Source of the DNA: Methylobacterium sp. 17Sr1-1
Lineage (GTDB): Bacteria > Pseudomonadota > Alphaproteobacteria > Rhizobiales > Beijerinckiaceae
Length of the DNA stretch: 64,000 bases
NCBI RefSeq assembly: GCF_003173775.1
Contig: NZ_CP029552.1
Location: 5,911,001-5,975,000, forward strand
Direction: 5' to 3'
Positions 1 through 64,000 of this stretch are shown here, one piece after another (the first letter of the stretch is position 1; every line of letters begins with the position of its first letter). Position numbers and translations under genes: made by a program. The notes under the pieces were generated by a model that made no database searches, was not told where the DNA came from, and worked only from the letters and a program-made list of their open reading frames with translations.

Positions 1-633
1 TCGAAGATCGCGCAGCTCGGCTACAGCCCGGCCCTCGACCGGATCACCGACACCACGACCCGGGTCGTCGCGAGCGTACCGATCTACGAGCCCGGCAGCC
101 TGCCGCGGATCGGCGAAGCCTCGGCGCTCGCGCGCCAGCGCGGCTACGAGGCGCAGGACAAGGAACTGGCGACGCTCACCGCGGCCCGCATCGCATTCGC
201 GCGGCGCCAGGCTACCGCCGAGCAATACGCCCAGCTGACGGCGCGGATCCGCGAACTGCGCGAGACGATGCGCGGCTTCGGCATCGAGCGGGCGGCGGGC
301 TTCCGCACCGTCCTCGACGAACTGAACATCCGCGGCGAGCTCGCCAATGCCGAGGTGGCGGCGGAAATCGTGCTGAACGAGCGCGACGGGCAGGCGCTCC
401 AGCTCGCCGCCGCGGCGGCGCTCCTCGACGCCGCGCCGGGTGGGTCGCCGGCGCGGCGGTTCGAGTCGGTCGCCCCGCCGCCGCCGCCGGCCCTGCGCCG
501 CTCGCTCGCGGCGGCGCCTGTCGAGGCTGTGCCGGTCCTGCGCGGGAGCGGCGCAGGGCCGGCGGCGGTGGGGGCGAGGGCGCTGCCAGCGCCGGTGCTG
601 CGGGTGTCGCGGGCGGAAGCCGGTTCCCGGTAG
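1..633 (+). CDS. TolC-family outer membrane efflux protein, C-terminal part (5' end outside window)
   Basis: The reading frame is open from base 1 to the TAG at 631-633, giving about 210 residues of a C-terminal half. It contains the TolC-like stretch ASVPIYEPGS followed by long Ala/Arg/Glu-rich helical heptads, the pattern of the second half of outer-membrane factors (strand S3/S4 entry, then coiled helices). The last 60 residues are a Pro/Ala-rich tail that probably lies in the periplasm. Such proteins form the trimeric outer-membrane exit duct of type I secretion. It converges on the exporter operon at 1118-5903, which carries the matching inner-membrane and adaptor parts, so it is probably the duct for that system. 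Family assignment is from sequence pattern only. Confidence 0.72.
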   Translation, partial: SKIAQLGYSPALDRITDTTTRVVASVPIYEPGSLPRIGEASALARQRGYEAQDKELATLTAARIAFARRQATAEQYAQLTARIRELRETMRGFGIERAAGFRTVLDELNIRGELANAEVAAEIVLNERDGQALQLAAAAALLDAAPGGSPARRFESVAPPPPPALRRSLAAAPVEAVPVLRGSGAGPAAVGARALPAPVLRVSRAEAGSR

Positions 634-752
634 AGTGCCGGGTCTCGGCGCGGGGGCCCTGGGTCGAGCTGACGGATGATCTCGAGCCGCACGCGGTACG
701 GCAGTGGTGGGCGATCGTCTCGAATGAGCGATGATTCAGTTTTCACCCCGCG

Positions 753-921
753 CCCTTTCCCGGACGACTGAAGCGATAGCGGAAGGAGATCCGGGATCCA
801 GCAGGAAACTTCGCGAAGCGTCCGTCTGTCTGCAACGGTGCAGTCAAGGAGCCGCTTCGCGGCACTTCTCTCCTGGATCCCGGATCTCCTTCCGCTGACG
901 CTTCAGTCGTCCGGGAAAGGG
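753..921. repeat. long inverted repeat (about 68-bp arms, about 32-bp loop)
   Basis: The left arm (753-820) starting CCCTTTCCCGGACGACTGAA is matched in reverse complement by the right arm (853-921) with only a few mismatches. As RNA it would fold into a very long stem. It lies between convergent genes and may act as a bidirectional transcription barrier or be a mobile palindromic element. No open frame or transposase is associated. Confidence 0.8.
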
Positions 922-999
922 GAGCCCTATGACAAACGTCCTCTTGCAAGCTCCGACCTGGATCATTGTCGGATGCCGTGCTCCAGCTGGATCGACACC

Positions 1000-1056
1000 C
1001 TCCGGCTCATGCTGGGTTCCGCTTGGAGGCCCCGGAATGACGCGGAGGGTGCCAGG
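1000..1056. repeat. dispersed palindromic extragenic repeat, GGCCCCGGAATGAC family
   Basis: It contains GGTTCCGCTTGGAGGCCCCGGAATGACGC-type sequence ending in GGGTGCCA. Related copies occur at 6390-6426 and, as an inverted pair, at 43571-43720 in this window. All copies are intergenic. Confidence 0.65.
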
Positions 1057-1117
1057 TCCGTTTGGGGGAAGCGTCTTCTCGATCCGCCGCTCACCTCGCA
1101 CCGAGGCACGCCGCCCC

Positions 1118-3271
1118 TCACGCCGCCTCCGGCACCGGCGCTCCGGGCTTCTCCGGCGGGCGCGGATCCTCCGTCAGCCGCCCGTTCTCGATCCGGAAGA
1201 CCCGGTCGACCTGATCGAGCAGGCGCTCGGAGTGGGTGATGAACACCTTGGCGGCCTTCACGCCCTTCAGGCTCTCGACGAGGGCGACCTCCGTCGCCGG
1301 GTCGAGATTCGCCGTCACCTCGTCGAGGAGCATCAGCCGCGGCCGGCGGCAGATCGCGCGGGCGAGCAGCAGGCGGCGGCGCTGGCCGGTGGAGAGCACG
1401 CTGCCCTCCTCCGAGACGTGGGTGGCGTAGCCCTGGGGCAGCCGCTCGATCTCCTCGCGCAAGCCGACCCGGACCAGGGCCGCCTCCATCTCGGCGTGGG
1501 ACACGGCGGGATCGAACAGCGACAGGTTGTCGGCCACGGTGCCGGCGAAGAGCCCGTCATCGGCGAAGACGACCCCGAGATTGGCCCGGTACTCGCGCTT
1601 GCCGAACTGGCTCAACGGCGCGCCGTCGACCATGACCGAGCCGGCGGCGGGCTCGGTGAGGCTGGCGAGGATCCGCATCAGCGACGACTTGCCCGAGCCC
1701 GAGGCGCCGACGATCGCGATCGTCTCGCAGCGGCCGACATCGATGGTGAGGGAGGCCCCCGTCAGGATCGGCTCGTCGCCGCGGCCGAACCGGATCGTGA
1801 CGTTGTCGACCCGCACCTCCTTGCGGATCGACCGGTGGACCATCGCCTCGTGCAGGCCCTCCTCCGGCGCCTGGCCGATCACGTCGTCGAGGCGGGCGAC
1901 GTGGACCTTGAGGGCGGCGAGCTGGAGCAGGCTCGAGGTCAGGTGGTTGACCCGGTCGAAGAAGTCGGTGCGCAGGGCGATGAAGGCGTAGAGCGTGCCG
2001 ATCGTCAGCGTGTTCTTGATGACGCCGGTGATACCGAGATAGAGCGTCGCCACGGTGCTCACCGCGATGACGACGTGCATCAGGAACTCGGCGTCGAGCC
2101 CGGCCTTCTTCGCCCGGAAGTCGAGATTGGCGAAGCGCGCGAAGCTCTCGAACCAGTTCATGGCGAAGAGCTCGGTGCTGTTGTGGGCCTTCAGGCTGCC
2201 GATGCGCTGCAACCCGTCGATCAGGCTCGCCTGCTCCTGCGAGCGCGCCTCGAGCGAGCCGGCGGTGGCGCGGTCCAGCGTCGGGAAGGTGACGAAGCGC
2301 ATCGCCAGCACCGCGGCCAGCGTCGCCAGCGTGATCGACGCCATGACGGGCGAGTAATAGACCATCAGCCCGACGAGCAGGAACGACGTGCCGATATCGG
2401 CGAACGACGTCACCAGGCCTCCGACCATGAAGGTGCGGATCGTGTCGATCGACTGGATCCGGGTCACGAAGTCGCCCGGATGGCGCAATTCGAAGTAGCT
2501 CAGCGGCAGGCGCAGCGCGTGGCCGACGACGTTGCGGGTGAACTGGAGCTGGAGCAGCGTCGAGGCGCGCAAGGCGATGTAGCCGCGCAGCCACTGCCCG
2601 AACGCCTCGAACAGCATCATCAGGACCAGGCCGGCGGCCAGCATCTGCATCAGGTCGAGGTCGACCTGCGGGATCACCACGTCCAGCGCGATCTGGAGCA
2701 GCACCGGGGTGGTGAGGCCGAGGAGCGAGATCGCCACCGAGACCAGCGTGATCTGCCACACCGTGCCGCTCAAGCCCCGGGCGCTGCGCAGGATGTCGAA
2801 CAGCTTGAGCCGGTCGCCGACCTTGATCGCCCGAAAGTCCATCCGTGGCGCGAATTCGAGCACGACGCCGCCGAACAGCCGCTCCATGTCGGCGCGCTCG
2901 TAGACCCGCAGGCCGAATTCCGGATCCTGGACGTGGTACCGGCCGCGGGCGATCTTCTCCAGCACCACGAAGTGGTTGCCGCGCCAGTGCAGGATCGCCG
3001 GCAGGGCCACCTGATCCAGCTCGGTCACCCCGTCGAGGGCGTAGCCGCTGGCGTCGAGATCGAGGCTGTCGGCGACCTGCACGATGCTCGCGAGCGTCAT
3101 GCCGTTGCGCGACAGCGGAAACAGCGCCCGCAGATAGGCGAGGTCGATGTCGTGGCGGTGGTAATTCGCCACCATCGCCAGCGCCGCGAGCCCGCACTCG
3201 TTGGCCTCGTTCTGGAGGATCGAGCGCACCCGCCGCTTGCGCGTGAGCGCGCGCCTGAGCCAGTCGGTCAT
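1118..3271 (-). CDS. C39 peptidase-containing ABC exporter (bacteriocin/microcin processing and export)
   Basis: 717 residues in the CvaB/LagD/RaxB arrangement. An N-terminal C39 cysteine protease (about 15-140) has Cys26 in NEANECGLAAL, His100 in RGNHFVVL and Asp116 in QDPEFG, so the catalytic triad is complete. A six-helix membrane domain (about 160-440) follows, then an ATPase with Walker A GASGSGKSS, signature LSTGQ, Walker B LMLLDE and switch His in FITHS. The family cuts double-glycine leaders from small peptides and pumps the mature peptide out through HlyD and TolC partners. It lies 4 nt downstream of the HlyD-type gene and is the last gene of the operon whose first two genes encode GG-leader peptides, which are the obvious substrates. 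Confidence 0.93.
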   Translation of the reverse strand: MTDWLRRALTRKRRVRSILQNEANECGLAALAMVANYHRHDIDLAYLRALFPLSRNGMTLASIVQVADSLDLDASGYALDGVTELDQVALPAILHWRGNHFVVLEKIARGRYHVQDPEFGLRVYERADMERLFGGVVLEFAPRMDFRAIKVGDRLKLFDILRSARGLSGTVWQITLVSVAISLLGLTTPVLLQIALDVVIPQVDLDLMQMLAAGLVLMMLFEAFGQWLRGYIALRASTLLQLQFTRNVVGHALRLPLSYFELRHPGDFVTRIQSIDTIRTFMVGGLVTSFADIGTSFLLVGLMVYYSPVMASITLATLAAVLAMRFVTFPTLDRATAGSLEARSQEQASLIDGLQRIGSLKAHNSTELFAMNWFESFARFANLDFRAKKAGLDAEFLMHVVIAVSTVATLYLGITGVIKNTLTIGTLYAFIALRTDFFDRVNHLTSSLLQLAALKVHVARLDDVIGQAPEEGLHEAMVHRSIRKEVRVDNVTIRFGRGDEPILTGASLTIDVGRCETIAIVGASGSGKSSLMRILASLTEPAAGSVMVDGAPLSQFGKREYRANLGVVFADDGLFAGTVADNLSLFDPAVSHAEMEAALVRVGLREEIERLPQGYATHVSEEGSVLSTGQRRRLLLARAICRRPRLMLLDEVTANLDPATEVALVESLKGVKAAKVFITHSERLLDQVDRVFRIENGRLTEDPRPPEKPGAPVPEAA

Positions 3272-3275
3272 CGGA

Positions 3276-4553
3276 TCATCCTCTTCCGCGCATCGCCCGG
3301 ATCGGATCGAGCATCCAGTCGATCAACCGCCGCCGCTCGACCACGATGTCCGCCGAGAGGGTCGAGCCGATGCGGATCGGCTCGTCGGTGCCGTAGGCGC
3401 GCATGGTGCGCGAGTCGGGCCGCACCTCGACCCGGTAGACGGATTGGCGCGCGGCGGCCGCCGCCGCATCGCCCCCGCCCTCCTCGGCGGACGCCAGCAT
3501 CGGGTTGCGCAACGGGGTGCCGGAGATCACCGTGATCGTGCCCTTGGCAATGCCGAAGGTCTTGAACGGGAAGGCGTCGTATTTCAGCACCACCTCCTGG
3601 CCGACCTTGGCCAGCCCGATCGCGCGGGCCGGCACTTCGAGCACGACCAGCGGATCGGCCCGCGTGTCGCCGAGGATCGCCACCACCTGGTCGGCGGTGA
3701 CCGAATCGCCGGGCTGGACGTAGAGGCCGGCGACCTCGCCGTCGGTGGGGGCGACCACGTCGATGCGGGACTGGGCGCCGAGCGCGGTGATCTGCGCCTC
3801 GATCGCGCTCAATTCGTTGCGGGTGGCGGCGAGCTGGGCCGCCTTCTCGGTGTCGCCGGTGCGTTGCGCCCGCAGGCGCTCGGAGGTGCTCTGGCGCAAT
3901 TCGGCCCGGCGGGCGCGCAGTTCGGCGATCTGGCGGGCGTAGTCGAGGGCGGCGCGGCGCTGGCCGTTGAGGGTCTCGCGGGTGGCGTAGCCTTGGCGGA
4001 GATAGGCCTCGACGCGGGCGACCATCTCCTCCTGCTGGGCGAGACCCTCCTTGAGGGTGCGCTCCTGGTCGTCGAGGGCGCGCAGGACCGCCGCGACGTT
4101 GCGCTCGGTGTCGTCCCGGTCGCCGCGGGTCGAGTCGAGATAGGCCGAGAGGCGCGCCTGCTCGGCGGACAGGCTGGTGCGCCGCTCCTGCAGGCTGCGC
4201 AGGGTCGCCCCGACGGTCGAGACGCCGCCCGTCGTCTGCTCGCGCAGCTGCACCTGCATCAGGCGCTGGCCGCGGGCGACGGTGTCACCCTGCTTGACGG
4301 CGATCTCCCGGACGATGCCGGCGGCCTGGGCGTCGAGGCGGGTGAGGCCCGAGGCGGCCGAGACGTAGCCGCGCACCGCTTCGGACCGGGCGAGGCGGCC
4401 GAGGAAGAGGCTCGCGACGATGACGACGATGATGGCGCCGAAGAACCACGCCATCCAGACGCTGCCGCGGTCGTGCTGGAGGTGGACGCTGCCGGTGAGC
4501 CGCCGGCGCTGGAAACTGGCCTCCGCGGGAGGAGGCGCCGCGGGTTCGCTCAT
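3276..4553 (-). CDS. HlyD-family periplasmic adaptor of a peptide exporter
   Basis: 425 residues. One N-terminal membrane anchor (about 33-52, WMAWFFGAIIVVIVASLFLG) is followed by a lipoyl/barrel-sandwich half (about 65-100), a long coiled-coil hairpin rich in Arg/Glu/Gln (about 110-265), and the returning barrel (DVVAPTDGEVAGLYVQPGD). This is the colicin V secretion (CvaA-like) layout. It would bridge the C39 exporter and a TolC channel. It lies between the acyltransferase gene (21 nt) and the exporter gene (4 nt) on the same strand, consistent with one transcript. Confidence 0.92.
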   Translation of the reverse strand: MSEPAAPPPAEASFQRRRLTGSVHLQHDRGSVWMAWFFGAIIVVIVASLFLGRLARSEAVRGYVSAASGLTRLDAQAAGIVREIAVKQGDTVARGQRLMQVQLREQTTGGVSTVGATLRSLQERRTSLSAEQARLSAYLDSTRGDRDDTERNVAAVLRALDDQERTLKEGLAQQEEMVARVEAYLRQGYATRETLNGQRRAALDYARQIAELRARRAELRQSTSERLRAQRTGDTEKAAQLAATRNELSAIEAQITALGAQSRIDVVAPTDGEVAGLYVQPGDSVTADQVVAILGDTRADPLVVLEVPARAIGLAKVGQEVVLKYDAFPFKTFGIAKGTITVISGTPLRNPMLASAEEGGGDAAAAAARQSVYRVEVRPDSRTMRAYGTDEPIRIGSTLSADIVVERRRLIDWMLDPIRAMRGRG

Positions 4554-4574
4554 CGACCGTCCGCTCGCTGGACC

Positions 4575-5519
4575 TCACGCCACGAGGTCGCGCGGCGCCT
4601 CCCCGCCTGCCGGAGAGTTGTCCTGCACCGTCGCAGAGGAGGGTAAATATTCGGCGAGCAGCGGCCAGAGATGCCACTGCTCCGGTCGGGCCGCAATGGC
4701 GGCCTGGATGTGCCGGCGCATGATGGCGGCGACGTGCGCCCGCTCCTCGGACGCGGTCCCGCGCACCTCGAAGGGCCGGCCGAGGCCGATCGTGTCGCCG
4801 TGGTCGTCCATGGTGGTGGCGACCGGCACCACGGTCGCGCCGGTGAGCCGCGCCAGGGTGTCGGTGCCGAAGGCGAACCGGAAGGGCATCCCGAACATCG
4901 GCATCTCGGCCGGCGCCCCGTAGGACGGGTCGAGGTCGCAGAACACCACGATCACCGCACCCTTCTGGGCGAAGCGCACCGCGGACAGGAAATCGGCCCG
5001 CTGGCTGACATTGAGGAAGCGCACGTCGACGTCGACCTCGCGCAGGCGCTCGATCACCTCCGTCTCCATCGCCATGTCGTCGCGCTGGCGCAGGACCAGC
5101 ATCGGCCGGCCGGGGAAGTAGCGGGTCATCAGGGCGGCGAGGCCGAGCACGTAGGCGCCCATGTGGAGCGGCGCCAGGATCACCGGCCGGCCGGTGGCGG
5201 CGATGCGCTCCATCACCGCCGGATCGGCGACCCGCACCCGCGCGATGTCGCGCTGGATCGCCGCGATCGGGCGCCTGTGCAGGGCGCACCACTCGATCTC
5301 GGAGGCTACGTCGTGGTGGGCGGCCTCGCGCGACAGGCGCAGGGCCTCGCGGCGCGGCAGCCGCAGCACGCTCTCGAAGGTCGCCGCGAAGCCGTCGCCC
5401 TTGTCCCCGGTCAGGAGGCGGCGGCCCGTGACGAGGGCGCGCAGGGCGCGCCGTCGCCAGGTGAGCGGCAGGCTCGCCAGCCGCGCGGTGGTCCAGGGGA
5501 TGTGCGGGGCCGTCCTCAT
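4575..5519 (-). CDS. LpxL/HtrB-like lysophospholipid acyltransferase superfamily protein in peptide-export operon
   Basis: 314 residues. The order of motifs matches lipid A late acyltransferases: RPVILAPLHMGAY (His119 in the place of the HX4D/E motif), RFLNVSQRADF, CDLDPSYGAP and MFGMPFRFAFGTDTLARLTGATVVPV. The acidic residue expected five positions after His119 is Val124, so the canonical HX4(D/E) is incomplete, and there is no clear N-terminal membrane anchor. The gene follows the two GG-leader peptide genes by 53 nt and has a GAGG ribosome site. It may acylate the peptide, modify the producer's envelope for immunity, or be a lipid enzyme carried along; the sequence cannot decide. Superfamily membership is fairly sure, substrate unknown. 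Confidence 0.7.
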   Translation of the reverse strand: MRTAPHIPWTTARLASLPLTWRRRALRALVTGRRLLTGDKGDGFAATFESVLRLPRREALRLSREAAHHDVASEIEWCALHRRPIAAIQRDIARVRVADPAVMERIAATGRPVILAPLHMGAYVLGLAALMTRYFPGRPMLVLRQRDDMAMETEVIERLREVDVDVRFLNVSQRADFLSAVRFAQKGAVIVVFCDLDPSYGAPAEMPMFGMPFRFAFGTDTLARLTGATVVPVATTMDDHGDTIGLGRPFEVRGTASEERAHVAAIMRRHIQAAIAARPEQWHLWPLLAEYLPSSATVQDNSPAGGEAPRDLVA

Positions 5520-5572
5520 CAGACCTCAATCCCTCTCAAGCAAGTGCCCCGCACGGGTCCGCGGTCGGCGGC

Positions 5573-5710
5573 TCAGCAGTGCTTCTTGGACTTGCTGCTG
5601 CCGCAGGACGGAGCCGGCGGGGGGCAGGCGGGGGCCGGGGGCGGGCAGACCGGGGCGCAGATGGTGCCGCCGGCGACGGTGCCGAGAGTCTTCAGGTCGA
5701 GCTTCTTCAC
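5573..5710 (-). CDS. double-glycine leader Cys/Pro-rich peptide, copy B (45 aa)
   Basis: GTG start (5708-5710) with GGAGAG 6 nt upstream; TGA stop at 5573-5575. The leader VKKLDLKTLGTVAGG has hydrophobic residues at -12, -10, -7 and -4 before Gly-Gly, the pattern read by C39 peptidases. The predicted 30-residue core begins TICAPVC, continues with two heptads CPPPAPA and CPPPAPS, then CGSSKSKKHC. It has five Cys, nine Pro and a basic C-terminus ending in Cys. The first 99 nt from the stop-codon end, covering the whole core, are identical to copy A at 5766. It is below usual gene-finding length, but the duplication, ribosome site, leader and exporter context support it strongly. Function unknown: microcin, metal-binding peptide or signal are all possible. 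Confidence 0.88.
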   Translation of the reverse strand: MKKLDLKTLGTVAGGTICAPVCPPPAPACPPPAPSCGSSKSKKHC

Positions 5711-5765
5711 GATGGTCTCTCCTGTCTGTCTTTGGATGGTTGAAGTCGGGCTGACGCGGGAGCGA

Positions 5766-5903
5766 TCAGCAGTGCTTCTTGGACTTGCTGCTGCCGCAGG
5801 ACGGAGCCGGCGGGGGGCAGGCGGGGGCCGGGGGCGGGCAGACCGGGGCGCAGATGGTGCCGCCAGCGATGGTGCCGAGAGTCTTCAGGTCGAGAGTCTT
5901 CAT
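5766..5903 (-). CDS. double-glycine leader Cys/Pro-rich peptide, copy A (45 aa)
   Basis: ATG start at 5901-5903 with GAGGA upstream; TGA at 5766-5768. The peptide MKTLDLKTLGTIAGG plus core is identical to copy B except at three leader positions (Thr3/Lys3, Ile13/Val13 and the start codon). The frame stays open upstream to 5999, but the longer form would bury the leader and lacks a ribosome site, so the short start is used. It is the first gene of the operon, 55 nt upstream of copy B. Cleavage after Gly15 by the C39 exporter at 1118-3271 is predicted. The five Cys (18, 22, 29, 36, 45) could form disulfides, bind metal or be modified. Confidence 0.88.
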   Translation of the reverse strand: MKTLDLKTLGTIAGGTICAPVCPPPAPACPPPAPSCGSSKSKKHC

Positions 5904-6533
5904 CGGGGCTGTCCTCAAGTCCGGGGCTGGTTTCTTGCCCCGTCCGCAGTCTTGAGATGCCAGATGTTTCAAAACGTGTCGAGACGTGCAGGCGAACACT
6001 TGACGGTTCGTTAACTAAGGCGCTTCCGGAAAGCGGATCGCCGACAAAGACTTACGCCGGGGCTGTCGACATTGCGTAGGTAGTTTCGTTGGGGAAGGCC
6101 TGTGCATGACGGGCCGGCGAAGGCCCTGTAACCACTGCGGTAGGACGGCATGATTGCTTGATGACACTCCCGGAGAGTGTCTTGACCGGGAGATGCGGTG
6201 TCGGGGAACGATCCTGCTCTCGGCGCCGATTCCAGCGATGCCGGACGGTGACTGCGATCTTCGCCAGGATGCCGACTGGAGCGCTTCAAGGACCGCGGAC
6301 GGAGCAACCCAGTCCACTCTGCCTCGAAGATGAGGGAAGTTGGATTCGTCCCGTTCGAGGTGTGGCGTCAGTCGAGATTCTACTCTCGCGTCATCCCGGG
6401 TTCCGCTGTCGCGGCCCCGGGATGACGATGGAGGATGGGGGCTCGGCCGGTGACCTCGAACAGGCTCCGAGGCGCGAGCGACGGATCCTCGAACGTCCGG
6501 ACCCGCTGCGCGGCGATGTCCCGCGCGGACGCG
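5904..6533. other. intergenic region upstream of the peptide operon
   Basis: About 630 bp with lower GC than its surroundings between 5930 and 6200. It must hold the promoter of the minus-strand peptide operon and the 3' end of the ornithine cyclodeaminase transcript. I see a small hairpin GACACTC-CCGGA-GAGTGTC near 6163-6181 and a dispersed repeat at 6390-6426. Open frames here resemble no family I know. No promoter element could be assigned with confidence. Confidence 0.5.
6390..6426. repeat. short palindromic extragenic repeat, CCGGGATGAC family
   Basis: GTCATCCCGG at 6390-6399 is matched by CCGGGATGAC at 6417-6426 with TTCCGCTGTCGCGGCC-type sequence between. Related to the copies near 1000-1056 and 43571-43720. 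Confidence 0.65.
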
Positions 6534-7586
6534 TCAGGCGACGAGGCGCGGCGGCTCCGCCCGCAGCAGCATGCCGAAGAGGTCGCGCGGATCGTCCGGA
6601 TCGGCCAGGAGGTCGAGGTTCTCGTAGTAGGGGTGCGCGGCCAGGAGGTCTCGCACGGTGCGAAGCGCGGAAAAGTCCTCGATCGCGAAGCCGACGGAGT
6701 CGAACACCGTGACCTCGCGGGCATCGCGGCGGCCGGGCGCGAGGCCGGCGAGGACCTGCCACAGCTCGGTCACCGGATGGTCCGGCGCCAGCTGCTGGAT
6801 CTCGCCCTCGATGCGGGTCTGCGGCTCGTACTCGACGAAGAGGGCGGCGCGGCGCAGGATGGCTGGCGCCAGCTCGGTCTTGCCCGGGCAGTCGCCGCCG
6901 ACGGCGTTGATGTGCACCCCCTCCCCGACCAGGTTGTCGCCGAGGATCACGGCGTTGCGCTTGTCCGCCGTCACGGTGGTGACGATGTCGGCCCCGCGCA
7001 CCGCCTCGGCGGTGCTGGCGCAGGCCGTGAGGTCGAAGCCGAAGCGCGCGAGGTTCCGCAGGCACTTGGCGGTCGCCGCCGGGTCGATGTCGTGGAGGCG
7101 CAAACGGTCGATCCCGAGGAGCGCCCGGAAGGCCAGGGCCTGGAACTCGGCCTGGGCGCCGTTGCCGATCAGCGCCAGGGTGCGCGCATCCGGCCGCGCG
7201 AGGGCTTGCGCCGCCAGCGCCGAGGTGGCGGCGGTGCGGAGCGCCGTCAGCAGGGTCATCTCGGTGATCAGCACCGGATAGCCGTTGCCGACATCGGCCA
7301 GCACCCCGAAGGCGGTGACGGTCTGGCGCCCGCCGGCGGCGTTCTTCGGGTGGCCGTTGACGTATTTGAAGCCGTAGGTGTGGCCGTCGCTCGTCGGCAT
7401 CAGCTCGATGACGCCGTCAGGGCTGTGGGCGGCGATCCGGGGCGTCTTGTGGAAGGCGTCCCAACGGGAAAAATCCTCCGCGATGGCGGCGGCGAGGCGG
7501 GCGAGCAGCGCCTCGATCCCGACCGCGTGGACGAGGCGCATCATGTTGTCGACACTGACGAAGGGGACGACGTTGAGGGCCGGCAT
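6534..7586 (-). CDS. ornithine cyclodeaminase
   Basis: 350 residues, normal for the family, which deaminates and cyclises L-ornithine to L-proline with tightly bound NAD. Visible marks are the substrate region ELMPTSDGHTYGFKYVNGHP, the NAD-binding ALIGNGAQAEFQ (about 190) and INAVGGDCPGKTEL with the catalytic Asp region. The ATG at 7584-7586 directly abuts the arginase TAG stop (no gap), so the two are translated as a unit: arginine to ornithine plus urea, then ornithine to proline and ammonia. A related mu-crystallin fold enzyme is possible, but the neighbour makes ornithine the likely substrate. Confidence 0.92.
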   Translation of the reverse strand: MPALNVVPFVSVDNMMRLVHAVGIEALLARLAAAIAEDFSRWDAFHKTPRIAAHSPDGVIELMPTSDGHTYGFKYVNGHPKNAAGGRQTVTAFGVLADVGNGYPVLITEMTLLTALRTAATSALAAQALARPDARTLALIGNGAQAEFQALAFRALLGIDRLRLHDIDPAATAKCLRNLARFGFDLTACASTAEAVRGADIVTTVTADKRNAVILGDNLVGEGVHINAVGGDCPGKTELAPAILRRAALFVEYEPQTRIEGEIQQLAPDHPVTELWQVLAGLAPGRRDAREVTVFDSVGFAIEDFSALRTVRDLLAAHPYYENLDLLADPDDPRDLFGMLLRAEPPRLVA

Positions 7587-8543
7587 CTAGAAGCTCCGTG
7601 TCGGTCGGTCGAGGATGCGGCGGCCGAAGAGGCTGGCGGCGAGGTCCGTCATCAGCAGGGCGGTGCGGCCGCGCTCGTCGAGGAAGGGGTTGAGCTCCAC
7701 GAGGTCGAGGCTGCGCACCAACCCGGAATCGTGCAGCAGCTCCATGATCAGGTGGGCCTCCCGGAAGGTGGCCCCGCCCGGCACGGTGGTGCCGACCCCA
7801 GGCGCGATGCCGGGATCGAGGAAATCGACGTCGAGGCTGACGTGGAGCAGGCCCTCCGCCGCGCTCACCTCGCGCAGGAAGTCGCGCAAGGGGGCGACGA
7901 TCCCGGTCTCGTCGATGTCGCGCATGTCGTGGACCCGGGCACCGCTCTCGGCGAGCGCCCCGCGCTCCGCCGGATCGACGCTGCGCAGGCCGAACATGCA
8001 GATCCTGGCCGGATCGAGGGCGGCTTTCAGCGGCGGGAAGTAGCCGGAGAACCCCGGCCTGCCGGTGAGGTAGGCCAGCGGCACGCCGTGCAGGTTGCCG
8101 CTCGTCGTCGTGTCGAGGGTGTGGAGGTCGGCATGGGCATCGAGCCAGAGCAGGAACAGCGGCCGTCCCTCCGCGTCCGCCCGCCGCGCCATGCCCGCCA
8201 CGGTGCCGGCCGACAGGCTGTGGTCGCCGCCGAGGAAGATCGGCCGCGCCTCGGCGCTGTGCCGGAAGGCGGCCTCGGTCAGCGCCAGCGTCCAGCCCGC
8301 CGTCTCGGCGAGGTGGTGGATCGCCCGGTTCGGGTGGGCTGAGCTCGCGAAGGGGAGCGGCGCGACCGCGCCGGCATCCTCGACCGGCAGGCCGAGATCG
8401 CGGATCGCCTCGACGAGGCCCGCCGCCCGGTAGGCGCTCGGCCCCATGTCGCAGCCGAGCCGGTCGGTGCCAGACTGCACCGGCGCCCCGACCAGGACGC
8501 ACCTCTCAGGATGTGTGCCCGCCACTCGATGTCTTGCCGCCAC
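7587..8543 (-). CDS. rocF: arginase
   Basis: About 318 residues from the GTG at 8541-8543, chosen because GGGAG lies about 8 nt upstream; a nearer GTG at 8523-8525 would give 312 residues, and an open frame continues to 8648 but runs under the divergent regulator's promoter. Manganese-site motifs are present: GGDHSLSAG, LDAHADLHT and SLDVDFLDPG, with ELNP near the C-terminus. It hydrolyses arginine to ornithine and urea in the cytosol. It is first in the operon with ornithine cyclodeaminase and diverges from an Lrp/AsnC gene, as is usual for amino-acid-induced arginine catabolism. Confidence 0.94.
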   Translation of the reverse strand: MAARHRVAGTHPERCVLVGAPVQSGTDRLGCDMGPSAYRAAGLVEAIRDLGLPVEDAGAVAPLPFASSAHPNRAIHHLAETAGWTLALTEAAFRHSAEARPIFLGGDHSLSAGTVAGMARRADAEGRPLFLLWLDAHADLHTLDTTTSGNLHGVPLAYLTGRPGFSGYFPPLKAALDPARICMFGLRSVDPAERGALAESGARVHDMRDIDETGIVAPLRDFLREVSAAEGLLHVSLDVDFLDPGIAPGVGTTVPGGATFREAHLIMELLHDSGLVRSLDLVELNPFLDERGRTALLMTDLAASLFGRRILDRPTRSF

Positions 8544-8671
8544 CCGCCCGCTCCCGTCTCCCGAGCAGGCTCGACGGTAGCGTGCGGCCGCGTCACTCTG
8601 AACACGGGAAGGTGGTCGATTTTCGAGCCGGATCGCACAGTCTGGCAAGCATCACTGCGCAGAGTGTCGAC

Positions 8672-9109
8672 ATGGATGCCCTCGACCAGAACCTCGTCAC
8701 CCTGCTGCGGCACGATTGCCGGCGTCCGGTCTCGGAACTCGCGGTGCTGCTGAAGGTGTCGCGCGCCACCGTGCGGGCGCGGCTCGACCGGCTCGAGCGC
8801 GACGGCGAGATCGTCGGCTACACGGTGGTGCTGCGCACCGACGCGATGCCGGCGGCGGTGCGGGCGATCACCCTCGTCGCGGTCGAGGGGCGCAAGGCCG
8901 GCGACGTGATCGACGCGCTCAAGGGTTTCGCCGAGATCACCGCGGTCCACACGACGGTCGGTACCTGGGACATCGTCGTGGAGGTCGCCGCCGGCAGCCT
9001 GCCGGAGCTGGACGAGATGCTGCGGCGGGTGCGCCTGGTGCCGGGCGTGACCACCTCGGAGACGCACCTGTTGCTGTCGACGCCGCGGTCCGCGCGGGCG
9101 CGGTTGTAG
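8672..9109 (+). CDS. Lrp/AsnC-family transcriptional regulator
   Basis: 145 residues from the ATG at 8672. An open frame starts at 8513, but the extra residues are not family-like. An N-terminal helix-turn-helix (LDQNLVTLLRHDCRRPVSEL, then VSRATVRARLDRLERDGEIVGY) is followed by the RAM ligand-binding domain (about 70-140, VHTTVGTWDIVVEV). It is divergent from arginase with about 130 bp between, the classic position of a local activator responding to arginine or ornithine. The effector is inferred from position, not shown. Confidence 0.92.
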   Translation: MDALDQNLVTLLRHDCRRPVSELAVLLKVSRATVRARLDRLERDGEIVGYTVVLRTDAMPAAVRAITLVAVEGRKAGDVIDALKGFAEITAVHTTVGTWDIVVEVAAGSLPELDEMLRRVRLVPGVTTSETHLLLSTPRSARARL

Positions 9110-9155
9110 AAGCGTTTCGGGTGCCGGATCCCGGACATCCGAAACTCATCGAATT

Positions 9156-9188
9156 CCACTCTCCACCTCAGGATGAGGTGGAGAGTGG
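9156..9188. terminator. perfect 15-bp hairpin between convergent genes
   Basis: CCACTCTCCACCTCA (9156-9170) is perfectly complementary to TGAGGTGGAGAGTGG (9174-9188) with a 3-nt loop. It lies between the 3' ends of the Lrp gene and the convergent gene at 9233. It has no long T-run, so it may be a bidirectional barrier or a repeat instead of a classical intrinsic terminator. Confidence 0.6.
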
Positions 9189-9232
9189 GACGATATAGTT
9201 TGTGCGAGTCTCAGGCTCCCGGCTCACACCGT

Positions 9233-9589
9233 TCAGACCGGCCGCTGCAGCTTGCAGCTGTCGATGGCGCCGAGCGCCTTGGCGCGGGCCGAATCGTTGA
9301 AGTAGCCGGTGGTGCGGTAGGCCGCGATCTCGGAGGCGTCGAGGGAACGCAGGGTGGTGCGGGCGTAGCAGCCGCAGGGGCGCTCGAAGCTGGTCTCGGC
9401 GGCGTTCTGCATCCGGGCCTGGACGACGGCGCAGGCGCGGCGCACCCGGGTCTCGAGCTCCGAGGTCGGCGCGCTGCGCAGCGACGGATCGGGCTGGTAG
9501 GCCTCGAGCTGCGACGAGGAGGCGCCGGCGAGCGCCGAAGTGACGCCCAGCGCGAGGAAGCCGGCGGCGAGGAAGGTGCGGAGACGCAT
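9233..9589 (-). CDS. small secreted protein of unknown function
   Basis: 118 residues. An N-terminal signal peptide (MRLRTFLAAGFLALGVTSALA) ends before GASSSQ. The mature part has four Cys (ACAVV, CGCY, SCKL), suggesting disulfides in the periplasm, and no domain I recognise. It is monocistronic, converging on the Lrp gene across the hairpin at 9156. Confidence 0.7.
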   Translation of the reverse strand: MRLRTFLAAGFLALGVTSALAGASSSQLEAYQPDPSLRSAPTSELETRVRRACAVVQARMQNAAETSFERPCGCYARTTLRSLDASEIAAYRTTGYFNDSARAKALGAIDSCKLQRPV

Positions 9590-9694
9590 GGGAAGTGAGG
9601 TCCGTTGGGCTGCTTGTCGTCAAGCTCGACCGTTGGACGCCGAAACTCCCCGCCCGCACAAGGGCGGGCGGGCCACACCGGGGACGAAAGTCCG

Positions 9695-11800
9695 CTACTG
9701 CGGCAGGGCCGCGATGGCGACATGGTTGTCGTGGAACGCGGCGCCGCCGAACGGGGCCGGTGCGTCGGCCCCCGTCAGGGTGTTGATGCCGCGCCCGTCC
9801 GGATAGGCGTCGTTGGGCCAGATCGACTCGGCGATCAGCACGCCGCGGCGCAGGCCGGGAAACAGCGTCGCCCGCAGGGTGACCGCGCCGCGCTCGTTCG
9901 ACAGGCGCACCCACGCCCCCTCCCCGATCCCGAGCGGCCCGGCATCCTCCGGGTGGATCATCACCGTCGGGTGGCGCTCCTTGGCGAGGGAGGTCGGGGT
10001 CTCGGTGAAGCTCGAATTGAGGAAGTTGCGCGCCGGGCTGGTGGCGAGGCGGAACGGGTGATCGACCGTCGCCGCCATCAGCGGCGCTTCCCAATGGTCG
10101 GGGAGCGGCGGCATCATGGGCCCGCGCGGCCCGTCCTTGGCGACCGGTACGCTCGCCCAGTCCGGCTTGAAGCGGAAGCGCCGGTCCGGATAGGCGAAGC
10201 CGTCGAGGAAGTGGGCGCGTTCAAAGGCCGGCTGCACGTCGAGGAAGCCCTCCCCCTCCATCTCCGCCAGGCTGCCGCGGCGCGACGCCTTGAGGGTGGC
10301 GTCGATCAAGTCGCGCGGGCTCATGGCAAAGCCCGGATGCTCGGCGCCGAGACGCTGGCCCAAGGCCACGATCACCTCGTGGTTCGAGCGGCAGAGCTGG
10401 GGCGGCGCGATGCGCTTCAACCCCAGCTGGATGTGCTGCTGGCCGCCGCCGGTATAGAGGTCGTCGTGCTCCAGGAACATCGTGGCGGGCAGGACGAGAT
10501 CGGCCATGCGGGCGGTCTCGGTCATGAACTGCTCGTGGACGCAGACGAACAGGTCCTCGCGGGCGAAGCCCTGCTTCACCAGCTCCTGCTCCGGCGCGAC
10601 CGAGACCGGGTTGGTGTTCTGGATCAGCATCGCGGTCACCGGCGGGCCCTGGCGCAGGGCCTCCGGGTCGCCGGTGAGCACCCGGCCGATCTGCGACTGA
10701 TCGAGCATGCGGGTGCCGGGGCGGACGACGTCGAGCCCCTCGATCAGGCGCTTGTTGAGGCCGAACACGCCGCTGTTCGAGTGGAAGGCGCCGCCGCCGC
10801 GGTGCTGCCAGGCGCCCGTCACCGCCGGGATGCAGAGCGCCGCATGCATGTTGGCCGCGCCGTTGCGGCTGCGGGCGAAGCCGTAGCCGAGGCGGAAGAA
10901 GGTGTTCTTCGTCACACCCACCAGGTGGGCGAAACGCTCGATCTCCTCGACGCTGAGCCCGGTGATCGCGGCGGCCCATGCGGGATCGCGGCTCCGGAGA
11001 TGCGCCTCCAGCTCCTCCGGGCAGTCGGTGAAGCGGGCCATGTAGTCGCGGTCGGCCAAGCCGTCCCGGAACAGCACGTGCATCACCGCGCAGGCGAGCG
11101 CCCCGTCGGTGCCCGGCCGCAGCAGCAGGGCGAGGTCCGCCTGTTTCATCGTCGGGTTGTCGTAGATGTCGACGACCACCACTTTGGCGCCCCGGTTCTT
11201 GCGGGCGGCCTGGACGTGGGTCATCAGGTTGACCTGGGTGTGCACCGGGTTGGTGCCCCAGATCACCACGCAGTCGCTCTCGGCGATCTCGCGCGGATCG
11301 ACCCCGCCGAGGCGGCCGGTGCCGGCGATGTAGCCCGACCAGGCGAGCGTGGTGCAGATGGTCGAGTACTGGCCCGAATAGCCCTTGGCGTGGCGCAGGC
11401 GGTTGATGCCGTCGCGCATCACCAGCCCCATCGTGCCGGCATAGTAGTAGGGCCAGACCGCTTCCGGCCCGTGCGCGGCCTCGGCCTCGCGGAACGCCTC
11501 CGCCACGCGGTCGAGCGCCTCGTCCCAGCCGACCGGCGCGAACTGCCCGGAGCCCTTCGGGCCGGTGCGGATGAGGGGCTGGGTCAGCCGGTCGGGATGG
11601 TGGATGCGCTCGGCGTAGCGCGCGACCTTGGCGCAGACGACGCCCGCCGTGTAGCTGTGGCGCGGGTTGCCGCGCACCCGGCCGATCGTGGCGCCGTCGA
11701 TCACCTCGACCTCGAGGGCGCAGACCGACGGGCAGTCGTGCGGGCAGGTGGAGGTCGTCCGCTCGATCCGTGGCTGCGCCGTCACCGCTCGCTCCTGCAT
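9695..11800 (-). CDS. molybdopterin-dependent oxidoreductase (formate dehydrogenase/thiosulfate reductase-like alpha subunit)
   Basis: 701 residues, DMSO-reductase superfamily. The N-terminal iron-sulfur motif has Cys19, Cys23, Cys27 and Cys56. IWGTNPVHTQVN, PGTDGALACA and the C-terminal molybdopterin dinucleotide-binding domain (SPARNFLNSSFTETP) are typical. There is no Tat signal, so it is cytoplasmic, and no electron-transfer or membrane subunit is adjacent. This short, orphan, Tat-less subgroup is often annotated as a formate dehydrogenase or biotin-sulfoxide-reductase-like enzyme, but the substrate cannot be told from sequence. Its ATG lies immediately below the ndk terminator, so it has its own promoter or depends on readthrough. 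Confidence 0.85.
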   Translation of the reverse strand: MQERAVTAQPRIERTTSTCPHDCPSVCALEVEVIDGATIGRVRGNPRHSYTAGVVCAKVARYAERIHHPDRLTQPLIRTGPKGSGQFAPVGWDEALDRVAEAFREAEAAHGPEAVWPYYYAGTMGLVMRDGINRLRHAKGYSGQYSTICTTLAWSGYIAGTGRLGGVDPREIAESDCVVIWGTNPVHTQVNLMTHVQAARKNRGAKVVVVDIYDNPTMKQADLALLLRPGTDGALACAVMHVLFRDGLADRDYMARFTDCPEELEAHLRSRDPAWAAAITGLSVEEIERFAHLVGVTKNTFFRLGYGFARSRNGAANMHAALCIPAVTGAWQHRGGGAFHSNSGVFGLNKRLIEGLDVVRPGTRMLDQSQIGRVLTGDPEALRQGPPVTAMLIQNTNPVSVAPEQELVKQGFAREDLFVCVHEQFMTETARMADLVLPATMFLEHDDLYTGGGQQHIQLGLKRIAPPQLCRSNHEVIVALGQRLGAEHPGFAMSPRDLIDATLKASRRGSLAEMEGEGFLDVQPAFERAHFLDGFAYPDRRFRFKPDWASVPVAKDGPRGPMMPPLPDHWEAPLMAATVDHPFRLATSPARNFLNSSFTETPTSLAKERHPTVMIHPEDAGPLGIGEGAWVRLSNERGAVTLRATLFPGLRRGVLIAESIWPNDAYPDGRGINTLTGADAPAPFGGAAFHDNHVAIAALPQ

Positions 11801-11801
11801 G

Positions 11802-11830
11802 AAAAAACCCCCGCCGCGGGGCGGCGAGGG
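11802..11830 (-). terminator. rho-independent terminator of ndk
   Basis: Read on the minus strand: CCTCGCCG-CCCCG-CGGCGGGG followed by TTTTTT. The GC stem plus T-run is a classical intrinsic terminator, about 40 nt after the ndk stop. Its T-run borders the start codon of the downstream oxidoreductase. Confidence 0.88.
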
Positions 11831-11867
11831 CTGTCAGCCTATCGGCGTTTCCCGGTCGGGGGAACCG

Positions 11868-12290
11868 TCAGCCGACGATGTCCTTGTCGTCGAAGAACTG
11901 CTTGATCTCGATGCCGGCGTTCTCGAGGCTGTCGGAGCCGTGCACGGTGTTCTCGCCGACCGACTTCGCGAACTTCTGGCGGATGGTGCCCTCGGCGGCC
12001 TGGGCCGGGTTGGTGGCGCCCATCACCTCACGGTACTTGGCGACGGCGTTCTCGCCCTCGAGCACCTGGACCACGACCGGGCCCGAGGTCATGAACTCGA
12101 CGAGTTCGCCGTAGAACGGACGCTCGGCGTGGACCTCGTAGAACTTCTTGGCCTGGGCGTCGGACATGCGGATGCGGCGCTGGGCGACGATGCGCAGGCC
12201 CGCCTCCTCGATCACGGCGTTGACCGCGCCGGTGAGGTTCCGGGCGGTGGCGTCGGGCTTCAGGATGGAGAAGGTGCGCTCGGTGGCCAT
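11868..12290 (-). CDS. ndk: nucleoside diphosphate kinase
   Basis: 140 residues, the usual bacterial length. It starts [14 protein letters not shown] and carries the active-site histidine in NTVHGSDS and the nucleotide-site region [15 protein letters not shown]. It transfers the gamma phosphate between nucleoside tri- and diphosphates through a phosphohistidine, in the cytosol. Single gene with its own terminator at 11802-11830. Confidence 0.98.
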
Positions 12291-12684
12291 GGGACGTCCG
12301 TTCGAAGAATAGCGGTGGCGTGGGCGGTGGGATGCCGCGCGGCACCGGACCCTTCAGGATCAAACCTGGGAGGTCCGGCTCTCAAGCCGGGCGCGAGCGC
12401 CCGCGCGCCGGGTCCGTGAGCGGACGTCCGGCGCCGGGCTTATAGCCGTGGGCCCCGCCTCCCTCAAGCGCCGAAGGCGGCGCGGGAGAATTGCCCGATA
12501 CGGCGCCGGCGGGCCGCCTGATGCGGCAGCGCCGCAACACGGCCGAAAAATCGCCCCAAAGATCGGGCTTGGTGACTCGGACGTGACCATTCGGCCACGC
12601 TGCCCGGTTCGTCCGCGGCGGCGTCCCTCAAGCCTTCCGCCGCCGGCGCCCTGCGCGGGCCGCGGACAGCCAGGAGCTTCCTGC
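12291..12684. other. divergent intergenic region between ndk and the DUF2147 gene
   Basis: About 390 bp of very GC-rich sequence with several imperfect GC hairpins (for example around 12370-12440). It holds two divergent promoters that I could not place. No gene is recognised. Confidence 0.5.
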
Positions 12685-13191
12685 ATGCGCTCGATCCTGA
12701 TCCCGACCCTCGCCGCCTCCCTGCTCTCGGCCGGTGCCGCCGCCGCGGCCCCTGCGGGCGATCCGTCGGGGACCTGGCTCACCGAGGACGGCCGGGCCAA
12801 GATCAAGATCGAGAAGTGCGGTCCGGGCGCCGCCCATGCCTGCGGCAAGGTGGTGTGGCTGAAGACGCCCCTCAACGACCAGGGTCAGCCGCGCACCGAC
12901 ATCAAGAATCCCGACCCGAAGAAGCGCACCCGCCCGGTGATCGGCCTCACCCTGATGGACAGCCTGAAGCCCGAGGACGGCGCCTACAAGGGCCAGATCT
13001 ACAATGCCGAGGAAGGCAAGCTCTACGACGTCTCGATCAACCGCGCGAGCGCGAGCGAGCTCGCGATCTCGGGCTGCATGCTGAAGATCCTGTGCGGCTC
13101 GCAGACCTGGACCAAGGCGCCCGACGAGTTCGCGCAGGCCGTTCCGGCCGCCGCCCACGCCGCGCCGAAGGCGAAGCCCGCGGCGAATTGA
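12685..13191 (+). CDS. DUF2147 family secreted protein
   Basis: 168 residues from the ATG at 12685 (AGGAG 10 nt upstream); the open frame starts at 12448 but the earlier part is not protein-like. The signal peptide MRSILIPTLAASLLSAGAAAAAPA is followed by the family pattern DPSGTWLTEDGRAKIKIEKCG, CGKVVWLK, TRPVIGLTLMDSLKP, GQIYNAEEGKLYDVSI, CMLKILCGSQTW and a basic Ala/Pro tail. These are lipocalin-like periplasmic proteins of unknown role. The stop codon TGA overlaps the left end of the 13192-13347 element. Confidence 0.9.
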   Translation: MRSILIPTLAASLLSAGAAAAAPAGDPSGTWLTEDGRAKIKIEKCGPGAAHACGKVVWLKTPLNDQGQPRTDIKNPDPKKRTRPVIGLTLMDSLKPEDGAYKGQIYNAEEGKLYDVSINRASASELAISGCMLKILCGSQTWTKAPDEFAQAVPAAAHAAPKAKPAAN

Positions 13192-13347
13192 TACCAACGG
13201 TCGTTGAAAACGACCTCTGGTTCCGTTCTCGAGTTGTCGTCAAGCCTCTGGCTTGGCATCGAACATTCGAGGATGGATCAGAGGCCTCGTCGATCTCGGG
13301 CCCGCCCGAGATCGACGTCGATGCATCAGCATCTTAGGCCGTTGGTA
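13192..13347. repeat. MITE-like element with 9-bp terminal inverted repeats
   Basis: TACCAACGG (13192-13200) is mirrored by CCGTTGGTA (13339-13347). Inside are GTCGTT-GAAA-ACGAC near the left end and a 13-bp-arm palindrome CGTCGATCTCGGG/CCCGAGATCGACG near 13288-13317. The unit is 156 bp, non-coding and placed exactly between the convergent DUF2147 and GST genes. It looks like a miniature inverted-repeat element or fold-back repeat; no target duplication is obvious. Confidence 0.6.
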
Positions 13348-13354
13348 CAAGGCC

Positions 13355-14026
13355 TCACCCGCGCGGACCCGGCCCCTCCTCCGGGTCCGGCTTGAGCCGG
13401 AAGCCGCGCAGGACCCCCGGCCGGGCCTTCATCCGGTCGATCCAGGCGGCGACGTTCGGGAACGCGGCGATGTCCTGGCCCTGGCGCTCCCAGAGCTTGG
13501 CCCAGGGCAGGATCGCGATGTCGGCGATGGTGTAGTCCTCGCCCGCGACGTGGGGGTGGCGGCCGAGCTGCGCGTCGAGGGTGGCGTAGAGCTTCGTCGT
13601 CGCGGCGGTGAAGCGCTCGATCGCGTAGGGGATCTTCTCCGAGGCGTAGATGCGGAAATGGTGGGTCTGGCCGAGGGCCGGCCCGAAATTCGCCGCCTGC
13701 CAGAACAGCCAGATGTCGACCGCGATGCGCGCCCGCTCCTCGGCGGGGTAGAACAAGCCGGTCTTGCGGCCGAGATATTGCAGGATCGCGTTCGACTCGA
13801 ACACCGTGATCGGGGTGCCGCCGGGCCCGTCCGGATCGACGATGACCGGGATCTTGCCGTGCGGCGACACCGCCAGGAAGTCCGGCGCTCCTTGCGCGCC
13901 CTTGCCGATGTTGATCGGCACCATGCGGTACGGCAGGCCGCATTCCTCGAGCATGATCGAGGCCTTCCAGCCGTTCGGCGTCGTCCAGTAGTAGAGGTCG
14001 ATCGGCGTCGTCGTCACGGCCGACAT
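13355..14026 (-). CDS. glutathione S-transferase, YfcG/YghU-like (Nu class)
   Basis: 223 residues from the ATG at 14026 (AAGGA upstream). The N-terminal thioredoxin-fold domain carries YYWTTPNGWKASIMLEE and the glutathione-site HGKIPVIVDPDG and FESNAILQYLG; the C-terminal helical domain includes the DYTIADIAILPW signature. The TPNG motif, which lacks the usual catalytic Tyr/Ser/Cys, marks the Nu-type enzymes that act as glutathione-dependent disulfide reductases. Single gene, with upstream open frames rejected as GC artefacts. Confidence 0.93.
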   Translation of the reverse strand: MSAVTTTPIDLYYWTTPNGWKASIMLEECGLPYRMVPINIGKGAQGAPDFLAVSPHGKIPVIVDPDGPGGTPITVFESNAILQYLGRKTGLFYPAEERARIAVDIWLFWQAANFGPALGQTHHFRIYASEKIPYAIERFTAATTKLYATLDAQLGRHPHVAGEDYTIADIAILPWAKLWERQGQDIAAFPNVAAWIDRMKARPGVLRGFRLKPDPEEGPGPRG

Positions 14027-14345
14027 GCGGCTGGTCCTTCTGGCACGGCGGGGACGGGGCGCGTCCGTCGCGCATCGGGCGTTCCGGAGAGGTAAACAGA
14101 CCCGGGCCCGCCCTGTACAGGGTGAAGGTTGTCTCAATCGGCGATCTCGCGCCGGTCGTGCACCGGTGTCGCGGCCTGGACCGGCGAGATCCCACCTGTC
14201 GTCTCCGCCTGAGCTCCTCGCCGGAGTCTCTCGCTCGAGTCTCCTGCCCGGGCCCCTCGCCCAATCGTCTTGCCCTTGCGTCAGGCTGTGGCACTGTCGG
14301 TCCCGCGCCGGCCGATTCGACGGCGCGCCTGCCGCGAGCCTTCCG

Positions 14346-14612
14346 ATGAGCCTGCCCTCCCCTCTCCTTCGCGCCTGCCTGGCGGCGTTCCTCGTCGCCG
14401 CACCCGCCGCGGCCCTCGGCCAGACCGTCCCAGGTCCGGAAGCCGCGCCGCGCCGGGAGCCGAGCCCGCGCAGCCTCGCCGCCCGCGAGCGCCAGCGCCG
14501 GTGCGGCGCCGAGTGGCGCGCCTTGACGCCGCCCGACAAGGCGGCACAGGGGCCGCGCTGGCCGCAATATTACAGCCGCTGCGTCCGCCGCCTGAAGGAG
14601 CAGCGGGCCTGA
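14346..14612 (+). CDS. small secreted basic protein, lineage-specific
   Basis: 88 residues from the ATG at 14346. A signal peptide (MSLPSPLLRACLAAFLVAAPAAALG) is followed by an Arg/Pro-rich linker and a conserved-looking end, RCGAEWRALTPPDKAAQG then WPQYYSRC. The mature protein has two Cys. The layout resembles small PsiF-like periplasmic proteins, but I cannot assign it to that family. A frame open from 14025 is antisense to the GST start and was not used. Confidence 0.6.
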   Translation: MSLPSPLLRACLAAFLVAAPAAALGQTVPGPEAAPRREPSPRSLAARERQRRCGAEWRALTPPDKAAQGPRWPQYYSRCVRRLKEQRA

Positions 14613-14783
14613 AACGCCGGCCGAGAGGATCCGGCGATCGCCGGTGTGGGAACGGCTGCGGCCTCCCTCGACCGGCCGGATCGCACGGCGCCGGCCCGCT
14701 CCCGTCGGCGAAGCTCGAAGCCTGACATTGTTAGTGCTTAGCGGATGGGAATTTTTTATTGTGACGATGGATATAAACTGAGC
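14613..14783. other. intergenic, start of an AT-richer stretch with a possible promoter
   Basis: From about 14720 the sequence turns AT-rich. A TATAAA at 14772-14777 could be a -10 element for the RNA candidate at 14784-14884; no good -35 is present. The motif TTGTTAG at 14728-14734 is the reverse complement of the CTAACAA motif repeated upstream of the porin. Confidence 0.4.
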
Positions 14784-14884
14784 TCTGACAGTTGAAGTGA
14801 CCTTCGGATGCTGATAGAAAAGGGCATCCTGAGTTTCGAGACCCAGGGCACCTGCAAGGCGCACTCCCCGAGTGCGCCTTTTTT
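14784..14884 (+). ncRNA. candidate small RNA ending in a strong intrinsic terminator
   Basis: No open frame explains the strong plus-strand terminator at 14856-14884, which is 240 nt past the nearest plus-strand stop. Upstream of it lie a -10-like TATAAA and a hairpin GGATGC...GCATCC (about 14813-14837). The implied transcript is about 100 nt. The 5' end is a guess from the -10 position. Confidence 0.42.
14856..14884 (+). terminator. rho-independent terminator
   Basis: AAGGCGCACTC (14856-14866), loop CCC, GAGTGCGCCTT (14870-14880), followed by TTTT. An 11-bp stem with a T-run on the plus strand. Confidence 0.88.
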
Positions 14885-14907
14885 CTTGTCTCGATACCTG
14901 GGCAACG

Positions 14908-14938
14908 AAAAAGGGGTCCCGGCTCGCGCCGGGACCCC
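14908..14938 (-). terminator. rho-independent terminator of the porin gene
   Basis: Read on the minus strand: GGGGTCCCGGC, loop GCGA, GCCGGGACCCC, then TTTTT. It lies 22 nt after the porin stop codon. Confidence 0.92.
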
Positions 14939-14960
14939 CGATATCTGGACTTCCGAGATC

Positions 14961-16610
14961 TTAGAAGTCGCGCTGGACGCGCATGCGGATCTGGAACGTG
15001 TCCGTGGCGCTGGTGGTCGGCAGGGCGACGCCGGCGGCGGTGAACGGCACGCCGTTGACGACGCTGGCGACCGAGGCGGCGGTGACGCCCGGAGCCTTGT
15101 TCTGGTCGATCACGCGGCCGCTCTGGGTCGCGAGGCGGGCGTAGTTGCCCTCCAGACCGATGTCGAGGTCACGCACCGGCGACCAGATCAGGTTGGCGCC
15201 GACCACGAGCTGGTTGGTGTCGCGGATCTGGTTCGAGAACGCGTAGCCGGCAGCGAACGGGCTCGGCAGCGACGAGGTGGCGAAGCCGCCGATCTGGTTC
15301 ACGAGGCCGAGATTGGCGCGGCTCTGCTTGCCGTAGGACATCTCGCCGTAGCTGCCGAACACCGCCGAACGCCACTCGGGGGTCCAGTAGTGCAGGTAGG
15401 ACGCGGTAACCGTCCACGAGGTCGACAGATCGAGCTTGCCGGTCACCGGATCGACGACCGCGTCGACCAGCGAGGAGCCGAGCGAGGTGCCGGCGGCGAG
15501 CGTGGCGAAGTTGGTGTAGCCGCCGAGCCAGGCGTTGTAGCCGGTGTAGCGGATCGCGCCCTCGCCGTAGGAGCCCTGCAGGTAGAGCAGGTCGCCGGCG
15601 GCGATGAACGGCAGGTTGATCTTCAGACCACCCTGGACGGCCCAGCCGTAGTCGCTGCCCGGACGCGGCGCCGAGGCACCGACGGTCGAGAAGCCACCGA
15701 ACGAACGCACCTGGTTGGCGTTGGCGGTGTTGATCTCGTGCACGGCGGCGGAGATCTGGGCCGAACCCCAGGCGGCGTCGTAGCGGAGCGCGCCGACGAA
15801 GTCGGGCAGGCGCTGACGCTGGATCACGTCGTAGTCGGCGATGACCGGCTGGCCGAGGGCGTTGGTGCCCAGCACCGGGGTGAAGTTGCCCGAGTTCGGG
15901 ACGAAGATCTGGTAGCCGGTGAAGTTGCCGCCGACCGCGCCGCTGCCGTAGATCGGGGTCTTGCGGAGCAGCGGGTCTTCCATCGACAGCGTGGCCGAGA
16001 AGCCCTGACCGAAGGTCGCCGTGTAGGCGAGCAGGTTGGTCGAGGAGATGTCGGAGCCGAGCGACGACGCGATGAACTCGAGGTCGTGGGCGTAGAAGTC
16101 GAAGAACGAGGCGGCGCGACCGGCGGTGAAGCCGGCGAACTGGATGAACGCCTTGTCGAGGTTCACGCCGTTGGTCACGCGGCCGAACGTGTCGACGCCG
16201 AAGGCCGGGAAGCCGGTGCCGGCGTTGCGGGCGGTGCCGGAGGCGAGGAACGGACCGGTGCCGTAGGACAGGTCGAAGCGGACGAAGGCGCGCAGGGTGC
16301 CGTAGCCGGTCGCCGTGCGGGCGTCGAGGTTCAGGCGGCCGAGGCCCTGGTAGCCCGTCAGGTCACCGCCGTTGTTGTTGGTGCCGCGGGTGTAGCTCTG
16401 CAGGTAGGTGGCCTGGAACCGGGCACGACCGGAGACGCGCAGGCAGGTGTCGGTACCCGGGATGTAGAAGAAGCCGGCGCCGTGGGTCGAGCAGACGCGG
16501 ACGTACTCGACGGGCGCAGCCTTCTTGATCGGCAGATCGGCGGCTTGCGCAGCGGCAACAACGGTCAGGCCAGCGGCCGACCCGAGAAGAAGGCTCTTAA
16601 CGAGCTTCAT
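14961..16610 (-). CDS. outer membrane porin, Porin_2 (alphaproteobacterial) family
   Basis: 549 residues from the ATG at 16610, chosen over 16622 because GGAGG lies just upstream and the signal peptide MKLVKSLLLGSAAGLTVVAAAQA begins there. The mature N-terminus ADLPIKKAAPVEYVRVC and CLRVSGRARFQATYLQ are typical of this porin family, and alternating beta-strands run to the terminal RMRVQRDF with the closing Phe needed for outer-membrane assembly. It is a 16-stranded general diffusion channel by family. Single gene with a strong terminator and a long, AT-rich upstream region carrying repeated motifs, suggesting high and regulated expression. Confidence 0.93.
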   Translation of the reverse strand: MKLVKSLLLGSAAGLTVVAAAQAADLPIKKAAPVEYVRVCSTHGAGFFYIPGTDTCLRVSGRARFQATYLQSYTRGTNNNGGDLTGYQGLGRLNLDARTATGYGTLRAFVRFDLSYGTGPFLASGTARNAGTGFPAFGVDTFGRVTNGVNLDKAFIQFAGFTAGRAASFFDFYAHDLEFIASSLGSDISSTNLLAYTATFGQGFSATLSMEDPLLRKTPIYGSGAVGGNFTGYQIFVPNSGNFTPVLGTNALGQPVIADYDVIQRQRLPDFVGALRYDAAWGSAQISAAVHEINTANANQVRSFGGFSTVGASAPRPGSDYGWAVQGGLKINLPFIAAGDLLYLQGSYGEGAIRYTGYNAWLGGYTNFATLAAGTSLGSSLVDAVVDPVTGKLDLSTSWTVTASYLHYWTPEWRSAVFGSYGEMSYGKQSRANLGLVNQIGGFATSSLPSPFAAGYAFSNQIRDTNQLVVGANLIWSPVRDLDIGLEGNYARLATQSGRVIDQNKAPGVTAASVASVVNGVPFTAAGVALPTTSATDTFQIRMRVQRDF

Positions 16611-16804
16611 GGAGACCTCCAAGATTTCGGACCCGAAAGGGGTGAACGACTCTGTTCCGAAGACCTTTTCGGCCTCGAGACCATGTCCCTCTTATGCCCC
16701 CGAAGATTCGGCCGCCGCACAGGTTCGGCCGAACCGCACCTGACTTCATGCGGTGCGACGGAACAATCTTTCATGACGCCGAGTTGATCAATCTCATCCA
16801 AGCA

Positions 16805-16962
16805 CTAACAAGCGCCTGAAGCCGCCTTGACGGGAGAATGTGGCAGAATCACCACATTGTGACTGTGCCACATCTTAGATGTGACTTATGCGCTAACAAA
16901 GTCGTCAAGAACTAACAAGCAATGTCGTTATGATTACTTCCGCCGTCATCAGGCGCTAACAA
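16805..16962. promoter_or_regulatory. four direct copies of CTAACAA upstream of the porin gene
   Basis: CTAACAA occurs at 16805-16811, 16893-16899, 16912-16918 and 16956-16962, three of them preceded by GC(A/G) or GCG. A fifth copy in opposite orientation sits at 14728-14734 beyond the gene's 3' end. In a GC-rich genome this clustering is unlikely to be chance. They lie about 195-350 bp upstream of the porin start and could be binding sites for a regulator of this gene or of something transcribed rightward. Confidence 0.45.
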
Positions 16963-17583
16963 AATAGAAATGTCGAGAGTCAGATCTGTCAAATGTGAGC
17001 ATAATCACGGATAGGAATAGTTTAATCAGTAAAAATTTCTAATCGCCGATGGAATATCCGGTCGATATCGATGTGATGCCGATCCGTCGGGGTCGGTACG
17101 ATTACGATGTTCGAAGGATTTCTGCAGCCGTCCCGGACAGCTCGCGAGCGGCGGCGTCCGGGGCGATCCGGACTCCGCTGTGGAGGCGAGGCGTCCGGTC
17201 TGGCTGGGCGGCCCGCGAATCGGGGGCGGCTGCACCGTCGGCGCCGTGGGCGGATGGGAGGTGCCTTCCGAGGGGCGTCGCCGCAGCACCCCGCAGATCC
17301 GCGTCTTCGAGAGGTGTGCCGGCCATCCTGGCGCATGGTGCCAGGACGTGAGGCGCGGGTGGTCCTGCGCGTGCCGGCAGGAGGATGGAGCGGCAGGAAG
17401 ACGGGGAGGAGGGCCGGCGCAAGCCCCACGGGCCCGGCCGCGGGACCGCGGCCCGGAGTTCGTTCCGGCAGCCTCTCGCCGCGGATGCGCTTTCCCTCAG
17501 GTTCCTCTTGCCTCCAGTTTTGAGTTGTTCTAATTAACAACTGACGGGGCCGGGCGACGGCTCACCGGACGGGAGAGATCACG
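16963..17583. other. intergenic region, AT-rich then GC-rich, no gene recognised
   Basis: 16963-17045 is AT-rich and promoter-like. 17100-17525 is GC-rich with overlapping open frames on both strands, none with a recognisable protein pattern, a ribosome site or a consistent codon bias, so I call none of them. Confidence 0.5.
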
Positions 17584-17793
17584 ATGGCGACCACCCAGGG
17601 CGCGGCCTGCAACAGCTGCCGCTACTTCGACGACCACAAGCTCAATGGCGCCGCCGCCACCGGCGACCAGGGCCTGTGCCGCTACAACCCGCCGGTCAGC
17701 CAGCCGGAGCCGCAGGGCCACGGCCTGTGGCCGGTCGTCGCCGGCCAGGACTGGTGCGGCCACTTCACCGCCGAGCAGCATCCGGCCGAGTGA
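17584..17793 (+). CDS. small four-Cys protein, conserved-looking, unknown function
   Basis: 69 residues with GGGAGAG 6 nt before the ATG. Four Cys are arranged CNSCRYF (Cys9, Cys12), GLCRYNPPV (Cys32) and DWCGHF (Cys58, with His60), which looks like a metal site (zinc or iron-sulfur). There is no signal peptide, so it is cytosolic. It has its own terminator at 17884. I have no function for it; the motif order suggests a real family. Confidence 0.8.
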   Translation: MATTQGAACNSCRYFDDHKLNGAAATGDQGLCRYNPPVSQPEPQGHGLWPVVAGQDWCGHFTAEQHPAE

Positions 17794-17883
17794 TCCAATC
17801 GGACTGGTTCGCGGTCGATTGATCTGAAACGATCGGTTCGCTCGCGGTCTGCGACCGCACCAAGCTCCTCCGACGAAGTCCGT

Positions 17884-17913
17884 CCCCCTCTCCCGCCGGA
17901 GAGGGGGATTTTT
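17884..17913 (+). terminator. rho-independent terminator of the four-Cys protein gene
   Basis: CCCCCTCTCC (17884-17893), loop CGCC, GGAGAGGGGG (17898-17907), then ATTTTT. The same CCCTCTCC/GGAGAGGG stem recurs in the repeats near 45628, 53684 and 61089. Confidence 0.85.
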
Positions 17914-18078
17914 CTCGGCTGTGCTGCAACGGCGAATGTTTCGTCGACTACAGCCGACGAAACACGATCCGCTCCGACTGGGCCGAATTGGGTCTCCGAC
18001 GCAAAATCGCGGACATGCAACGCCCCTATACCGCCCCCCACAAGAGCCCCGGACATAACGGGTTGCGAGGAGGCGAAG

Positions 18079-18420
18079 ATGATTGTGGCGCGGGTGATCC
18101 TGATGAGTGCAATGCTGACGGCCGGCGTCGTCGAGCTGACCAAGACGACGGCCGCGCACCTGGCCGGGGATGCCCGCGGGGCGGTCCCCGCCGGGATGTC
18201 CGTGGAAGCGCCCGCCGAGATGCCCCGGGCGCTCCCGGTCTCGACGGCCCCGGCCGCCGGGCGCGCCTGCACGGAGGCGGCCTGGCCCTTCCGGCCCGAC
18301 ACCTGCCTGCAGCCGGAGGGCGCCCCGCAGGGGACCGCGCCGCGCCGGCCGGTGCGGATGATCGAGGAGCTGCGCCCGGCCTCGCCCGTCCGGATGCCCG
18401 GCCGGGTCTCGGTCGGATGA
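18079..18420 (+). CDS. small exported protein of unknown function
   Basis: 113 residues with GAGGAGG 7 nt before the ATG. An N-terminal hydrophobic segment (MIVARVILMSAMLTAGVVELT) is probably a signal or anchor. The rest is Ala/Pro/Arg-rich except for CTEAAWPFRPDTCL (about residues 64-77), a two-Cys loop that looks like the conserved part. Likely a small periplasmic lineage protein. Confidence 0.6.
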   Translation: MIVARVILMSAMLTAGVVELTKTTAAHLAGDARGAVPAGMSVEAPAEMPRALPVSTAPAAGRACTEAAWPFRPDTCLQPEGAPQGTAPRRPVRMIEELRPASPVRMPGRVSVG

Positions 18421-18462
18421 CGCGGGACACCCCGCGACGAGGCCGCCGACCGCGAGACCGCC

Positions 18463-18744
18463 ATGCCGCATTTCAGCGCCGATCGCCTCGATGCGCTCCT
18501 CACCGGCGATCCCGCCGGGCTGGAGGCGCTGCGCGCCCTCTTCGGTGCGGGCCCGAGCCGCTGCACCGGCTGCCGGCCGGCTCCCCTGACCCCCGCCCGT
18601 CCGGCGGCGCCGGTCCCCGCCCCCCGGCCGAGGCGGCAGGTCCCCGAAGGCCGGGCGACGAAACGCCGGTCGATGAAAAGCGGTCCTGGCCCGGTCTCCG
18701 GGACCCGCGGCCGGACGATCCTGCGGCCGCCGATGCCGGGATGA
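18463..18744 (+). CDS. hypothetical small protein
   Basis: 93 residues. The first 40 form a plausible folded start (MPHFSADRLDALLTGDPAGL, ALRALFGAG, then CTGC), and the rest is Pro/Arg-rich and disordered. The ribosome site is weak. It sits on the same strand between the exported protein (42 nt upstream) and the histidine kinase. It may be real or a GC-driven frame. Confidence 0.35.
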   Translation: MPHFSADRLDALLTGDPAGLEALRALFGAGPSRCTGCRPAPLTPARPAAPVPAPRPRRQVPEGRATKRRSMKSGPGPVSGTRGRTILRPPMPG

Positions 18745-18838
18745 GGCGGGCCGGCCTCTCCGGGTCCGGCTGGCCCCGGGCGCTGGCAGACCTTGAGAAA
18801 TAATGCATAGTCGGCACCCGCGGCGGAACGGGACCACG

Positions 18839-21346
18839 ATGCGGGTCGGCCACAAGATCTTCCTGGTCGGCGGTCTGCCGATCGCCATCGCGGCGCTGAT
18901 CGCGCTCGCGGGCTGGCTCCTGCTCGACCAGGCCGGGAAGGCCCGCGACGGCGCGGTGCTGGCCGGCGCCATCTACCGCACCCTGACCCTGTCGACGACG
19001 GTGCGCGACGAGTTCGTGGCGGCGCGCCCGGCCGAGCGCACCGACCATGCCGAGCGCTTCGCCCGCCTGACGGCCGAGTCGGCCGGCTCGCTCGACGACC
19101 TGCGCCGCTACGCCCGCACCCCGGATCAGGCCGCCCGCATCGAGGCGGCGCGCGATGCGCTGCGGGACTCGATCGAGCAGATGCAGGCCCTGGTGCGGAT
19201 CACCCGGGAGAACGACGGGCTGATCGCCGACATGGCCGCCCGCGCCGACGCCCTGGTGAGCCTCGCCGACCAGGCCCGCGACCGCCAGCGCGCCGCCAAC
19301 ACCGACCTCGTCGTCTCCCTCACCGACAAGGCCGCCACCCTGCGCCAGGTCCGCGACGTGGTCGGTGCCGTCAACGAGCTGCGCAGCCTGGTGGCCCGGG
19401 CCGAGATCGAGGCCGCCAGAGGCGCCGACAAGGGCGGCGGTGGTGCCGGCGCTGCGCCGTCCACCATGGTCCAATCCACCATGGTTCAAGTGCGCAACGC
19501 CGCCCGCGACCTCGCGACGGCGCTCAAGGGCGACCGGCGCGAGCGCGAGGCGGAGGAGCTGCTGATCCTGACCGCCGCCTACGAGGCCTGGCGCGGGGCC
19601 GAGGAGCCGCGCCCTCTGGCGGCGGGCGGCACGGTGCCGGAGCACGCGCCGCTCCCCTCCCCGGTCAACGTCCTCGACGAGTGGTGCGAGCGGATCCTCA
19701 AGATCGACGGCTCGGCCCAGCGCGCCCTGCACGACGAGGTCACGCAGCTCCTCTCCTACGCGGTGCAGGCCAACGAGACCGAGCAGGCGACCCAGAACAT
19801 CGCCCTCGAGACCCTCAAGCTCGGCCAGCGCACCGCCGAGGCCCTGCGCCGGCGCGACGTGCCGGCGGCGGCGGCGATGCTGGAGGACGGGCGGCGCCTG
19901 TCCGAGACCGCCGCCGCCCTGCCGATCTCGCCGCTGATCCAGGGCGAGATGATCGACGCGATCGACGGCTGGCGCGAGCGCCTCGGCACCACGGTCGAGG
20001 GCCTGCGCCGGCAGAACGAGGGCATCGCGGCGATGGACGGCCTCGCCGCGGTGATCGGCGAGACCGCCCGCAGCCTCAACGAGATCTTCATCGACGATGC
20101 CGATCGCCTCGGCACCTTCCTCCTGCGCCTCCTGCTCGTCGGCGCCGGCGCCGGCCTGGTGGTCGGCTCGACGGTCGGTCTCGCGGCGGCGCGCTCGATC
20201 ACCGGACCGCTGCGCCAGCTCCAGCGCAGCATGCTGGTGCTCGCCGCCGATCCGTCCCGGCGCGTGCTGGGAGGGGGCGAAATCGGGGGCAGAGATGTGG
20301 GCGAGGCGGTCGGGCGCCGTCGCGACGAACTCGGCGACATGGCGCGCGCCACCGCGATGTTCGTCGAGGAGATCGGCCGGCGCGAGCGCGCCCTGCGCCG
20401 AGCCAAGGAGGAGGCCGACCGGACGCTCGCCGAGCTGCGCCAGACCCAGTCCGACCTGATCCAGGCCGAGAAGCTCGCCTCGCTGGGCCAGCTCGTCGCC
20501 GGGGTGGCGCACGAGATCAACACGCCGCTCGGCATCGCGCTCACCACCGCGACCCTGGTGCGCGACGAGGCGCGGGATTTCGGCGAGCTGGCAAAGACCG
20601 GCCAGCTCTCGCGCTCGCGCCTGTCCCACTTCGTCGAGCGGATGCAGGAGGGCTCGCACCTGCTCACCGCCAACCTCGCCCGGGCGGCGGACCTCGTCCA
20701 CAGCTTCAAGCAGGTCGCCGTCGACCGCGTGAGCGACGAGCACCGCCGCTTCGCCTTGCGCGAGTGGCTGGGGGAATTGCTGCGCAGCCTCGGCCCGCTC
20801 CTGCGCCGCGGCGGGCACCGGCTCGAACTGGAGGGGCCTGAGGCCCGGGATGGGATCGACGGCGGGGAGTTCGAGGTCGACACCCATCCGGGGGCGCTCG
20901 CCCAGGTCATCACCAACCTGGTCAAGAACGCGGTGGTGCACGCCTTCGCGGACGGACAGCCGGGGCGCATCGTCGTCGCTGTGTCGCAGGTCGCGGCGCC
21001 CCAAGGTGCACTCCCGCAGGGCGCACTCCCTCAGGGGGCGCTTCCGCAGGAGGGCGCCTGGGTGCGCCTCGAGGTGCGCGACGACGGGCGCGGCATCGCG
21101 GCGGCGGACCGCGAGCGGATCTTCGATCCGTTCTTCACCACCGCTCGCCACCGTGGCAGCTCGGGGCTGGGCATGCACATCGTCTACAACCTGGTCACCG
21201 GGCAGCTGCAGGGCCGCATCGCGGTCGAGAGCCGGGAGGGCAGCGGCACGGTGGTGCGGGTCGAGTTCCCGGCCCGCCTCGCAAAACCGGCTCCCGTGCC
21301 GGCATCCGCCCGGGCGGGCGCGGAGACTCGCGTGGCGGCGCAGTAG
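18839..21346 (+). CDS. membrane sensor histidine kinase (HAMP, HisKA-like, HATPase), orphan
   Basis: 835 residues from the ATG at 18839, preferred over 18803 because the membrane anchor KIFLVGGLPIAIAALIALAG then begins at residue 5. Order: TM1 (6-28), long helical periplasmic sensor (about 30-420), TM2 (about 422-447), HAMP (about 450-505), coiled coil, H-box LVAGVAHEINTPLGI (about 555), N-box ITNLVKNAVVHAF (about 690), G1 DDGRGI (about 748) and G2 GSSGLGMHIV (about 772). It would autophosphorylate the His and signal to a response regulator, but none is adjacent. Two in-frame 15-bp repeats occur: STMVQSTMVQ in the sensor domain, and three copies of GALPQ between the N and G1 boxes of the ATPase, a region that tolerates loops. 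Confidence 0.9.
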   Translation: MRVGHKIFLVGGLPIAIAALIALAGWLLLDQAGKARDGAVLAGAIYRTLTLSTTVRDEFVAARPAERTDHAERFARLTAESAGSLDDLRRYARTPDQAARIEAARDALRDSIEQMQALVRITRENDGLIADMAARADALVSLADQARDRQRAANTDLVVSLTDKAATLRQVRDVVGAVNELRSLVARAEIEAARGADKGGGGAGAAPSTMVQSTMVQVRNAARDLATALKGDRREREAEELLILTAAYEAWRGAEEPRPLAAGGTVPEHAPLPSPVNVLDEWCERILKIDGSAQRALHDEVTQLLSYAVQANETEQATQNIALETLKLGQRTAEALRRRDVPAAAAMLEDGRRLSETAAALPISPLIQGEMIDAIDGWRERLGTTVEGLRRQNEGIAAMDGLAAVIGETARSLNEIFIDDADRLGTFLLRLLLVGAGAGLVVGSTVGLAAARSITGPLRQLQRSMLVLAADPSRRVLGGGEIGGRDVGEAVGRRRDELGDMARATAMFVEEIGRRERALRRAKEEADRTLAELRQTQSDLIQAEKLASLGQLVAGVAHEINTPLGIALTTATLVRDEARDFGELAKTGQLSRSRLSHFVERMQEGSHLLTANLARAADLVHSFKQVAVDRVSDEHRRFALREWLGELLRSLGPLLRRGGHRLELEGPEARDGIDGGEFEVDTHPGALAQVITNLVKNAVVHAFADGQPGRIVVAVSQVAAPQGALPQGALPQGALPQEGAWVRLEVRDDGRGIAAADRERIFDPFFTTARHRGSSGLGMHIVYNLVTGQLQGRIAVESREGSGTVVRVEFPARLAKPAPVPASARAGAETRVAAQ

Positions 21347-21516
21347 TGTGCGGCGCAGATTGGGAATTTTTTTCCTTGCCGTGGTGTAGTGACACGGCAG
21401 GCATCGTCCGGCGGGCGGAGGACCGCTTCGGCCGGGATGATGGGGCTGGGGCCTGGCGCGGCACCCGATCGGGCGCCGCTCCGGTCCGACGTCGCGGGAC
21501 GGAAGGCGGGGGAGCG

Positions 21517-23226
21517 ATGCCGGGCAGGACACGACGAGGCGGCAAGCGCTGCCGGGCCGCGGGGCGGCCCCCGGCGCTCCTTCGCGCCGCACCGGCCCTC
21601 TTGGCCACCCTCCTCTGCCTCGCCGCGCTGCCGGCCGCGGCCAGGACCCTGGTCTTCTGCTCCGAGGGCAATCCCGAATCGCTCAACCCGCAGCTCGTCA
21701 CCACGACGACCGGGATGGACGCCGCCTGGCCGGTCTTCGACACCCTGGTGGCGTTCGAGCCCGGCACCACCACGATCCGCCCGAGCCTCGCCGAATCCTG
21801 GACGATCTCGCCGGACGGGCGCGACTACACCTTCACCTTGCGGCCCGCCGTCGCCTTCCACCGCAATGCCCGGTTCAAGCCGACCCGGCCGCTCGCCGCC
21901 GAGGACGTGGTGTTCTCGATCACCCGGCAATGGCGGGCGGACCACCCGTTCCACGCCGTCTCCGGCGGGCAATACGCGTACTTTCGCGATCTCGGCCTGC
22001 CCGAGCTGATCGAGGCGGTCGAGGCGCCCGATCCCCGCACGGTGCGCATCCGCCTGCGCGAGGCCGACGCCACCTTCCTGCCGAACATCGCCATGACCCT
22101 CGGGGCGGTCCAGTCGGCGGAATACGCCGCCACGCTCCTGGCGGCCGGCGAGCAGGAGCGCTTCGACCGCGAGCCGATCGGCACCGGGCCGTTCAGCTTC
22201 GTGGCGTTCCAGCCCGACGTGGCGCTCCGCTACCGCGTGTTTCCGGACTACTGGGGCGGGCGCCCCGCGATCGACAGCCTGGTCTTCTCGATCACCCCCA
22301 ACGCGGCGGTGCGGCTGGCCAAGGTCCGGGCCGGCGAGTGCCACCTGATGCCCTTCCCCAACCCGTCCGATCTCGAGTCCATCCGGGCCGATCCGGCCTT
22401 GACCCTGATGCGGGAGGAGGAGCTGAACATCGGCTACCTCGCCCTCAACGTGCTGAGACCGCCCTTCGACGACCTGCGGGTGCGCCGCGCCGTCGCGATG
22501 GCGATCGACAAGGCGGCGATCGTCGAGGGAATCTACGGCCCGGGCGGCACCGCGGCCCGTTCGCCCCTGCCGCCGAACCTCTGGGGCCACGACCCGACGC
22601 TCCGGGACTTAGCCCTCGACCGGCCGGCGGCGCAGAAGCTGCTCGCCGAGGCGGGCTTCCCCTCGGGCTTCGAGGCCGAATTGTGGTATCCGCCGGTGAG
22701 CCGGGCCTACAACCCCAACGGCCGGCGCGTCGCCGACATGATCCAGGCCGACCTCGCCCGCATCGGCGTGCGCCTGCGGCTTCTCACCGACGAGTGGAGC
22801 GCCTACCGGGCCAAGATGCTGGCCGGCGTGCCGGCGATGGCCCTGTTCGGCTGGACCGCCGACAACGGCGACCCGGACAACTTCCTCGGCGTGCTGCTCG
22901 GCTGCATCCCGGCCCGGCCCGGCGGCAGCAACGTCGCCCGCTGGTGCGACCCCGCCTTCGACGCCCTGGTGACCCGGGCCCGGCGCCTGCCCGACCAGGC
23001 CGCCCGGGCCGCGCTCTACGTCCAGGCACAAGCCATCTTCGCCCGCGAGGTGCCGTGGGTGCCGATCGCCCACTCGGCGGTGTTCGTCGTCGCGCGGCGC
23101 GAGGTGACGGGCTACCGGATGGACCCCCTCGGCCGGCACCTGTTTCGCGGCGTCGGGCTGAGCGGGTCCGAATCCCGCGGGGCCTCAGGCCTCCGGCCTC
23201 AGGGCGCTGCGGGTTCCGTGCCGTAG
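21517..23226 (+). CDS. extracellular solute-binding protein, dipeptide/oligopeptide ABC type (SBP_bac_5)
   Basis: 569 residues from the ATG at 21517, with GGGGGAG just upstream; an earlier frame from 21346 is not signal-like. Signal peptide about 1-38 ending LAALPAAARTL. Family marks: FCSEGNPESLNPQLV, IRPSLAESWTISPDGRDYTFTLRP, PLAAEDVVFSITRQW, GTGPFSFV, VRRAVAMAIDKAAIV and WTADNGDPDNFL. It would capture peptides (DppA-like) in the periplasm, but no permease or ATPase genes adjoin it, so it is an orphan receptor. Its 3' end overlaps the convergent selO gene by 28 bp. Confidence 0.93.
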   Translation: MPGRTRRGGKRCRAAGRPPALLRAAPALLATLLCLAALPAAARTLVFCSEGNPESLNPQLVTTTTGMDAAWPVFDTLVAFEPGTTTIRPSLAESWTISPDGRDYTFTLRPAVAFHRNARFKPTRPLAAEDVVFSITRQWRADHPFHAVSGGQYAYFRDLGLPELIEAVEAPDPRTVRIRLREADATFLPNIAMTLGAVQSAEYAATLLAAGEQERFDREPIGTGPFSFVAFQPDVALRYRVFPDYWGGRPAIDSLVFSITPNAAVRLAKVRAGECHLMPFPNPSDLESIRADPALTLMREEELNIGYLALNVLRPPFDDLRVRRAVAMAIDKAAIVEGIYGPGGTAARSPLPPNLWGHDPTLRDLALDRPAAQKLLAEAGFPSGFEAELWYPPVSRAYNPNGRRVADMIQADLARIGVRLRLLTDEWSAYRAKMLAGVPAMALFGWTADNGDPDNFLGVLLGCIPARPGGSNVARWCDPAFDALVTRARRLPDQAARAALYVQAQAIFAREVPWVPIAHSAVFVVARREVTGYRMDPLGRHLFRGVGLSGSESRGASGLRPQGAAGSVP

Positions 23227-24632
23227 GCCTGCGCCATCTCGCCGATCGCCGCGAGCTTGGCGTGGTAGGCCGACCAGTCGTCGGCGGCCGCGATCGGCGC
23301 CCACAGGGCCTCGACCTCGTCGATCAGCATCGTGCAGGGCGTCTCCTTCGCGAAGTACGGATGGTCGAGCCGCGCCGCCGGATCGGGCGAGAGCGGTTCG
23401 AGCGCCCGGCGCACCCGCGCGAAGCCTTCACCCGTGTAATGCGCCGCGGCCGGGCTGCGGGCCGCCCGCGCCTCGCTCGCCAGCCCGCCGTACCAGTCGA
23501 AGAAGACCTGCTCGAACGGCGCCCGGCTCTGCTGCAGGAAGGCCCAGAACGCGCCGACGAGGGCGTGCATCGCCGTCTCGTCCGCCGGCACCGCGAGGCC
23601 GAGGCGGCGCAGGATCGCACCCGCGAAGGCCTCCTGCAGGGCCGGGCCGTAGGCGTCCATGGCGCTCCCCAGCCGCGCCTCGTCGGAGAGCGGCAGCAGG
23701 CATTCGGCGAGCCGCGCCAGGTTCCACCCCAGGGCCTCCGGCTGGCGGCCGAACGCGTAGAGGCCGTGTTCGTCGAAATAGGCGGCGGTGAAGGCCGGAT
23801 CGTTCACCGGGGCGAAGCGCCAGGGGCCGTAATCGAAGCTCTCGCCGGTCACGTTGATGTTGTCGGTGTTGAGCACGCCGTGGACGAAGCCCGCCGCCAT
23901 CCATTGCGCGCCCATCCGGGCAACCCTTCGGCAGACATCGGCGAGGAAGGCCGCCGCCCGGTCGCCCGGGTCGTCGCGCCAGACGTCCGGCCGGTAGGTG
24001 CGGATCGTGTGGTCGAGGAGCCGGAGCAGGTTGTCGCGGTCGTCGTAGGCGCGGAAGCGCTGGAACGTGCCGATGCGGAGATGCGAGTGGCTGAGCCGCA
24101 CCAGCACCGCCGAGCGGGTCGGCGACGGCTCGTCGCCGCGGATCAGCGCCTCCCCGGTCTCGATCAGGCTGAACGACTTCGAGGTCTCGACGCCGAGCGC
24201 CTCCAGCATCGTGGTCGCCAGCACCTCGCGCACCCCGCCCTTGAGCGTCAGGCGTCCGTCGGCGGTACGCGACCACGGCGTCTGGCCGCTGCCCTTCGTG
24301 CCGAGATCGAGCAGGCGCCCGTCCCGGAGGTCGTGGAGTTGGGCGAACAGGAACCCGCGGCCGTCGCCGAGATCCGGGTTGTAGCTGCGGAACTGGTGGC
24401 CGTGGTAGCGCAAGGCCAGCGGCTCGGGAAAGCTGCCCGGCAGGGGTTGGAACCGGCCGAAATGCGCGATCCACTCCTCGTCCGTGAGGGCGCCCAGGCC
24501 GACGCGCTCGGCCCAGGGCTGGTTGCGGTGGCGCAGGATATGGGCCGGGAAGCGGGCGGGCGCGACGACGTCGTAGAAGTCGGGGCCGAGATCGGCGTGA
24601 CGGCGCGACGGGCGAAGGGAGGGGGCCGGCAT
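23199..24632 (-). CDS. selO: protein adenylyltransferase SelO (YdiU/UPF0061)
   Basis: 477 residues from the ATG at 24632 (GAGG 6 nt upstream); a longer frame to 24788 has no family match. The pseudokinase-fold signatures are clear: DFYDVVAPARFP, GHQFRSYNPDLGDGRG, the P-loop-like LGTKGSGQTPWSR, HGVLNTDNINVTGESFDYGPW and RNPQ-like region replaced here by HPYFAKETPC. SelO transfers AMP from ATP to Ser/Thr/Tyr of target proteins, linked to redox homeostasis. The tail overlaps the convergent peptide-binding protein gene by 28 bp, so both C-termini are encoded by the same DNA. Confidence 0.94.
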   Translation of the reverse strand: MPAPSLRPSRRHADLGPDFYDVVAPARFPAHILRHRNQPWAERVGLGALTDEEWIAHFGRFQPLPGSFPEPLALRYHGHQFRSYNPDLGDGRGFLFAQLHDLRDGRLLDLGTKGSGQTPWSRTADGRLTLKGGVREVLATTMLEALGVETSKSFSLIETGEALIRGDEPSPTRSAVLVRLSHSHLRIGTFQRFRAYDDRDNLLRLLDHTIRTYRPDVWRDDPGDRAAAFLADVCRRVARMGAQWMAAGFVHGVLNTDNINVTGESFDYGPWRFAPVNDPAFTAAYFDEHGLYAFGRQPEALGWNLARLAECLLPLSDEARLGSAMDAYGPALQEAFAGAILRRLGLAVPADETAMHALVGAFWAFLQQSRAPFEQVFFDWYGGLASEARAARSPAAAHYTGEGFARVRRALEPLSPDPAARLDHPYFAKETPCTMLIDEVEALWAPIAAADDWSAYHAKLAAIGEMAQAYGTEPAAP

Positions 24633-25051
24633 CGGGACCTCGGCGGACGGAAGGGGGTGAGTGAAGCACGGGAGCAGGACAGGCAACGCGTCGCGGCTTC
24701 GGCGGGGTCCCGCGCGGATGCACCCGTGGTGTTGGACCCCTGCCCGTGTCGCGCGGGGCCGTGCTCGCGGGTACGAGACCGTGCTCATACGCCACAGTGA
24801 TGCGCGATGGACACGGGGAAAAGATGCCGAATCGGGCTGTCAATCCGCGCCGCGACGTGAGAAAGTAACCCCCGTCATCGCCACGCGTGGCAGATCCGCC
24901 TTGCGGTACGGTCTGAGTTGCGTCAGGAGTGTGGCGGTCATCTTGGTCACCGCAGCCGGGAATGGAACGATCTCGAGGCGTCGGCTGTCAGGCACAGAGC
25001 GCACCGGGGTACAAGGGTGGTCGGCGGTTTTTACGTTTTGGCGAGCTTCTA
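24633..25051. other. divergent upstream region of selO and the cold-shock gene
   Basis: About 420 bp. The part from about 24900 is probably the promoter and long 5' leader of the cold-shock gene, a leader type that often folds as a thermosensor. I could not fix a start site. No gene is recognised. Confidence 0.5.
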
Positions 25052-25825
25052 ATGGGACGTGGTCGTGATTTCAGGGAGCCGCGCCGTCGCGGCTTCGACG
25101 AGGGTGGTGGCGAGCCGCGGTGGCCTGACCAGGCGCCGCAGGGCAGCAGCTACGGCGGTGGCTACGGTGGCGGTGGCGGCGGCTACGGTGGTGGCGGCGG
25201 TGGTGGTTACGGCGGCGGCGGCTTCGGCGGCGGCGGCGGTGGCTTCGACCGCGGCGGACCGCGCGGCGCTGCCCCCTCGGGGCCGGAGCGTGACGCGACG
25301 GTCAAGTGGTTCAACAAGGAGAAGGGCTTCGGCTTCGTCGAGCTCGGCGACGGCTCGGGCGACGCCTTCCTCCACATCCGCGCCGTCGAGGCGGCCGGTC
25401 ATGCCGATCTGATGCCGGGCACCCGCCTGACCGTCCAGACGGCGCAGGGCCAGAAGGGCCCGCAGGTGACCAACATCACCAGCGTGGACACCAGCACGGC
25501 CGAGGCTCCGGTCCGTCGCGATCCCCGTCCGCCGCGCAGCGGCGGCTTCGGTGGCGGCGGCTTCGGCGATCGTCCCGAGCGCGGTGGCGGCGGTGGCCGC
25601 TTCGCCTCCGGTCCGTCGACCGAGATGAGCGGCACCGTGAAGTGGTACGACCCCGCCAAGGGCTTCGGCTTCGTCTCGGTGAATGACGGCGGCAAGGACG
25701 TCTTCATCCATCGCTCGGCGCTCGCCCGCGCCGGCCTCGAGTCCCTCGCCGAGGGCCAGCCCGTCACCATGGGCGTGGTCGAGGGCATGAAGGGCCGCGA
25801 GGCTCAGAGCATCAGCGTGGACTGA
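25052..25825 (+). CDS. two-domain cold-shock protein with N-terminal Gly/Tyr-rich tail
   Basis: 257 residues from the ATG at 25052; the frame is open from 24929 but the upstream residues are not protein-like. Residues 1-75 are disordered and Gly-rich (repeated YGGGG, FGGGG, with RG and RGG). The first cold-shock domain (about 80-145) has KGFGFVEL and DAFLHI; a Gly/Arg linker (about 155-190) is followed by the second domain (about 190-257) with KGFGFVSV and DVFIHR. Both RNP1 and RNP2 motifs are intact. It should bind single-stranded RNA/DNA as an RNA chaperone. Double-CSD proteins are usual in this order; the long RGG/YGG tail is not. Ends at a strong terminator. Confidence 0.94.
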   Translation: MGRGRDFREPRRRGFDEGGGEPRWPDQAPQGSSYGGGYGGGGGGYGGGGGGGYGGGGFGGGGGGFDRGGPRGAAPSGPERDATVKWFNKEKGFGFVELGDGSGDAFLHIRAVEAAGHADLMPGTRLTVQTAQGQKGPQVTNITSVDTSTAEAPVRRDPRPPRSGGFGGGGFGDRPERGGGGGRFASGPSTEMSGTVKWYDPAKGFGFVSVNDGGKDVFIHRSALARAGLESLAEGQPVTMGVVEGMKGREAQSISVD

Positions 25826-25831
25826 TCCTCG

Positions 25832-26155
25832 GTGCGTTGTCGCACGAGTGATCGATCGACACGGACGGAGCGGTGGCCCCTGGCCACCGCTCCTTTCCGT
25901 TTGTGCGCCGTCCTGATCGGTCTCGCCGTGGCGGGTGCCCTGTCCGGCCCGGCGGCGGCGGAGGACTTCACCGGCTTCTATGCCGGGGTCAATGCGGGCT
26001 ACGGCTGGGGCAAGGCGCATCGCGAGGGCAGGACGCCCGGCACGCCCCTCCCCGCCTGGGACAAGCCGCAGGACGCCGACGGCCTGCCGCCGAGCGCCGC
26101 CCGGGCCGCCGACCGCAATCCCGCTCTGTCCGGGTCGAGGAGCGGCGCGCGCTGA
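25832..26155 (+). CDS. short secreted protein resembling the N-terminus of an Omp25/31-type beta-barrel
   Basis: Up to 107 residues from a GTG at 25832; a TTG at 25901 is an alternative. The start is doubtful because the terminator hairpin 25867-25896 lies inside the longer form. A signal peptide (LCAVLIGLAVAGALSGPAAA) is followed by EDFTGFYAGVNAGYGWGKA, the first strand of small outer-membrane barrels, but then the protein runs out in a Pro/Arg-rich tail. It is either a truncated porin-like gene or a short member of a lineage family. Confidence 0.42.
   Translation: MRCRTSDRSTRTERWPLATAPFRLCAVLIGLAVAGALSGPAAAEDFTGFYAGVNAGYGWGKAHREGRTPGTPLPAWDKPQDADGLPPSAARAADRNPALSGSRSGAR
25867..25896 (+). 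terminator. rho-independent terminator of the cold-shock gene
   Basis: GGAGCGGTGGCC (25867-25878), loop CCT, GGCCACCGCTCC (25882-25893), then TTT. A perfect 12-bp stem about 40 nt after the stop codon. Confidence 0.8.
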
Positions 26156-26207
26156 GCGTGCGGGCCGCGCGGCTGTTTTCGCGGGGCGGCCGGTCGGCGC
26201 GGGCGCT

Positions 26208-26663
26208 TCACGCGTCGTACTGCTTCAGAACCGCGACCTCCGCGAAGGGGGCCGGCCACAAGACGATCCGGTACTGGTCCTGGCCGTCGAGACCGTCCGG
26301 GCTGATCGTGCCGAGGCCGCCATGCTCGACCCTCACCCGGTAGGTGCCGGGAGTCACCGGGACGACGTCGACCGACCCGCCCGTGCATTCATGGATCTCC
26401 AGCCGCCCGGAGGGAAGGGCGAGGCTCGCCTCCGCGACGTGATCCCAGCGATCCAGGTCGAGGGGCGGGGCGTCCGATACGACCTCGATCTCGACGGGCA
26501 CTTCCATGTTCCGCTCGGGCTGGACGACGACCACGTGGGGCGCCGCCTTGATCCGGCGGGCGACGTCCGCGTCGGTGAAGTCCGTCGGCGCATCGGGACT
26601 CGTCCCGTGATCCCACAGGTAGAACTGATGGTAGTCGGCGACGATGCGGTACTGCCTGACCAT
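26208..26663 (-). CDS. uncharacterised conserved protein (YHQFYLWD type)
   Basis: 151 residues from the ATG at 26663 rather than the longer frame to 26831. A compact beta-rich protein with VADYHQFYLWD, APHVVVVQP, NMEVPVEIEV, WDHVAEASL, PSGRLEIHECTGG and PGTYRVRVEHGGL. I recall proteins of this pattern from many bacteria but know no function; some resemblance to ComJ-like proteins is possible. Cytosolic, single gene, divergent from the small helical protein at 26817. Confidence 0.75.
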   Translation of the reverse strand: MVRQYRIVADYHQFYLWDHGTSPDAPTDFTDADVARRIKAAPHVVVVQPERNMEVPVEIEVVSDAPPLDLDRWDHVAEASLALPSGRLEIHECTGGSVDVVPVTPGTYRVRVEHGGLGTISPDGLDGQDQYRIVLWPAPFAEVAVLKQYDA

Positions 26664-26816
26664 CGCGTGGATTCCGTGCACCGCTGAGCCGATCGGCGGC
26701 TCGCGTCGAAAAATGCTGTAGGGCGACGCTGCCGCGGGGCAAGCGCAGGCGTGCGGAACCGCCGCGCTTGTGGCATGGTGCCGGCCGAACCCAACCGGGC
26801 TCGGGACCCCTCCACC

Positions 26817-27017
26817 ATGACCAGTGTTCACGACGTCACCCCGGACCAGCTGCGCGGGCTGGAAGCTGCCGGCGAGGCCGCGCTCAACGCCGCGCTCGGC
26901 CGCCTCTCGGCCCGCGAGCGCGAGGCCTACTGGGCCTCGGTGCGCCGCGCCTACAACGCGCCCTACAACGACGCGGTGAAGAAGCCGCGGACGGGAAGCG
27001 CGGCCGCGCGGGCCTGA
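26817..27017 (+). CDS. small helical protein of unknown function
   Basis: 66 residues, ATG at 26817. A single helical stretch (DVTPDQLRGLEAAGEAALNA, then LSAREREAYWASVRRAYNA) with a basic tail. No known domain. Codon use fits the neighbours. It is the first of two small genes on this strand. Confidence 0.55.
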   Translation: MTSVHDVTPDQLRGLEAAGEAALNAALGRLSAREREAYWASVRRAYNAPYNDAVKKPRTGSAAARA

Positions 27018-27091
27018 CGGCCGGATCCGCCCGCGAGCGGGGCGGCGTCTCGTCCTGACCCGCCTCGGTCCACCGGAAACAGGTGCGATTC

Positions 27092-27355
27092 ATGAAGACA
27101 GCCGCGATCTCCGTCCTGCTGCTGCTGGCCGGCGCGACGCCCGTTCTGGCGCAGTCCTGCGACGAGTTCTGGTATCAGCGGAACATGATCTTCAAGGAGG
27201 CGGGCTACTGCTTCAAGACCGCCAAGGCGATCCGGAACTTCGGCAATGCCGGCTGCCGCTACGACGATCAGGCCGACGTGCCTCTGTCCGCGCGGCAGCG
27301 CGCCGAGATCGCCGAGATCGCCTCGATGGAGCGGGCGATGCGGTGTGCCCCGTGA
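27092..27355 (+). CDS. secreted YARHG-domain protein
   Basis: 87 residues from the ATG at 27092. The signal peptide MKTAAISVLLLLAGATPVLA is followed by SCDEFWYQRNMIFKEAGYC, FKTAKAIRNFGNAGC and DVPLSARQRAEI, the YARHG domain, with four Cys likely disulfide-bonded. These small proteins are exported; their role is not known. Single domain, full length. Confidence 0.85.
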   Translation: MKTAAISVLLLLAGATPVLAQSCDEFWYQRNMIFKEAGYCFKTAKAIRNFGNAGCRYDDQADVPLSARQRAEIAEIASMERAMRCAP

Positions 27356-27363
27356 TCGCATCA

Positions 27364-27593
27364 ACCCTCCCCCTCTGCGGGGGAGGGCGCCCGGCGTAGC
27401 CGGGCGGGAGAGGGGAACCACGCTTCCGGAGAGGTCGCGACCCCGATGAAGGGCGCCCCCTGGAACAGCGTCGCGCTGCCCCCTCCCGGCCCCTGCCGAC
27501 GCGGGGACCACCCTCCCCCGATCCAAGTCGGGCTTGCTGACTTGGGCACGTGGATGCGGATCTCGGGCAAGCCCAAGATCCGTGGGGGAGGGT
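27364..27593. repeat. cluster of two palindromic extragenic repeats
   Basis: One palindrome (27364-27416) is built from CCCTCCCCCTCT/GGGGGAGGG and GGGCGCCCGGC-type arms. A second has ACCCTCCCCCGATC (about 27509-27522) mirrored by GATCCGTGGGGGAGGGT (27577-27593) with a nested GGGCTTGC/GCAAGCCC pair. Both lie between the YARHG gene and convergent ppa. Confidence 0.55.
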
Positions 27594-27648
27594 TCGCGTT
27601 GCGGCCCTCGCAGAAGCGGAGGCAGGCGCAAAGGGCGCCCGCTCCTCC

Positions 27649-28182
27649 TCACTTCGCCTTGTTGGCCCGCTCGATACCCTCGAGGATCAAGCGCTGCGCC
27701 TCGGCCTTGTCGCCCCAGCGCACGATCTTGACCCACTTGCCGGGCTCGAGATCCTTGTAGTGCTCGAAGAAGTGCTGGATCTGGTGGATCGTGATGTCGG
27801 GCAGGTCGGTGTAGTTCTCGATCCGGTCGTAGCGCTTGGTCAGGTTGCGCGACGGGACGGCGATGATCTTCTCGTCCTCGCCGGCATTGTCCTCCATCAC
27901 CAGCACGCCGACCGGGCGCACGCTCATCACGGCGCCGGGGACGATCGCCCGGGTGTTGGCGATCAGCACGTCGCACGGGTCGCCGTCGCCCGACAGCGTG
28001 TGCGGAATGAAGCCGTAGTTCCCCGGGTAATGCATCGCGGTGTAGAGGAACCGGTCGACGATCAGCGTCCCGGCCTCCTTGTCCATCTCGTACTTGATCG
28101 GCTCGCCGCCGACCGGAACCTCGATGACGACGTTGACGTCTTCGGGCGGGTTCTTGCCGATGGAGATGGCATCGAGGCGCAT
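27649..28182 (-). CDS. ppa: inorganic pyrophosphatase (family I)
   Basis: 177 residues from the ATG at 28182 (AGGGAG upstream); a TTG two codons earlier is less likely. The signature DGDPCDVLI with its metal-binding aspartates, the motif [11 protein letters not shown] and the region [15 protein letters not shown] are present. It hydrolyses pyrophosphate in the cytosol and is essential in most bacteria. Single gene. Confidence 0.97.
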
Positions 28183-28516
28183 GAGCAAACTCCCTGCAAG
28201 GGCGCGAATGCCCCTGAATGGCGCGGTCCTGAGTGTCTCTCACGAAGCTTCCACGGTCGCCGCCGTTGCTCGCCGTGGCGGCGTCAGCGCAGCAGGAGCT
28301 TCGTGAGGTGCACTTAGAGGGACGCGGGCGCCCGCACAAGCGCCGGGACGCAACGGTCGCCGTGACAGTCGAGGACAAGTTCCGCCGCGGCCGGGCGGCG
28401 GGCGACGACCGTCGCCCCCGCGCCCGCTGCTGCAGATGACCCCGGATTGGGCAGTCGCCCGCCTCCGTGGTCACCGAAGAGGCAGGACCGCTCCGCCGGG
28501 GAGCCGCTCCCTTCCG
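28183..28516. other. upstream region of ppa, no gene recognised
   Basis: About 330 bp between the ppa start and the 3' end of the acetyltransferase gene. It includes the ppa promoter, which I could not place, and GC-rich frames without protein character. Confidence 0.45.
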
Positions 28517-29023
28517 TCAGCCGAACAGGTAGGCGACCTTGTGCAGGTCGGCGCCGGCGATGCGGTCGGTCGCCTCGGCCACTACGCGCCCGCCCATCCG
28601 CTCGTAGAAGTCCCGCGCCCGATCGTTCTCGGCGAGCGACCACACCGCGACCCGGCGCACGTCCCGGTCGGCGAGGTCGTTGCGCACCGCCCGGAACAGC
28701 CGGGTGCCGTAGCCGAGACCCTGGTAGGTCGGCGCGAGATAGATCTCGTCGATCTCGCCCTCGGCCTTCAGCCCCCGGTCGCGGCAGCGGCCGTAGGAGA
28801 CGTAGCCGATGACGCTCTCACCCAACTCCAGCACCACCAGCGGCCGGTTGCGGCCGATGGTGGAGCGCCACCAGCGCGGCCCGCGCCGGGCCAGCATCCG
28901 GTCGAGGGCGACGCCCGGGATGATGCCCTGATAGGCCTCGCGCCAGGCGGCGTCGAAGATCTCCGACAGCATCCCGGCATCCTGGTCCCGGGCCCGGCGA
29001 ATGCTGACGACCTGAGTGCTCAC
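28517..29023 (-). CDS. GNAT-family N-acetyltransferase
   Basis: 168 residues, GTG start at 29021-29023 with GGGGAAGG upstream. Acetyl-CoA site in the order EIDEIYLAPTYQGLGYGTRLF (motif A), then AVWSLAENDRARDFYERMG (motif B). The substrate is not predictable; protein N-termini, amino acids or antibiotics are all acetylated by this fold. Single gene between hairpin repeats. Confidence 0.9.
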   Translation of the reverse strand: MSTQVVSIRRARDQDAGMLSEIFDAAWREAYQGIIPGVALDRMLARRGPRWWRSTIGRNRPLVVLELGESVIGYVSYGRCRDRGLKAEGEIDEIYLAPTYQGLGYGTRLFRAVRNDLADRDVRRVAVWSLAENDRARDFYERMGGRVVAEATDRIAGADLHKVAYLFG

Positions 29024-29106
29024 GGCCTTCCCCCTCGATTGTTAAAGCATTGTCCGACGAGGCGGATACCCGCCCGTCGAAGAAAATGCGGCAAAATCAA
29101 AGACCT

Positions 29107-29145
29107 AGAGCACCAGCCGATTGCAACGCGATCGGCTGGTGCTCT
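29107..29145. repeat. 15-bp-arm hairpin repeat (AGAGCACCAGCCGAT)
   Basis: AGAGCACCAGCCGAT (29107-29121), a 9-nt loop, then ATCGGCTGGTGCTCT (29131-29145): a perfect stem. It has no T-run and sits between divergent genes, so it is an extragenic palindrome, not a terminator. Confidence 0.7.
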
Positions 29146-29297
29146 ACCCGACGGATCGCGTCCCTACGATGCGGGGGAGGCGTCGCAAGCGCAATGCCAG
29201 GCTTGTGCGCCGGCTCATCTCCGGCGGCGTCGTTGCGGCCGGGTCACGCGGCTGATAGAGCGGCACGCTGCGCGTCACGCGAATCGCGTATTTTTCC

Positions 29298-30047
29298 TTG
29301 AAGCCAGGCGCCCTCCCCTTCGTGCTCAACCGTTTCCTTCCGCCCGAGACCCGCTACGCGCGCCGCATGGCCCGCATCGCCCGCTGGGAGCAGCCGATCG
29401 CCGGCCCGGGCGGCCGCCTGCGCGCCTGGGCCAACATGCTGCTGATCGACCACGGCGTGATCCGGCTGGCCTATCTCAACCGGCACCGGATCGGGCGCGG
29501 GATGGTCTGGCGCTCGGCCCAGCCGGCGCCCCACGATCTCGCCTGGTTCCGGCGCCAGGGCGTGCGCACGATCATCTCGCTGCGCGGCGGGCGCGAGCAC
29601 GGCTCCTGGCAGCTCCAGCGCGAGGCCTGCGAGCGCGAGGGGCTGCAGCTCGTCGAGTTCGTGATGCGCTCGCGCGAGGCGCCCGACCGGGCGACGCTGC
29701 TCGCCGCCAAGGACTTCTTCGCCGGCCTCGCCTATCCGGCGGTGCTGCACTGCAAGTCCGGCGCCGACCGGGCGGGGCTGGCCGCCGCGCTCTACCTGAT
29801 CCTGCACGAGGGCCGGCCGGTGCGCGAGGCGGCGCGCCAGCTCTCGGCGAAGTTCGGCCATTTCCGCTTCGCCAAGACCGGCATCCTCGACGCGTTCTTC
29901 GAGCGCTATCTCACCGAGGGCGAGCCGAAGGGCCTGAGCTTCCTCGACTGGGTGGAGCACGTCTACGACCCGGAGGCGCTCAAGCGCGACTTCCGCGCCG
30001 GGCTGTGGTCGGACCTGCTGGTGGACCGGCTGCTGCGGCGGGAGTGA
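29298..30047 (+). CDS. dual-specificity/tyrosine phosphatase-like protein
   Basis: About 249 residues from a TTG at 29298; GTG at 29322 and ATG at 29367 are alternatives, and none has a clear ribosome site. The catalytic loop HCKSGADRAG is the Cys-X5-Arg signature of cysteine phosphatases, preceded by the fold elements MVWRSAQPAPHDLAWFRRQG and IISLRGG. It probably removes phosphate from proteins or another phosphomonoester in the cytosol. Ends inside a strong hairpin that begins in its stop codon. Confidence 0.85.
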   Translation: MKPGALPFVLNRFLPPETRYARRMARIARWEQPIAGPGGRLRAWANMLLIDHGVIRLAYLNRHRIGRGMVWRSAQPAPHDLAWFRRQGVRTIISLRGGREHGSWQLQREACEREGLQLVEFVMRSREAPDRATLLAAKDFFAGLAYPAVLHCKSGADRAGLAAALYLILHEGRPVREAARQLSAKFGHFRFAKTGILDAFFERYLTEGEPKGLSFLDWVEHVYDPEALKRDFRAGLWSDLLVDRLLRRE

Positions 30048-30084
30048 GACGAGAACCGGACGATGATGTCCGGTTCTCGTCTCA
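30045..30084. terminator. 16-bp perfect hairpin starting in a stop codon
   Basis: TGAGACGAGAACCGGA (30045-30060), loop CGATGATG, TCCGGTTCTCGTCTCA (30069-30084). It lies between the convergent phosphatase-like and EamA genes; probably a bidirectional terminator without a long T-run. Confidence 0.65.
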
Positions 30085-30122
30085 CAAGCCCCCGCGGCGC
30101 ATGAGCGAAGGCAGCACCGGGC

Positions 30123-31019
30123 TCACCCCCGCGTCGTCAGCAGCACCCCCGCCCCGATCGCCAGGATGGCCCCGACATGGAGCGGGTCCGGCACCTCGCC
30201 GAGGACCGGGATCGCCAGCAGGGTCGCGATCACCGGCACCAGGGCGGTGAAGGCCGGGGTGCGCCGTCCGATCAGCGCCAGCGAGCGGTTGAAGGCGATG
30301 AGCGCCACCACGCTCACCATCACCCCCTGGTAGACCGCCTGGATCGCCACCTCGGCCATCGGCGCCTGCGCGAGCCGCGACACGCCCGAGAGCAGGTAGA
30401 GCGGGATGTAGGTGACGAGCGAGCCGACGCAGATCAGCGCGGTGGCGTCGACGGCCGAGAGACGCGAGCGGCGCATCCGCACCGTGCCGGCGGCCCAGAT
30501 CAGGGCCGCGGTCAGGAAGATGGCGTAGCCCAGGAGTTCGTCGGCATCGCGAAAGCCGCCGGCCAGGGTGAGGGCGCCCGCAGCGATCAGCCCGAGGCCG
30601 GCCAGCGCCAGGCGCCCCGGCCGGTCGCGCAGCACGAGGGCGCCGAGGAGGGCGGCGAAGAGCGGCATCGTGCCGGGCGTCAGCGCCGCGCCGTGGCCTG
30701 CGGGAGCAAAGCGCAGGGCGGTCGAGATCAGCAGCGCGAACGGCGCGCCTTGGGAGACGAACAGCACCGCCCCGTCGAGGACGGTCGCGCGGTTGAGGCG
30801 CAGCCCGCGCAGCCGCAAGAGCAGCACCGGCAGCAGCACGAGGCCGCCAATGCCGAAGCGCAGGGCCACGAGGTCGGCCGGGCCGAGCACGCCCCCCGCC
30901 CCCACTGCCCGGCGGGTGATGACGAACCACCCGCCCCACAGGCTGACGGCGAGGAGCGCGAAGGCGACGCCCTCCGCGAGGCGCCGCCCGGCGGGCGCCT
31001 CGGTGGCGAGCGGCCTCAC
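30123..31019 (-). CDS. EamA/DMT-family transporter
   Basis: 298 residues with about ten hydrophobic helices in two EamA repeats (residues about 18-150 and 160-295), the drug/metabolite transporter fold. Typical pieces are LLAVSLWGGWFVITRRAV and LRFGIGGLVLLPVLLL. It moves small metabolites or drugs across the inner membrane; substrate unknown. Its ATG overlaps the stop of the upstream ABC exporter by 4 nt, so the two are translationally coupled. Confidence 0.9.
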   Translation of the reverse strand: MRPLATEAPAGRRLAEGVAFALLAVSLWGGWFVITRRAVGAGGVLGPADLVALRFGIGGLVLLPVLLLRLRGLRLNRATVLDGAVLFVSQGAPFALLISTALRFAPAGHGAALTPGTMPLFAALLGALVLRDRPGRLALAGLGLIAAGALTLAGGFRDADELLGYAIFLTAALIWAAGTVRMRRSRLSAVDATALICVGSLVTYIPLYLLSGVSRLAQAPMAEVAIQAVYQGVMVSVVALIAFNRSLALIGRRTPAFTALVPVIATLLAIPVLGEVPDPLHVGAILAIGAGVLLTTRG

Positions 31020-32803
31020 GACGCCTGCGCCGCGGAAGCGGGTTCCCGGTCGTCGGCGAGCTGGAGCCGGTGCAGCCGGGCGTAGGTGCCGCCCCGGGCG
31101 ATCAGCGCGGCGTGGCTGCCGGTCTCGGCGATCCGGCCGCCCTCCATCGCGACGATCAGGTCGGCGTCGCGCACCGTCGAGAGGCGGTGGGCGATGACGA
31201 GCGTGGTCCGGCCCCGCATCAGCCGGGTCAGGGCCGCCTGGACCGCTTGCTCGGATTCGGCGTCCAGCGCCGAGGTCGCCTCGTCGAGGAGCAGGATCGG
31301 CGCGTCGCGCAGGAAAGCGCGGGCGAGGGCGATGCGCTGGCGCTCGCCGCCCGACAGCCGGTTGCCGGCGGGCCCGACCCGGAAGTCGTAGCCCTCAGGC
31401 CTCGCGGTGATGAAGCCGTGCGCCGCGGCGTCCCGCGCCGCCGCCTCGATCTCGTCCCGGCTCGCGCCCTCGCGGCCGAAGGCGATGTTCTGCGCGATGG
31501 TGTCGTCGAACAGCACCACGTCCTGCGACACCACCGCGACGGCGCGGCGGAGCGAGGCCAGCGTCACGTCGCGCACGTCCTGCCCGTCGATCGCGACCCG
31601 GCCTTGCCCGACGTCGTAGAGCCGCGGCACCAGGGAGAGCAGCGTCGACTTGCCCGAGCCCGAGCGGCCGACGAGGGCCGTGGTGCGCCCGGCCGGTACG
31701 GTCAGGTCGATGCCCTCCAGCGCCGGCGCGTCGTCGCGGTAGCGGAAGTGCACGCCCTCGAACCGGACCTCGCCGCCGGAGACCGTGAGAGCCGGCGCGC
31801 CCGGCTTCTCCCGGATCGTCGGCGCCTCGTCCATCAGCGCGAAGGTGCGCGACAGGGCAGCGAGCGCCTCCTGGAGGATGGCGTTGAGGTTGCCGAGCGC
31901 CCGGGCCGGCTGGGCGGCGAGCAGGAGCGCCGCGACGTAGCCGGTGAAGTCCCCCACCGTCTTCTCGCCCGAGAGGATGCGGTGGCCGATGAAGGCGAGC
32001 ACGCCCGCGACCGCGAGCCCGCCGCCGACCTCCAAGAGCGGGTCGAGCCGGCCGCGGGCATTGGCGGCCTTCATCTTCAGGCGGCGCACCTCGTCGAGGG
32101 CGTCGCGGGTGCGGCCCTTGAGGTAGCCCTCGAGGCCGTAGGTCTTGGCGACCCGGATCCCGGCCAGGCTCTCGCTGATCAGGCTCGCGGTGACGCCGAC
32201 CTGCTCCTGGGTCGAGGTCGAGACCCGGCGCAGCTTCTTGCCGATCCGGGCGATCGGCCCGGCGACGAACGGCACCGTGACCCCGGCGACGAGGGTCAGC
32301 CAGGGATCCATCCACACCATCGCGCAGACCAAAGCCACCAGCATCGCCACGTCGCGCAGGAGCACGGTGGAGATCCGCGTCAGCGCCTCCTTGATGAAGG
32401 CGAAGTCGGTGGTGAAGCGCTGCGTCAGGCTCGCCGGGCTCTCGCGGCCGATCTGGGCCAGGTCCTGCTCGATCATGTGGCCGTAGAGCGCCGCCTGCAT
32501 GTCGGCCTCGATCCGGGTGACGACCCGGTTGGTCAGCACCGTCTGGCCGAGCAACGCGAAGCCCCGCACCGCGGTGACGGCGATCACCAGCACCGGACCG
32601 TAGGCGAGCGCCCCGGCATCCTTGGCGTCGAAGGCGTCGAAGGCGGCCTTGATCAGGGTGGGATAGAAACCGGTGGCGGCGCCGATCACCGCGATCAGCA
32701 CCAGCACGATCGCCAGCGTGCCGGCATGCGGCCGCAGCCAGTCGCGCCACAGCCGGGTGAGCAGCGGCAGCATGTCGCCGGAGAGGAGGGGGCGCCGCGC
32801 CAT
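31016..32803 (-). CDS. MsbA-like ABC exporter (fused membrane and ATPase domains)
   Basis: 595 residues from the ATG at 32803, preferred over the frame start at 32863. Six-helix membrane domain (about 20-310), then the ATPase with Walker A GRSGSGKST, Q-loop VSQDVVLF, signature NRLSGGERQRIALARA, Walker B ILLLDEAT and switch His in VIAHRLST. These half-transporters act as homodimers and export lipids or lipopolysaccharide core (MsbA) or drugs. Coupled to the EamA gene downstream. Lipid A flipping is plausible, but another ABC exporter of this type is at 50319. Confidence 0.9.
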   Translation of the reverse strand: MARRPLLSGDMLPLLTRLWRDWLRPHAGTLAIVLVLIAVIGAATGFYPTLIKAAFDAFDAKDAGALAYGPVLVIAVTAVRGFALLGQTVLTNRVVTRIEADMQAALYGHMIEQDLAQIGRESPASLTQRFTTDFAFIKEALTRISTVLLRDVAMLVALVCAMVWMDPWLTLVAGVTVPFVAGPIARIGKKLRRVSTSTQEQVGVTASLISESLAGIRVAKTYGLEGYLKGRTRDALDEVRRLKMKAANARGRLDPLLEVGGGLAVAGVLAFIGHRILSGEKTVGDFTGYVAALLLAAQPARALGNLNAILQEALAALSRTFALMDEAPTIREKPGAPALTVSGGEVRFEGVHFRYRDDAPALEGIDLTVPAGRTTALVGRSGSGKSTLLSLVPRLYDVGQGRVAIDGQDVRDVTLASLRRAVAVVSQDVVLFDDTIAQNIAFGREGASRDEIEAAARDAAAHGFITARPEGYDFRVGPAGNRLSGGERQRIALARAFLRDAPILLLDEATSALDAESEQAVQAALTRLMRGRTTLVIAHRLSTVRDADLIVAMEGGRIAETGSHAALIARGGTYARLHRLQLADDREPASAAQAS

Positions 32804-32996
32804 GATGCTCGCTTCGTCCGTGGAATCGGACGCCGCGCTAGCACGGGGGTTGCGGTGCGGCAATTCGGGGCGGCGCGCGTCTGGGCTGCGGCGGCGCGCG
32901 AGGGTTACGCGAGCCCGGACAATTGCCGCCTGCCCGTCAAGGCCGTGTCAAAGCCTCGGCGTGCAGATTGCCCGGCGACACGGAGACTCCACCAGC

Positions 32997-34502
32997 ATGG
33001 CCCTGCATCGCGTTCACCGGACCGCCCTCGCCGTCGGTCTCGCGCTCGCGGGGCCGGTGCCTGCCCTCGCTCAGGCACGGGCGGGCTACGCCGAAGCGGA
33101 ATCGCGCTTCGCCTTCATGGAGACCGAGCGGCGGGTGCGGGTGCAGACCTTGCTGACCGCCGCAGGCTACTGGACCGGCATGCCCAACGTCACGTTCGGG
33201 CAGCGGCTGTTCGAGGCGATCGCGCAGTTCCAGGGCGAGAACGGCTTCCGGCCGACCGGCTGGCTCGACGGCGCACAGGTCGCCCGGCTGCGGGAGCTGG
33301 CGAGCCCGAAGCTCGCGCTCTGGGGCCTGAGGACGATCGCGCATCCCCTCCGCCCGGTCGCGATCTGGGCGCCGATGGGCCTCGGGCTCACGGCCCAGCG
33401 CACGTCTCGCGGCCTCGATCTCAAGGACCCGGGCGGGCGGCTCTCCCTCGCCTACAACTTCCTGCCGGACGTCACAGTCGCGGAGGCGTATGCCTCGACG
33501 CTCGAGAGGCTCCGGCGCGAGGGCGCCACCGTCGACTACAAGGTGCTGCGGCCGGACTTCTTCGCCCTCTCGGCCGCGCGGGACGGTACCGAGATCTACA
33601 TGCGCTACCACCGCGACGGGTCGGGTGCGCTCGGCTTCGCCCTGCGCTGGGAGACGCGGGCGACCGACCTGTCCGCCGAGCGCATCGCGGTCCTGCTCTC
33701 CGCCTCGCTGTGGTCGGCGATGACGCCGGACGCGCCTCCCATCCCGCTGCCCGACTTCGTCGCGCCCGAGCCCCGCATGCTCGCCCAGCCGCCGGTCCAG
33801 ACCGCGCCGCCGGCCATGCCACCCCCGCCGGCCTCTCCGGTCGTGCCGCCTGCCGCCCCTCCGAGCCCGTCCGCCGGAAAGCCGAGCGGCAGTTCCGGCA
33901 GCGGCTTCTTCGTCGGCCGGGCCGGCGAGGTGCTGACCAACGCGCACGTGGTCGAGGGGTGCGGACGGGTCGAGGTCCGCGGCCCGCTCGGGAGCGTGCC
34001 GGCCCAGGTCGTCGCCCGCGACCCGGCCAACGACCTCGCGATCCTGCGCACCGGCCTCACGCCCCCGAAGGTCGCGGGCCTGCGCACCGGCATCCGCCTC
34101 GGCGAGCCGGTGGCGGCCTTCGGCTATCCCCTCGCCGGCATGCTCTCGACCTCGGGCAACTTCACCCTCGGCAACGTGACGGCGCTGACCGGGCTCGGCG
34201 ACAACACCAGCTACCTGCAGGTCTCGGCGCCGGTGCAGCCGGGCAATTCCGGCGGGCCGCTCCTCGACGGCAACGGCAACCTGATCGGCGTGGTGACGGC
34301 GAAGCTCAACGCCCAAAAAATGATGAATATCAACGGCGACATCCCGCAGAACGTCAACTTCGCCCTGAAGGGCATGGTGGCGGCGAACTTCCTGGACAGC
34401 AACGGCGTCACCTTCACGCCGGGATCAGCCACGGCCCCGATGGCGCCGGCCGACCTCGCCGACCACTCCAAGGCGATGAGCGTCTTCGTCACGTGTCGGT
34501 AG
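32997..34502 (+). CDS. secreted trypsin-like serine protease with peptidoglycan-binding-like domain
   Basis: 501 residues from the ATG at 32997; the long upstream frame is antisense to the exporter gene. Signal peptide about 1-26 (ALAVGLALAGPVPALA), a peptidoglycan-binding-like repeat (about 45-105, RVQTLLTAAGYWTG, FQGENGFRPTGWLD), a middle domain, a Pro-rich linker (about 260-295), then a chymotrypsin-fold protease with His in TNAHVVEGC, Asp in DPANDLAILR and Ser in QPGNSGGPLLD. All three catalytic residues are present. No PDZ domain, so it is not DegP. It probably acts in the periplasm near the cell wall. Confidence 0.9.
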   Translation: MALHRVHRTALAVGLALAGPVPALAQARAGYAEAESRFAFMETERRVRVQTLLTAAGYWTGMPNVTFGQRLFEAIAQFQGENGFRPTGWLDGAQVARLRELASPKLALWGLRTIAHPLRPVAIWAPMGLGLTAQRTSRGLDLKDPGGRLSLAYNFLPDVTVAEAYASTLERLRREGATVDYKVLRPDFFALSAARDGTEIYMRYHRDGSGALGFALRWETRATDLSAERIAVLLSASLWSAMTPDAPPIPLPDFVAPEPRMLAQPPVQTAPPAMPPPPASPVVPPAAPPSPSAGKPSGSSGSGFFVGRAGEVLTNAHVVEGCGRVEVRGPLGSVPAQVVARDPANDLAILRTGLTPPKVAGLRTGIRLGEPVAAFGYPLAGMLSTSGNFTLGNVTALTGLGDNTSYLQVSAPVQPGNSGGPLLDGNGNLIGVVTAKLNAQKMMNINGDIPQNVNFALKGMVAANFLDSNGVTFTPGSATAPMAPADLADHSKAMSVFVTCR

Positions 34503-34516
34503 TCACTTGCCGGTCA

Positions 34517-34723
34517 TCACCGGCCGGTGAGCCTGGCCTCTTGATGCATCATCGCCAGCGCCGCGTGGATCACGGTCGCGCCGCCGATCGGGGCGAGGAA
34601 CCACAAGAGCACGTTGACGACGATGATCCAGACCAGCACCCGCTCCTGGCGCCCGGTCAGCCTGGGCCGGGGCGGGCGCGGCGGCGGCTCCCAGGGCGGC
34701 CGCCATCCTCCCTCGACGAACAT
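34517..34723 (-). CDS. small single-helix membrane protein
   Basis: 68 residues with GGAGG 7 nt before the ATG. A Pro/Arg-rich cytoplasmic start (WRPPWEPPPRPPRPRLTGRQ) is followed by one membrane helix (about 29-55, VLVWIIVVNVLLWFLAPIGG). Lineage protein of unknown role; the good ribosome site and codon use support it. Confidence 0.65.
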   Translation of the reverse strand: MFVEGGWRPPWEPPPRPPRPRLTGRQERVLVWIIVVNVLLWFLAPIGGATVIHAALAMMHQEARLTGR

Positions 34724-34871
34724 CGGCGCCTCCGCGCGGGCCTATGCCCACGGAAGGTAGGAGGCCGGGGCGGTACTGTCAGTGCGGCGTGTTGTGCCCG
34801 ACGGCACGCTCGGACCTGGGGCTCGATCAGCCGCGCGGCGCGAGGGGCGGCCCGCCACCCGGAGCGGAGGG

Positions 34872-35657
34872 TCAGGCCGCTCGCAGGGACGCCGCCGCGG
34901 CCTCTGCCCTGGCGCGCACCCAGGCGCGGCGCGGCCAGCCCGCCAGGAGCACGATCGGGAGGCATGCGAGCGAGAGCAGTGAGAGGCGTGCCGAGATCGC
35001 ATCGCTCGATCGCAGACCCGCCAAGCCGAAATACCCGAACATCAAGCCCGTGGTCAGGACGTGCGTCACGATGCAGGCGGACGACGGCAGACGCAGCACC
35101 CCGTAAAGGGTTGGGAGCACCGTGCGGTAGAGGTCGAGAAGCGCGACGATGACCGGCGGCGTCAGGACGACGCAGACGACCCACGGAGGAAGGCCGAGCC
35201 CCTGGCAGAGATGGCCGATGTCGCCTTGCGCGAACGTGCGGATGGGCACGTAGTCGAAGACGTTGGCGAGGTTCATGAACAGGAACCAGTAGACGAGCAG
35301 TCCCCCGAGCCCGGTCAGGGCGGTCGGCGTGCGCAGCAGAATGTGTCGCGCGACGAGATAGAGGCCGCCATTCAGGATGAGCGGTCCCGTGGCGGCGACG
35401 AGCGCGACGGCCGTGCCCCGCCCGGCGGCGAAGGCGCTGGCATAATCGACGTTCTCGCCGATGCCGTGCAGGGTGAGGGCGTTCATGAGCGTCACCGGTC
35501 CCCACCGCAGCGACCCGGGCGTGGCTTTCAGCCCGAGAAGCCACGCCACCCCCGAATGCCCGTATTCGTGGACAAGCACGGCCGCGTGATGGGCGAGAAC
35601 GAGGATGGGCAGGGACGCGAGCAGGACGACCGGTCCCGATACGCGCGACCGCGCCAT
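34872..35657 (-). CDS. integral membrane protein with HEYGH (M50-like) metalloprotease motif
   Basis: 261 residues from the ATG at 35657. Several hydrophobic helices; the first contains AAVLVHEYGHSGVAWLLG, an HExxH zinc-site motif in a membrane helix, as in site-2 protease and related M50 families. A second conserved Asp/Asn motif is not obvious, though LANVFDYVPIRTFAQGD (about residue 145) resembles the NxxPxxxxDG region that supplies the third ligand. It may be an intramembrane protease or a non-peptidase M50-fold protein. GC is slightly lower than neighbours. Long frame extending upstream is antisense or out-of-frame to smpB and dapA. Confidence 0.7.
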   Translation of the reverse strand: MARSRVSGPVVLLASLPILVLAHHAAVLVHEYGHSGVAWLLGLKATPGSLRWGPVTLMNALTLHGIGENVDYASAFAAGRGTAVALVAATGPLILNGGLYLVARHILLRTPTALTGLGGLLVYWFLFMNLANVFDYVPIRTFAQGDIGHLCQGLGLPPWVVCVVLTPPVIVALLDLYRTVLPTLYGVLRLPSSACIVTHVLTTGLMFGYFGLAGLRSSDAISARLSLLSLACLPIVLLAGWPRRAWVRARAEAAAASLRAA

Positions 35658-35788
35658 GGGCGCGGGAAGCGGCCTGCGGTCCACGAGAAAGGCCTTTCCC
35701 CGGGCCAAGACGAGGACACGGCTTCTAACGTCGGGTGCCTGACCCTCTGCAGCCCTTCGCTCGAGGCGAGCCGACCGGGCTCGGCCCC

Positions 35789-36262
35789 TCAGCCCTTGTC
35801 GCGCATCAGCCGGGCCTTGTCGCGCTGCCAGTCGCGCTCCTTGGCGGTCTCGCGCTTGTCGTGGAGCTTCTTGCCGCGCCCGAGCCCCAGCTCGACCTTC
35901 GCCCGGCCGCGCTCGTTGAAGTAGATCTTCAGCGGCACCACCGTGTAGCCCTCGCGCTGGGTCGCGCCGATGAACTTGTCGATCTGGCGGCGGTGCAGCA
36001 GCAGGCGGCGGGGCCGCTTGGTGTCGTGGTTGAAGCGGTTCGCCTCGAGGTATTCGGGGATGTAGGCGTTGAACAGCAGGAGGTCGTTGCCCGACGGCCC
36101 GGCGAAGGCCTCGCCGATCGTCGCCTTGCCGCCGCGCAGGGATTTCACCTCGGTGCCCGTCAGCGCGATGCCCGCCTCGACCGTGTCGGTGATCTCGTAG
36201 TTGAAGCGGGCCTTCCGGTTGTCGGCGACGACGCGGTTCTTCGGCTCGGGTTTCTTGGCCAT
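35789..36262 (-). CDS. smpB: SsrA-binding protein SmpB
   Basis: 157 residues from [20 protein letters not shown] at 36262. Oligonucleotide-binding fold with [15 protein letters not shown] and NAYIPEY, and the basic C-terminal tail [12 protein letters not shown] that enters the ribosome. It brings tmRNA to stalled ribosomes. It follows dapA by about 70 nt, a common alphaproteobacterial gene order. Confidence 0.97.
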
Positions 36263-36331
36263 CGGGCGGCGGAGGTCCTCGGAAGCGGGCAGCGGGAGCC
36301 GGCAGGCCCCCGCCCTCATATAAGGCGCGGC

Positions 36332-37234
36332 TCAGCCGTTGGTGAGGCCGGCATGGCGCAGCGCCCCGTCGACGAGGCCGCGCGTCCCCTCGCCCACCGG
36401 CACCATCGGCAGGCGCACGTCCTCGCGCATCAGGCCGAGGCGGGCCAGCGCGTACTTGGTCGGCGACGGGTTGGTCTCGGCGAAGAGGTGGGTGTGGAGC
36501 GGCATCAGCCGGTCCTGGAGCGTGAGCGCCGTGCGGTAGTCGCCCGACAGGCAGGCCTCCTGGAAGTCGGCGCAGAGGCGCGGCGCGACGTTCGAGGTCA
36601 CCGAGATCGTGCCGTGGCCGCCATGCGCCATGAATCCCAGAGCGGTCGCATCTTCGCCAGAAAGTTGGACGAAGTCTTCGCCCATGGCTTGGCGTTGCAG
36701 GCTGACCCGGGCGACGTTGGCGGTGGCGTCTTTCACCCCGGCGATGTTCGGCAGCTCGAAGAGCCGGGCCATGGTGTCGACGCTCATGTCGATCACCGAG
36801 CGACCGGGGATGTTGTAGATCAGGATGGGAATGCCGACCGCATCGTTCACCGCCTTGAAGTGCTGGTACAGCCCTTCCTGGGTCGGCTTGTTGTAGTAGG
36901 GCGTGACGATGAGCAGCGCGTCCGCGCCGGCCTTCTCCGCATGACGGGACCGCTCGATCGCCTCCGCGGTGGAGTTCGAGCCGGCGCCGGCCACCACCGG
37001 CACCTTGCCGGCGGCCTCGTCGATGCAGGCCTCGACCACCCGGTCGTGCTCGGCGTGGCTGAGCGTCGGGCTCTCGCCGGTGGTGCCGGTGGGCACCAGG
37101 CCGTGGGTGCCGTTCTCGATCTGCCAGGCGACGAAGGCCCGGAAGGCGTGCTCGTCGAAGGCGCCGTCGCGGAACGGCGTCACCAGGGCGGTGAGCGAGC
37201 CCCTCAGGCGCTGCGAAGTCTGCGTCGACGTCAT
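36332..37234 (-). CDS. dapA: 4-hydroxy-tetrahydrodipicolinate synthase
   Basis: 300 residues from the ATG at 37234 (GAGGA upstream); the frame to 37447 was not used. TIM-barrel aldolase with [20 protein letters not shown] (Tyr of the proton relay) and the Schiff-base Lys in [11 protein letters not shown]. It condenses pyruvate with aspartate semialdehyde in lysine and diaminopimelate synthesis. About 300 bp separate it from the divergent transglycosylase gene, a shared promoter region in which I placed no elements. Confidence 0.97.
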
Positions 37235-37534
37235 GGTGGCGTTCCTCGCCCGGTCGGGGCGACGCCCCCGGGATCTCTGGTTGGGAGGCCGGTCCGCATG
37301 CCGATCTTGAGAGGGATCCAGCTCTGGGGGACCAACAACTCGGCCGTCCGGCGTCCGACACATAGGACCTTCGGGGCCTCGGCGCAAACGCTCCGGCGCA
37401 CGCCGCGTCGCGCGCAAACGCTCACGTCCAGCCTCGCGTTCCGGCACGACCGGGCGCCAGGGTTAATCGCTTCTTAACGCGGCGCCCGCACGATGGGCGT
37501 CCGGTCTTTCGAGCTCTCCAGGGGAACGGGAACC

Positions 37535-39826
37535 ATGCTGCTCTCGCCTCGACGGCGCCGCTTCGCGGTCCTCGCCCTCACGGTGTCCGGCGCCGCGCTG
37601 ACCTCGCTGTCGGCGCTCGGCGGCTCGACCGTGACGGCTCCGCCGGAGGCTCCGGCCGCCGCGGCGGCCCTTCCCGGGACGACGTTGCCGGGGACGACCC
37701 TGCCGGCGCCAACCGCCCGCGCGGTCGAGCGGGTCGACGAGGACGGCCAGCGCGCGGGCGCGGCGGCCGAGCGGCTGCCCGCGACGGCCGCGTCCTTCGC
37801 CGCCGCCGACCCGGAGGTGCCGATCCCCTTCCCCGCCCCGGACGCGGCGATCAACCCTCCTGCCCCGGTGCCGAGCGTGCCCGATCCGGGCCGGCCGGTG
37901 CTCGGCATCGAGGTCGACGGCCCGGCCCTGCGCAGCGCGGTCGAGGCCTACCGGCGCGGCCAGGTGAGCGAGGGCGACCGGATCCGCGACGGGCTCAAGG
38001 ACCCGGCCGCCCGCGCGCTCCTCGACTGGGCGGCGATCCGCGCCGGGGCCGGCATCGGCTTCGAGCGCACGGTCGCGTTCATCCGCGACAACCCGGACTG
38101 GCCGGTCGGCGCCGTCCTGCGCCGGCGCGCCGAGGAGGCCCTGCTCTCGCAGCGCAAGTCCCCGTCCCTGGTGCGGTCCTACTTCGCCGCGCGCCGGCCG
38201 CAGAGCGCGCCGGGCAAGTTCGCCCTCGCCCTCGCCTTCAAGGCCGACGGGCTTTCCGAGGACGCCGCCGGCCTGGTGCGCGACCTGTGGCGCGAGGACA
38301 CGTTCGGCCGCACCCTGGAGCTGAGGGTCCTCGACGCCTTCCCGGGGTTGATCGGCGAGATCGATCACCGCTACCGCATGGAGCGGGCGCTGATGCGGGA
38401 GGACTGGGACACCGCCGGCCGCGCCGCGGCTTACGCCGGCAAGGCCTACGGCACCCTGGTGCGCGCCCGCCGCGCCGTCGAGGCGAAGGCCGCCAATGCC
38501 GGCTCCGCCCTCGACGCGGTGCCGCCGAGCCTGCGGCAGGATTCCTCCTACCTCTATTCCCGTGCCCAGTACTTCCGCCGCCTCGACCGGCCGGCGGAGG
38601 CCGCCGCCGTGATGGCCCAGGCGCCGCGCAACCCCGAGGTTCTGGCCGATCCCGACGAGTGGTGGATCGAGCGCCGCATCGTCGCCCGCAAGCTCCTCGA
38701 TGCCGACGACGCCAAGGCGGCCTACGCGGTCGCTGCCGGCCACAGCGCCCGCACGGTCGAGAAGCGCATCGAGGCCGAGTTCCACGCCGGCTGGATCGCG
38801 CTCCGCTTCCTCCACGACGCCACCCTCGCGGCGACGCATTTCGCCACTGCCGCGGCGATCGCCGAGACGCCGATCTCGGTGGCGCGCGCCGCCTACTGGC
38901 AGGGCCGCGCCGCGGAAAGCCTGGGCCAGGCCACGGAGGCGAGAGCCTTCTACGAGCGCGCGAGCGCCCAGCCGATCGCCTATTACGGCCAGCTCGCCCG
39001 GGCGAAGCTCGGCCAGTCGTCCCTGGCCCTGCGCCCGTGCAGCACCCTCGACGAGACTGCCCGCACCGCCTTCGAGAACCGCAACGCCGTGCGGGCCCTG
39101 CGCCTGCTGGCGGCCGCCGGCCTCAAGGAGCTGATGCTGCCGCTCTACATGGACTTCGCCCAGCGGCTGAGCGAGCCGGCCGAGCTCAACGCCCTCGGCG
39201 ACGTCGCGATGTCGCTCAACGATCCCCGCGCCCTCGTGGCGATCGGCAAGACCGCGGTGCAGCGCGGCCTGCCCCTCGACCGGCACGCCTACCCGACCAA
39301 CGGCATCCCGGCCTACGAGGCCTCCGCGGCGGTGCCGCAGGTCGAGCGCGCGATGGTCTTCGCCATCGCCCGGCAGGAGAGCCAGTTCGACCCGCGGGCG
39401 CAGTCGAGCGTCGGGGCCCGCGGCCTGATGCAGATGATGCCGGCCACGGCGCAGCGCACCGCCCGCCGGGTCAGCGCCGCCTTCGACACCGACCGGCTGA
39501 CCAGCGACCCGGCCTACAATGCCCGCCTCGGCCAGGCCCATCTCGGCGAGCTGATGGAGGATTGGCGCGGTTCCTACATCCTCGCCTTCGCCGCCTACAA
39601 TGCCGGCGGCGGCAACGTGAAGAAGTGGATCGACGCCTACGGCGATCCCCGCAACCCGGGCATCGACCCGGTCGACTGGGTCGAGCGCATCCCCTTCACC
39701 GAGACCCGCAACTACGTCCAGCGGGTGACCGAGAATCTGCAGGTCTACCGCAACCGCCTGGCCGAGGCCGGGGACGGGCGCAGCGCGCTCCTGATCGCGG
39801 ACGATCTCAAGCGCGGGATGCGGTGA
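37535..39826 (+). CDS. soluble lytic murein transglycosylase (Slt70-like)
   Basis: 763 residues from the ATG at 37535 (GGGGAACGGG upstream), rather than 37493. An N-terminal hydrophobic signal (FAVLALTVSGAALTSLSALGG), a long alpha-superhelical region of TPR-like helices (about 150-590), then the SLT domain with the catalytic Glu in FAIARQESQFDP, ARGLMQMMPATAQ, and FAAYNAGGGNVKKWI. It cleaves peptidoglycan strands to 1,6-anhydromuropeptides in the periplasm. Divergent from dapA, whose product feeds the same polymer. Confidence 0.95.
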   Translation: MLLSPRRRRFAVLALTVSGAALTSLSALGGSTVTAPPEAPAAAAALPGTTLPGTTLPAPTARAVERVDEDGQRAGAAAERLPATAASFAAADPEVPIPFPAPDAAINPPAPVPSVPDPGRPVLGIEVDGPALRSAVEAYRRGQVSEGDRIRDGLKDPAARALLDWAAIRAGAGIGFERTVAFIRDNPDWPVGAVLRRRAEEALLSQRKSPSLVRSYFAARRPQSAPGKFALALAFKADGLSEDAAGLVRDLWREDTFGRTLELRVLDAFPGLIGEIDHRYRMERALMREDWDTAGRAAAYAGKAYGTLVRARRAVEAKAANAGSALDAVPPSLRQDSSYLYSRAQYFRRLDRPAEAAAVMAQAPRNPEVLADPDEWWIERRIVARKLLDADDAKAAYAVAAGHSARTVEKRIEAEFHAGWIALRFLHDATLAATHFATAAAIAETPISVARAAYWQGRAAESLGQATEARAFYERASAQPIAYYGQLARAKLGQSSLALRPCSTLDETARTAFENRNAVRALRLLAAAGLKELMLPLYMDFAQRLSEPAELNALGDVAMSLNDPRALVAIGKTAVQRGLPLDRHAYPTNGIPAYEASAAVPQVERAMVFAIARQESQFDPRAQSSVGARGLMQMMPATAQRTARRVSAAFDTDRLTSDPAYNARLGQAHLGELMEDWRGSYILAFAAYNAGGGNVKKWIDAYGDPRNPGIDPVDWVERIPFTETRNYVQRVTENLQVYRNRLAEAGDGRSALLIADDLKRGMR

Positions 39827-39958
39827 CGTCCCGGGTGGGGCATCGCGGGCGATAAAGCCGAGCAGATTTCGCAAAAGTGGTCGCCGGGTCAGCGACAAAA
39901 ATTTGCGAAGACCAAAAGCCTGAGCGGACGAAGCGTCGGCCAGCCAACGCAGGTCTGC

Positions 39959-40696
39959 TTAGCACCCCGTCTCGAACCGCTCGCCCTCGTAGTCGAGATG
40001 CAGGTAATCCGGATCGAACCGGGCGACCGCCGTCAGGGCGTCGAGGTCCGGGATGCCGAGCTGCTTGTCGCGCCAGTCGATCAGGCCGGACAGGCGCAAT
40101 TCGCGCAAGGTGCGGTTGACGTGCACGGCCGAGAGGCCGAGCGCGTCGGCGAGCTCGACCTGGGTGATGGGCAGCTCGCACCGGCCGTCCCGCACCCGCC
40201 CGACCGCCTGCTGGCGCACGTAGACCTCGCAGAGCAGGTGGGCGACGCGCTCCAGCGCCGTGCGCCGGCCGATATTGACCAGCCATTCGCGGTGGATCGC
40301 GGCCGTCACCAGCACCTCCCACCACAGGGCCTGGGTCAGCCGCGGATCGGCGTTCAGCATCTCGTCGAGCAGGTCGCGCGAGATCTTGGCCACCGCCACG
40401 GGGGTGAGGGTGCCGAGAGCGTGGTCCATGCGGCGCAGGAGGAAGATGTTGAGGTCGCACAGGTCGCCCGGGAGCAGGAACGACATGATCTGGCGGCCGC
40501 CATCGGCGAGCTGCTTGTAGCGGCAGACCCAGCCGCCGAGGATGAGGTTGACGTCGTTCGGCTCCTCGCCCTCGGCGATGATGTCCTGATGCGAGTCGTA
40601 GTTGACGATCCGGGCGCTCGCGGCCTGCTGCAGCAGGCGCTTGTCCGCGTCGCTCAGGCGCGTGAATCGTTCGAGCTTCCGGATCAGCGGATTCAT
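39959..40696 (-). CDS. Crp/Fnr-family transcriptional regulator
   Basis: 245 residues. N-terminal cyclic-nucleotide-binding fold (about 20-130, ILGGWVCRYKQLADGGRQIM, LLPGDLCDL) and a C-terminal winged helix with TQVELADALGLSAVHVNRTL. No Cys cluster at the N-terminus, so not an oxygen-sensing Fnr; it resembles the FixK-like and orphan Crp proteins common in this order. Ligand and targets unknown. Single gene. Confidence 0.92.
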   Translation of the reverse strand: MNPLIRKLERFTRLSDADKRLLQQAASARIVNYDSHQDIIAEGEEPNDVNLILGGWVCRYKQLADGGRQIMSFLLPGDLCDLNIFLLRRMDHALGTLTPVAVAKISRDLLDEMLNADPRLTQALWWEVLVTAAIHREWLVNIGRRTALERVAHLLCEVYVRQQAVGRVRDGRCELPITQVELADALGLSAVHVNRTLRELRLSGLIDWRDKQLGIPDLDALTAVARFDPDYLHLDYEGERFETGC

Positions 40697-40920
40697 CGTG
40701 CACCCCTCCGGCCCGCGGCTCGGCAGCGCGAGTTTCCCGTCTTGTCCCGACGGGAAGTTAGCGTCTGCCGCGAGCCAGTAAAGCGCTCGGCCGAAGGTGG
40801 ACAGTGGATCGGTGCGACGTCGGGTTCATCCGCCTGACCTGACGGTCATCCCATCCCCTTGTTCGTCTTCCTTGCGGGAGGGGGCCGGTTGAGCGGCGCG
40901 GCGCGTTCCCGGAGAATGCG

Positions 40921-41712
40921 CTAATCCGACCAGCCGAGGTCCCGGCTGATCGCGCCGGCGACCGCCCGGACCGTCCCGGCCAGCGCCTCCATCCGGGCCT
41001 CGTCCATGTACTGCACCGTGCTCGTCACGCTGAACGCCGCGACGATCGCCCCGCTGGCGTCGCGGATCGGGCCGGCGACGCAGCGCACCTCGGGCTCGTT
41101 CTCCTCGCGGTCGTAGGCGATGCCCCGCGCCGCGTAGGTCCGCATCCGCGCGAGCCAGGTCTCTAGGCTCAGGGTCTCCAGGTCCGGGCTGTGGCCGCCC
41201 CGCGCCGCGCCGAGGCGGTGGAAGCTCCGCCAGCGCGCCTCGTCGAGATCGAGGATCAGCGCCTTGCCGAGGCCGGTCGACCAGACCGGCTGGCGCTCGC
41301 CGACCCGCGAGCTGATCTCGATGCGCCGACGCCCCGGCAGCTTGTCGAGATAGAGCGCCCAGTCGCCCTCCAGCACGCCGAGATGGATGGTGTCGCCGCA
41401 TTCCGCCGAGAGGCGCTCGAGGTGGGGCCGGGCCACCCGGGTCACCGGCGCCGCCTGCTGGGCGCGAAATCCCAGTTCGACGAGCTTGGGGCCGAGCGCA
41501 TAGCCCTCCCGCGGCGCGAAGGTGAGGTAGCGCTGCTCGACGAGGGCCGCGGCGAGGCGGTGGGTGGTGCTGCGGGTGGTGCCGAGCGACGCCGACAGGG
41601 CGGCGAGGTCCCGCGCGCCCCCCGCCACCGCCTCCAGGATGGCGAGACCGCGCAGGAGCGTCTGGCTCCCCGGCGCCCCGCCCGCCTCCGCGGTTGACGG
41701 CTTCGATCGCAT
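40921..41712 (-). CDS. IclR-family transcriptional regulator
   Basis: 263 residues from the ATG at 41712 (MRSKPSTAE); an upstream start at 41751 would overlap the probable operator. Winged helix (about 18-75, LRGLAILEAVAGG, GTTRSTTHRLAAALVEQRYL) and the ligand-binding domain (about 85-260, GDTIHLGVLEGDWALYLDKLPG, STGLGKALI). It diverges from the FAH hydrolase/SDR genes and probably controls them in response to a sugar-acid intermediate. Confidence 0.94.
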   Translation of the reverse strand: MRSKPSTAEAGGAPGSQTLLRGLAILEAVAGGARDLAALSASLGTTRSTTHRLAAALVEQRYLTFAPREGYALGPKLVELGFRAQQAAPVTRVARPHLERLSAECGDTIHLGVLEGDWALYLDKLPGRRRIEISSRVGERQPVWSTGLGKALILDLDEARWRSFHRLGAARGGHSPDLETLSLETWLARMRTYAARGIAYDREENEPEVRCVAGPIRDASGAIVAAFSVTSTVQYMDEARMEALAGTVRAVAGAISRDLGWSD

Positions 41713-41722
41713 CGGCGTATCG

Positions 41723-41752
41723 TCCCACATACAAGAACAAGATCCCAACATA
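41723..41752. promoter_or_regulatory. direct repeat TCCCA(A)CATA between divergent iclR and FAH genes
   Basis: TCCCACATA at 41723-41731 and TCCCAACATA at 41743-41752 are spaced about two helix turns apart, in an AT-richer patch of the 172-bp divergent region. They may be the operator for the IclR protein; this rests on position only. Confidence 0.4.
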
Positions 41753-41884
41753 TAGGATCGAGTGGCGCGGCGCCAGGGCCGTGCCGGAGGAAACCGCAGT
41801 GAACACCTCCGTCCCGCCCTGCCCCGCGCCCGCAGACCCGCGCGCCGTGAGGGGTGCGCCCGGATTCCAAGGAGGTTCGACCCG

Positions 41885-42745
41885 ATGAAGCTGTTGCGCT
41901 ACGGCCCCGCGGGCCAGGAGAAGCCCGGCCTGCTCGACGCGGAGGGCCGCATCCGCGACCTCTCCGCCCACCTGCCCGATCTCGGCCCCGAGGCCCTGGC
42001 CCCCGAGGTGCTGGCCCGCTTCGCGGCGATCGATGCCGGCAGTCTGCCTGTGGTCGAGGGCACGCCGCGCCTCGGCACGCCGGTGGCCAATGTGGGCAAG
42101 TTCATCGCCATCGGGCTCAACTTCGCCGACCACGCCGCCGAGTCGAACCTTCCGGTGCCGAAGGAGCCGATTGTCTTCACCAAGGCGATCAGCTCGCTCT
42201 CGGGCCCCAACGACCCGGTGATGCTGCCGAAGGACTCGGTGAAGAGCGATTGGGAGGTCGAGCTCGGCATCGTGATCGGCCGCCGCGCGGCTTACGTCGA
42301 GGAGGCGCAGGCGCTCGACTACGTGGCGGGCTACTGCCTCGTCAACGACGTCTCGGAGCGCGAGTACCAGATCGAGCGCGGCGGCACCTGGGACAAGGGC
42401 AAGGGCTGCGACACCTTCGGGCCGGTCGGCCCCTGGCTCGTCACCTCCGACGAGGTCGGCGATCCGCAGAGCCTCGACATGTGGCTCGACCTCAACGGCA
42501 AGCGCATGCAGACCGGCAACACCCGGACGATGATCTTCACCTGCGCGCAGATCGTCTCCTACGTCAGCCGCTTCATGACCCTGATGCCCGGCGACATCAT
42601 CACCACCGGCACGCCCCCCGGCGTCGGCATGGGCATGAAGCCCGAGCCGGTCTTCCTCAAGGCCGGCGACGTGATGACGCTCGGCATCGAGAAGCTTGGG
42701 CAACAGCGCCAGGACGTCACCGCCTGGCAGCGCCGGGAGGCGTGA
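41885..42745 (+). CDS. fumarylacetoacetate hydrolase-family protein (2,4-diketo-3-deoxy-sugar-acid hydrolase-like)
   Basis: 286 residues with AAGGAGG 7 nt before the ATG. FAH fold marks: KFIAIGLNFADHAAESN, KSDWEVELGIVIGRRA, the metal-site region YCLVNDVSEREYQ, and ITTGTPPGVGMGMKP. Very close neighbours of this subgroup cleave 2,4-diketo-3-deoxy-L-fuconate or -rhamnonate to pyruvate and a small acid. The SDR gene follows after 4 nt, matching the order in non-phosphorylative L-fucose/L-rhamnose routes. Ureidoglycolate lyase-like activity is an alternative. Confidence 0.88.
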   Translation: MKLLRYGPAGQEKPGLLDAEGRIRDLSAHLPDLGPEALAPEVLARFAAIDAGSLPVVEGTPRLGTPVANVGKFIAIGLNFADHAAESNLPVPKEPIVFTKAISSLSGPNDPVMLPKDSVKSDWEVELGIVIGRRAAYVEEAQALDYVAGYCLVNDVSEREYQIERGGTWDKGKGCDTFGPVGPWLVTSDEVGDPQSLDMWLDLNGKRMQTGNTRTMIFTCAQIVSYVSRFMTLMPGDIITTGTPPGVGMGMKPEPVFLKAGDVMTLGIEKLGQQRQDVTAWQRREA

Positions 42746-42749
42746 GAGC

Positions 42750-43499
42750 ATGACCTTCCCGAACCGCTTCGAGGGCCGCACGGCCCTCGTCACCGGCGGC
42801 GCTTCCGGCATCGGCCTCTCGGTCGCCGCGCGGCTGAGGGCCGAGGGCGCCACGGTCGCCATCTGGGACCTGAACGAGGAGGCGCTGGCGAAAGCCAAGG
42901 CCGAGAGCGGCGCCGCCGACACGCAGGCCCTCGACATCGCGGACGCCGCCGCGGTCGAGGCCGCGATGCGCGAGACCCTGGCTACTCTGGGTGGCCGCCT
43001 CGACGTGCTGGTCTGCAGCGCCGGCATCACCGGGCCGAACACCACGCTCCGCGACTACCCCGTCGACGCCTGGCAGCGGGTGATCGACGTCAACCTCAAC
43101 GGGCTGTTCTACTGCAACCGTGCCGCGGTGCCGGCGATGGAGGCGGGCGGCTACGGCCGCATCGTCAACGTCGCGTCGATCGCTGGCAAGGAGGGCAACC
43201 CCAACGCCTCGGCCTACTCGGCTTCCAAGGCCGGGGTGATCGGGCTGACGAAGTCGCTCGGCAAGGAACTGGCGAAGTCGGAGATCCGGGTGAACTGCAT
43301 CACGCCTGCGGCGGTGCGCACCGCGATCTTCGACCAGATGACGCAACAGCACATCGACTTCATGCTGTCGAAGATCCCGATCGGCCGCTTCGGGGCGATC
43401 GACGAGGTGACCTCGCTGATCTGCTTCCTGGCGAGCGAGGAGGCGTCGTTCTCGACCGGCGCGGTGTTCGACGTGTCGGGGGGCCGGGCGACGTACTGA
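42750..43499 (+). CDS. short-chain dehydrogenase/reductase, probable sugar-acid dehydrogenase
   Basis: 249 residues from the ATG at 42750 (GGGAGG upstream). Rossmann motif TGGASGIG, NAG-region CSAGITGPN, catalytic Ser in NVASIAGKEG, YSASKAG with the Tyr and Lys, and the C-terminal ASFSTGAVFDVSGGRATY. In operon with the FAH hydrolase, it would oxidise the 2-keto-3-deoxy acid that the hydrolase then cleaves. The exact substrate is inferred from context. Confidence 0.88.
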   Translation: MTFPNRFEGRTALVTGGASGIGLSVAARLRAEGATVAIWDLNEEALAKAKAESGAADTQALDIADAAAVEAAMRETLATLGGRLDVLVCSAGITGPNTTLRDYPVDAWQRVIDVNLNGLFYCNRAAVPAMEAGGYGRIVNVASIAGKEGNPNASAYSASKAGVIGLTKSLGKELAKSEIRVNCITPAAVRTAIFDQMTQQHIDFMLSKIPIGRFGAIDEVTSLICFLASEEASFSTGAVFDVSGGRATY

Positions 43500-43570
43500 G
43501 CATTCGTCGCGGCGGTTGTCGGCCGAGGTCTTCGGCCGAAATCTTCGGCAATGACGCTTCCACCACTCAG

Positions 43571-43720
43571 GGTCATCCCGGGGCCGCGCAGCGGAGGCCG
43601 GGATCCAGAACCACAGGTTTTTCAGAATAAGGCGGAATGACGTCCGCTCAATCCTGAATCATCAGCGGTTCTGGATTCCGGGCTCCGCTGCGCGGCCCCG
43701 GAATGACATGCAGGGTGCCA
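43571..43720. repeat. inverted pair of dispersed CCCCGGAATGAC-family repeats
   Basis: GGTCATCCCGGGGCCGCGCA-type sequence (43571-43613) is mirrored by GGTTCTGGATTCCGGGCTCC...GGCCCCGGAATGAC (43662-43706), followed by the family's GCAGGGTGCCA tail. About 43-bp arms with about 50 bp between. Its right end replaces the 3' part of the vapD-like remnant. Confidence 0.75.
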
Positions 43721-43887
43721 ACTCTGTGTGTTTTCAATCGGGCAAGCTCTGGCATGGAGGCTTCCCTGGATCCAGTCGAAGCCATGTTCGCCGAGACTGG
43801 ATCGACTATCCGCATAGGCCTGGCAACGCCTCGCGGGTGATGCTTCTGGGTCTCGGCCACCACGGGATCGAACGCGATGGCGAACAT
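43721..43887 (-). pseudogene. vapD: vapD-like toxin remnant, frameshifted and 3'-truncated
   Basis: From the ATG at 43885-43887 (or the GTG at 43890) the frame reads MFAIAFDPVVAETQKHHPRG, the characteristic start of VapD (usually M-Y-A-I-A-F-D). Near 43820 the match moves to the next frame, which reads AYADSRSSLGEHGFDWIQGS, the next part of VapD. One base has therefore been lost. The remaining third of the about 95-residue family is absent; the sequence runs into the dispersed repeat at 43720. VapD proteins are endoribonucleases. The start overlaps the stop of the gene at 43887-44102, a typical antitoxin-toxin coupling. Confidence 0.75.
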
Positions 43888-44102
43888 CACTGCTCCGGAG
43901 GATCGTCGAGGATGTCCGTGAAACGGTAAGCCACTTCCTCGCCGGTCTCGACGAGCCGCACGCGCATCAGGCAGTCATCGTCGCCCAAGGTCTGCCCGAC
44001 GCCGACATTCTCGTAGACCGGGCCTGTAACGCCGAAGCGCCGCCAAGTCCCGATCAGGTTCCGCGGCTGCGGCAGATTTGTCGATCCGGTGCACCGTTCC
44101 AT
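43887..44102 (-). CDS. DUF5397-type small protein, probable antitoxin partner of the vapD remnant
   Basis: 71 residues. The C-terminal pattern RNLIGTWRRFGVTGPVYENV, DDDCLMRVRLVETGEEVAY and TDILDDP fits the DUF5397 small-protein family as I recall it. The TGA stop overlaps the GTG/ATG start of the vapD-like remnant, the position held by the VapX antitoxin in VapXD modules. The gene itself looks intact, so an antitoxin may survive without a working toxin. Family assignment from memory; antitoxin role inferred. Confidence 0.65.
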   Translation of the reverse strand: MERCTGSTNLPQPRNLIGTWRRFGVTGPVYENVGVGQTLGDDDCLMRVRLVETGEEVAYRFTDILDDPPEQ

Positions 44103-44229
44103 GCCGCGATCGTACCCGATCGAGGCGCGAGGTGCCCCGCCCCGGACCAGACTTCGGCGAACCCAGCTTTCCCTGTCGCCCGCCGGCCCGCCCCTCGCGC
44201 GCCGTCCGGCTTTTCACCGAGAGGACACC

Positions 44230-45564
44230 ATGAACACCGCCTCCATGGCCGCCGTCGCGGATGTCTCCGCAGCCGCGAGCCGTGATCCCGACCTGCGCCG
44301 CCGCGTGCTCGCCAAGCTCCGGCCGCGCATCGTGCTCTATTGCTTCGTCCTGTTCATCATCAACTACCTCGACCGGGTGAACGTCGGCTTCGCGGCGCTT
44401 CACATGAACAAGGATCTCGGGCTGTCGGCCACCGCCTACGGGTTCGGCGCCGGCATCTTCTTCCTCGGCTACATCCTGTTCGAGGTGCCGAGCAACATGA
44501 TCATGCACCGGGTCGGCCCCCGGCGCTGGATCGCCCGGATCATGGTGAGCTGGGGCCTCGTCTCCGGCGGCATGGCCTTCGTGCAGGGCGAGTGGAGCTT
44601 CTACGCAATGCGCTTCCTGCTCGGGCTGGCCGAGGCCGGCTTCGTGCCCGGGATCCTGCTCTACCTCACCTACTGGTACCCGGCCCGTGACCGCGCCAAG
44701 GCGACGGCCGGCTTCATGACCGCGACGGTGCTCTCGAGCGTGATCGGCGCGCCGCTCTCCGGCTGGATCCTCGCCAGCAACCCGACCTGGTTCGGGCTGG
44801 CGGCCTGGCAGTGGCTGTTCATCCTCGAGGCCGCCCCCGCGGTGATCCTCGGCGTCGTGACGTTCTTCTACCTCGTCGATCGGCCCGAGGACGGGCGCTG
44901 GCTCGATGCCGAGGAGCGCGCCTGGCTGGTCCGCACGCTCGCCGAGGAGAACCGCCAGGTCGAGAGCGTCGGCTCGCACGAGTTCCGCACCATCTTCCGC
45001 GATTACCGCGTCTGGCTGCTCACCCTCGTCTACATGTTCAACGCCGTGGCGGTGTACGGCGTGGTGCTGTGGCTGCCGCAGATCGTGCGCAGCATCGGGG
45101 GCCTCTCCGATCTGCAGACCGGCTTCGTCACCGCGATCCCGTTCGTCTTCGCGGCGATCGGCCTCGTCGTGGTGGCGCGCTCCTCCGACCGCACCGGCGA
45201 GCGCAAGTTCCACACCGCCCTCTCGGCGCTGATCGGCGGCCTGTTCCTGGCCGCCAGCGCCGTGGCGCCGACGCCGCTCCTCAGCCTGCTCCTGCTCTGC
45301 GCCGCCGCCTTCGGGGTCTGGGCCCTGCTCGGCGTGTTCTGGGCCCTGCCGACCCAGTTCCTCACCGGCGCGGCGGCGGCCGGCGGCCTGGCGATGATCA
45401 ACGGGCTCGCCCAGATCGCCGGCTTCGGCGGGCCCTACCTGGTCGGGTGGATCCGCGACGCGACGCAGAGCTTCACCCCCGCCCTCCTCGCCCTGGCGGC
45501 CGGGCCGGTGATCGCCGCCTTCCTGTGCCTCGCCGTGCGGGTGCGGCGCGAGCCGGCGGCCTGA
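44230..45564 (+). CDS. MFS transporter, anion:cation symporter (sugar acid/tartrate/4-hydroxyphenylacetate-type)
   Basis: 444 residues from the ATG at 44230 (GAGAGG upstream). Twelve hydrophobic helices; the ACS-family marks YLDRVNVGFAALHMNKDLGL in helix 1 and LGLAEAGFVPGILLYLTYWYP in helix 4 are clear. It would import an organic or sugar acid with protons. It lies close to the FAH/SDR/IclR cluster and may supply its substrate, but the vapD remnant separates them and it is probably transcribed alone. Confidence 0.92.
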   Translation: MNTASMAAVADVSAAASRDPDLRRRVLAKLRPRIVLYCFVLFIINYLDRVNVGFAALHMNKDLGLSATAYGFGAGIFFLGYILFEVPSNMIMHRVGPRRWIARIMVSWGLVSGGMAFVQGEWSFYAMRFLLGLAEAGFVPGILLYLTYWYPARDRAKATAGFMTATVLSSVIGAPLSGWILASNPTWFGLAAWQWLFILEAAPAVILGVVTFFYLVDRPEDGRWLDAEERAWLVRTLAEENRQVESVGSHEFRTIFRDYRVWLLTLVYMFNAVAVYGVVLWLPQIVRSIGGLSDLQTGFVTAIPFVFAAIGLVVVARSSDRTGERKFHTALSALIGGLFLAASAVAPTPLLSLLLLCAAAFGVWALLGVFWALPTQFLTGAAAAGGLAMINGLAQIAGFGGPYLVGWIRDATQSFTPALLALAAGPVIAAFLCLAVRVRREPAA

Positions 45565-45627
45565 CGGGATGCCGCGCGGCGTTCCGTCCAAGTAACAATC
45601 TGAATCAATAAAAATGAAGCGCGGGAT

Positions 45628-45755
45628 CCCCTCTCCCAAACGGGAGAGGGGAGGCACGCCTTGTCTTTATTTGTACAGATCAAGTGGAGGCTGCGCCGCT
45701 CGGACTCACCGGAACCAGCACCGGGGCCCGTCCCGTCCACGAGGTCGGGACGGGC
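45628..45755. repeat. two extragenic hairpins between convergent MFS and Anbu genes
   Basis: CCCCTCTCCC/GGGAGAGGGG (45628-45651) belongs to the same family as copies at 53684 and 61089. GCCCGTCCCG/CGGGACGGGC (45726-45755) is a separate 10-bp stem. Neither has a T-run; they may serve as termination or processing sites for both genes. Confidence 0.6.
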
Positions 45756-45781
45756 TCGCGGGTAAGTGTTTCTAATCCGCC

Positions 45782-46531
45782 CTACTTCGTCCCGGGCCCG
45801 TAGGGCGGCCGCGGGATCGCCCGGTGGGCCGCCCGCAGGGCCGCCGACCAGCGCTCGCGCAGGTCGTGGAAATAGGGCTCGCCGGCCTCGATCCGGTGCA
45901 GCACCTCGGTGTCGCAGGTGTTGCGGCGGATCACCGTGAGGTCGATCGGCAGGCCGACGCCGAGATTCGACCGCATCGTCGAATCCATCGAGACCAGGCC
46001 GACCTTCAGGGCGTCGTAGATGTCGGTGCGGAAGGTCACCGCGCGGTCGAGGATCGGCTTGCCGTATTTGTGCTCGCCGATCTGCAGGAACGGCGCGTCC
46101 TGGCTGCAGGCGATGAAGTTGCCGGCGGAGTAGATCATGTAGAGCCGCATCGGCCCGTCGCCGATCTGGCCGCCGAACAGGAACGATACCTCGAAGCGCA
46201 GCTGCGCCGCCTCGAAGCCGGCGCGCTCGATCGTCCGCACCTTGCGGATCGCCCGGCCGATGAGCTGGGCGGCGCGGAACATCGTCGGCGCGTCGTAGAT
46301 CGTCTCCAGCTTGCCGGTATCGGGATCCTCGACGCCCTCGGTCAAGAGCGAGAGCACCGACTGGGTCACCGAGAGGTTGCCGGCCGAGGCGAGCGACAGC
46401 ACCCGCTCGCCGGGCTTCGTGAACATGTGGAGCTTGCGGTAGGTCGAGATGTCGTCGAGCCCCGCATTCGTGCGGGTGTCGGCGATCATGACGAGACCCT
46501 CTTCCACCAGGATCCCGACGCAATAGGTCAT
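45782..46531 (-). CDS. Anbu-type proteasome homologue (HslV/20S beta superfamily)
   Basis: 249 residues starting MTYCVGILVEEGLVMIADTR, which places a Thr directly after the initiator Met as the expected N-terminal nucleophile, followed by TNAGLDDISTYRKLHMF, the Anbu signature, and ASAGNLSVTQSV. Length fits Anbu (about 240-250), longer than HslV. Anbu forms ring- or helix-like assemblies and is thought to be an ancestral bacterial proteasome; its substrates are unsettled. It ends the four-gene set with transglutaminase-like, alpha-E and ATP-grasp genes, the classical Anbu neighbourhood. Confidence 0.93.
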   Translation of the reverse strand: MTYCVGILVEEGLVMIADTRTNAGLDDISTYRKLHMFTKPGERVLSLASAGNLSVTQSVLSLLTEGVEDPDTGKLETIYDAPTMFRAAQLIGRAIRKVRTIERAGFEAAQLRFEVSFLFGGQIGDGPMRLYMIYSAGNFIACSQDAPFLQIGEHKYGKPILDRAVTFRTDIYDALKVGLVSMDSTMRSNLGVGLPIDLTVIRRNTCDTEVLHRIEAGEPYFHDLRERWSAALRAAHRAIPRPPYGPGTK

Positions 46532-46677
46532 CGCTCGCCCCCCGGCGATCTCAGGCGAGCGGTCCGGCACCGCGCGCGGCGCCACCCTGGCGCAGCCCGT
46601 GGCCTTAATCCAGCCTATTCCGCTGCCCCGAGGTGAGGTGGCCCTCGCCTGGCGCGGCGGGGCCACAGGGGGCGTCG

Positions 46678-47562
46678 CTATCCTTGCGCCTGCACCTGGT
46701 CTTGGGCCTGATCCTTGGCCTTCTGCGGTGCCTGCGCCTGCTGGGCCTGCGCCTGCGCCCGGGCATCGTCGACCCTGACCCGCACCGTCATGGTCTCGGT
46801 GCCGCCGCCGGTGCGGCTGCCGCGGACCGGGGCGGCGTCGAGGTAGTCGAGGCCGATCGCCACCCGCAGATGCGCCTCGGTGACGGCGATGCCGTGGGCG
46901 GGATCGAACCCGACCCAGCCGAGATCCGGCACCCGCGCCTCGACCCAGGCGTGGCCGGCTTCTCGGTCCGCCATGTCGGGTTGCCAGCAATAGCCCGAGA
47001 CGTAGCGCACCGGGATCTCGAGGTGGCGCGCCGCCGCGATGAAGACGTGGGCGAGGTCCTGCCCCACCCCCTTGCGTAGCGCGAAGGCCTCCGCCGCGGT
47101 GGTCGCGGCGCCGGTCGGGCCGGGGGCGTAATCGACCGCCTGATGGACGGCGGCGAGCAGGCGGTGCAGCTGGTCGAGCCGGTTGGTCGCAGAACCCACC
47201 GCCTCGTCGGCGAAGGTCCGGATCGCCTCGTCGGCGACGGCGAAGCGCGATTCGCGCAGGTAGAACGGGTCCGGCAGCCACTCGGAGATGCCGCGCATCA
47301 CCCCGTGGGTCTCGCTGGTCTCGATCTCGCCGGTGGCCCGGATGGTCAGGGTCTCCTCCGGGCAGTCGGCGCTGAAGACGTGGACGACGTTGCCGAAACC
47401 GTCCTCGCGCCGGCTGAGCCGCCCGTCCACGGTCGGCTCGATGCGCCAGGCGCGCACGTGCTGGCCGTCATGGTCCCGCGGCGTCAGCCGCAGCATCTGG
47501 ATCAGGCCCCGGGCCGGGCTGTCGTACTGGTAAACCGTCTCGTGGACGACGCGGATGCGCAT
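46678..47562 (-). CDS. transglutaminase-like protein of the Anbu cluster, catalytic Cys replaced by Gly
   Basis: 294 residues. N-terminal beta domain (about 1-100, VHETVYQYDSPARGLIQMLRLTPRD) and the transglutaminase/protease core. The nucleophile motif normally reads GVCQD, but here it is GVGQDLAHVF with Gly167 (codon GGG). His204 (GHAWVEA) and Asp220 (GFDPAHG) of the triad are kept. Unless another Cys substitutes (Cys192 in YCWQP is close), it cannot be a cysteine protease. A tail of Ala/Gln/Lys repeats (about 265-294) follows. In Anbu operons this protein is thought to act with the ATP-grasp enzyme on peptide tags. Confidence 0.9.
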   Translation of the reverse strand: MRIRVVHETVYQYDSPARGLIQMLRLTPRDHDGQHVRAWRIEPTVDGRLSRREDGFGNVVHVFSADCPEETLTIRATGEIETSETHGVMRGISEWLPDPFYLRESRFAVADEAIRTFADEAVGSATNRLDQLHRLLAAVHQAVDYAPGPTGAATTAAEAFALRKGVGQDLAHVFIAAARHLEIPVRYVSGYCWQPDMADREAGHAWVEARVPDLGWVGFDPAHGIAVTEAHLRVAIGLDYLDAAPVRGSRTGGGTETMTVRVRVDDARAQAQAQQAQAPQKAKDQAQDQVQAQG

Positions 47563-47655
47563 GGTGTCGCGATGCTCGCTGTCATGCTGAAAGCGGGGCG
47601 GTCGTACACCGTCCCGCGGATGGGCGAAACCTTGGCCGGAATGCGGAGCCTGCCC

Positions 47656-48600
47656 TCAGCCGAGATACTGCTCGACCACCGCCGCTCCGAGGCGGTTGTT
47701 CTCGGCGATGAAGGCCTGGATGAACTCGTGCAGGCCGGAGGCGAAGATCTCCTCCACCGTGACGTCGTCGAGCTTGGCCAGCATGCCGCGGGCGAGGCGC
47801 TGGCTCGGACCCCGGCGGCCATAGGAATCGGCGATGCGGTCGAGGTTGTTGACCAGCATCTCGTAGCAATTGGCCAGCGAGCGTGGCATCTCGCGGTTGA
47901 GGATCAAGAGGTCGGCGACCAGCCAGGGCTTGATGCTCTCGCGGTAGACCCAGTGATAGGCGGTGAGCGCCGAGACCTCGCGCAGGATCGTGGTCCATTG
48001 GAAGTAGTCGAGGCTGCCGCCGACCCGTTCGGTCTCGGGCAGGAGCACGTGGTACTTCACGTCGAGGATGCGGGCGGTGTTGTCGGCGCGTTCGAGGGCG
48101 ACGCCGAGCCGGGTGAACCAGTAGGCGTCGTTGCGCAGCATCGTGCGGTAGGCCGAGCCGTCGAAGGCCAGCGACACGCCCTTCACCCAGTCGAGGAAGC
48201 GGGCGAATTCCTCCCGGGTCATGTCCCGGCCCTCGAAGCTGCGCAGGTGCAGGAAGGCCTCGTTGATCGCCTCCCACATCTCGCTCGTCAGCGCCGTGCG
48301 CACGGACCGGGCGTTCTCCCGGGCGGTCTGCAGGCAGGAGCGGATCGAGGACGGGTTGTTGGGGCTGAAGGCCAGGAAGTCCCGGACGGTGTGCTCGTTG
48401 ACGCTGTCGTAGAGCGGGCGAAAGAGCTCGATGTTGCCGGCCGAGGCCAGCGCCGATTCCCACTCGTTGGTGTCGCTGCCGCCGTAATTGGCCGGCAGGG
48501 CGGAGAGGCGCAGGGCCGCGTCGAGGATGCGGGCGACGAAGTCGGCGCGCTCGGCGTAGCGCGAGAGCCAGTACAGGTTGTCGGCGGTGCGGGAGAGCAT
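47656..48600 (-). CDS. alpha-E domain protein (Anbu cluster)
   Basis: 314 residues from the ATG at 48600, which gives the family start MLSRTADNLYWLSRYAERAD; a GTG 18 nt earlier is possible. Almost wholly helical, with NYGGSDTNEWESALASAG, NPSSIRSCLQTARENARSVR, and DYFQWTTILREVSALTAYHW. Alpha-E proteins of unknown activity are found next to circularly permuted ATP-grasp enzymes, often fused to them, and are presumed partners in peptide or amide ligation. About 95 nt separate it from the ATP-grasp gene upstream. Confidence 0.93.
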   Translation of the reverse strand: MLSRTADNLYWLSRYAERADFVARILDAALRLSALPANYGGSDTNEWESALASAGNIELFRPLYDSVNEHTVRDFLAFSPNNPSSIRSCLQTARENARSVRTALTSEMWEAINEAFLHLRSFEGRDMTREEFARFLDWVKGVSLAFDGSAYRTMLRNDAYWFTRLGVALERADNTARILDVKYHVLLPETERVGGSLDYFQWTTILREVSALTAYHWVYRESIKPWLVADLLILNREMPRSLANCYEMLVNNLDRIADSYGRRGPSQRLARGMLAKLDDVTVEEIFASGLHEFIQAFIAENNRLGAAVVEQYLG

Positions 48601-48696
48601 GGCGGGCAGGAGGCTCACGCTGTGGGGCAGTGCGGGCGAAAACCGGGCCGGACGGCCCGGCTGACTCTCTCGGGGGCGCAGGGGCCGCGACGGGTC

Positions 48697-50136
48697 TCAG
48701 CCGTCGAGCACCCAGGTGTCCTTGGTGCCGCCGCCCTGGCTCGAATTGACCACGAGCGACCCCTCCTTCAGCGCCACGCGGGTCAGCCCGCCCGGCACGA
48801 TCCGGATCTCGTCGGCGCCCGCGAGCACGAAGGGCCTGAGGTCGACGTGGCGCGGCGCGACGCCGGAGGCGACGAAGGTCGGGCAGGTCGAGAGGGCGAG
48901 CGTCGGCTGGGCGATGAAGCCGTCCGGCGCGTGGCGCAGCTTGCGCCCGAACTCCTCGATCTCGCGCTTGGTGGCGTGGGGGCCGACCAGCATGCCGTAG
49001 CCGCCCGAGCCGTTGACCTCCTTGACCACGAGGTCGCCGAGATTCGCGAGCACGTGGTTCAGCGCGTCCTTCTCGCGGCAGCGCCAGGTCGGCACGTTGT
49101 GCAGGATCGGCTCCTCGCCGGTGAAGAAGCGCACGATCTCCGGCATGTAGCTGTAGACCGCCTTGTCGTCGGCGATGCCGGTGCCGACGGCGTTGGCCAG
49201 CGTGACGCTGCCGCTCTGGTAGGCGCTCATCAGCCCCGGGACGCCGAGGACCGAATCGGGCCGGAACACCAGCGGATCGAGGAAGTCGTCGTCGATGCGC
49301 CGGTAGATCACGTCGACGCGCCGCGGCCCCTCGGTGGTCCGCATGTAGACCACGTCGTCCTTGGTGAAGAGGTCGGAGGCCTCGACGAGGTCGACGCCGA
49401 GCTTGTCGGCCAGGAAGGAGTGCTCGTAGAAGGCCGAGTTGAACCGGCCCGGCGTCAGCAGCACCACCGTGGGATCGCGCGCCGCGCTCATCGGCGCGAG
49501 GCTGCGCAGGGTCGCGAGCAAGGCGTCCGGATAGGCCTCGACCGGGGAGACCCGGTGCTTGGAAAACAGCTCGGGGAAGAGCCGCAGCATCACCTCCCGG
49601 TTCTCCAGCATGTAGGAGACCCCCGACGGCGTGCGGGCATTGTCCTCCAGCACGAAGAACTGGTCCTCGCCGGTGCGCACGATGTCGATGCCGGCGATAT
49701 GGACGTACTTGCCGTGCGGGACCTTGAAGTCGCGCATCTCGAGCCGGTAATGCGGGTTCCGGTAGACGAGGTCGCCCGGGATGATCCCGGCCTTGATGCA
49801 TTCCTGCGGGCCGTAGACGTCGGCCAGGAACATGTTGAGGGCGGTGACGCGCTGCTTGAGGCCGCGCTCCAGGAAGCCCCATTCGGGCTTGGTCAGCACC
49901 CGGGGGATGATGTCGAACGGGATCAGCCGCTCGGTCGATTCGTTGTCGCCGTAGACCGCGAAGGTGATCCCGATCCGGCGGAAGAACAATTCGGCCTGGC
50001 TGCGCCGCGTGTCGAAATGCTCGGGCGGGGTACTGTCGAGCCAGGTCTTGAGCGCCGCGTACGCCTCGCGCACCGCGGCCGGGCTCAGTCCGCTCTCCTG
50101 AGTACCCGTCATCTCGTCGAACGCGCTGAGCGGCAT
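48697..50136 (-). CDS. circularly permuted ATP-grasp protein (Anbu cluster)
   Basis: 479 residues, the usual length. Marks: FRRIGITFAVYGDNESTER, PFDIIPRVL, EDNARTPSGVSYMLENREVM, LTPGRFNSAFYEHSFLAD, DVIYRRIDDDFLDP, KEVNGSGGYGM, and the terminal SSQGGGTKDTWVL. The fold is related to glutathionylspermidine synthase and predicted to form amide bonds using ATP. It is first in the Anbu operon, with a promoter presumably in 50137-50318. Substrate not known. Confidence 0.94.
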   Translation of the reverse strand: MPLSAFDEMTGTQESGLSPAAVREAYAALKTWLDSTPPEHFDTRRSQAELFFRRIGITFAVYGDNESTERLIPFDIIPRVLTKPEWGFLERGLKQRVTALNMFLADVYGPQECIKAGIIPGDLVYRNPHYRLEMRDFKVPHGKYVHIAGIDIVRTGEDQFFVLEDNARTPSGVSYMLENREVMLRLFPELFSKHRVSPVEAYPDALLATLRSLAPMSAARDPTVVLLTPGRFNSAFYEHSFLADKLGVDLVEASDLFTKDDVVYMRTTEGPRRVDVIYRRIDDDFLDPLVFRPDSVLGVPGLMSAYQSGSVTLANAVGTGIADDKAVYSYMPEIVRFFTGEEPILHNVPTWRCREKDALNHVLANLGDLVVKEVNGSGGYGMLVGPHATKREIEEFGRKLRHAPDGFIAQPTLALSTCPTFVASGVAPRHVDLRPFVLAGADEIRIVPGGLTRVALKEGSLVVNSSQGGGTKDTWVLDG

Positions 50137-50318
50137 GGGCGTCCCTCTGTTTGCCCCGAAGCTAGACGCAAGACGGGGGCCAAGGCAAAGGAAATGCGTC
50201 CTGCGCGGGCGTCAAACCCATATTCCTTGCGCAAGGTCAGGTGTGATGGTGCAGGACGGGCAGGGATCGGCGTGACTCTGCTCAAATTTTCGGCAAAACC
50301 GTCGATGGACGGCGGGCG

Positions 50319-52124
<1,806 letters not shown>

Positions 52125-52268
52125 CTGAACTGTCGTGCTGTCCGGGGTACGGCGCTTGTTTGGCGCACGGAGGTGAGGTATAGGCCGCCGCTCATCCGAT
52201 TACGCGCGATCAATGGCCGCGGCCCGAGGCGGAGCGTTCGGCGCGGGTCGCACTCTTAGGAATTCGTC

Positions 52269-52577
52269 ATGGCAAAGCAAGCAGCCCCCGCCGCCAAGCA
52301 GGCGGTCCCCGCCGGCAAGTCGGTCGCGACCCCGAAGGTGGCCCGCACCGCGACCGAGCACCCGGACTACCACTTCATCAAGGTGGTGCTGACCGACGGC
52401 AGCTCGTTCATGACCCGGTCGACCTACGGCAAGGAGGGCGACACCCTCAACCTCGACATCGACCCGAGCACGCACCCGGCCTGGACCGGCGGCGAGCAGA
52501 AGCTGATGGACCGCGGCGGCCGCCTGTCCCGCTTCAACTCGCGCTTCGCCGGCATCTCGTTCGGCGGCAAGAAGTAA
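52269..52577 (+). CDS. rpmE: ribosomal protein L31 with N-terminal extension
   Basis: 102 residues, about 28 longer than the usual L31. The ribosomal part begins at [21 protein letters not shown] and continues [17 protein letters not shown] and RFNSRFAG. No CxxC zinc motif, the C-minus type. The added N-terminus is an Ala/Pro/Lys-rich low-complexity tail ([19 protein letters not shown]). The start ATG at 52269 is the only reasonable one. A strong terminator follows. Confidence 0.95.
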
Positions 52578-52603
52578 GCCTCCCGATCTCGAAGCTTCGC
52601 GCG

Positions 52604-52637
52604 AAAAAAGCCCCGGCCTCGCGGCCGGGGCTTTTTT
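52604..52637 (+). terminator. rho-independent terminator of rpmE
   Basis: AAAAAAGCCCCGGCC (52604-52618), loop TCGC, GGCCGGGGCTTTTTT (52623-52637). Works in both directions because it has A- and T-runs, so it can also end the convergent rcdA transcript. Confidence 0.95.
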
Positions 52638-52685
52638 CGTGCCTGCAACGTCGAGGTGGGGAGGGCAAAAGCCCTCCCCCGTCCG

Positions 52686-53210
52686 TCAGCCGAAGGCCAC
52701 GCGCAGCATGTCGTGCTGGGCGAAGACCGGGCTCACCCGCGGCTCGGGGGTCGGACGGTCGTCTGAGATCAGGCGGTCGAGGTGGATGATGCGGGCGTGC
52801 AGTCGCTTCGACTGGGCGATCAGCGCCTGAAGCGACAGCGGTAGCTCGGCGATCAGGACCGGCCCGCTCTCGTTCGGTTCGGCGGTCGAGAGGCGCACCC
52901 GGGTCTTCTCCTCGGCGGCCTCGCTCAGGCTGAGCTCGCCCTCGGACACGGCGCGCTGCACGAGGAGCCAGGAGGCGATCTGCATCAGCCGGGTGGTGAG
53001 CCGCATGCTCTCGCTGGCATAGGTCAGGGCGGCGTGGCGGGCGAGCAGGCGCGATTCGTCGCGGCCGGGACCGTCGAGATAGGCCGCGGTCTCCTCCACG
53101 AGGGTCATGCCCTCGCGAAACAGCATCTTGAAGCTGTCCGAAGCCACGAAGGTCTCGCCGAACCGCACGGTGGGCTGCTCGTCCCGAAACATCACGTCCA
53201 TCACGCCCAT
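52686..53210 (-). CDS. rcdA: RcdA/DUF1465 family protein, CtrA-degradation adaptor
   Basis: 174 residues from the ATG at 53210 with AGGAGGG 3 nt upstream; the length equals Caulobacter RcdA. Helical, with SFKMLFREGMTLVEETAAYL, YASESMRLTTRLMQIASWLL, QRAVSEGELS and LPLSLQALIAQSKRLHARII. In Caulobacter RcdA helps deliver CtrA and other proteins to ClpXP at the cell pole, and its gene is itself under CtrA. Two TTAAC half-sites lie about 120 bp upstream and a full CtrA-type box about 320 bp upstream. Family membership is from recall of the pattern. Confidence 0.82.
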   Translation of the reverse strand: MGVMDVMFRDEQPTVRFGETFVASDSFKMLFREGMTLVEETAAYLDGPGRDESRLLARHAALTYASESMRLTTRLMQIASWLLVQRAVSEGELSLSEAAEEKTRVRLSTAEPNESGPVLIAELPLSLQALIAQSKRLHARIIHLDRLISDDRPTPEPRVSPVFAQHDMLRVAFG

Positions 53211-53329
53211 GATCCCTCCTGTGCCACCGCGACGCCGGTCCCGCCTCGATACGGGACATTCACGGTGCGCTCGGGCTGTCTGGCGCAACGATAGCGCCAC
53301 TCGGCGGGCCGCGCGCCGTCAACGATTGG

Positions 53330-53340
53330 TTAACCTTAAC
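53330..53340. promoter_or_regulatory. tandem TTAAC half-sites upstream of rcdA (possible CtrA contact)
   Basis: TTAAC at 53330-53334 and again at 53336-53340. The spacing is not the full TTAA-N7-TTAA, so they are half-sites only, about 120 bp from the rcdA start. Confidence 0.4.
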
Positions 53341-53410
53341 GTCAACGCCGGCAGGGGACGGACGATCCCGGGGACAACGGGAATTTCTGCGGAACCGCGG
53401 CCGAAAGGGC

Positions 53411-53441
53411 CAAAAAAGAAAGCCGCCCCGAGGGGGCGGCT
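53411..53441 (-). terminator. rho-independent terminator of the small RNA candidate
   Basis: Read on the minus strand: AGCCGCCCC, loop CTC, GGGGCGGCT, then TTCTTTTTT. The 9-bp GC stem and T-rich run are classical. Confidence 0.9.
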
Positions 53442-53509
53442 GAAAGAGTCGTACAGGGAGGCATCAAACAGAGTGGACAGAGACCACTCGACATCCAGAA
53501 AGCTGGACT
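53411..53509 (-). ncRNA. candidate small RNA, three hairpins with CCUCCC single-stranded motif
   Basis: No gene explains the strong minus-strand terminator at 53411-53441. Reading from about 53509: hairpin TCCAG-CTTT-CTGGA (53494-53507), hairpin GAGTGG-TCTCTGT-CCACTC (53471-53489), a single-stranded linker with CCTCCC (53456-53461), and the terminator. A -10-like GATAAC lies at 53516-53521 and a CtrA-type box at 53533-53548. About 100 nt. The CCUCCC could pair with Shine-Dalgarno sequences, as in known Hfq-type regulators. The exact 5' end is inferred. Confidence 0.65.
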
Positions 53510-53532
53510 GCGTTGGTTATCACCCGGAAGGC

Positions 53533-53548
53533 TTAAAAAATGGTTAAC
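53533..53548. promoter_or_regulatory. CtrA-type binding site TTAA-N7-TTAAC
   Basis: TTAA at 53533, seven bases, then TTAAC ending at 53548, an exact match to the CtrA full-site consensus. It covers the expected -35 position for the GATAAC -10 element at 53516-53521 of the small RNA candidate, the arrangement of CtrA-activated promoters. Confidence 0.6.
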
Positions 53549-54061
53549 GCGAAGGGAGGGGGGTGGTGAAAGCGGTGGGGGTGCAGGGGGGTGCGGGTGT
53601 GTGAGGACCGGCGGGCGAAGCCGCGCGGCTCCCATCGTCCTTTCGATGTGAACTCGCCCGGGTCATTCAGAATGGCGCGGGATCCCCTCTCCAGGCGATA
53701 CCGGGCTTGCCCGGTATCGCTGCAAGGTGTGGGAGAGGGGTAGGGGCGATCGGAGATCGCGCGAGGGTGGTTCGGTTTGAGAATAAAGCTCGGACCGTAG
53801 AGCTGCGCAGCTCAACACCCGGCGTCATGTCCTGAACCCGAGCCACCCTCACGCGGGATCTTCGATCCCCACGGCCCCTCTCCCACTCGGGAGAGGGGAG
53901 CCGCGCCTGGCCCTTCACCGGGTATAGCTCACCCATGGGGCGAGAGAGGCGCTCGGTATGCTTCAGAACCAAGCCCAGCCTGTACCCGGCCAGACCTGCC
54001 CCAGCGCCCCGAATCGGGACGCCCTCCCCCACCCGCGTCCCGTTCCGGAACTCGCCCGGCG
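53549..54061. other. intergenic region between the small RNA and DUF1192 gene
   Basis: No gene recognised. 53560-53640 is a purine-skewed GC-rich stretch (runs of G with T), and 53684-53898 is a compound repeat listed separately. Confidence 0.5.
53684..53898. repeat. compound palindromic element bounded by CCCCTCTCC/GGAGAGGGG stems
   Basis: About 215 bp with CCCCTCTCC (53684), GCGATACCGGGC/GCCCGGTATCGC, GAGGGTGG, CTGCGCAGCTC, AACCCGAGCCACCCTCAC and a final CCCCTCTCCC/GGGAGAGGGG stem (53875-53898). The same ordered parts occur at 61089-61240, so it is one element family. Confidence 0.7.
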
Positions 54062-54253
54062 TCAGAACTTGAACGCTGCCCGGGCCGCCTCCTGCGAGGC
54101 CTGCTTGCGCCGCTTGTCCTCCTCCAGCCGGGCGATCTCGCGGCGCAGGACCTCGATCCGCTCGTCGAGGTCGGAGACGGACAGGGCGGCGAGGTCCTGC
54201 CCGATCTGGTGCGCGGTCTGCGGCGGCTTGCGGGTCTCGGCGTCGTCGAACAT
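54062..54253 (-). CDS. DUF1192 family small protein
   Basis: 63 residues: [20 protein letters not shown], then [20 protein letters not shown], the DUF1192 pattern of an acidic start and one coiled helix. Cytosolic, role unknown, widespread in this order. The ATG at 54253 is clear. Confidence 0.85.
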
Positions 54254-54461
54254 CGGCGTCTCCCTCGCGCGCGGGCGCCCTCACGGCGCCCGCGGCGCGA
54301 TCCTTAACGCGATTGACTCGCCCGGACCATTCCGCCATACACCGGCGCGACGTGACCGCGCCCCATTCGGGCGCGGTTCGCTTTCGCCAAGACATTCTGG
54401 ACCACGAGGGCCTCGGCAGCGCGTCGCGCGTCAGCCGGCCCCGGCCTTCGGAGAACGAGCC

Positions 54462-54596
54462 GTGAAGAGAACCTATCAACCGTCGAAGCTCGTGCGCAAG
54501 CGCCGCCACGGCTTCCGTGCCCGCATGGCCACCGTCGGCGGCCGCAAGGTCATCGCCGCCCGCCGCGCCCGCGGCCGCAAGCGCCTGTCGGCGTAA
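54462..54596 (+). CDS. rpmH: ribosomal protein L34
   Basis: 44 residues, GTG start at 54462 with GGAGAA upstream. [20 protein letters not shown] and [11 protein letters not shown] are diagnostic. Very short and basic. It heads the conserved rpmH-rnpA-yidC-engB block; the rnpA start follows 12 nt after its stop. Confidence 0.98.
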
Positions 54597-54607
54597 GGTC
54601 CCTCGCG

Positions 54608-55117
54608 GTGCCGACAAGCGCCGCGATGACCGGTGGTTCGCCGCCGATCGGCTGGATCACCCGGCGCCCGGATTATCTGGCGGCGGCCAAGGGCCGCCGT
54701 TTTCATACCGAGCGCCTGACGGCACAGGGCCGCCTGCGGGACGATGGACCGCCGGGCGGCCTGCGCGTGGGCTTCACCGTGACGAAGCGCGAGGGCCACG
54801 CCACCGAGCGCAACCGCATCCGCCGCCGCCTCAAGGTCGCGGCGCAGATCGCGGCGGCGCAGGCCGGTCCGGCGCAGCGGGACAAGGCGGCCGACGTGGT
54901 GCTGATCGGCCGGCGCGATGCCCTGGCGGCGCCCTTCGCGCAACTGGTCGAGGACGTCCGCCAGGCCCTCGGCGCGGTCACGAAGCCGCGTGCGCCGAAA
55001 CCGCCCTCCCCCGACGGTGGGCAGCCCGCCCGCAAGGCGGGGCGCGGCAAGCGGGGCTCGGGCGGAGCGGGGAAGCCCCCGCGACCGGAGCCGAGGCCCC
55101 CGGAACGGAATTCGTGA
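54608..55117 (+). CDS. rnpA: ribonuclease P protein component
   Basis: 169 residues from a GTG at 54608. The core (about 15-125) has RPDYLAAAKGRRFHTERL, GFTVTKREGHATERNRIRRR, the RNR motif, and DVVLIGRRDAL. It helps RNase P RNA to bind and cut pre-tRNA 5' leaders. A C-terminal tail of about 45 residues rich in Pro, Lys, Gly and Arg is longer than usual. No yidD gene lies between it and yidC. Confidence 0.95.
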   Translation: MPTSAAMTGGSPPIGWITRRPDYLAAAKGRRFHTERLTAQGRLRDDGPPGGLRVGFTVTKREGHATERNRIRRRLKVAAQIAAAQAGPAQRDKAADVVLIGRRDALAAPFAQLVEDVRQALGAVTKPRAPKPPSPDGGQPARKAGRGKRGSGGAGKPPRPEPRPPERNS

Positions 55118-55228
55118 GGCGATCCCGGGCAGCCGGAATCGCCTCGTCGTGTTGGTCGTGAGGGCCGGGACGCGGGCCGCCAGGCCCGCCCTCGGTCCCG
55201 CTCTTTAGGCGGCAGGCGTCGCGGGTCC

Positions 55229-57067
55229 ATGGGTAACGACAAGACGAACATGATCATCGCCGTGGTGCTGTCCTTGGCAGTGCTGCTCGGCTGGAACTAC
55301 TTCGTCAGCGCGCCGCAGGTGGAGCGCCAGCGCCAGGAACAGGCCGCCAAGCAGGCGCAAGCCGCGAAGGACGGCCCGGCGGCGAGCCCCCGCGAGGGTG
55401 GCCCCGCGGCGCCGTTGCCCGGCACCCTGCCGGGAGCCCCGGCCGGCAGCCCGGTCCTCGCCGCGAGCCGCGCCGAGGCCCTCGCCCGCTCGCCGCGGGT
55501 GAAGATCGACACCCCGGCGCTGGCCGGCTCGGTGGCGCTCAAGGGCGGCCGCATCGACGACGTCCTCCTGAAGAACTACCACGAGACCGTCGACAACAGC
55601 TCGCCGCGCATCGAGCTGCTCTCGCCCACCGGCTCGGCCAACCCGTACTACGCCGAGTTCGGCTGGGTCGGGCAGAATGCCGGCCCGCTGCCGGGCGGCG
55701 ACACGCTCTGGACGGCCGAGGGCGACGTGCTGACGCCGCAGAAGCCCCTGGTGCTGACCTGGGACAACGGCGCCGGCCTCACCTTCCGCCGCACCATCTC
55801 GGTCGACGACAAGTTCATGTTCACGGTCGCCGACGCGGTCGAGAACAAGGGCGGCAACGCCGTCACCCTCTACCCGTACGGCCTCGTCTCGCGCTGGGGC
55901 AAGCCGCACACCCAAGGCTACTACGTCCTGCACGAGGGCCTGATCGGCGTGCTCGGCGACCAGGGCCTGCAGGAATACACCTACGACAAGCTCGCCAAGG
56001 AGAACCCGCTCGGCGCCCCCGGCACCCGCGGCCATTCCTGGACCGGCGTGACCGGCGGCTTCCTCGGCATCACCGACAAGTACTGGGCCGCGGCCGCGAT
56101 CCCCGATCAGGCCGCGCCCTATACCGGCTCGTTCACCGAGCGCGACGAGGGCGCCACCAAGGTCTACCAGGCCAGCAGCCTCGGCGAGGCCAAGCAGCTC
56201 GCGCCCGGCGCCACCGTCCAGGCCAGCCAGCGCCTGTTCGCCGGTGCCAAGGAGGTCGGCACCATCGACGGCTACGAGAAGTCGGCCGGCATCAAGCGCT
56301 TCGACCTGCTGATCGACTGGGGCTGGTTCTACTTCATCACCAAGCCGATGTTCAAGGCGCTGGACTTCTTCTACCGGCTGTTCGGCAACTTCGGCGTCTC
56401 GATCCTGGTCGTCACCTTCATCCTGAAGCTGTTCTTCCTGCCGATCGCCAACCGCTCCTACGTCTCGATGGCCAAGATGAAGGCCGTCCAGCCGGAGATG
56501 ACCGCCATCCGCGAGCGCTACGGTGACGACAAGGTCAAGCAGCAGCAGGCGATGATGGAGCTGTACAAGAAGGAGAAGATCAACCCGGTTGCCGGCTGCT
56601 GGCCGGTGCTGGTGCAGATCCCGGTCTTCTTCGCGCTCTACAAGGTGCTGTTCGTCACCATCGAGATGCGGCACGCGCCGTTCTTCGGCTGGATCCGCGA
56701 CCTCGCGGCGCCGGACCCGACCTCGCTGTTCAACCTGTTCGGCCTCCTGCCCTTCACCCCGCCCGACATCCTCCACCTCGGCATCTGGCCGCTCATCATG
56801 GGCGTGACGATGTTCGTGCAGATGAAGATGAACCCCGCGCCGCCGGACCCGGTCCAGGCCCAGGTCTTCACCTTCATGCCGATCATCTTCACCTTCATGC
56901 TCGGCTCGTTCCCGGCCGGCCTGGTGATCTACTGGGCCTGGAACAACACCCTGTCGGTGATCCAGCAATACGTGATCATGCGGCGCAACGGGGTGAAGGT
57001 GGAGCTGTGGGACAACCTGCGCTCGACGTTCTCGCGCACGCCGAAGGCCGCGAAGGCCAAGAGCTGA
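55229..57067 (+). CDS. yidC: membrane protein insertase YidC
   Basis: 612 residues. TM1 (about 6-23, [19 protein letters not shown]), periplasmic beta domain (about 85-350), then the insertase core with [20 protein letters not shown], the cytoplasmic hairpin, [20 protein letters not shown] and the final helices with [20 protein letters not shown]. Inserts membrane proteins alone or with SecYEG. Its TGA overlaps the engB ATG (TGATG). Confidence 0.98.
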
Positions 57068-57735
57068 TGCAGGACGATCCTCGTTCTGAGGAAGAGAAGG
57101 TTGCCGCCCTGCGCGAAGCGGGGCGGCTGCTCTTCGCCGGCTCGGCCGACTTCTTCTACGCCGCCGACAAGCTCGCGATCCTGCCGCCGATGCGGGGCCA
57201 CGAGATCGCCTTCGCGGGCCGCTCCAACGTCGGCAAGTCGAGCCTGATCAACGCGCTCACCGGGCGCAACGCGCTGGCGCGCACCTCGCACACGCCCGGG
57301 CGTACCCAGCAGCTCAACTTCTTCGACATCGGCGGCGGCAAGCTCGTCCTCGTCGACATGCCGGGCTACGGCTACGCCGCGGTCGAGAAGGCGAAGGTCG
57401 CGGCCTGGACCGAGCTGATTCACGACTACCTGCGCGGGCGGGCCAACCTCGCCCGGGTCTACGTGCTGATCGACTCGCGCCACGGCATCAAGCCGATCGA
57501 CGCCGAGGTGCTGGACGGCCTCGACAAGGCGGCGGTCTCCTACCAGATCGTGCTGACCAAGGCCGACGCGCTCAAGAAGGGCGAGATCGATGCGCGGCTC
57601 AGCTCCACCGCGACGGCGATCTCGCGGCGCCCGGCGGCCTACCCCGAGATCATCCTGACCTCGAGCCGCACCGACGACGGCGTCGCGGATCTGCGCGCCA
57701 GCATCGCCCGCCTGCTCTCCGAGCGCGGCGAGTGA
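57067..57735 (+). CDS. engB: ribosome biogenesis GTP-binding protein EngB/YsxC
   Basis: 222 residues from the ATG that overlaps the yidC stop by one base. G1 [10 protein letters not shown]2 TPGRTQ, G3 DMPGYGYA, G4 TKAD. A single GTPase domain needed for 50S subunit assembly. Its own stop overlaps the next start (GTGATG). Confidence 0.97.
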
Positions 57736-58124
57736 TGCAGACGTCCAACGGGATTTCTGCCGCCGACCGAGCCCTGATCGCGCTCGCCGGGCTCGCCGGC
57801 GCGCTCGGCGTCGGGCTGTCGGCGGCGGCCGCCCACATCGCAGGCGCCACGAGCCTCGCCACGGCCGCGCAGTTCCTCCTCTTCCACGCCCCTGCCCTGC
57901 TCGGCCTCGCGCTGCTGGCCGGCAGCGGTCGCGTGCATCCGGTCCCGGCGCGGATCGCCGGGTTCGCCCTCGCCCTCGGCCTCGCGCTGTTCTCCGGCGA
58001 CCTCTCGGTCCGCGCGCTCCTGCAGGTGCCACTCTTCCCGATGGCGGCGCCGAGCGGCGGCATGATCCTGATTCTCGGCTGGGTGCTGGTGGCGGTCGCG
58101 GGATTCTGGCCGGCCAGGCGCTGA
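57735..58124 (+). CDS. DUF423 family membrane protein
   Basis: 129 residues from the ATG at 57735, overlapping the engB stop; a GTG at 57732 is also possible. Four hydrophobic helices, with SAAAAHIAGATSLATAAQFL, LFHAPALLGLALL and PLFPMAAPSGGMILILGW, which fit the DUF423 pattern. Role unknown. It takes the place where argB often follows engB in related genomes. Confidence 0.82.
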   Translation: MQTSNGISAADRALIALAGLAGALGVGLSAAAAHIAGATSLATAAQFLLFHAPALLGLALLAGSGRVHPVPARIAGFALALGLALFSGDLSVRALLQVPLFPMAAPSGGMILILGWVLVAVAGFWPARR

Positions 58125-58237
58125 CGGGCCGTCCCGGGCGTCGTTTTCGGCCTCAAGGCCAAGCTTCCCTCGGCCCTCCCCCTGGACATCACCCGCCTGC
58201 GGGCCACATCTGCGGCAAACACGCGGAGACTGCAGGC

Positions 58238-61069
58238 ATGAACCCGCTCAAGAAGCTGCACGCCGAACAGGACCAAGCCGTCTGGCTCGATTTCGTGGCC
58301 CGGGGCTTCGTTCAGGAGGGTGGGCTCAAGCGCCTGGTCGACGAGGACGGCCTGCGCGGCGTGACCTCGAACCCGGCGATCTTCGAGAAGGCGATCGGCC
58401 ATTCCGACGAGTACGACGACGCTCTGAAGGCCGCGGGCGACGAGCGGGTGATCGACCTCTACGAGGGGCTGGCCATCGCCGACATTCAGGCCGCGGCGGA
58501 CGTGCTGCGCCCGGTCTACGAGGCCAGCGGCGGGCAGGACGGCTTCGTCAGCCTGGAAGTGTCGCCCTATCTCGCCCTCGACACCGCCGAGACCCTCGCC
58601 GAGGCCCGCCGCCTGCACAAGGCGGTGGCCCGCGACAACCTGATGGTGAAGGTACCGGCCACGCCCGAGGGCATCCCGGCGATCCGCGACCTCACCGCCG
58701 ACGGCATCAACATCAACGTCACGCTGCTCTTCGCGCAGGACGCCTACGAGCAGGTGGCGAACGCCTATATCGAGGGTCTGGAACACTTCGCGGCGAGCGG
58801 CGGCGACATCGGTCGGGTCGCGAGCGTCGCGAGCTTCTTCATCAGCCGCATCGACGCGGCGGTGGACAAGCTGCTGGACGAAAAAATCGCCGCGGCCAAC
58901 GATCCGGACGAGAAGGCGGCTTTGGAGGGCCTGAAGGGCAAGGTCGCGATCGCCAACGCCAAGCTCGCCTATCGGCGCTACAAGCGCCTGTTCGCCGGCG
59001 AGCGCTGGCAGAAGCTCGCCGCCAAGGGCGCCCATCCGCAGCGCCTGCTCTGGGCCTCCACCGGCGTCAAGAACAAGGCCTATTCCGACGTGCTCTACGT
59101 CGAGGAGCTGATCGGTCCCAACACGGTCAACACCATCCCGCCGGCGACGATGGACGCCTTCCGCGATCACGGAAAGGTGCGGGCGAGCCTGGAAGAGGGC
59201 GTCGACGAGGCCGAGCGGGTGCTCGCCCACCTCGCCAAGACCGGGATCGACCTCGACGCCGTGGCGCGCCAGCTCGTCGAGGAGGGCGTGCAGCTCTTCG
59301 TCGACGCCGCCGACAAGGTGCTGGGCGCCGTCGCCGGCAAGCGCGAGAAGTTCCTCGATCACGGCCTCGACCGGCAGGCGCTCGCGCTCGGCAGCCTCGA
59401 CGCGCCGCTGAAGACGGCGATCGAGACCTGGCGCAAGGACGGGCTGGTGCGCCGCCTGTGGCAGCGCGACGCCAAGGTGTGGAGCGGCGCCGACGAGGCG
59501 AAGTGGCTCGGCTGGCTCACCATCGTCGAGGACGAAGCGAAGAAGACCGCCGAGTACGCCGCCTTCGCTACGGAAGTGAAGCGGGAGGGCTTCACCGACG
59601 TGGTGGTGCTCGGCATGGGCGGCTCCAGCCTCGGGCCGGAGGTGCTCGCCGAGACCTACGGGCCGCAAGCCGGCTTCCCGCGCCTGCGCATCCTCGATTC
59701 GACCGATCCGGACGAGGTCCGGGCGGTCGAGGCGGCGGTGACCCTCGAGCGCACCCTGTTCATCGTCGCCTCGAAGTCGGGCTCCACCCTCGAGCCCAAC
59801 GTCTTCCGCGATTACTTCCTCGGCCGGATGCGCGACGTGGTCGGGGATGAGAAGGCCGGCCGGCACTTCGTCGCCGTGACCGATCCGGGCTCGGCGATGG
59901 AGAAGGCGGCCAAGGACGACGGCTTCCGGCGCATCTTCTACGGCGTGCCGCAGATCGGCGGGCGCTACTCGGTGCTCTCGGCCTTCGGGCTGGTGCCGGC
60001 CGCCGCCATGGGCCTCGACGTCGCGGGCTTCCTGGCGAGCGCCCGCACCATGGTGCGCTCCTGCGGCTCCGACGTGCCGCCGGACCTGAATCCCGGCGTG
60101 CAGCTCGGCCTCGCGATGGGCATCGCGGCGACGGCCGAGGGCCGCGACAAGGTCACGCTGATCGCCTCGCCGGGCATCGACACCTTCGGCGCCTGGGCCG
60201 AGCAGCTGATCGCCGAGTCGACCGGGAAGGAGGGCAAGGGCCTCATCCCGATCGACAACGAGCCGCTCGCGGCGCCGGCCGCCTACGGCAAGGACCGGTT
60301 CTTCGTCTATCTCCGCCTCGACGAGGGCGCCGATCCCGCGCAGGATTCCGCCGTCAAGGCGCTGGAGGCGGCCGGCCACCCGGTCGTGCGGATCGCGCTC
60401 GCCTCGAAGGCGAGCCTGCCGCAGGAATTCTTCCGCTTCGAGATCGCCACGGCGGTGGCGGGCGCGGTGCTCGGCATCAACCCGTTCGACCAGCCCGACG
60501 TCGAGGCGAGCAAGGTCAAGACCCGCGAGCTCTTCTCCGCCGCCGAGACGAACGGCGCCCTGCCGGCCGAGACGCCGGTGGCGGAGGACGAGACCTTCGC
60601 CCTCTACACCGACCCGACGAATGCCGACGCCCTGCGCAAGGCCGGCGCCGGCGCGGACCCGGAGAGCTGGATCAAGGCGCAGATCGGCCGGGTCTCGGCC
60701 GGCGACTACGTCGCGCTGCTCGCCTACGTCACCCGCAACCCGGAGCACCTGAAACCGCTCCAGGAGGCCCGCGTGGCCCTGCGCGAGGCCAGGCACGTCG
60801 CGACCTGCGCCGAGTTCGGGCCGCGCTTCCTGCACTCGACCGGCCAGGCCTACAAGGGCGGGCCCGACAGCGGCGTCTTCCTCCAGATCACCTCGGAGGC
60901 CCCCGACCTCGCCATCCCCGGCCGCAGCCTCGGCTTCGCGACCGTGATCGCCGCGCAGGCCCGGGGCGATTTCGGCGTGCTCTCCGAGCGTGGCCGCCGG
61001 GCCCTGCGGGTCCACATCAAGGGCGATGTGGGCAAGGGGCTCGACCGGCTGAAGGCGGCCCTTAGTTAG
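58238..61069 (+). CDS. bifunctional transaldolase / glucose-6-phosphate isomerase
   Basis: 943 residues, a fusion of two enzymes. The N-terminal transaldolase (about 1-365) has GVTSNPAIFEKAIG and the Schiff-base Lys in DNLMVKVPATPEG. The C-terminal isomerase (about 390-940) has VVLGMGGSSLGPEVL, ASKSGSTLEPNVF and the ISIS sugar-phosphate folds. Together they process sedoheptulose-7-phosphate/glyceraldehyde-3-phosphate and interconvert glucose- and fructose-6-phosphate. It heads the operon with gnd, zwf and pgl, after a 113-bp gap. Such fusions are typical of methylotrophic and related alphaproteobacteria. Confidence 0.96.
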   Translation: MNPLKKLHAEQDQAVWLDFVARGFVQEGGLKRLVDEDGLRGVTSNPAIFEKAIGHSDEYDDALKAAGDERVIDLYEGLAIADIQAAADVLRPVYEASGGQDGFVSLEVSPYLALDTAETLAEARRLHKAVARDNLMVKVPATPEGIPAIRDLTADGININVTLLFAQDAYEQVANAYIEGLEHFAASGGDIGRVASVASFFISRIDAAVDKLLDEKIAAANDPDEKAALEGLKGKVAIANAKLAYRRYKRLFAGERWQKLAAKGAHPQRLLWASTGVKNKAYSDVLYVEELIGPNTVNTIPPATMDAFRDHGKVRASLEEGVDEAERVLAHLAKTGIDLDAVARQLVEEGVQLFVDAADKVLGAVAGKREKFLDHGLDRQALALGSLDAPLKTAIETWRKDGLVRRLWQRDAKVWSGADEAKWLGWLTIVEDEAKKTAEYAAFATEVKREGFTDVVVLGMGGSSLGPEVLAETYGPQAGFPRLRILDSTDPDEVRAVEAAVTLERTLFIVASKSGSTLEPNVFRDYFLGRMRDVVGDEKAGRHFVAVTDPGSAMEKAAKDDGFRRIFYGVPQIGGRYSVLSAFGLVPAAAMGLDVAGFLASARTMVRSCGSDVPPDLNPGVQLGLAMGIAATAEGRDKVTLIASPGIDTFGAWAEQLIAESTGKEGKGLIPIDNEPLAAPAAYGKDRFFVYLRLDEGADPAQDSAVKALEAAGHPVVRIALASKASLPQEFFRFEIATAVAGAVLGINPFDQPDVEASKVKTRELFSAAETNGALPAETPVAEDETFALYTDPTNADALRKAGAGADPESWIKAQIGRVSAGDYVALLAYVTRNPEHLKPLQEARVALREARHVATCAEFGPRFLHSTGQAYKGGPDSGVFLQITSEAPDLAIPGRSLGFATVIAAQARGDFGVLSERGRRALRVHIKGDVGKGLDRLKAALS

Positions 61070-61088
61070 AGGTTGGATCGCGATCTCT

Positions 61089-61240
61089 CCCCTCTCCCGT
61101 TTGGGAGAGGGGTCGGGGGTGAGGGTGGCGCGCATCCGTGTGAAGCGCCGAGCGTGGAACTGCGCAGCTCGACGGTTCAGGATCATTGCGGAACCCGAGC
61201 CACCCTCACCCCTAACCCCTCTCCCACACGGGAGAGGGGG
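61089..61240. repeat. compound palindromic element, second copy
   Basis: CCCCTCTCCC/GGGAGAGGGG stem (61089-61112), GAGGGTGG, CTGCGCAGCTC, AACCCGAGCCACCCTCAC, and a second CCCCTCTCCC/GGGAGAGGGG stem ending 61240. Same order of parts as 53684-53898. It lies between tal-pgi and gnd inside the operon. Confidence 0.7.
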
Positions 61241-61318
61241 ACCGCGTAAGAGACACAAGACAACGGGCCCCACGCCCACGGGCCGCCGGCCCCGGCCTCG
61301 CCGGCGAGGAGTGACGCG

Positions 61319-62293
61319 ATGCAACTCGGCATGGTCGGTCTCGGTCGGATGGGCGGCAACATCGTCCGGCGGCTCCTGCGCAACGGACACACCGCCGTGG
61401 TGTTCGACCAGGATCCCAAGGCCGTGGCGGCCCTGGTGCAGGAGGGCGCGGTCGGCGCCGACAGCCTCGAGGACTTCGTCGCGAAGCTCGAGGTGCCGCG
61501 CACCGCCTGGGTGATGCTGCCGGCGGGCGACCCGACCGAGGTGACGGTGATGAAGATCGCCGGGCTGATGCAGCCCGACGACGTCATCATCGACGGCGGC
61601 AACTCGTTCTACAAGGACGACATCCGCCGCGCGGCCGTGCTCGACGAGAAGGGCCTGCACTACGTCGATGTCGGCACCTCCGGCGGCGTCTGGGGGCTGG
61701 AGCGCGGCTACTGCATGATGATCGGCGGCCACAAGGCGGCGGTCGACCGGCTCGACCCGATCTTCTCGACCCTCGCCCCCGGCCTCGGCGATGTGCCGCG
61801 CACCCCGGGCCGCGCCGGCCGGGACGCCCGCGCCGAGCACGGCTACATCCATGCCGGCCCGAGCGGCGCCGGCCACTTCGTCAAGATGATCCATAACGGC
61901 ATCGAGTACGGCCTGATGCAGGCCTATGCCGAGGGCTTCGACATCCTCAAGCACGCCAACTCGACCGAACTGCCGGAGGCGCAGCGCTTCGACCTCAACA
62001 TCGGCGACATCGCGGAAGTGTGGCGCCGGGGCAGCGTGGTCTCGTCCTGGCTCCTCGACCTCACCGCGACCGCGCTCGCCGGCGACGAGAACCTCGACGC
62101 CTTCTCGGGCCACGTCGCCGATTCGGGCGAGGGCCGCTGGACGCTGAACGCCGCGATCGAGGAGGCCGTGCCGGCCCACGTGCTGTCGGCCGCGCTCTAC
62201 GCCCGCTTCCGCTCGCGCCAGAGCGCGACCTACGCCGACAAGCTGCTCTCGGCGATGCGCAAGGGCTTCGGCGGCCACCAGGAGCCGAAATGA
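61319..62293 (+). CDS. gnd: 6-phosphogluconate dehydrogenase, short decarboxylating type
   Basis: 324 residues, the short (GndA-like) form, with GAGGAG before the ATG. NAD(P) site [13 protein letters not shown]; substrate site [29 protein letters not shown] and [19 protein letters not shown] with the catalytic Lys. It turns 6-phosphogluconate into ribulose-5-phosphate and CO2. Short forms often prefer NAD. Its TGA overlaps the zwf ATG (ATGA). Confidence 0.96.
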
Positions 62294-63822
62294 CGAGCGC
62301 CATGGCCGAGGGGGCCGCGCCCCCGCCCGCCTGCACCCTGGTGATCTTCGGGGCGACCGGCGACCTCACCCACCGGCTCCTGATGCCGGCGCTCTACAAT
62401 CTCGGTCGCTGGGGCCTGCTGCCGAAGGATTTTTCCGTCATCGGCGTCAGCCGCACGGAGATGTCGTCGGAGGAGTTTCGCGCCGAGCTGAGCGAGACCG
62501 TGCGCGGCTTCATCACCGCCAAGGGCGGCGAGGCCGGCGGCGGCTCCTTCGACGAGGGCGTGTGGAACGACCTCGTCGGGCGCGTCCATTACCGCTCGGG
62601 CGACCTCTCGGATTCAGGCTTCTTCGCCGAGCTGAAGGGCGCCATCGCCGAGGTGTCGGGCCAGGAGAGCGGCGGCAACGTCCTGTTCTACCTCGCGGTC
62701 GCCGCCAGCCTGTTCGGGCCGACGATCGCCAAGCTCGGCGAGGCGGGCCTGACCGAGGAGGGTGAGGATAGCTGGCGCCGGGTCATCATCGAGAAGCCGT
62801 TCGGCCACGACCTGCCCTCGGCGGAAAAGCTCGACGCCGACATCCTGAAGGTCCTGTCCGAGGACCAGATCTTCCGCATCGACCACTTCCTCGGCAAGGA
62901 GACGGTGCAGAACATCATGGCGTTCCGGTTCGGCAACGGCCTGTTCGAGCCCTTGTGGAACCGGGACCACATCGACCACGTCCAGATCACCGTCGCCGAG
63001 ACCGTCGGCGTCGAGGGGCGGGGGAAGTTCTACGAGGCCACCGGCGCGCTCCGCGACATGGTGCCGAACCACCTGTTCCAGCTCTACACGCTCGTCGCGA
63101 TGGAGCCGCCGATCTCGTTCGAGGCCGAGGCCGTGCGCGACAAGAAGGAGGAGGTGCTGCTCGCCACCCCCTCGGCCAGAGTCGAGGACGTGGTGCGGGG
63201 CCGCTACACCGCCGGCACCGTCAACGGCAAGGCCGTGAAGGACTACCGCGAGGAGCCCGACGTCGCGCCGGACAGCGGCACCGAGACCTTCGTGGCCCTG
63301 AAGCTCGGCATCGACAACTGGCGCTGGGCCGGGGTGCCGTTCTATCTGCGCACCGGCAAGGCGATGACCCGGCGCGACACCGAGATCGCGATCCGGTTCA
63401 AGCAGGCGCCGCTGTCGCTGTTCAAGGGCACCAACGTGCGCGAGGACGTGCCGAACTGGCTGGTGCTGCAGTTGCAGCCCGACGAGGGCATCTCGCTGCA
63501 ATTCGGCGCCAAGGTGCCGGGCCCGGCGGTGCGGCTGGGCAGCGTCGACATGCGGTTCTGCTACAAGGACTACTTCAAGACCGAGCCCAGCACCGGCTAC
63601 GAGACGCTGATCTACGACGCGATGATCGGCGATCCGACTTTGTTCCAGCGCGCCGACATGATCGAGGCCGGCTGGCGCATCGTCCAGCCGATCCTCGACG
63701 CGGCGGAAAAGGGCGAACTCGCCGCCCTCCCCTACGAGGCGGGCAGCGCCGGGCCGAGGCAAGCCCGCGACCTCCTGACCCGCGACGGACGGGACTGGCG
63801 CTCGCTGGAGCACGGGTCGTGA
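62290..63822 (+). CDS. zwf: glucose-6-phosphate 1-dehydrogenase
   Basis: 510 residues from the ATG at 62290 that overlaps the gnd stop by 4 nt. Dinucleotide site [32 protein letters not shown], and the active-site motif [14 protein letters not shown]-terminal YLRTGKAM. It makes 6-phosphoglucono-lactone and NAD(P)H. Coupled to pgl by a GTGA overlap. Confidence 0.98.
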
Positions 63823-64000
63823 GCGCCCTCCCCCCCGGATCCCGCATCCTGCCCGATGCCGACGCGGTCGCCCGGGCGGCGGCCGAGCGGCTGGTCGCCG
63901 TGGCCTCCGCCAAGCAGGGGCGGATCGGACTCTGCCTGGCGGGCGGCTCGACCCCGAAGCTGCTCTACCGGCTGCTCGCCGGGCCGGACTTCCGCGACCG
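63819..64000 (+). CDS. pgl: 6-phosphogluconolactonase, 5' part (runs off window)
   Basis: 60 residues visible from a GTG at 63819 that overlaps the zwf stop. LPDADAVARAAAERLVAVA and LCLAGGSTPKLLYRLLAG match the DevB/SOL-type lactonase N-terminus with its phosphate-binding GGSTP. It hydrolyses the zwf product to 6-phosphogluconate. Incomplete at the window edge. Confidence 0.93.
   Translation, partial: MSALPPGSRILPDADAVARAAAERLVAVASAKQGRIGLCLAGGSTPKLLYRLLAGPDFRD

Follow-up and report, generated by a model that had tools for sequence, protein, structure and literature searches.

A locus at one end of a 64,000-nucleotide stretch of Methylobacterium sp. 17Sr1-1 DNA (hereafter the window) raises the question of what an acyltransferase of the LpxL/PatA type does between small double-glycine (GG) peptide genes and a peptide exporter. 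The genes listed in the first-pass annotation, namely two 45-residue peptide genes, an LPLAT, an HlyD adaptor and a C39-ABC exporter, with a TolC-type gene facing them, are all present as described there (Table 1), and the set is more than a chance neighborhood because it recurs in 27 of 111 genomes of the same genus.

Table 1. Features of the peptide-LPLAT-exporter locus, in window positions
Feature	Positions	Strand	Remarks
TolC-type outer-membrane channel gene, 3' part	1..633	+	PF02321 32.3 bits; cut by window edge
Inverted repeat, 52 nt	753..921	.	Arms 753-804 and 870-921 (94% complementary); flanked by the convergently oriented TolC and exporter genes
C39 peptidase-ABC exporter, 717 aa	1118..3271	-	PF03412 (Peptidase_C39) 112.8 bits, PF00664, PF00005
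HlyD-type periplasmic adaptor, 425 aa	3276..4553	-	PF13437 49.2 bits
LPLAT, LpxL/PatA-fold acyltransferase, 314 aa	4575..5519	-	PF03279 44.4 bits (cut-off 22.3)
Precursor peptide 1, 45 aa, GTG start	5573..5710	-	Leader MKKLDLKTLGTVAGG, mature part TICAPVCPPPAPACPPPAPSCGSSKSKKHC (30 aa)
Precursor peptide 2, 45 aa, ATG start	5766..5903	-	Leader MKTLDLKTLGTIAGG; 30-aa mature part identical to peptide 1 (TICAPVCPPPAPACPPPAPSCGSSKSKKHC)
Conserved DNA upstream of peptide array	5904..6123	-	Dense invariant blocks, alignment of 10 window-clade loci

The whole frame of the TolC-type gene begins upstream of the window and encodes 491 residues (L089, 5158-6630). The inverted repeat is possibly a terminator or a palindromic repeat, and the conserved DNA ahead of the peptides is, from its pattern of conservation, probably a promoter or 5' untranslated region; a known RNA family was dropped as a candidate, as no Rfam family scored above its gathering score in 5880-6540. 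A purine-rich AGGA stretch lies ahead of each peptide start. Arginase and ornithine cyclodeaminase genes (6534-8648), considered for a possible proline feed, were rejected as members of the system, because just 11 of the 27 loci have them beside the array, all within the window's clade (contig ends interrupt two further loci of this clade). The Pfam scan of eight window proteins found no GNAT, lanthipeptide-synthetase or PKS domain. The two stretches between genes at the window locus contain 17 frames, the two peptides included, and none resembles a membrane-type immunity protein, taken as an 18-residue Kyte-Doolittle mean of at least 1.6 (highest value, 1.54); this measure does not bear on soluble or unlinked immunity proteins.

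The 27 genomes with LPLAT orthologues, 13 of which make up the window's clade, also carry a C39 exporter orthologue at 49% identity or more, the next best listed matches in the genus lying at or below 35%. Every one of the 27 loci has the gene order LPLAT-HlyD-C39 on a single strand, and in the window, as in most loci, the LPLAT gene immediately follows the peptide array. The peptide search pattern recovered peptides at 25 of these loci; one of the other contigs ends at the LPLAT gene and one array contains a run of N, and a peptide profile finds peptides in both genomes that the pattern missed. The profile matches all 27 LPLAT genomes and gives one weak match in the other 84, and because it was built from such loci, its rarity elsewhere is the informative part. 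The co-occurrence of LPLAT, exporter and peptides, which had been proposed as a check, therefore holds throughout. Alignment-based searches beyond the genus found the LPLAT in none of 384 other genomes of the class and in at least 4 of 397 genomes of the order, the window's included; both counts are lower bounds since just five candidates were scored per genome. A contig scan with one short pattern gave 21 loci. A viral carrier was set aside after one scan with the window LPLAT, in which no relative was found.

Both window leaders have Leu at -12, Leu at -7, Val or Ile at -4 and Gly-Gly at -2/-1, which bears out the hydrophobic leader pattern noted in the first-pass annotation. The mature part contains the motif C(PPPAP)AC(PPPAP)SC, and the window peptides have no Pfam or NCBIfam match. 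In an alignment (A3) of 34 of the 63 peptides collected, M1, G14 and G15 are invariant and L4 and L9 are conserved in at least 90%. The 15-residue leader and a short tail are constant across the orthologous systems: all 57 unique peptides have Lys within the last eight residues and Ser or Cys within the last three, and Lys makes up 138 of 456 tail residues versus 49 of 1233 in the remaining mature part, the tail having had no place in the pattern by which the peptides were collected. Mature peptides are 20-43 residues long, and their genes occur in tandem as as many as six near-identical copies. The cores of orthologous systems elsewhere are His/Lys/Gly, glycine-zipper-like or Asn/Gly, not C(PPPAP). 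The Cys/Pro core, earlier taken for the family type, was thus rejected as a defining feature, as cores unrelated to one another go with one kind of leader, LPLAT and exporter. An exporter found with unrelated substrates had also been named as evidence against the original reading; since one exporter system serves unrelated cores, this is found in part, within the orthologous system and as regards the cores, leader and tail nonetheless being constant. A lack of purifying selection, the other observation so named, is not what the peptide genes display. Over 41 best-partner pairs, pooled pN is 0.091 and pooled pS 0.230 (uncorrected, from non-independent pairs chosen at 70% identity or more, a choice that favors low pN), with pN above pS in four pairs (three G140-G036, one G135-G028) and equal to it in one, so that the peptide frames appear to be under purifying selection overall.

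The exporter retains a complete peptidase site, as first described: C26, H100 and D116 are invariant in the 27 orthologues, and so is Q20, the oxyanion Gln. Its best solved-structure match is HlyB. It scores 439.4 bits against NCBIfam TIGR03796 (NHLP/NHLM; cut-off 853.3) and falls far short of the cut-offs of the NCBIfam models for bacteriocin and NHLM systems.

Profile and fold both place the window LPLAT in the LPLAT superfamily (LpxL/LpxM/PatA), with a predicted model close to PatA and LpxM. Its score is far below every listed NCBIfam cut-off, its sequence match to PatA is not significant (E 0.54), and the database names of LPLAT proteins are mostly lipid A acyltransferase or hypothetical. 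One alignment (A1) comprised 19 of the 27 genus sequences and another (A2) the window protein with 62 of 79 database clusters; the tree of 28 rows includes L109 and L115 and omits the copy in G036, which is split over two frames.

Deeper-branching relatives carry genes for an ACP, a ketosynthase and often a MaoC-type hydratase, either beside the LPLAT gene or unlinked, and within the genus the unlinked acyl-making genes occur in LPLAT genomes only. A ketosynthase orthologue (at least 64% identity) is present in 11 of the 27 LPLAT genomes and none of the 84 others (Fisher P 3e-8, ignoring kinship), and a MaoC orthologue (at least 60%) in 9 of 27 and none of 84 (P 9e-7, likewise ignoring kinship); in 5 of the 11, the ketosynthase lies on another contig or 1.6 Mb away. 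L109 has ACP, ketosynthase, LPLAT, HlyD and C39 as a single run, and the ACP and ketosynthase recur at the L115 locus and at a Rhizobium plasmid locus; neither the L109 locus nor the Rhizobium locus yielded a MaoC gene. One subclade has an aminotransferase in addition to the acyl-making genes. The ketosynthase is missing from 16 of the 27 LPLAT genomes, including the window's clade of 13, and a special acyl chain is therefore not general. No ketosynthase over threshold was found elsewhere in the window genome, a 43% match in G012 was taken as generic, and the generic MaoC protein of the window genome (49%) was rejected as a missing partner, being present without the LPLAT too. The suggestion that the peptide is possibly lipid-modified is strengthened by the ACP, ketosynthase and MaoC genes of the relatives.

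On balance we favor, with rather more confidence than doubt, a system for the acylation and export of ribosomal peptides, in which the LPLAT would acylate the peptide tail before C39 cleavage, followed by export. Small precursors with a GG leader and constant Lys/Ser/Cys tail would be encoded by a single gene or by several in tandem, and the LPLAT, predicted to be membrane-associated, would move an acyl chain from ACP onto the tail, at Lys or the adjacent Ser/Cys. The chain would be supplied in the relatives by the dedicated ACP and ketosynthase, often with MaoC, and in the window's clade by another ACP, probably the general one. The C39 domain would then cleave after GG, and the ABC-HlyD-TolC channel would export the lipopeptide, whose lipid could hold the exchangeable core in membranes or at the surface of the cell. 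We infer the acylation together with its site, its donor, the side of the cell on which it occurs and the role of the product. We know of no LpxL/PatA-fold enzyme that acylates a peptide; those in the literature covered, as far as the available texts go, act on sugars or lipids. More tentatively, and as a suggestion we would not yet back, the locus may represent a modular surface-lipopeptide system with constant leader and lipidation tail, exchangeable low-complexity cores and an acyltransferase that would be the first of the LpxL/PatA type to act on peptides; in ancestral forms this enzyme would draw on a dedicated ACP-ketosynthase, often with a hydratase, and the small peptides would gain their lipid anchor outside Lgt/Lsp/Lol. 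Among the matches listed from a literature that covers few subscription journals, there is no description of a peptide-LPLAT-C39 set.

The LPLAT, with ACP, ketosynthase and MaoC protein where present, might instead modify an envelope lipid while the peptides leave unmodified, either as self-protection of the producer membrane or because the exporter or peptide needs the lipid. We consider this rather unlikely. LpxM, PatA and VexE, in the available texts, acylate glycolipids or their precursors, but the window genome has another, stronger PF03279 protein (132.6 bits), read as the lipid A enzyme. The rhizobial gene cluster for very-long-chain lipid A likewise combines ACP, ketosynthase, dehydratase and an LpxL-type enzyme, whereas the L109 ACP is nearer to general ACP models (51.3 bits) than to PRK06508 (31.7 bits), which we take to be AcpXL. 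A protective role is left open by the lack of an immunity-like membrane frame at the window locus; against an envelope substrate speak the company that the LPLAT keeps with peptides and exporter in every LPLAT genome, adjoining the array in most loci, and a tail that is constant over otherwise unrelated cores.

The candidate catalytic residues of the LPLAT bear on a second alternative, which we judge improbable: an unmodified class II-type microcin or bacteriocin, or a contact-dependent system of the Cdz kind, with the LPLAT as a non-catalytic chaperone or export accessory. H119 and D195 are invariant in 63 of 63 rows, which argues against a non-catalytic role, but the HX4D/E motif is missing, with Asp or Glu at His+5 in 0 of 63 rows (P in 29, V in 28, A in 3, S in 3). 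By analogy, this loss would be compatible with catalysis because of two precedents: PatA D131A retains 37% activity whereas H126A and E200A are dead (available text of PMC4792965), and VexE has Tyr in place of the HX4D acid yet is active via His and an Asp equivalent to E200 (available text of PMC9597891). On these precedents we do not accept the LPLAT as a dead enzyme; D195 is paired with E200 by spacing only (76 for H119-D195 versus 74 for H126-E200 of PatA), and D148 is invariant too. The GG leader, intact C39 domain, HlyD and TolC would all suit an unmodified peptide, and the glycine-zipper-like cores of some relatives recall Caulobacter Cdz proteins (PMC5380434, available text), but the co-distributed ACP, ketosynthase and MaoC genes suggest a catalytic LPLAT, and the multiplicity of tandem copies and the lack of any small hydrophobic frame suited to immunity in either intergenic stretch of the window locus also count against this alternative. 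Least probable is that the peptides are secreted metal binders that lipid or LPLAT merely positions, as the Cys/Pro cores of the window clade and repeated His in G059, G047, G136 and G049 would allow, since Gly/Leu/Val or Asn/Gly cores, in which neither Cys nor His is repeated, also occur among the orthologous systems (G064, G017, G156, four copies in G059 and one in G047), and a look over the conserved genes brought none for metal uptake to notice.

If the LPLAT does acylate the peptide, the LpxL/PatA family would gain a peptide acceptor, and ribosomal peptides would have a means of lipidation with no relation to GNAT enzymes or to polyketide hybrids. The 27 genomes of the genus provide natural core swaps with leader, tail and enzyme alike, so that tail recognition and lipopeptide engineering are directly testable, and an LPLAT gene beside tiny GG genes could serve as a marker in C39 annotation.

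Among known systems, the C39 exporters of class II bacteriocins and microcins and ComA/PCAT1 share the GG leader, Cys-His-Asp triad, ABC core, HlyD and TolC, whereas the present system has an LPLAT in 27 of 27 genomes, exchangeable cores and no frame of immunity type in either intergenic stretch. Caulobacter Cdz is likewise an alphaproteobacterial system that exports small proteins by the type I route, and the glycine-zipper-like cores of some relatives are a further resemblance. Cdz differs in its CdzI immunity protein and its substrates of 84 and 86 residues; the word acyltransferase has no occurrence in the available text (PMC5380434). VexE, the LPLAT-family beta-hydroxyacyltransferase of the Vi-antigen anchor with an acyl-ACP donor, is alike in its fold near PatA/LpxM, its replaced HX4D acid and its His and distant Asp (in the window LPLAT a candidate pair), according to the available text of PMC9597891. 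From the same text, the substrate of VexE is UDP-GlcNAc and the protein carries a TPR domain, whereas the partners of the window LPLAT are peptides and a peptide exporter.

Selidamides, nostolysamides and goadvionins are lipidated RiPPs from GNAT-type enzymes. Together with lipolanthines they share with our proposed product a ribosomal peptide plus acyl chain, carried in nostolysamides on Lys side chains (available text of PMC13060382). The window system differs from them in the fold of its acyltransferase, in C39 secretion and in having no GNAT among the eight proteins scanned. A further parallel is HlyC-HlyA-HlyB-HlyD, in which an acyl-ACP acyltransferase, as is proposed for the window, lies beside an exported substrate and an ABC-HlyD-TolC pump. 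HlyC has a GNAT fold and acts on a large RTX protein, and the C39 domain of HlyB is degenerate; the window enzyme, in contrast, has the LpxL/PatA fold, its putative mature substrate is 20-43 residues long and its C39 site is intact. By this analogy, the locus most likely follows HlyC-HlyA logic with an unrelated acyltransferase.

The gene set in the window (5911001-5975000 on a 6.54-Mb chromosome) comprises two peptide precursors, an LpxL/PatA-fold acyltransferase (LPLAT), a periplasmic adaptor (HlyD), a C39 peptidase-ABC exporter (C39) and a facing outer-membrane channel gene (TolC). Both precursors carry a double-glycine (GG) leader, differing between them at two positions, share the mature sequence TICAPVCPPPAPACPPPAPSCGSSKSKKHC, and are preceded by plausible ribosome sites. 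The ~220 nt 5' of the peptide array show strong DNA-level conservation across 10 loci from the window's clade (13 genomes on the LPLAT tree) and are, from this conservation, probably its promoter or 5' region. Ornithine cyclodeaminase and arginase genes adjoin the array at 11 of the 27 loci, every one in the window's clade. Named relatives of the window LPLAT, among the matches listed, include Methylobacterium proteins from M. currus (89% identity), M. frigidaeris (89%) and M. aquaticum (88%), with a further relative at 92%.

Features of the window and of the compared loci (L-handles denote fetched loci; other positions are window coordinates)
Feature	Position	Strand or setting
Peptide gene, 45 aa	5903-5766	minus
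Peptide gene, 45 aa	5710-5573	minus
LPLAT	5519-4575	minus
HlyD	4553-3276	minus
C39-ABC exporter	3271-1118	minus
TolC gene	runs out of window at base 1	opposite to exporter set (facing)
52-nt inverted repeat, arms 94% complementary, 65 nt apart	753-804 and 870-921	between convergent TolC and exporter genes
Conserved stretch, probable promoter / 5' region	5904-6123	minus
Ornithine cyclodeaminase and arginase genes	6534-8648	minus
Two-frame LPLAT of genome G036	L084 6998-7802	
Orphan peptides	L085 5992-6135; L086 5989-6132; L087 5998-6141	away from exporter locus
Aminotransferase	L115 8108-9484 (G317); L083 8215-9588 (G061); L125 3853-5193 (Rhizobium plasmid)	at LPLAT locus

The first-pass annotation had made the acyltransferase a partner of the peptides and exporter, and the distribution of the three agrees with this. 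LPLAT is present in 27 of the 111 genus-group genomes (E <= 1e-20); an exporter orthologue (49-100% identity) occurs in exactly these 27, the next C39 proteins among the matches listed reaching at most 35%. A peptide profile matches all 27 and one of the 84 others, weakly (E 0.007, within a frame of 453 aa); because LPLAT loci went into the profile, its informative part is this rarity in the 84. The order LPLAT-HlyD-C39, orientation included, is identical in all 27 loci (26 fetched plus the window), and TolC lies inside the fetched stretch in 23. In genome G059 a TolC-like gene sits at the unlinked acyl-gene locus. The LPLAT of G036 is broken across two frames, through either assembly error or decay as read from the sequence, and its exporter frame is open.

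The same annotation had made purifying selection on the peptide frames a check of the system, and on the whole the values agree with such selection: pooled pS was 0.230 and pN 0.091 over 41 best-partner pairs, as uncorrected, non-independent proportions from pairs picked at >=70% identity, a choice favouring low pN. By region, pS/pN was 0.164/0.059 for the leader and 0.265/0.108 for the mature part; pN exceeded pS in 4 of the 41 pairs and equalled it in one.

By leader pattern, 63 peptides (57 unique) were gathered from the fetched loci. Hydrophobic residues at -12, -7 and -4 followed by GG, the collecting pattern itself, are found in 57/57; the tail, which lies outside that pattern, has Lys within the last eight and Ser/Cys within the last three residues in 57/57, with Lys at 138 of 456 tail positions versus 49 of 1233 in the rest of the mature part. 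The cores vary. Those of close relatives are Cys/Pro with variable spacing, some with Gly/Ser/Val stretches; those of the G135/G028/G128 group are shorter and end in KSKKC; Gly/Leu/Val cores occur in G064, G017 and G156, repeated-His cores in G059, G047, G136 and G049 (the first two with Asn/Gly cores as well), and short, mostly Cys/Pro cores ending in CS in G035, G140, G036, G061, L109 and L115. Arrays hold one to six copies, and the near-identity of up to six may point to a product made in bulk or for the surface, less to a potent toxin.

At least six members of the window's clade (genomes G041, G024, G054, G131, G119 and G144) have further peptide copies outside the exporter locus. At three such places that were fetched, LPLAT and HlyD gave no match and C39 matches were at ABC-ATPase level only (about 31%); these orphans read GG, then CC(L/K)PACPPPCPPPAP(A/V)CPPPA(P/H)TCGS(A/V)KS..C. 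The ORFs of two of these stretches look amidohydrolase-like and transporter-like by eye.

Acyl-making genes accompany the set in relatives. On the Rhizobiales contig L109, acyl carrier protein (ACP), ketosynthase, LPLAT, HlyD and C39 form a single run, followed on the opposite strand by a GG peptide whose tail is GSKCS. In L115, from a different family of the same order, ACP and ketosynthase adjoin C39, together with two GG peptides, an aminotransferase and a MaoC-like hydratase frame (45%). A Rhizobium sp. SSA_523 plasmid locus carries ACP, ketosynthase, aminotransferase, TolC, LPLAT, HlyD and C39, and a GG peptide ending in SSKCS that was picked up with a looser pattern; MaoC was looked for and not found there or at L109. 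In L079-L082 and L084 (Methylobacterium/Methylorubrum), ACP and ketosynthase, with MaoC adjoining, diverge from the peptides. Within the genus, a ketosynthase orthologue (>=64%) occurs in 11/27 LPLAT genomes versus 0/84 others (Fisher P 3e-8, kinship ignored) and MaoC (>=60%) in 9/27 versus 0/84 (P 9e-7, likewise); even where the ACP-ketosynthase genes are on a separate contig or 1.6 Mb from LPLAT (G128, G135, G028, G047, G059), they are confined to LPLAT genomes. The ACP keeps its DS motif and the L109 ketosynthase its Cys and two His, judged from sequence, which we take to be the characteristic motifs of these proteins. The L083 and L125 aminotransferases share 83% and 75% identity with that of L115, and the enzyme could add an amino group to the acyl chain in its subclade or be unrelated.

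Co-occurrence, gene order, the constant tail and the dedicated acyl genes are read most simply, and somewhat probably, as acylation of the peptide tail by LPLAT, after which C39 would take off the leader and the lipopeptide would leave through the type I channel. For the window itself, the chief argument against a special acyl chain is that ketosynthase is absent from 16 of the 27 LPLAT genomes, the window's included. This absence reads as a loss in the window's clade, since loci with linked ketosynthase form the deepest branches of the LPLAT tree (midpoint root, for drawing only) and the clade of 13 is without the gene. The main rival, that LPLAT changes an envelope lipid, for instance in self-protection, is appreciably less likely. 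That the peptide is a bacteriocin left unmodified, with LPLAT inactive, is improbable; the intergenic stretches of the window locus showed no small frame of the membrane-type immunity kind. A metal-binding peptide is slightly less probable still.

Among the matches listed, LPLAT relatives are named 'LpxL/LpxP family acyltransferase', 'lysophospholipid acyltransferase family protein', 'lauroyl' or 'phosphatidylinositol dimannoside acyltransferase', or 'hypothetical protein', none with a peptide role, and none of the matches listed from the open-access literature searched described an LpxL-type enzyme together with a C39 peptide exporter. The parts of the LPLAT-peptide-exporter set are of known kinds, and their combination appears to be new.
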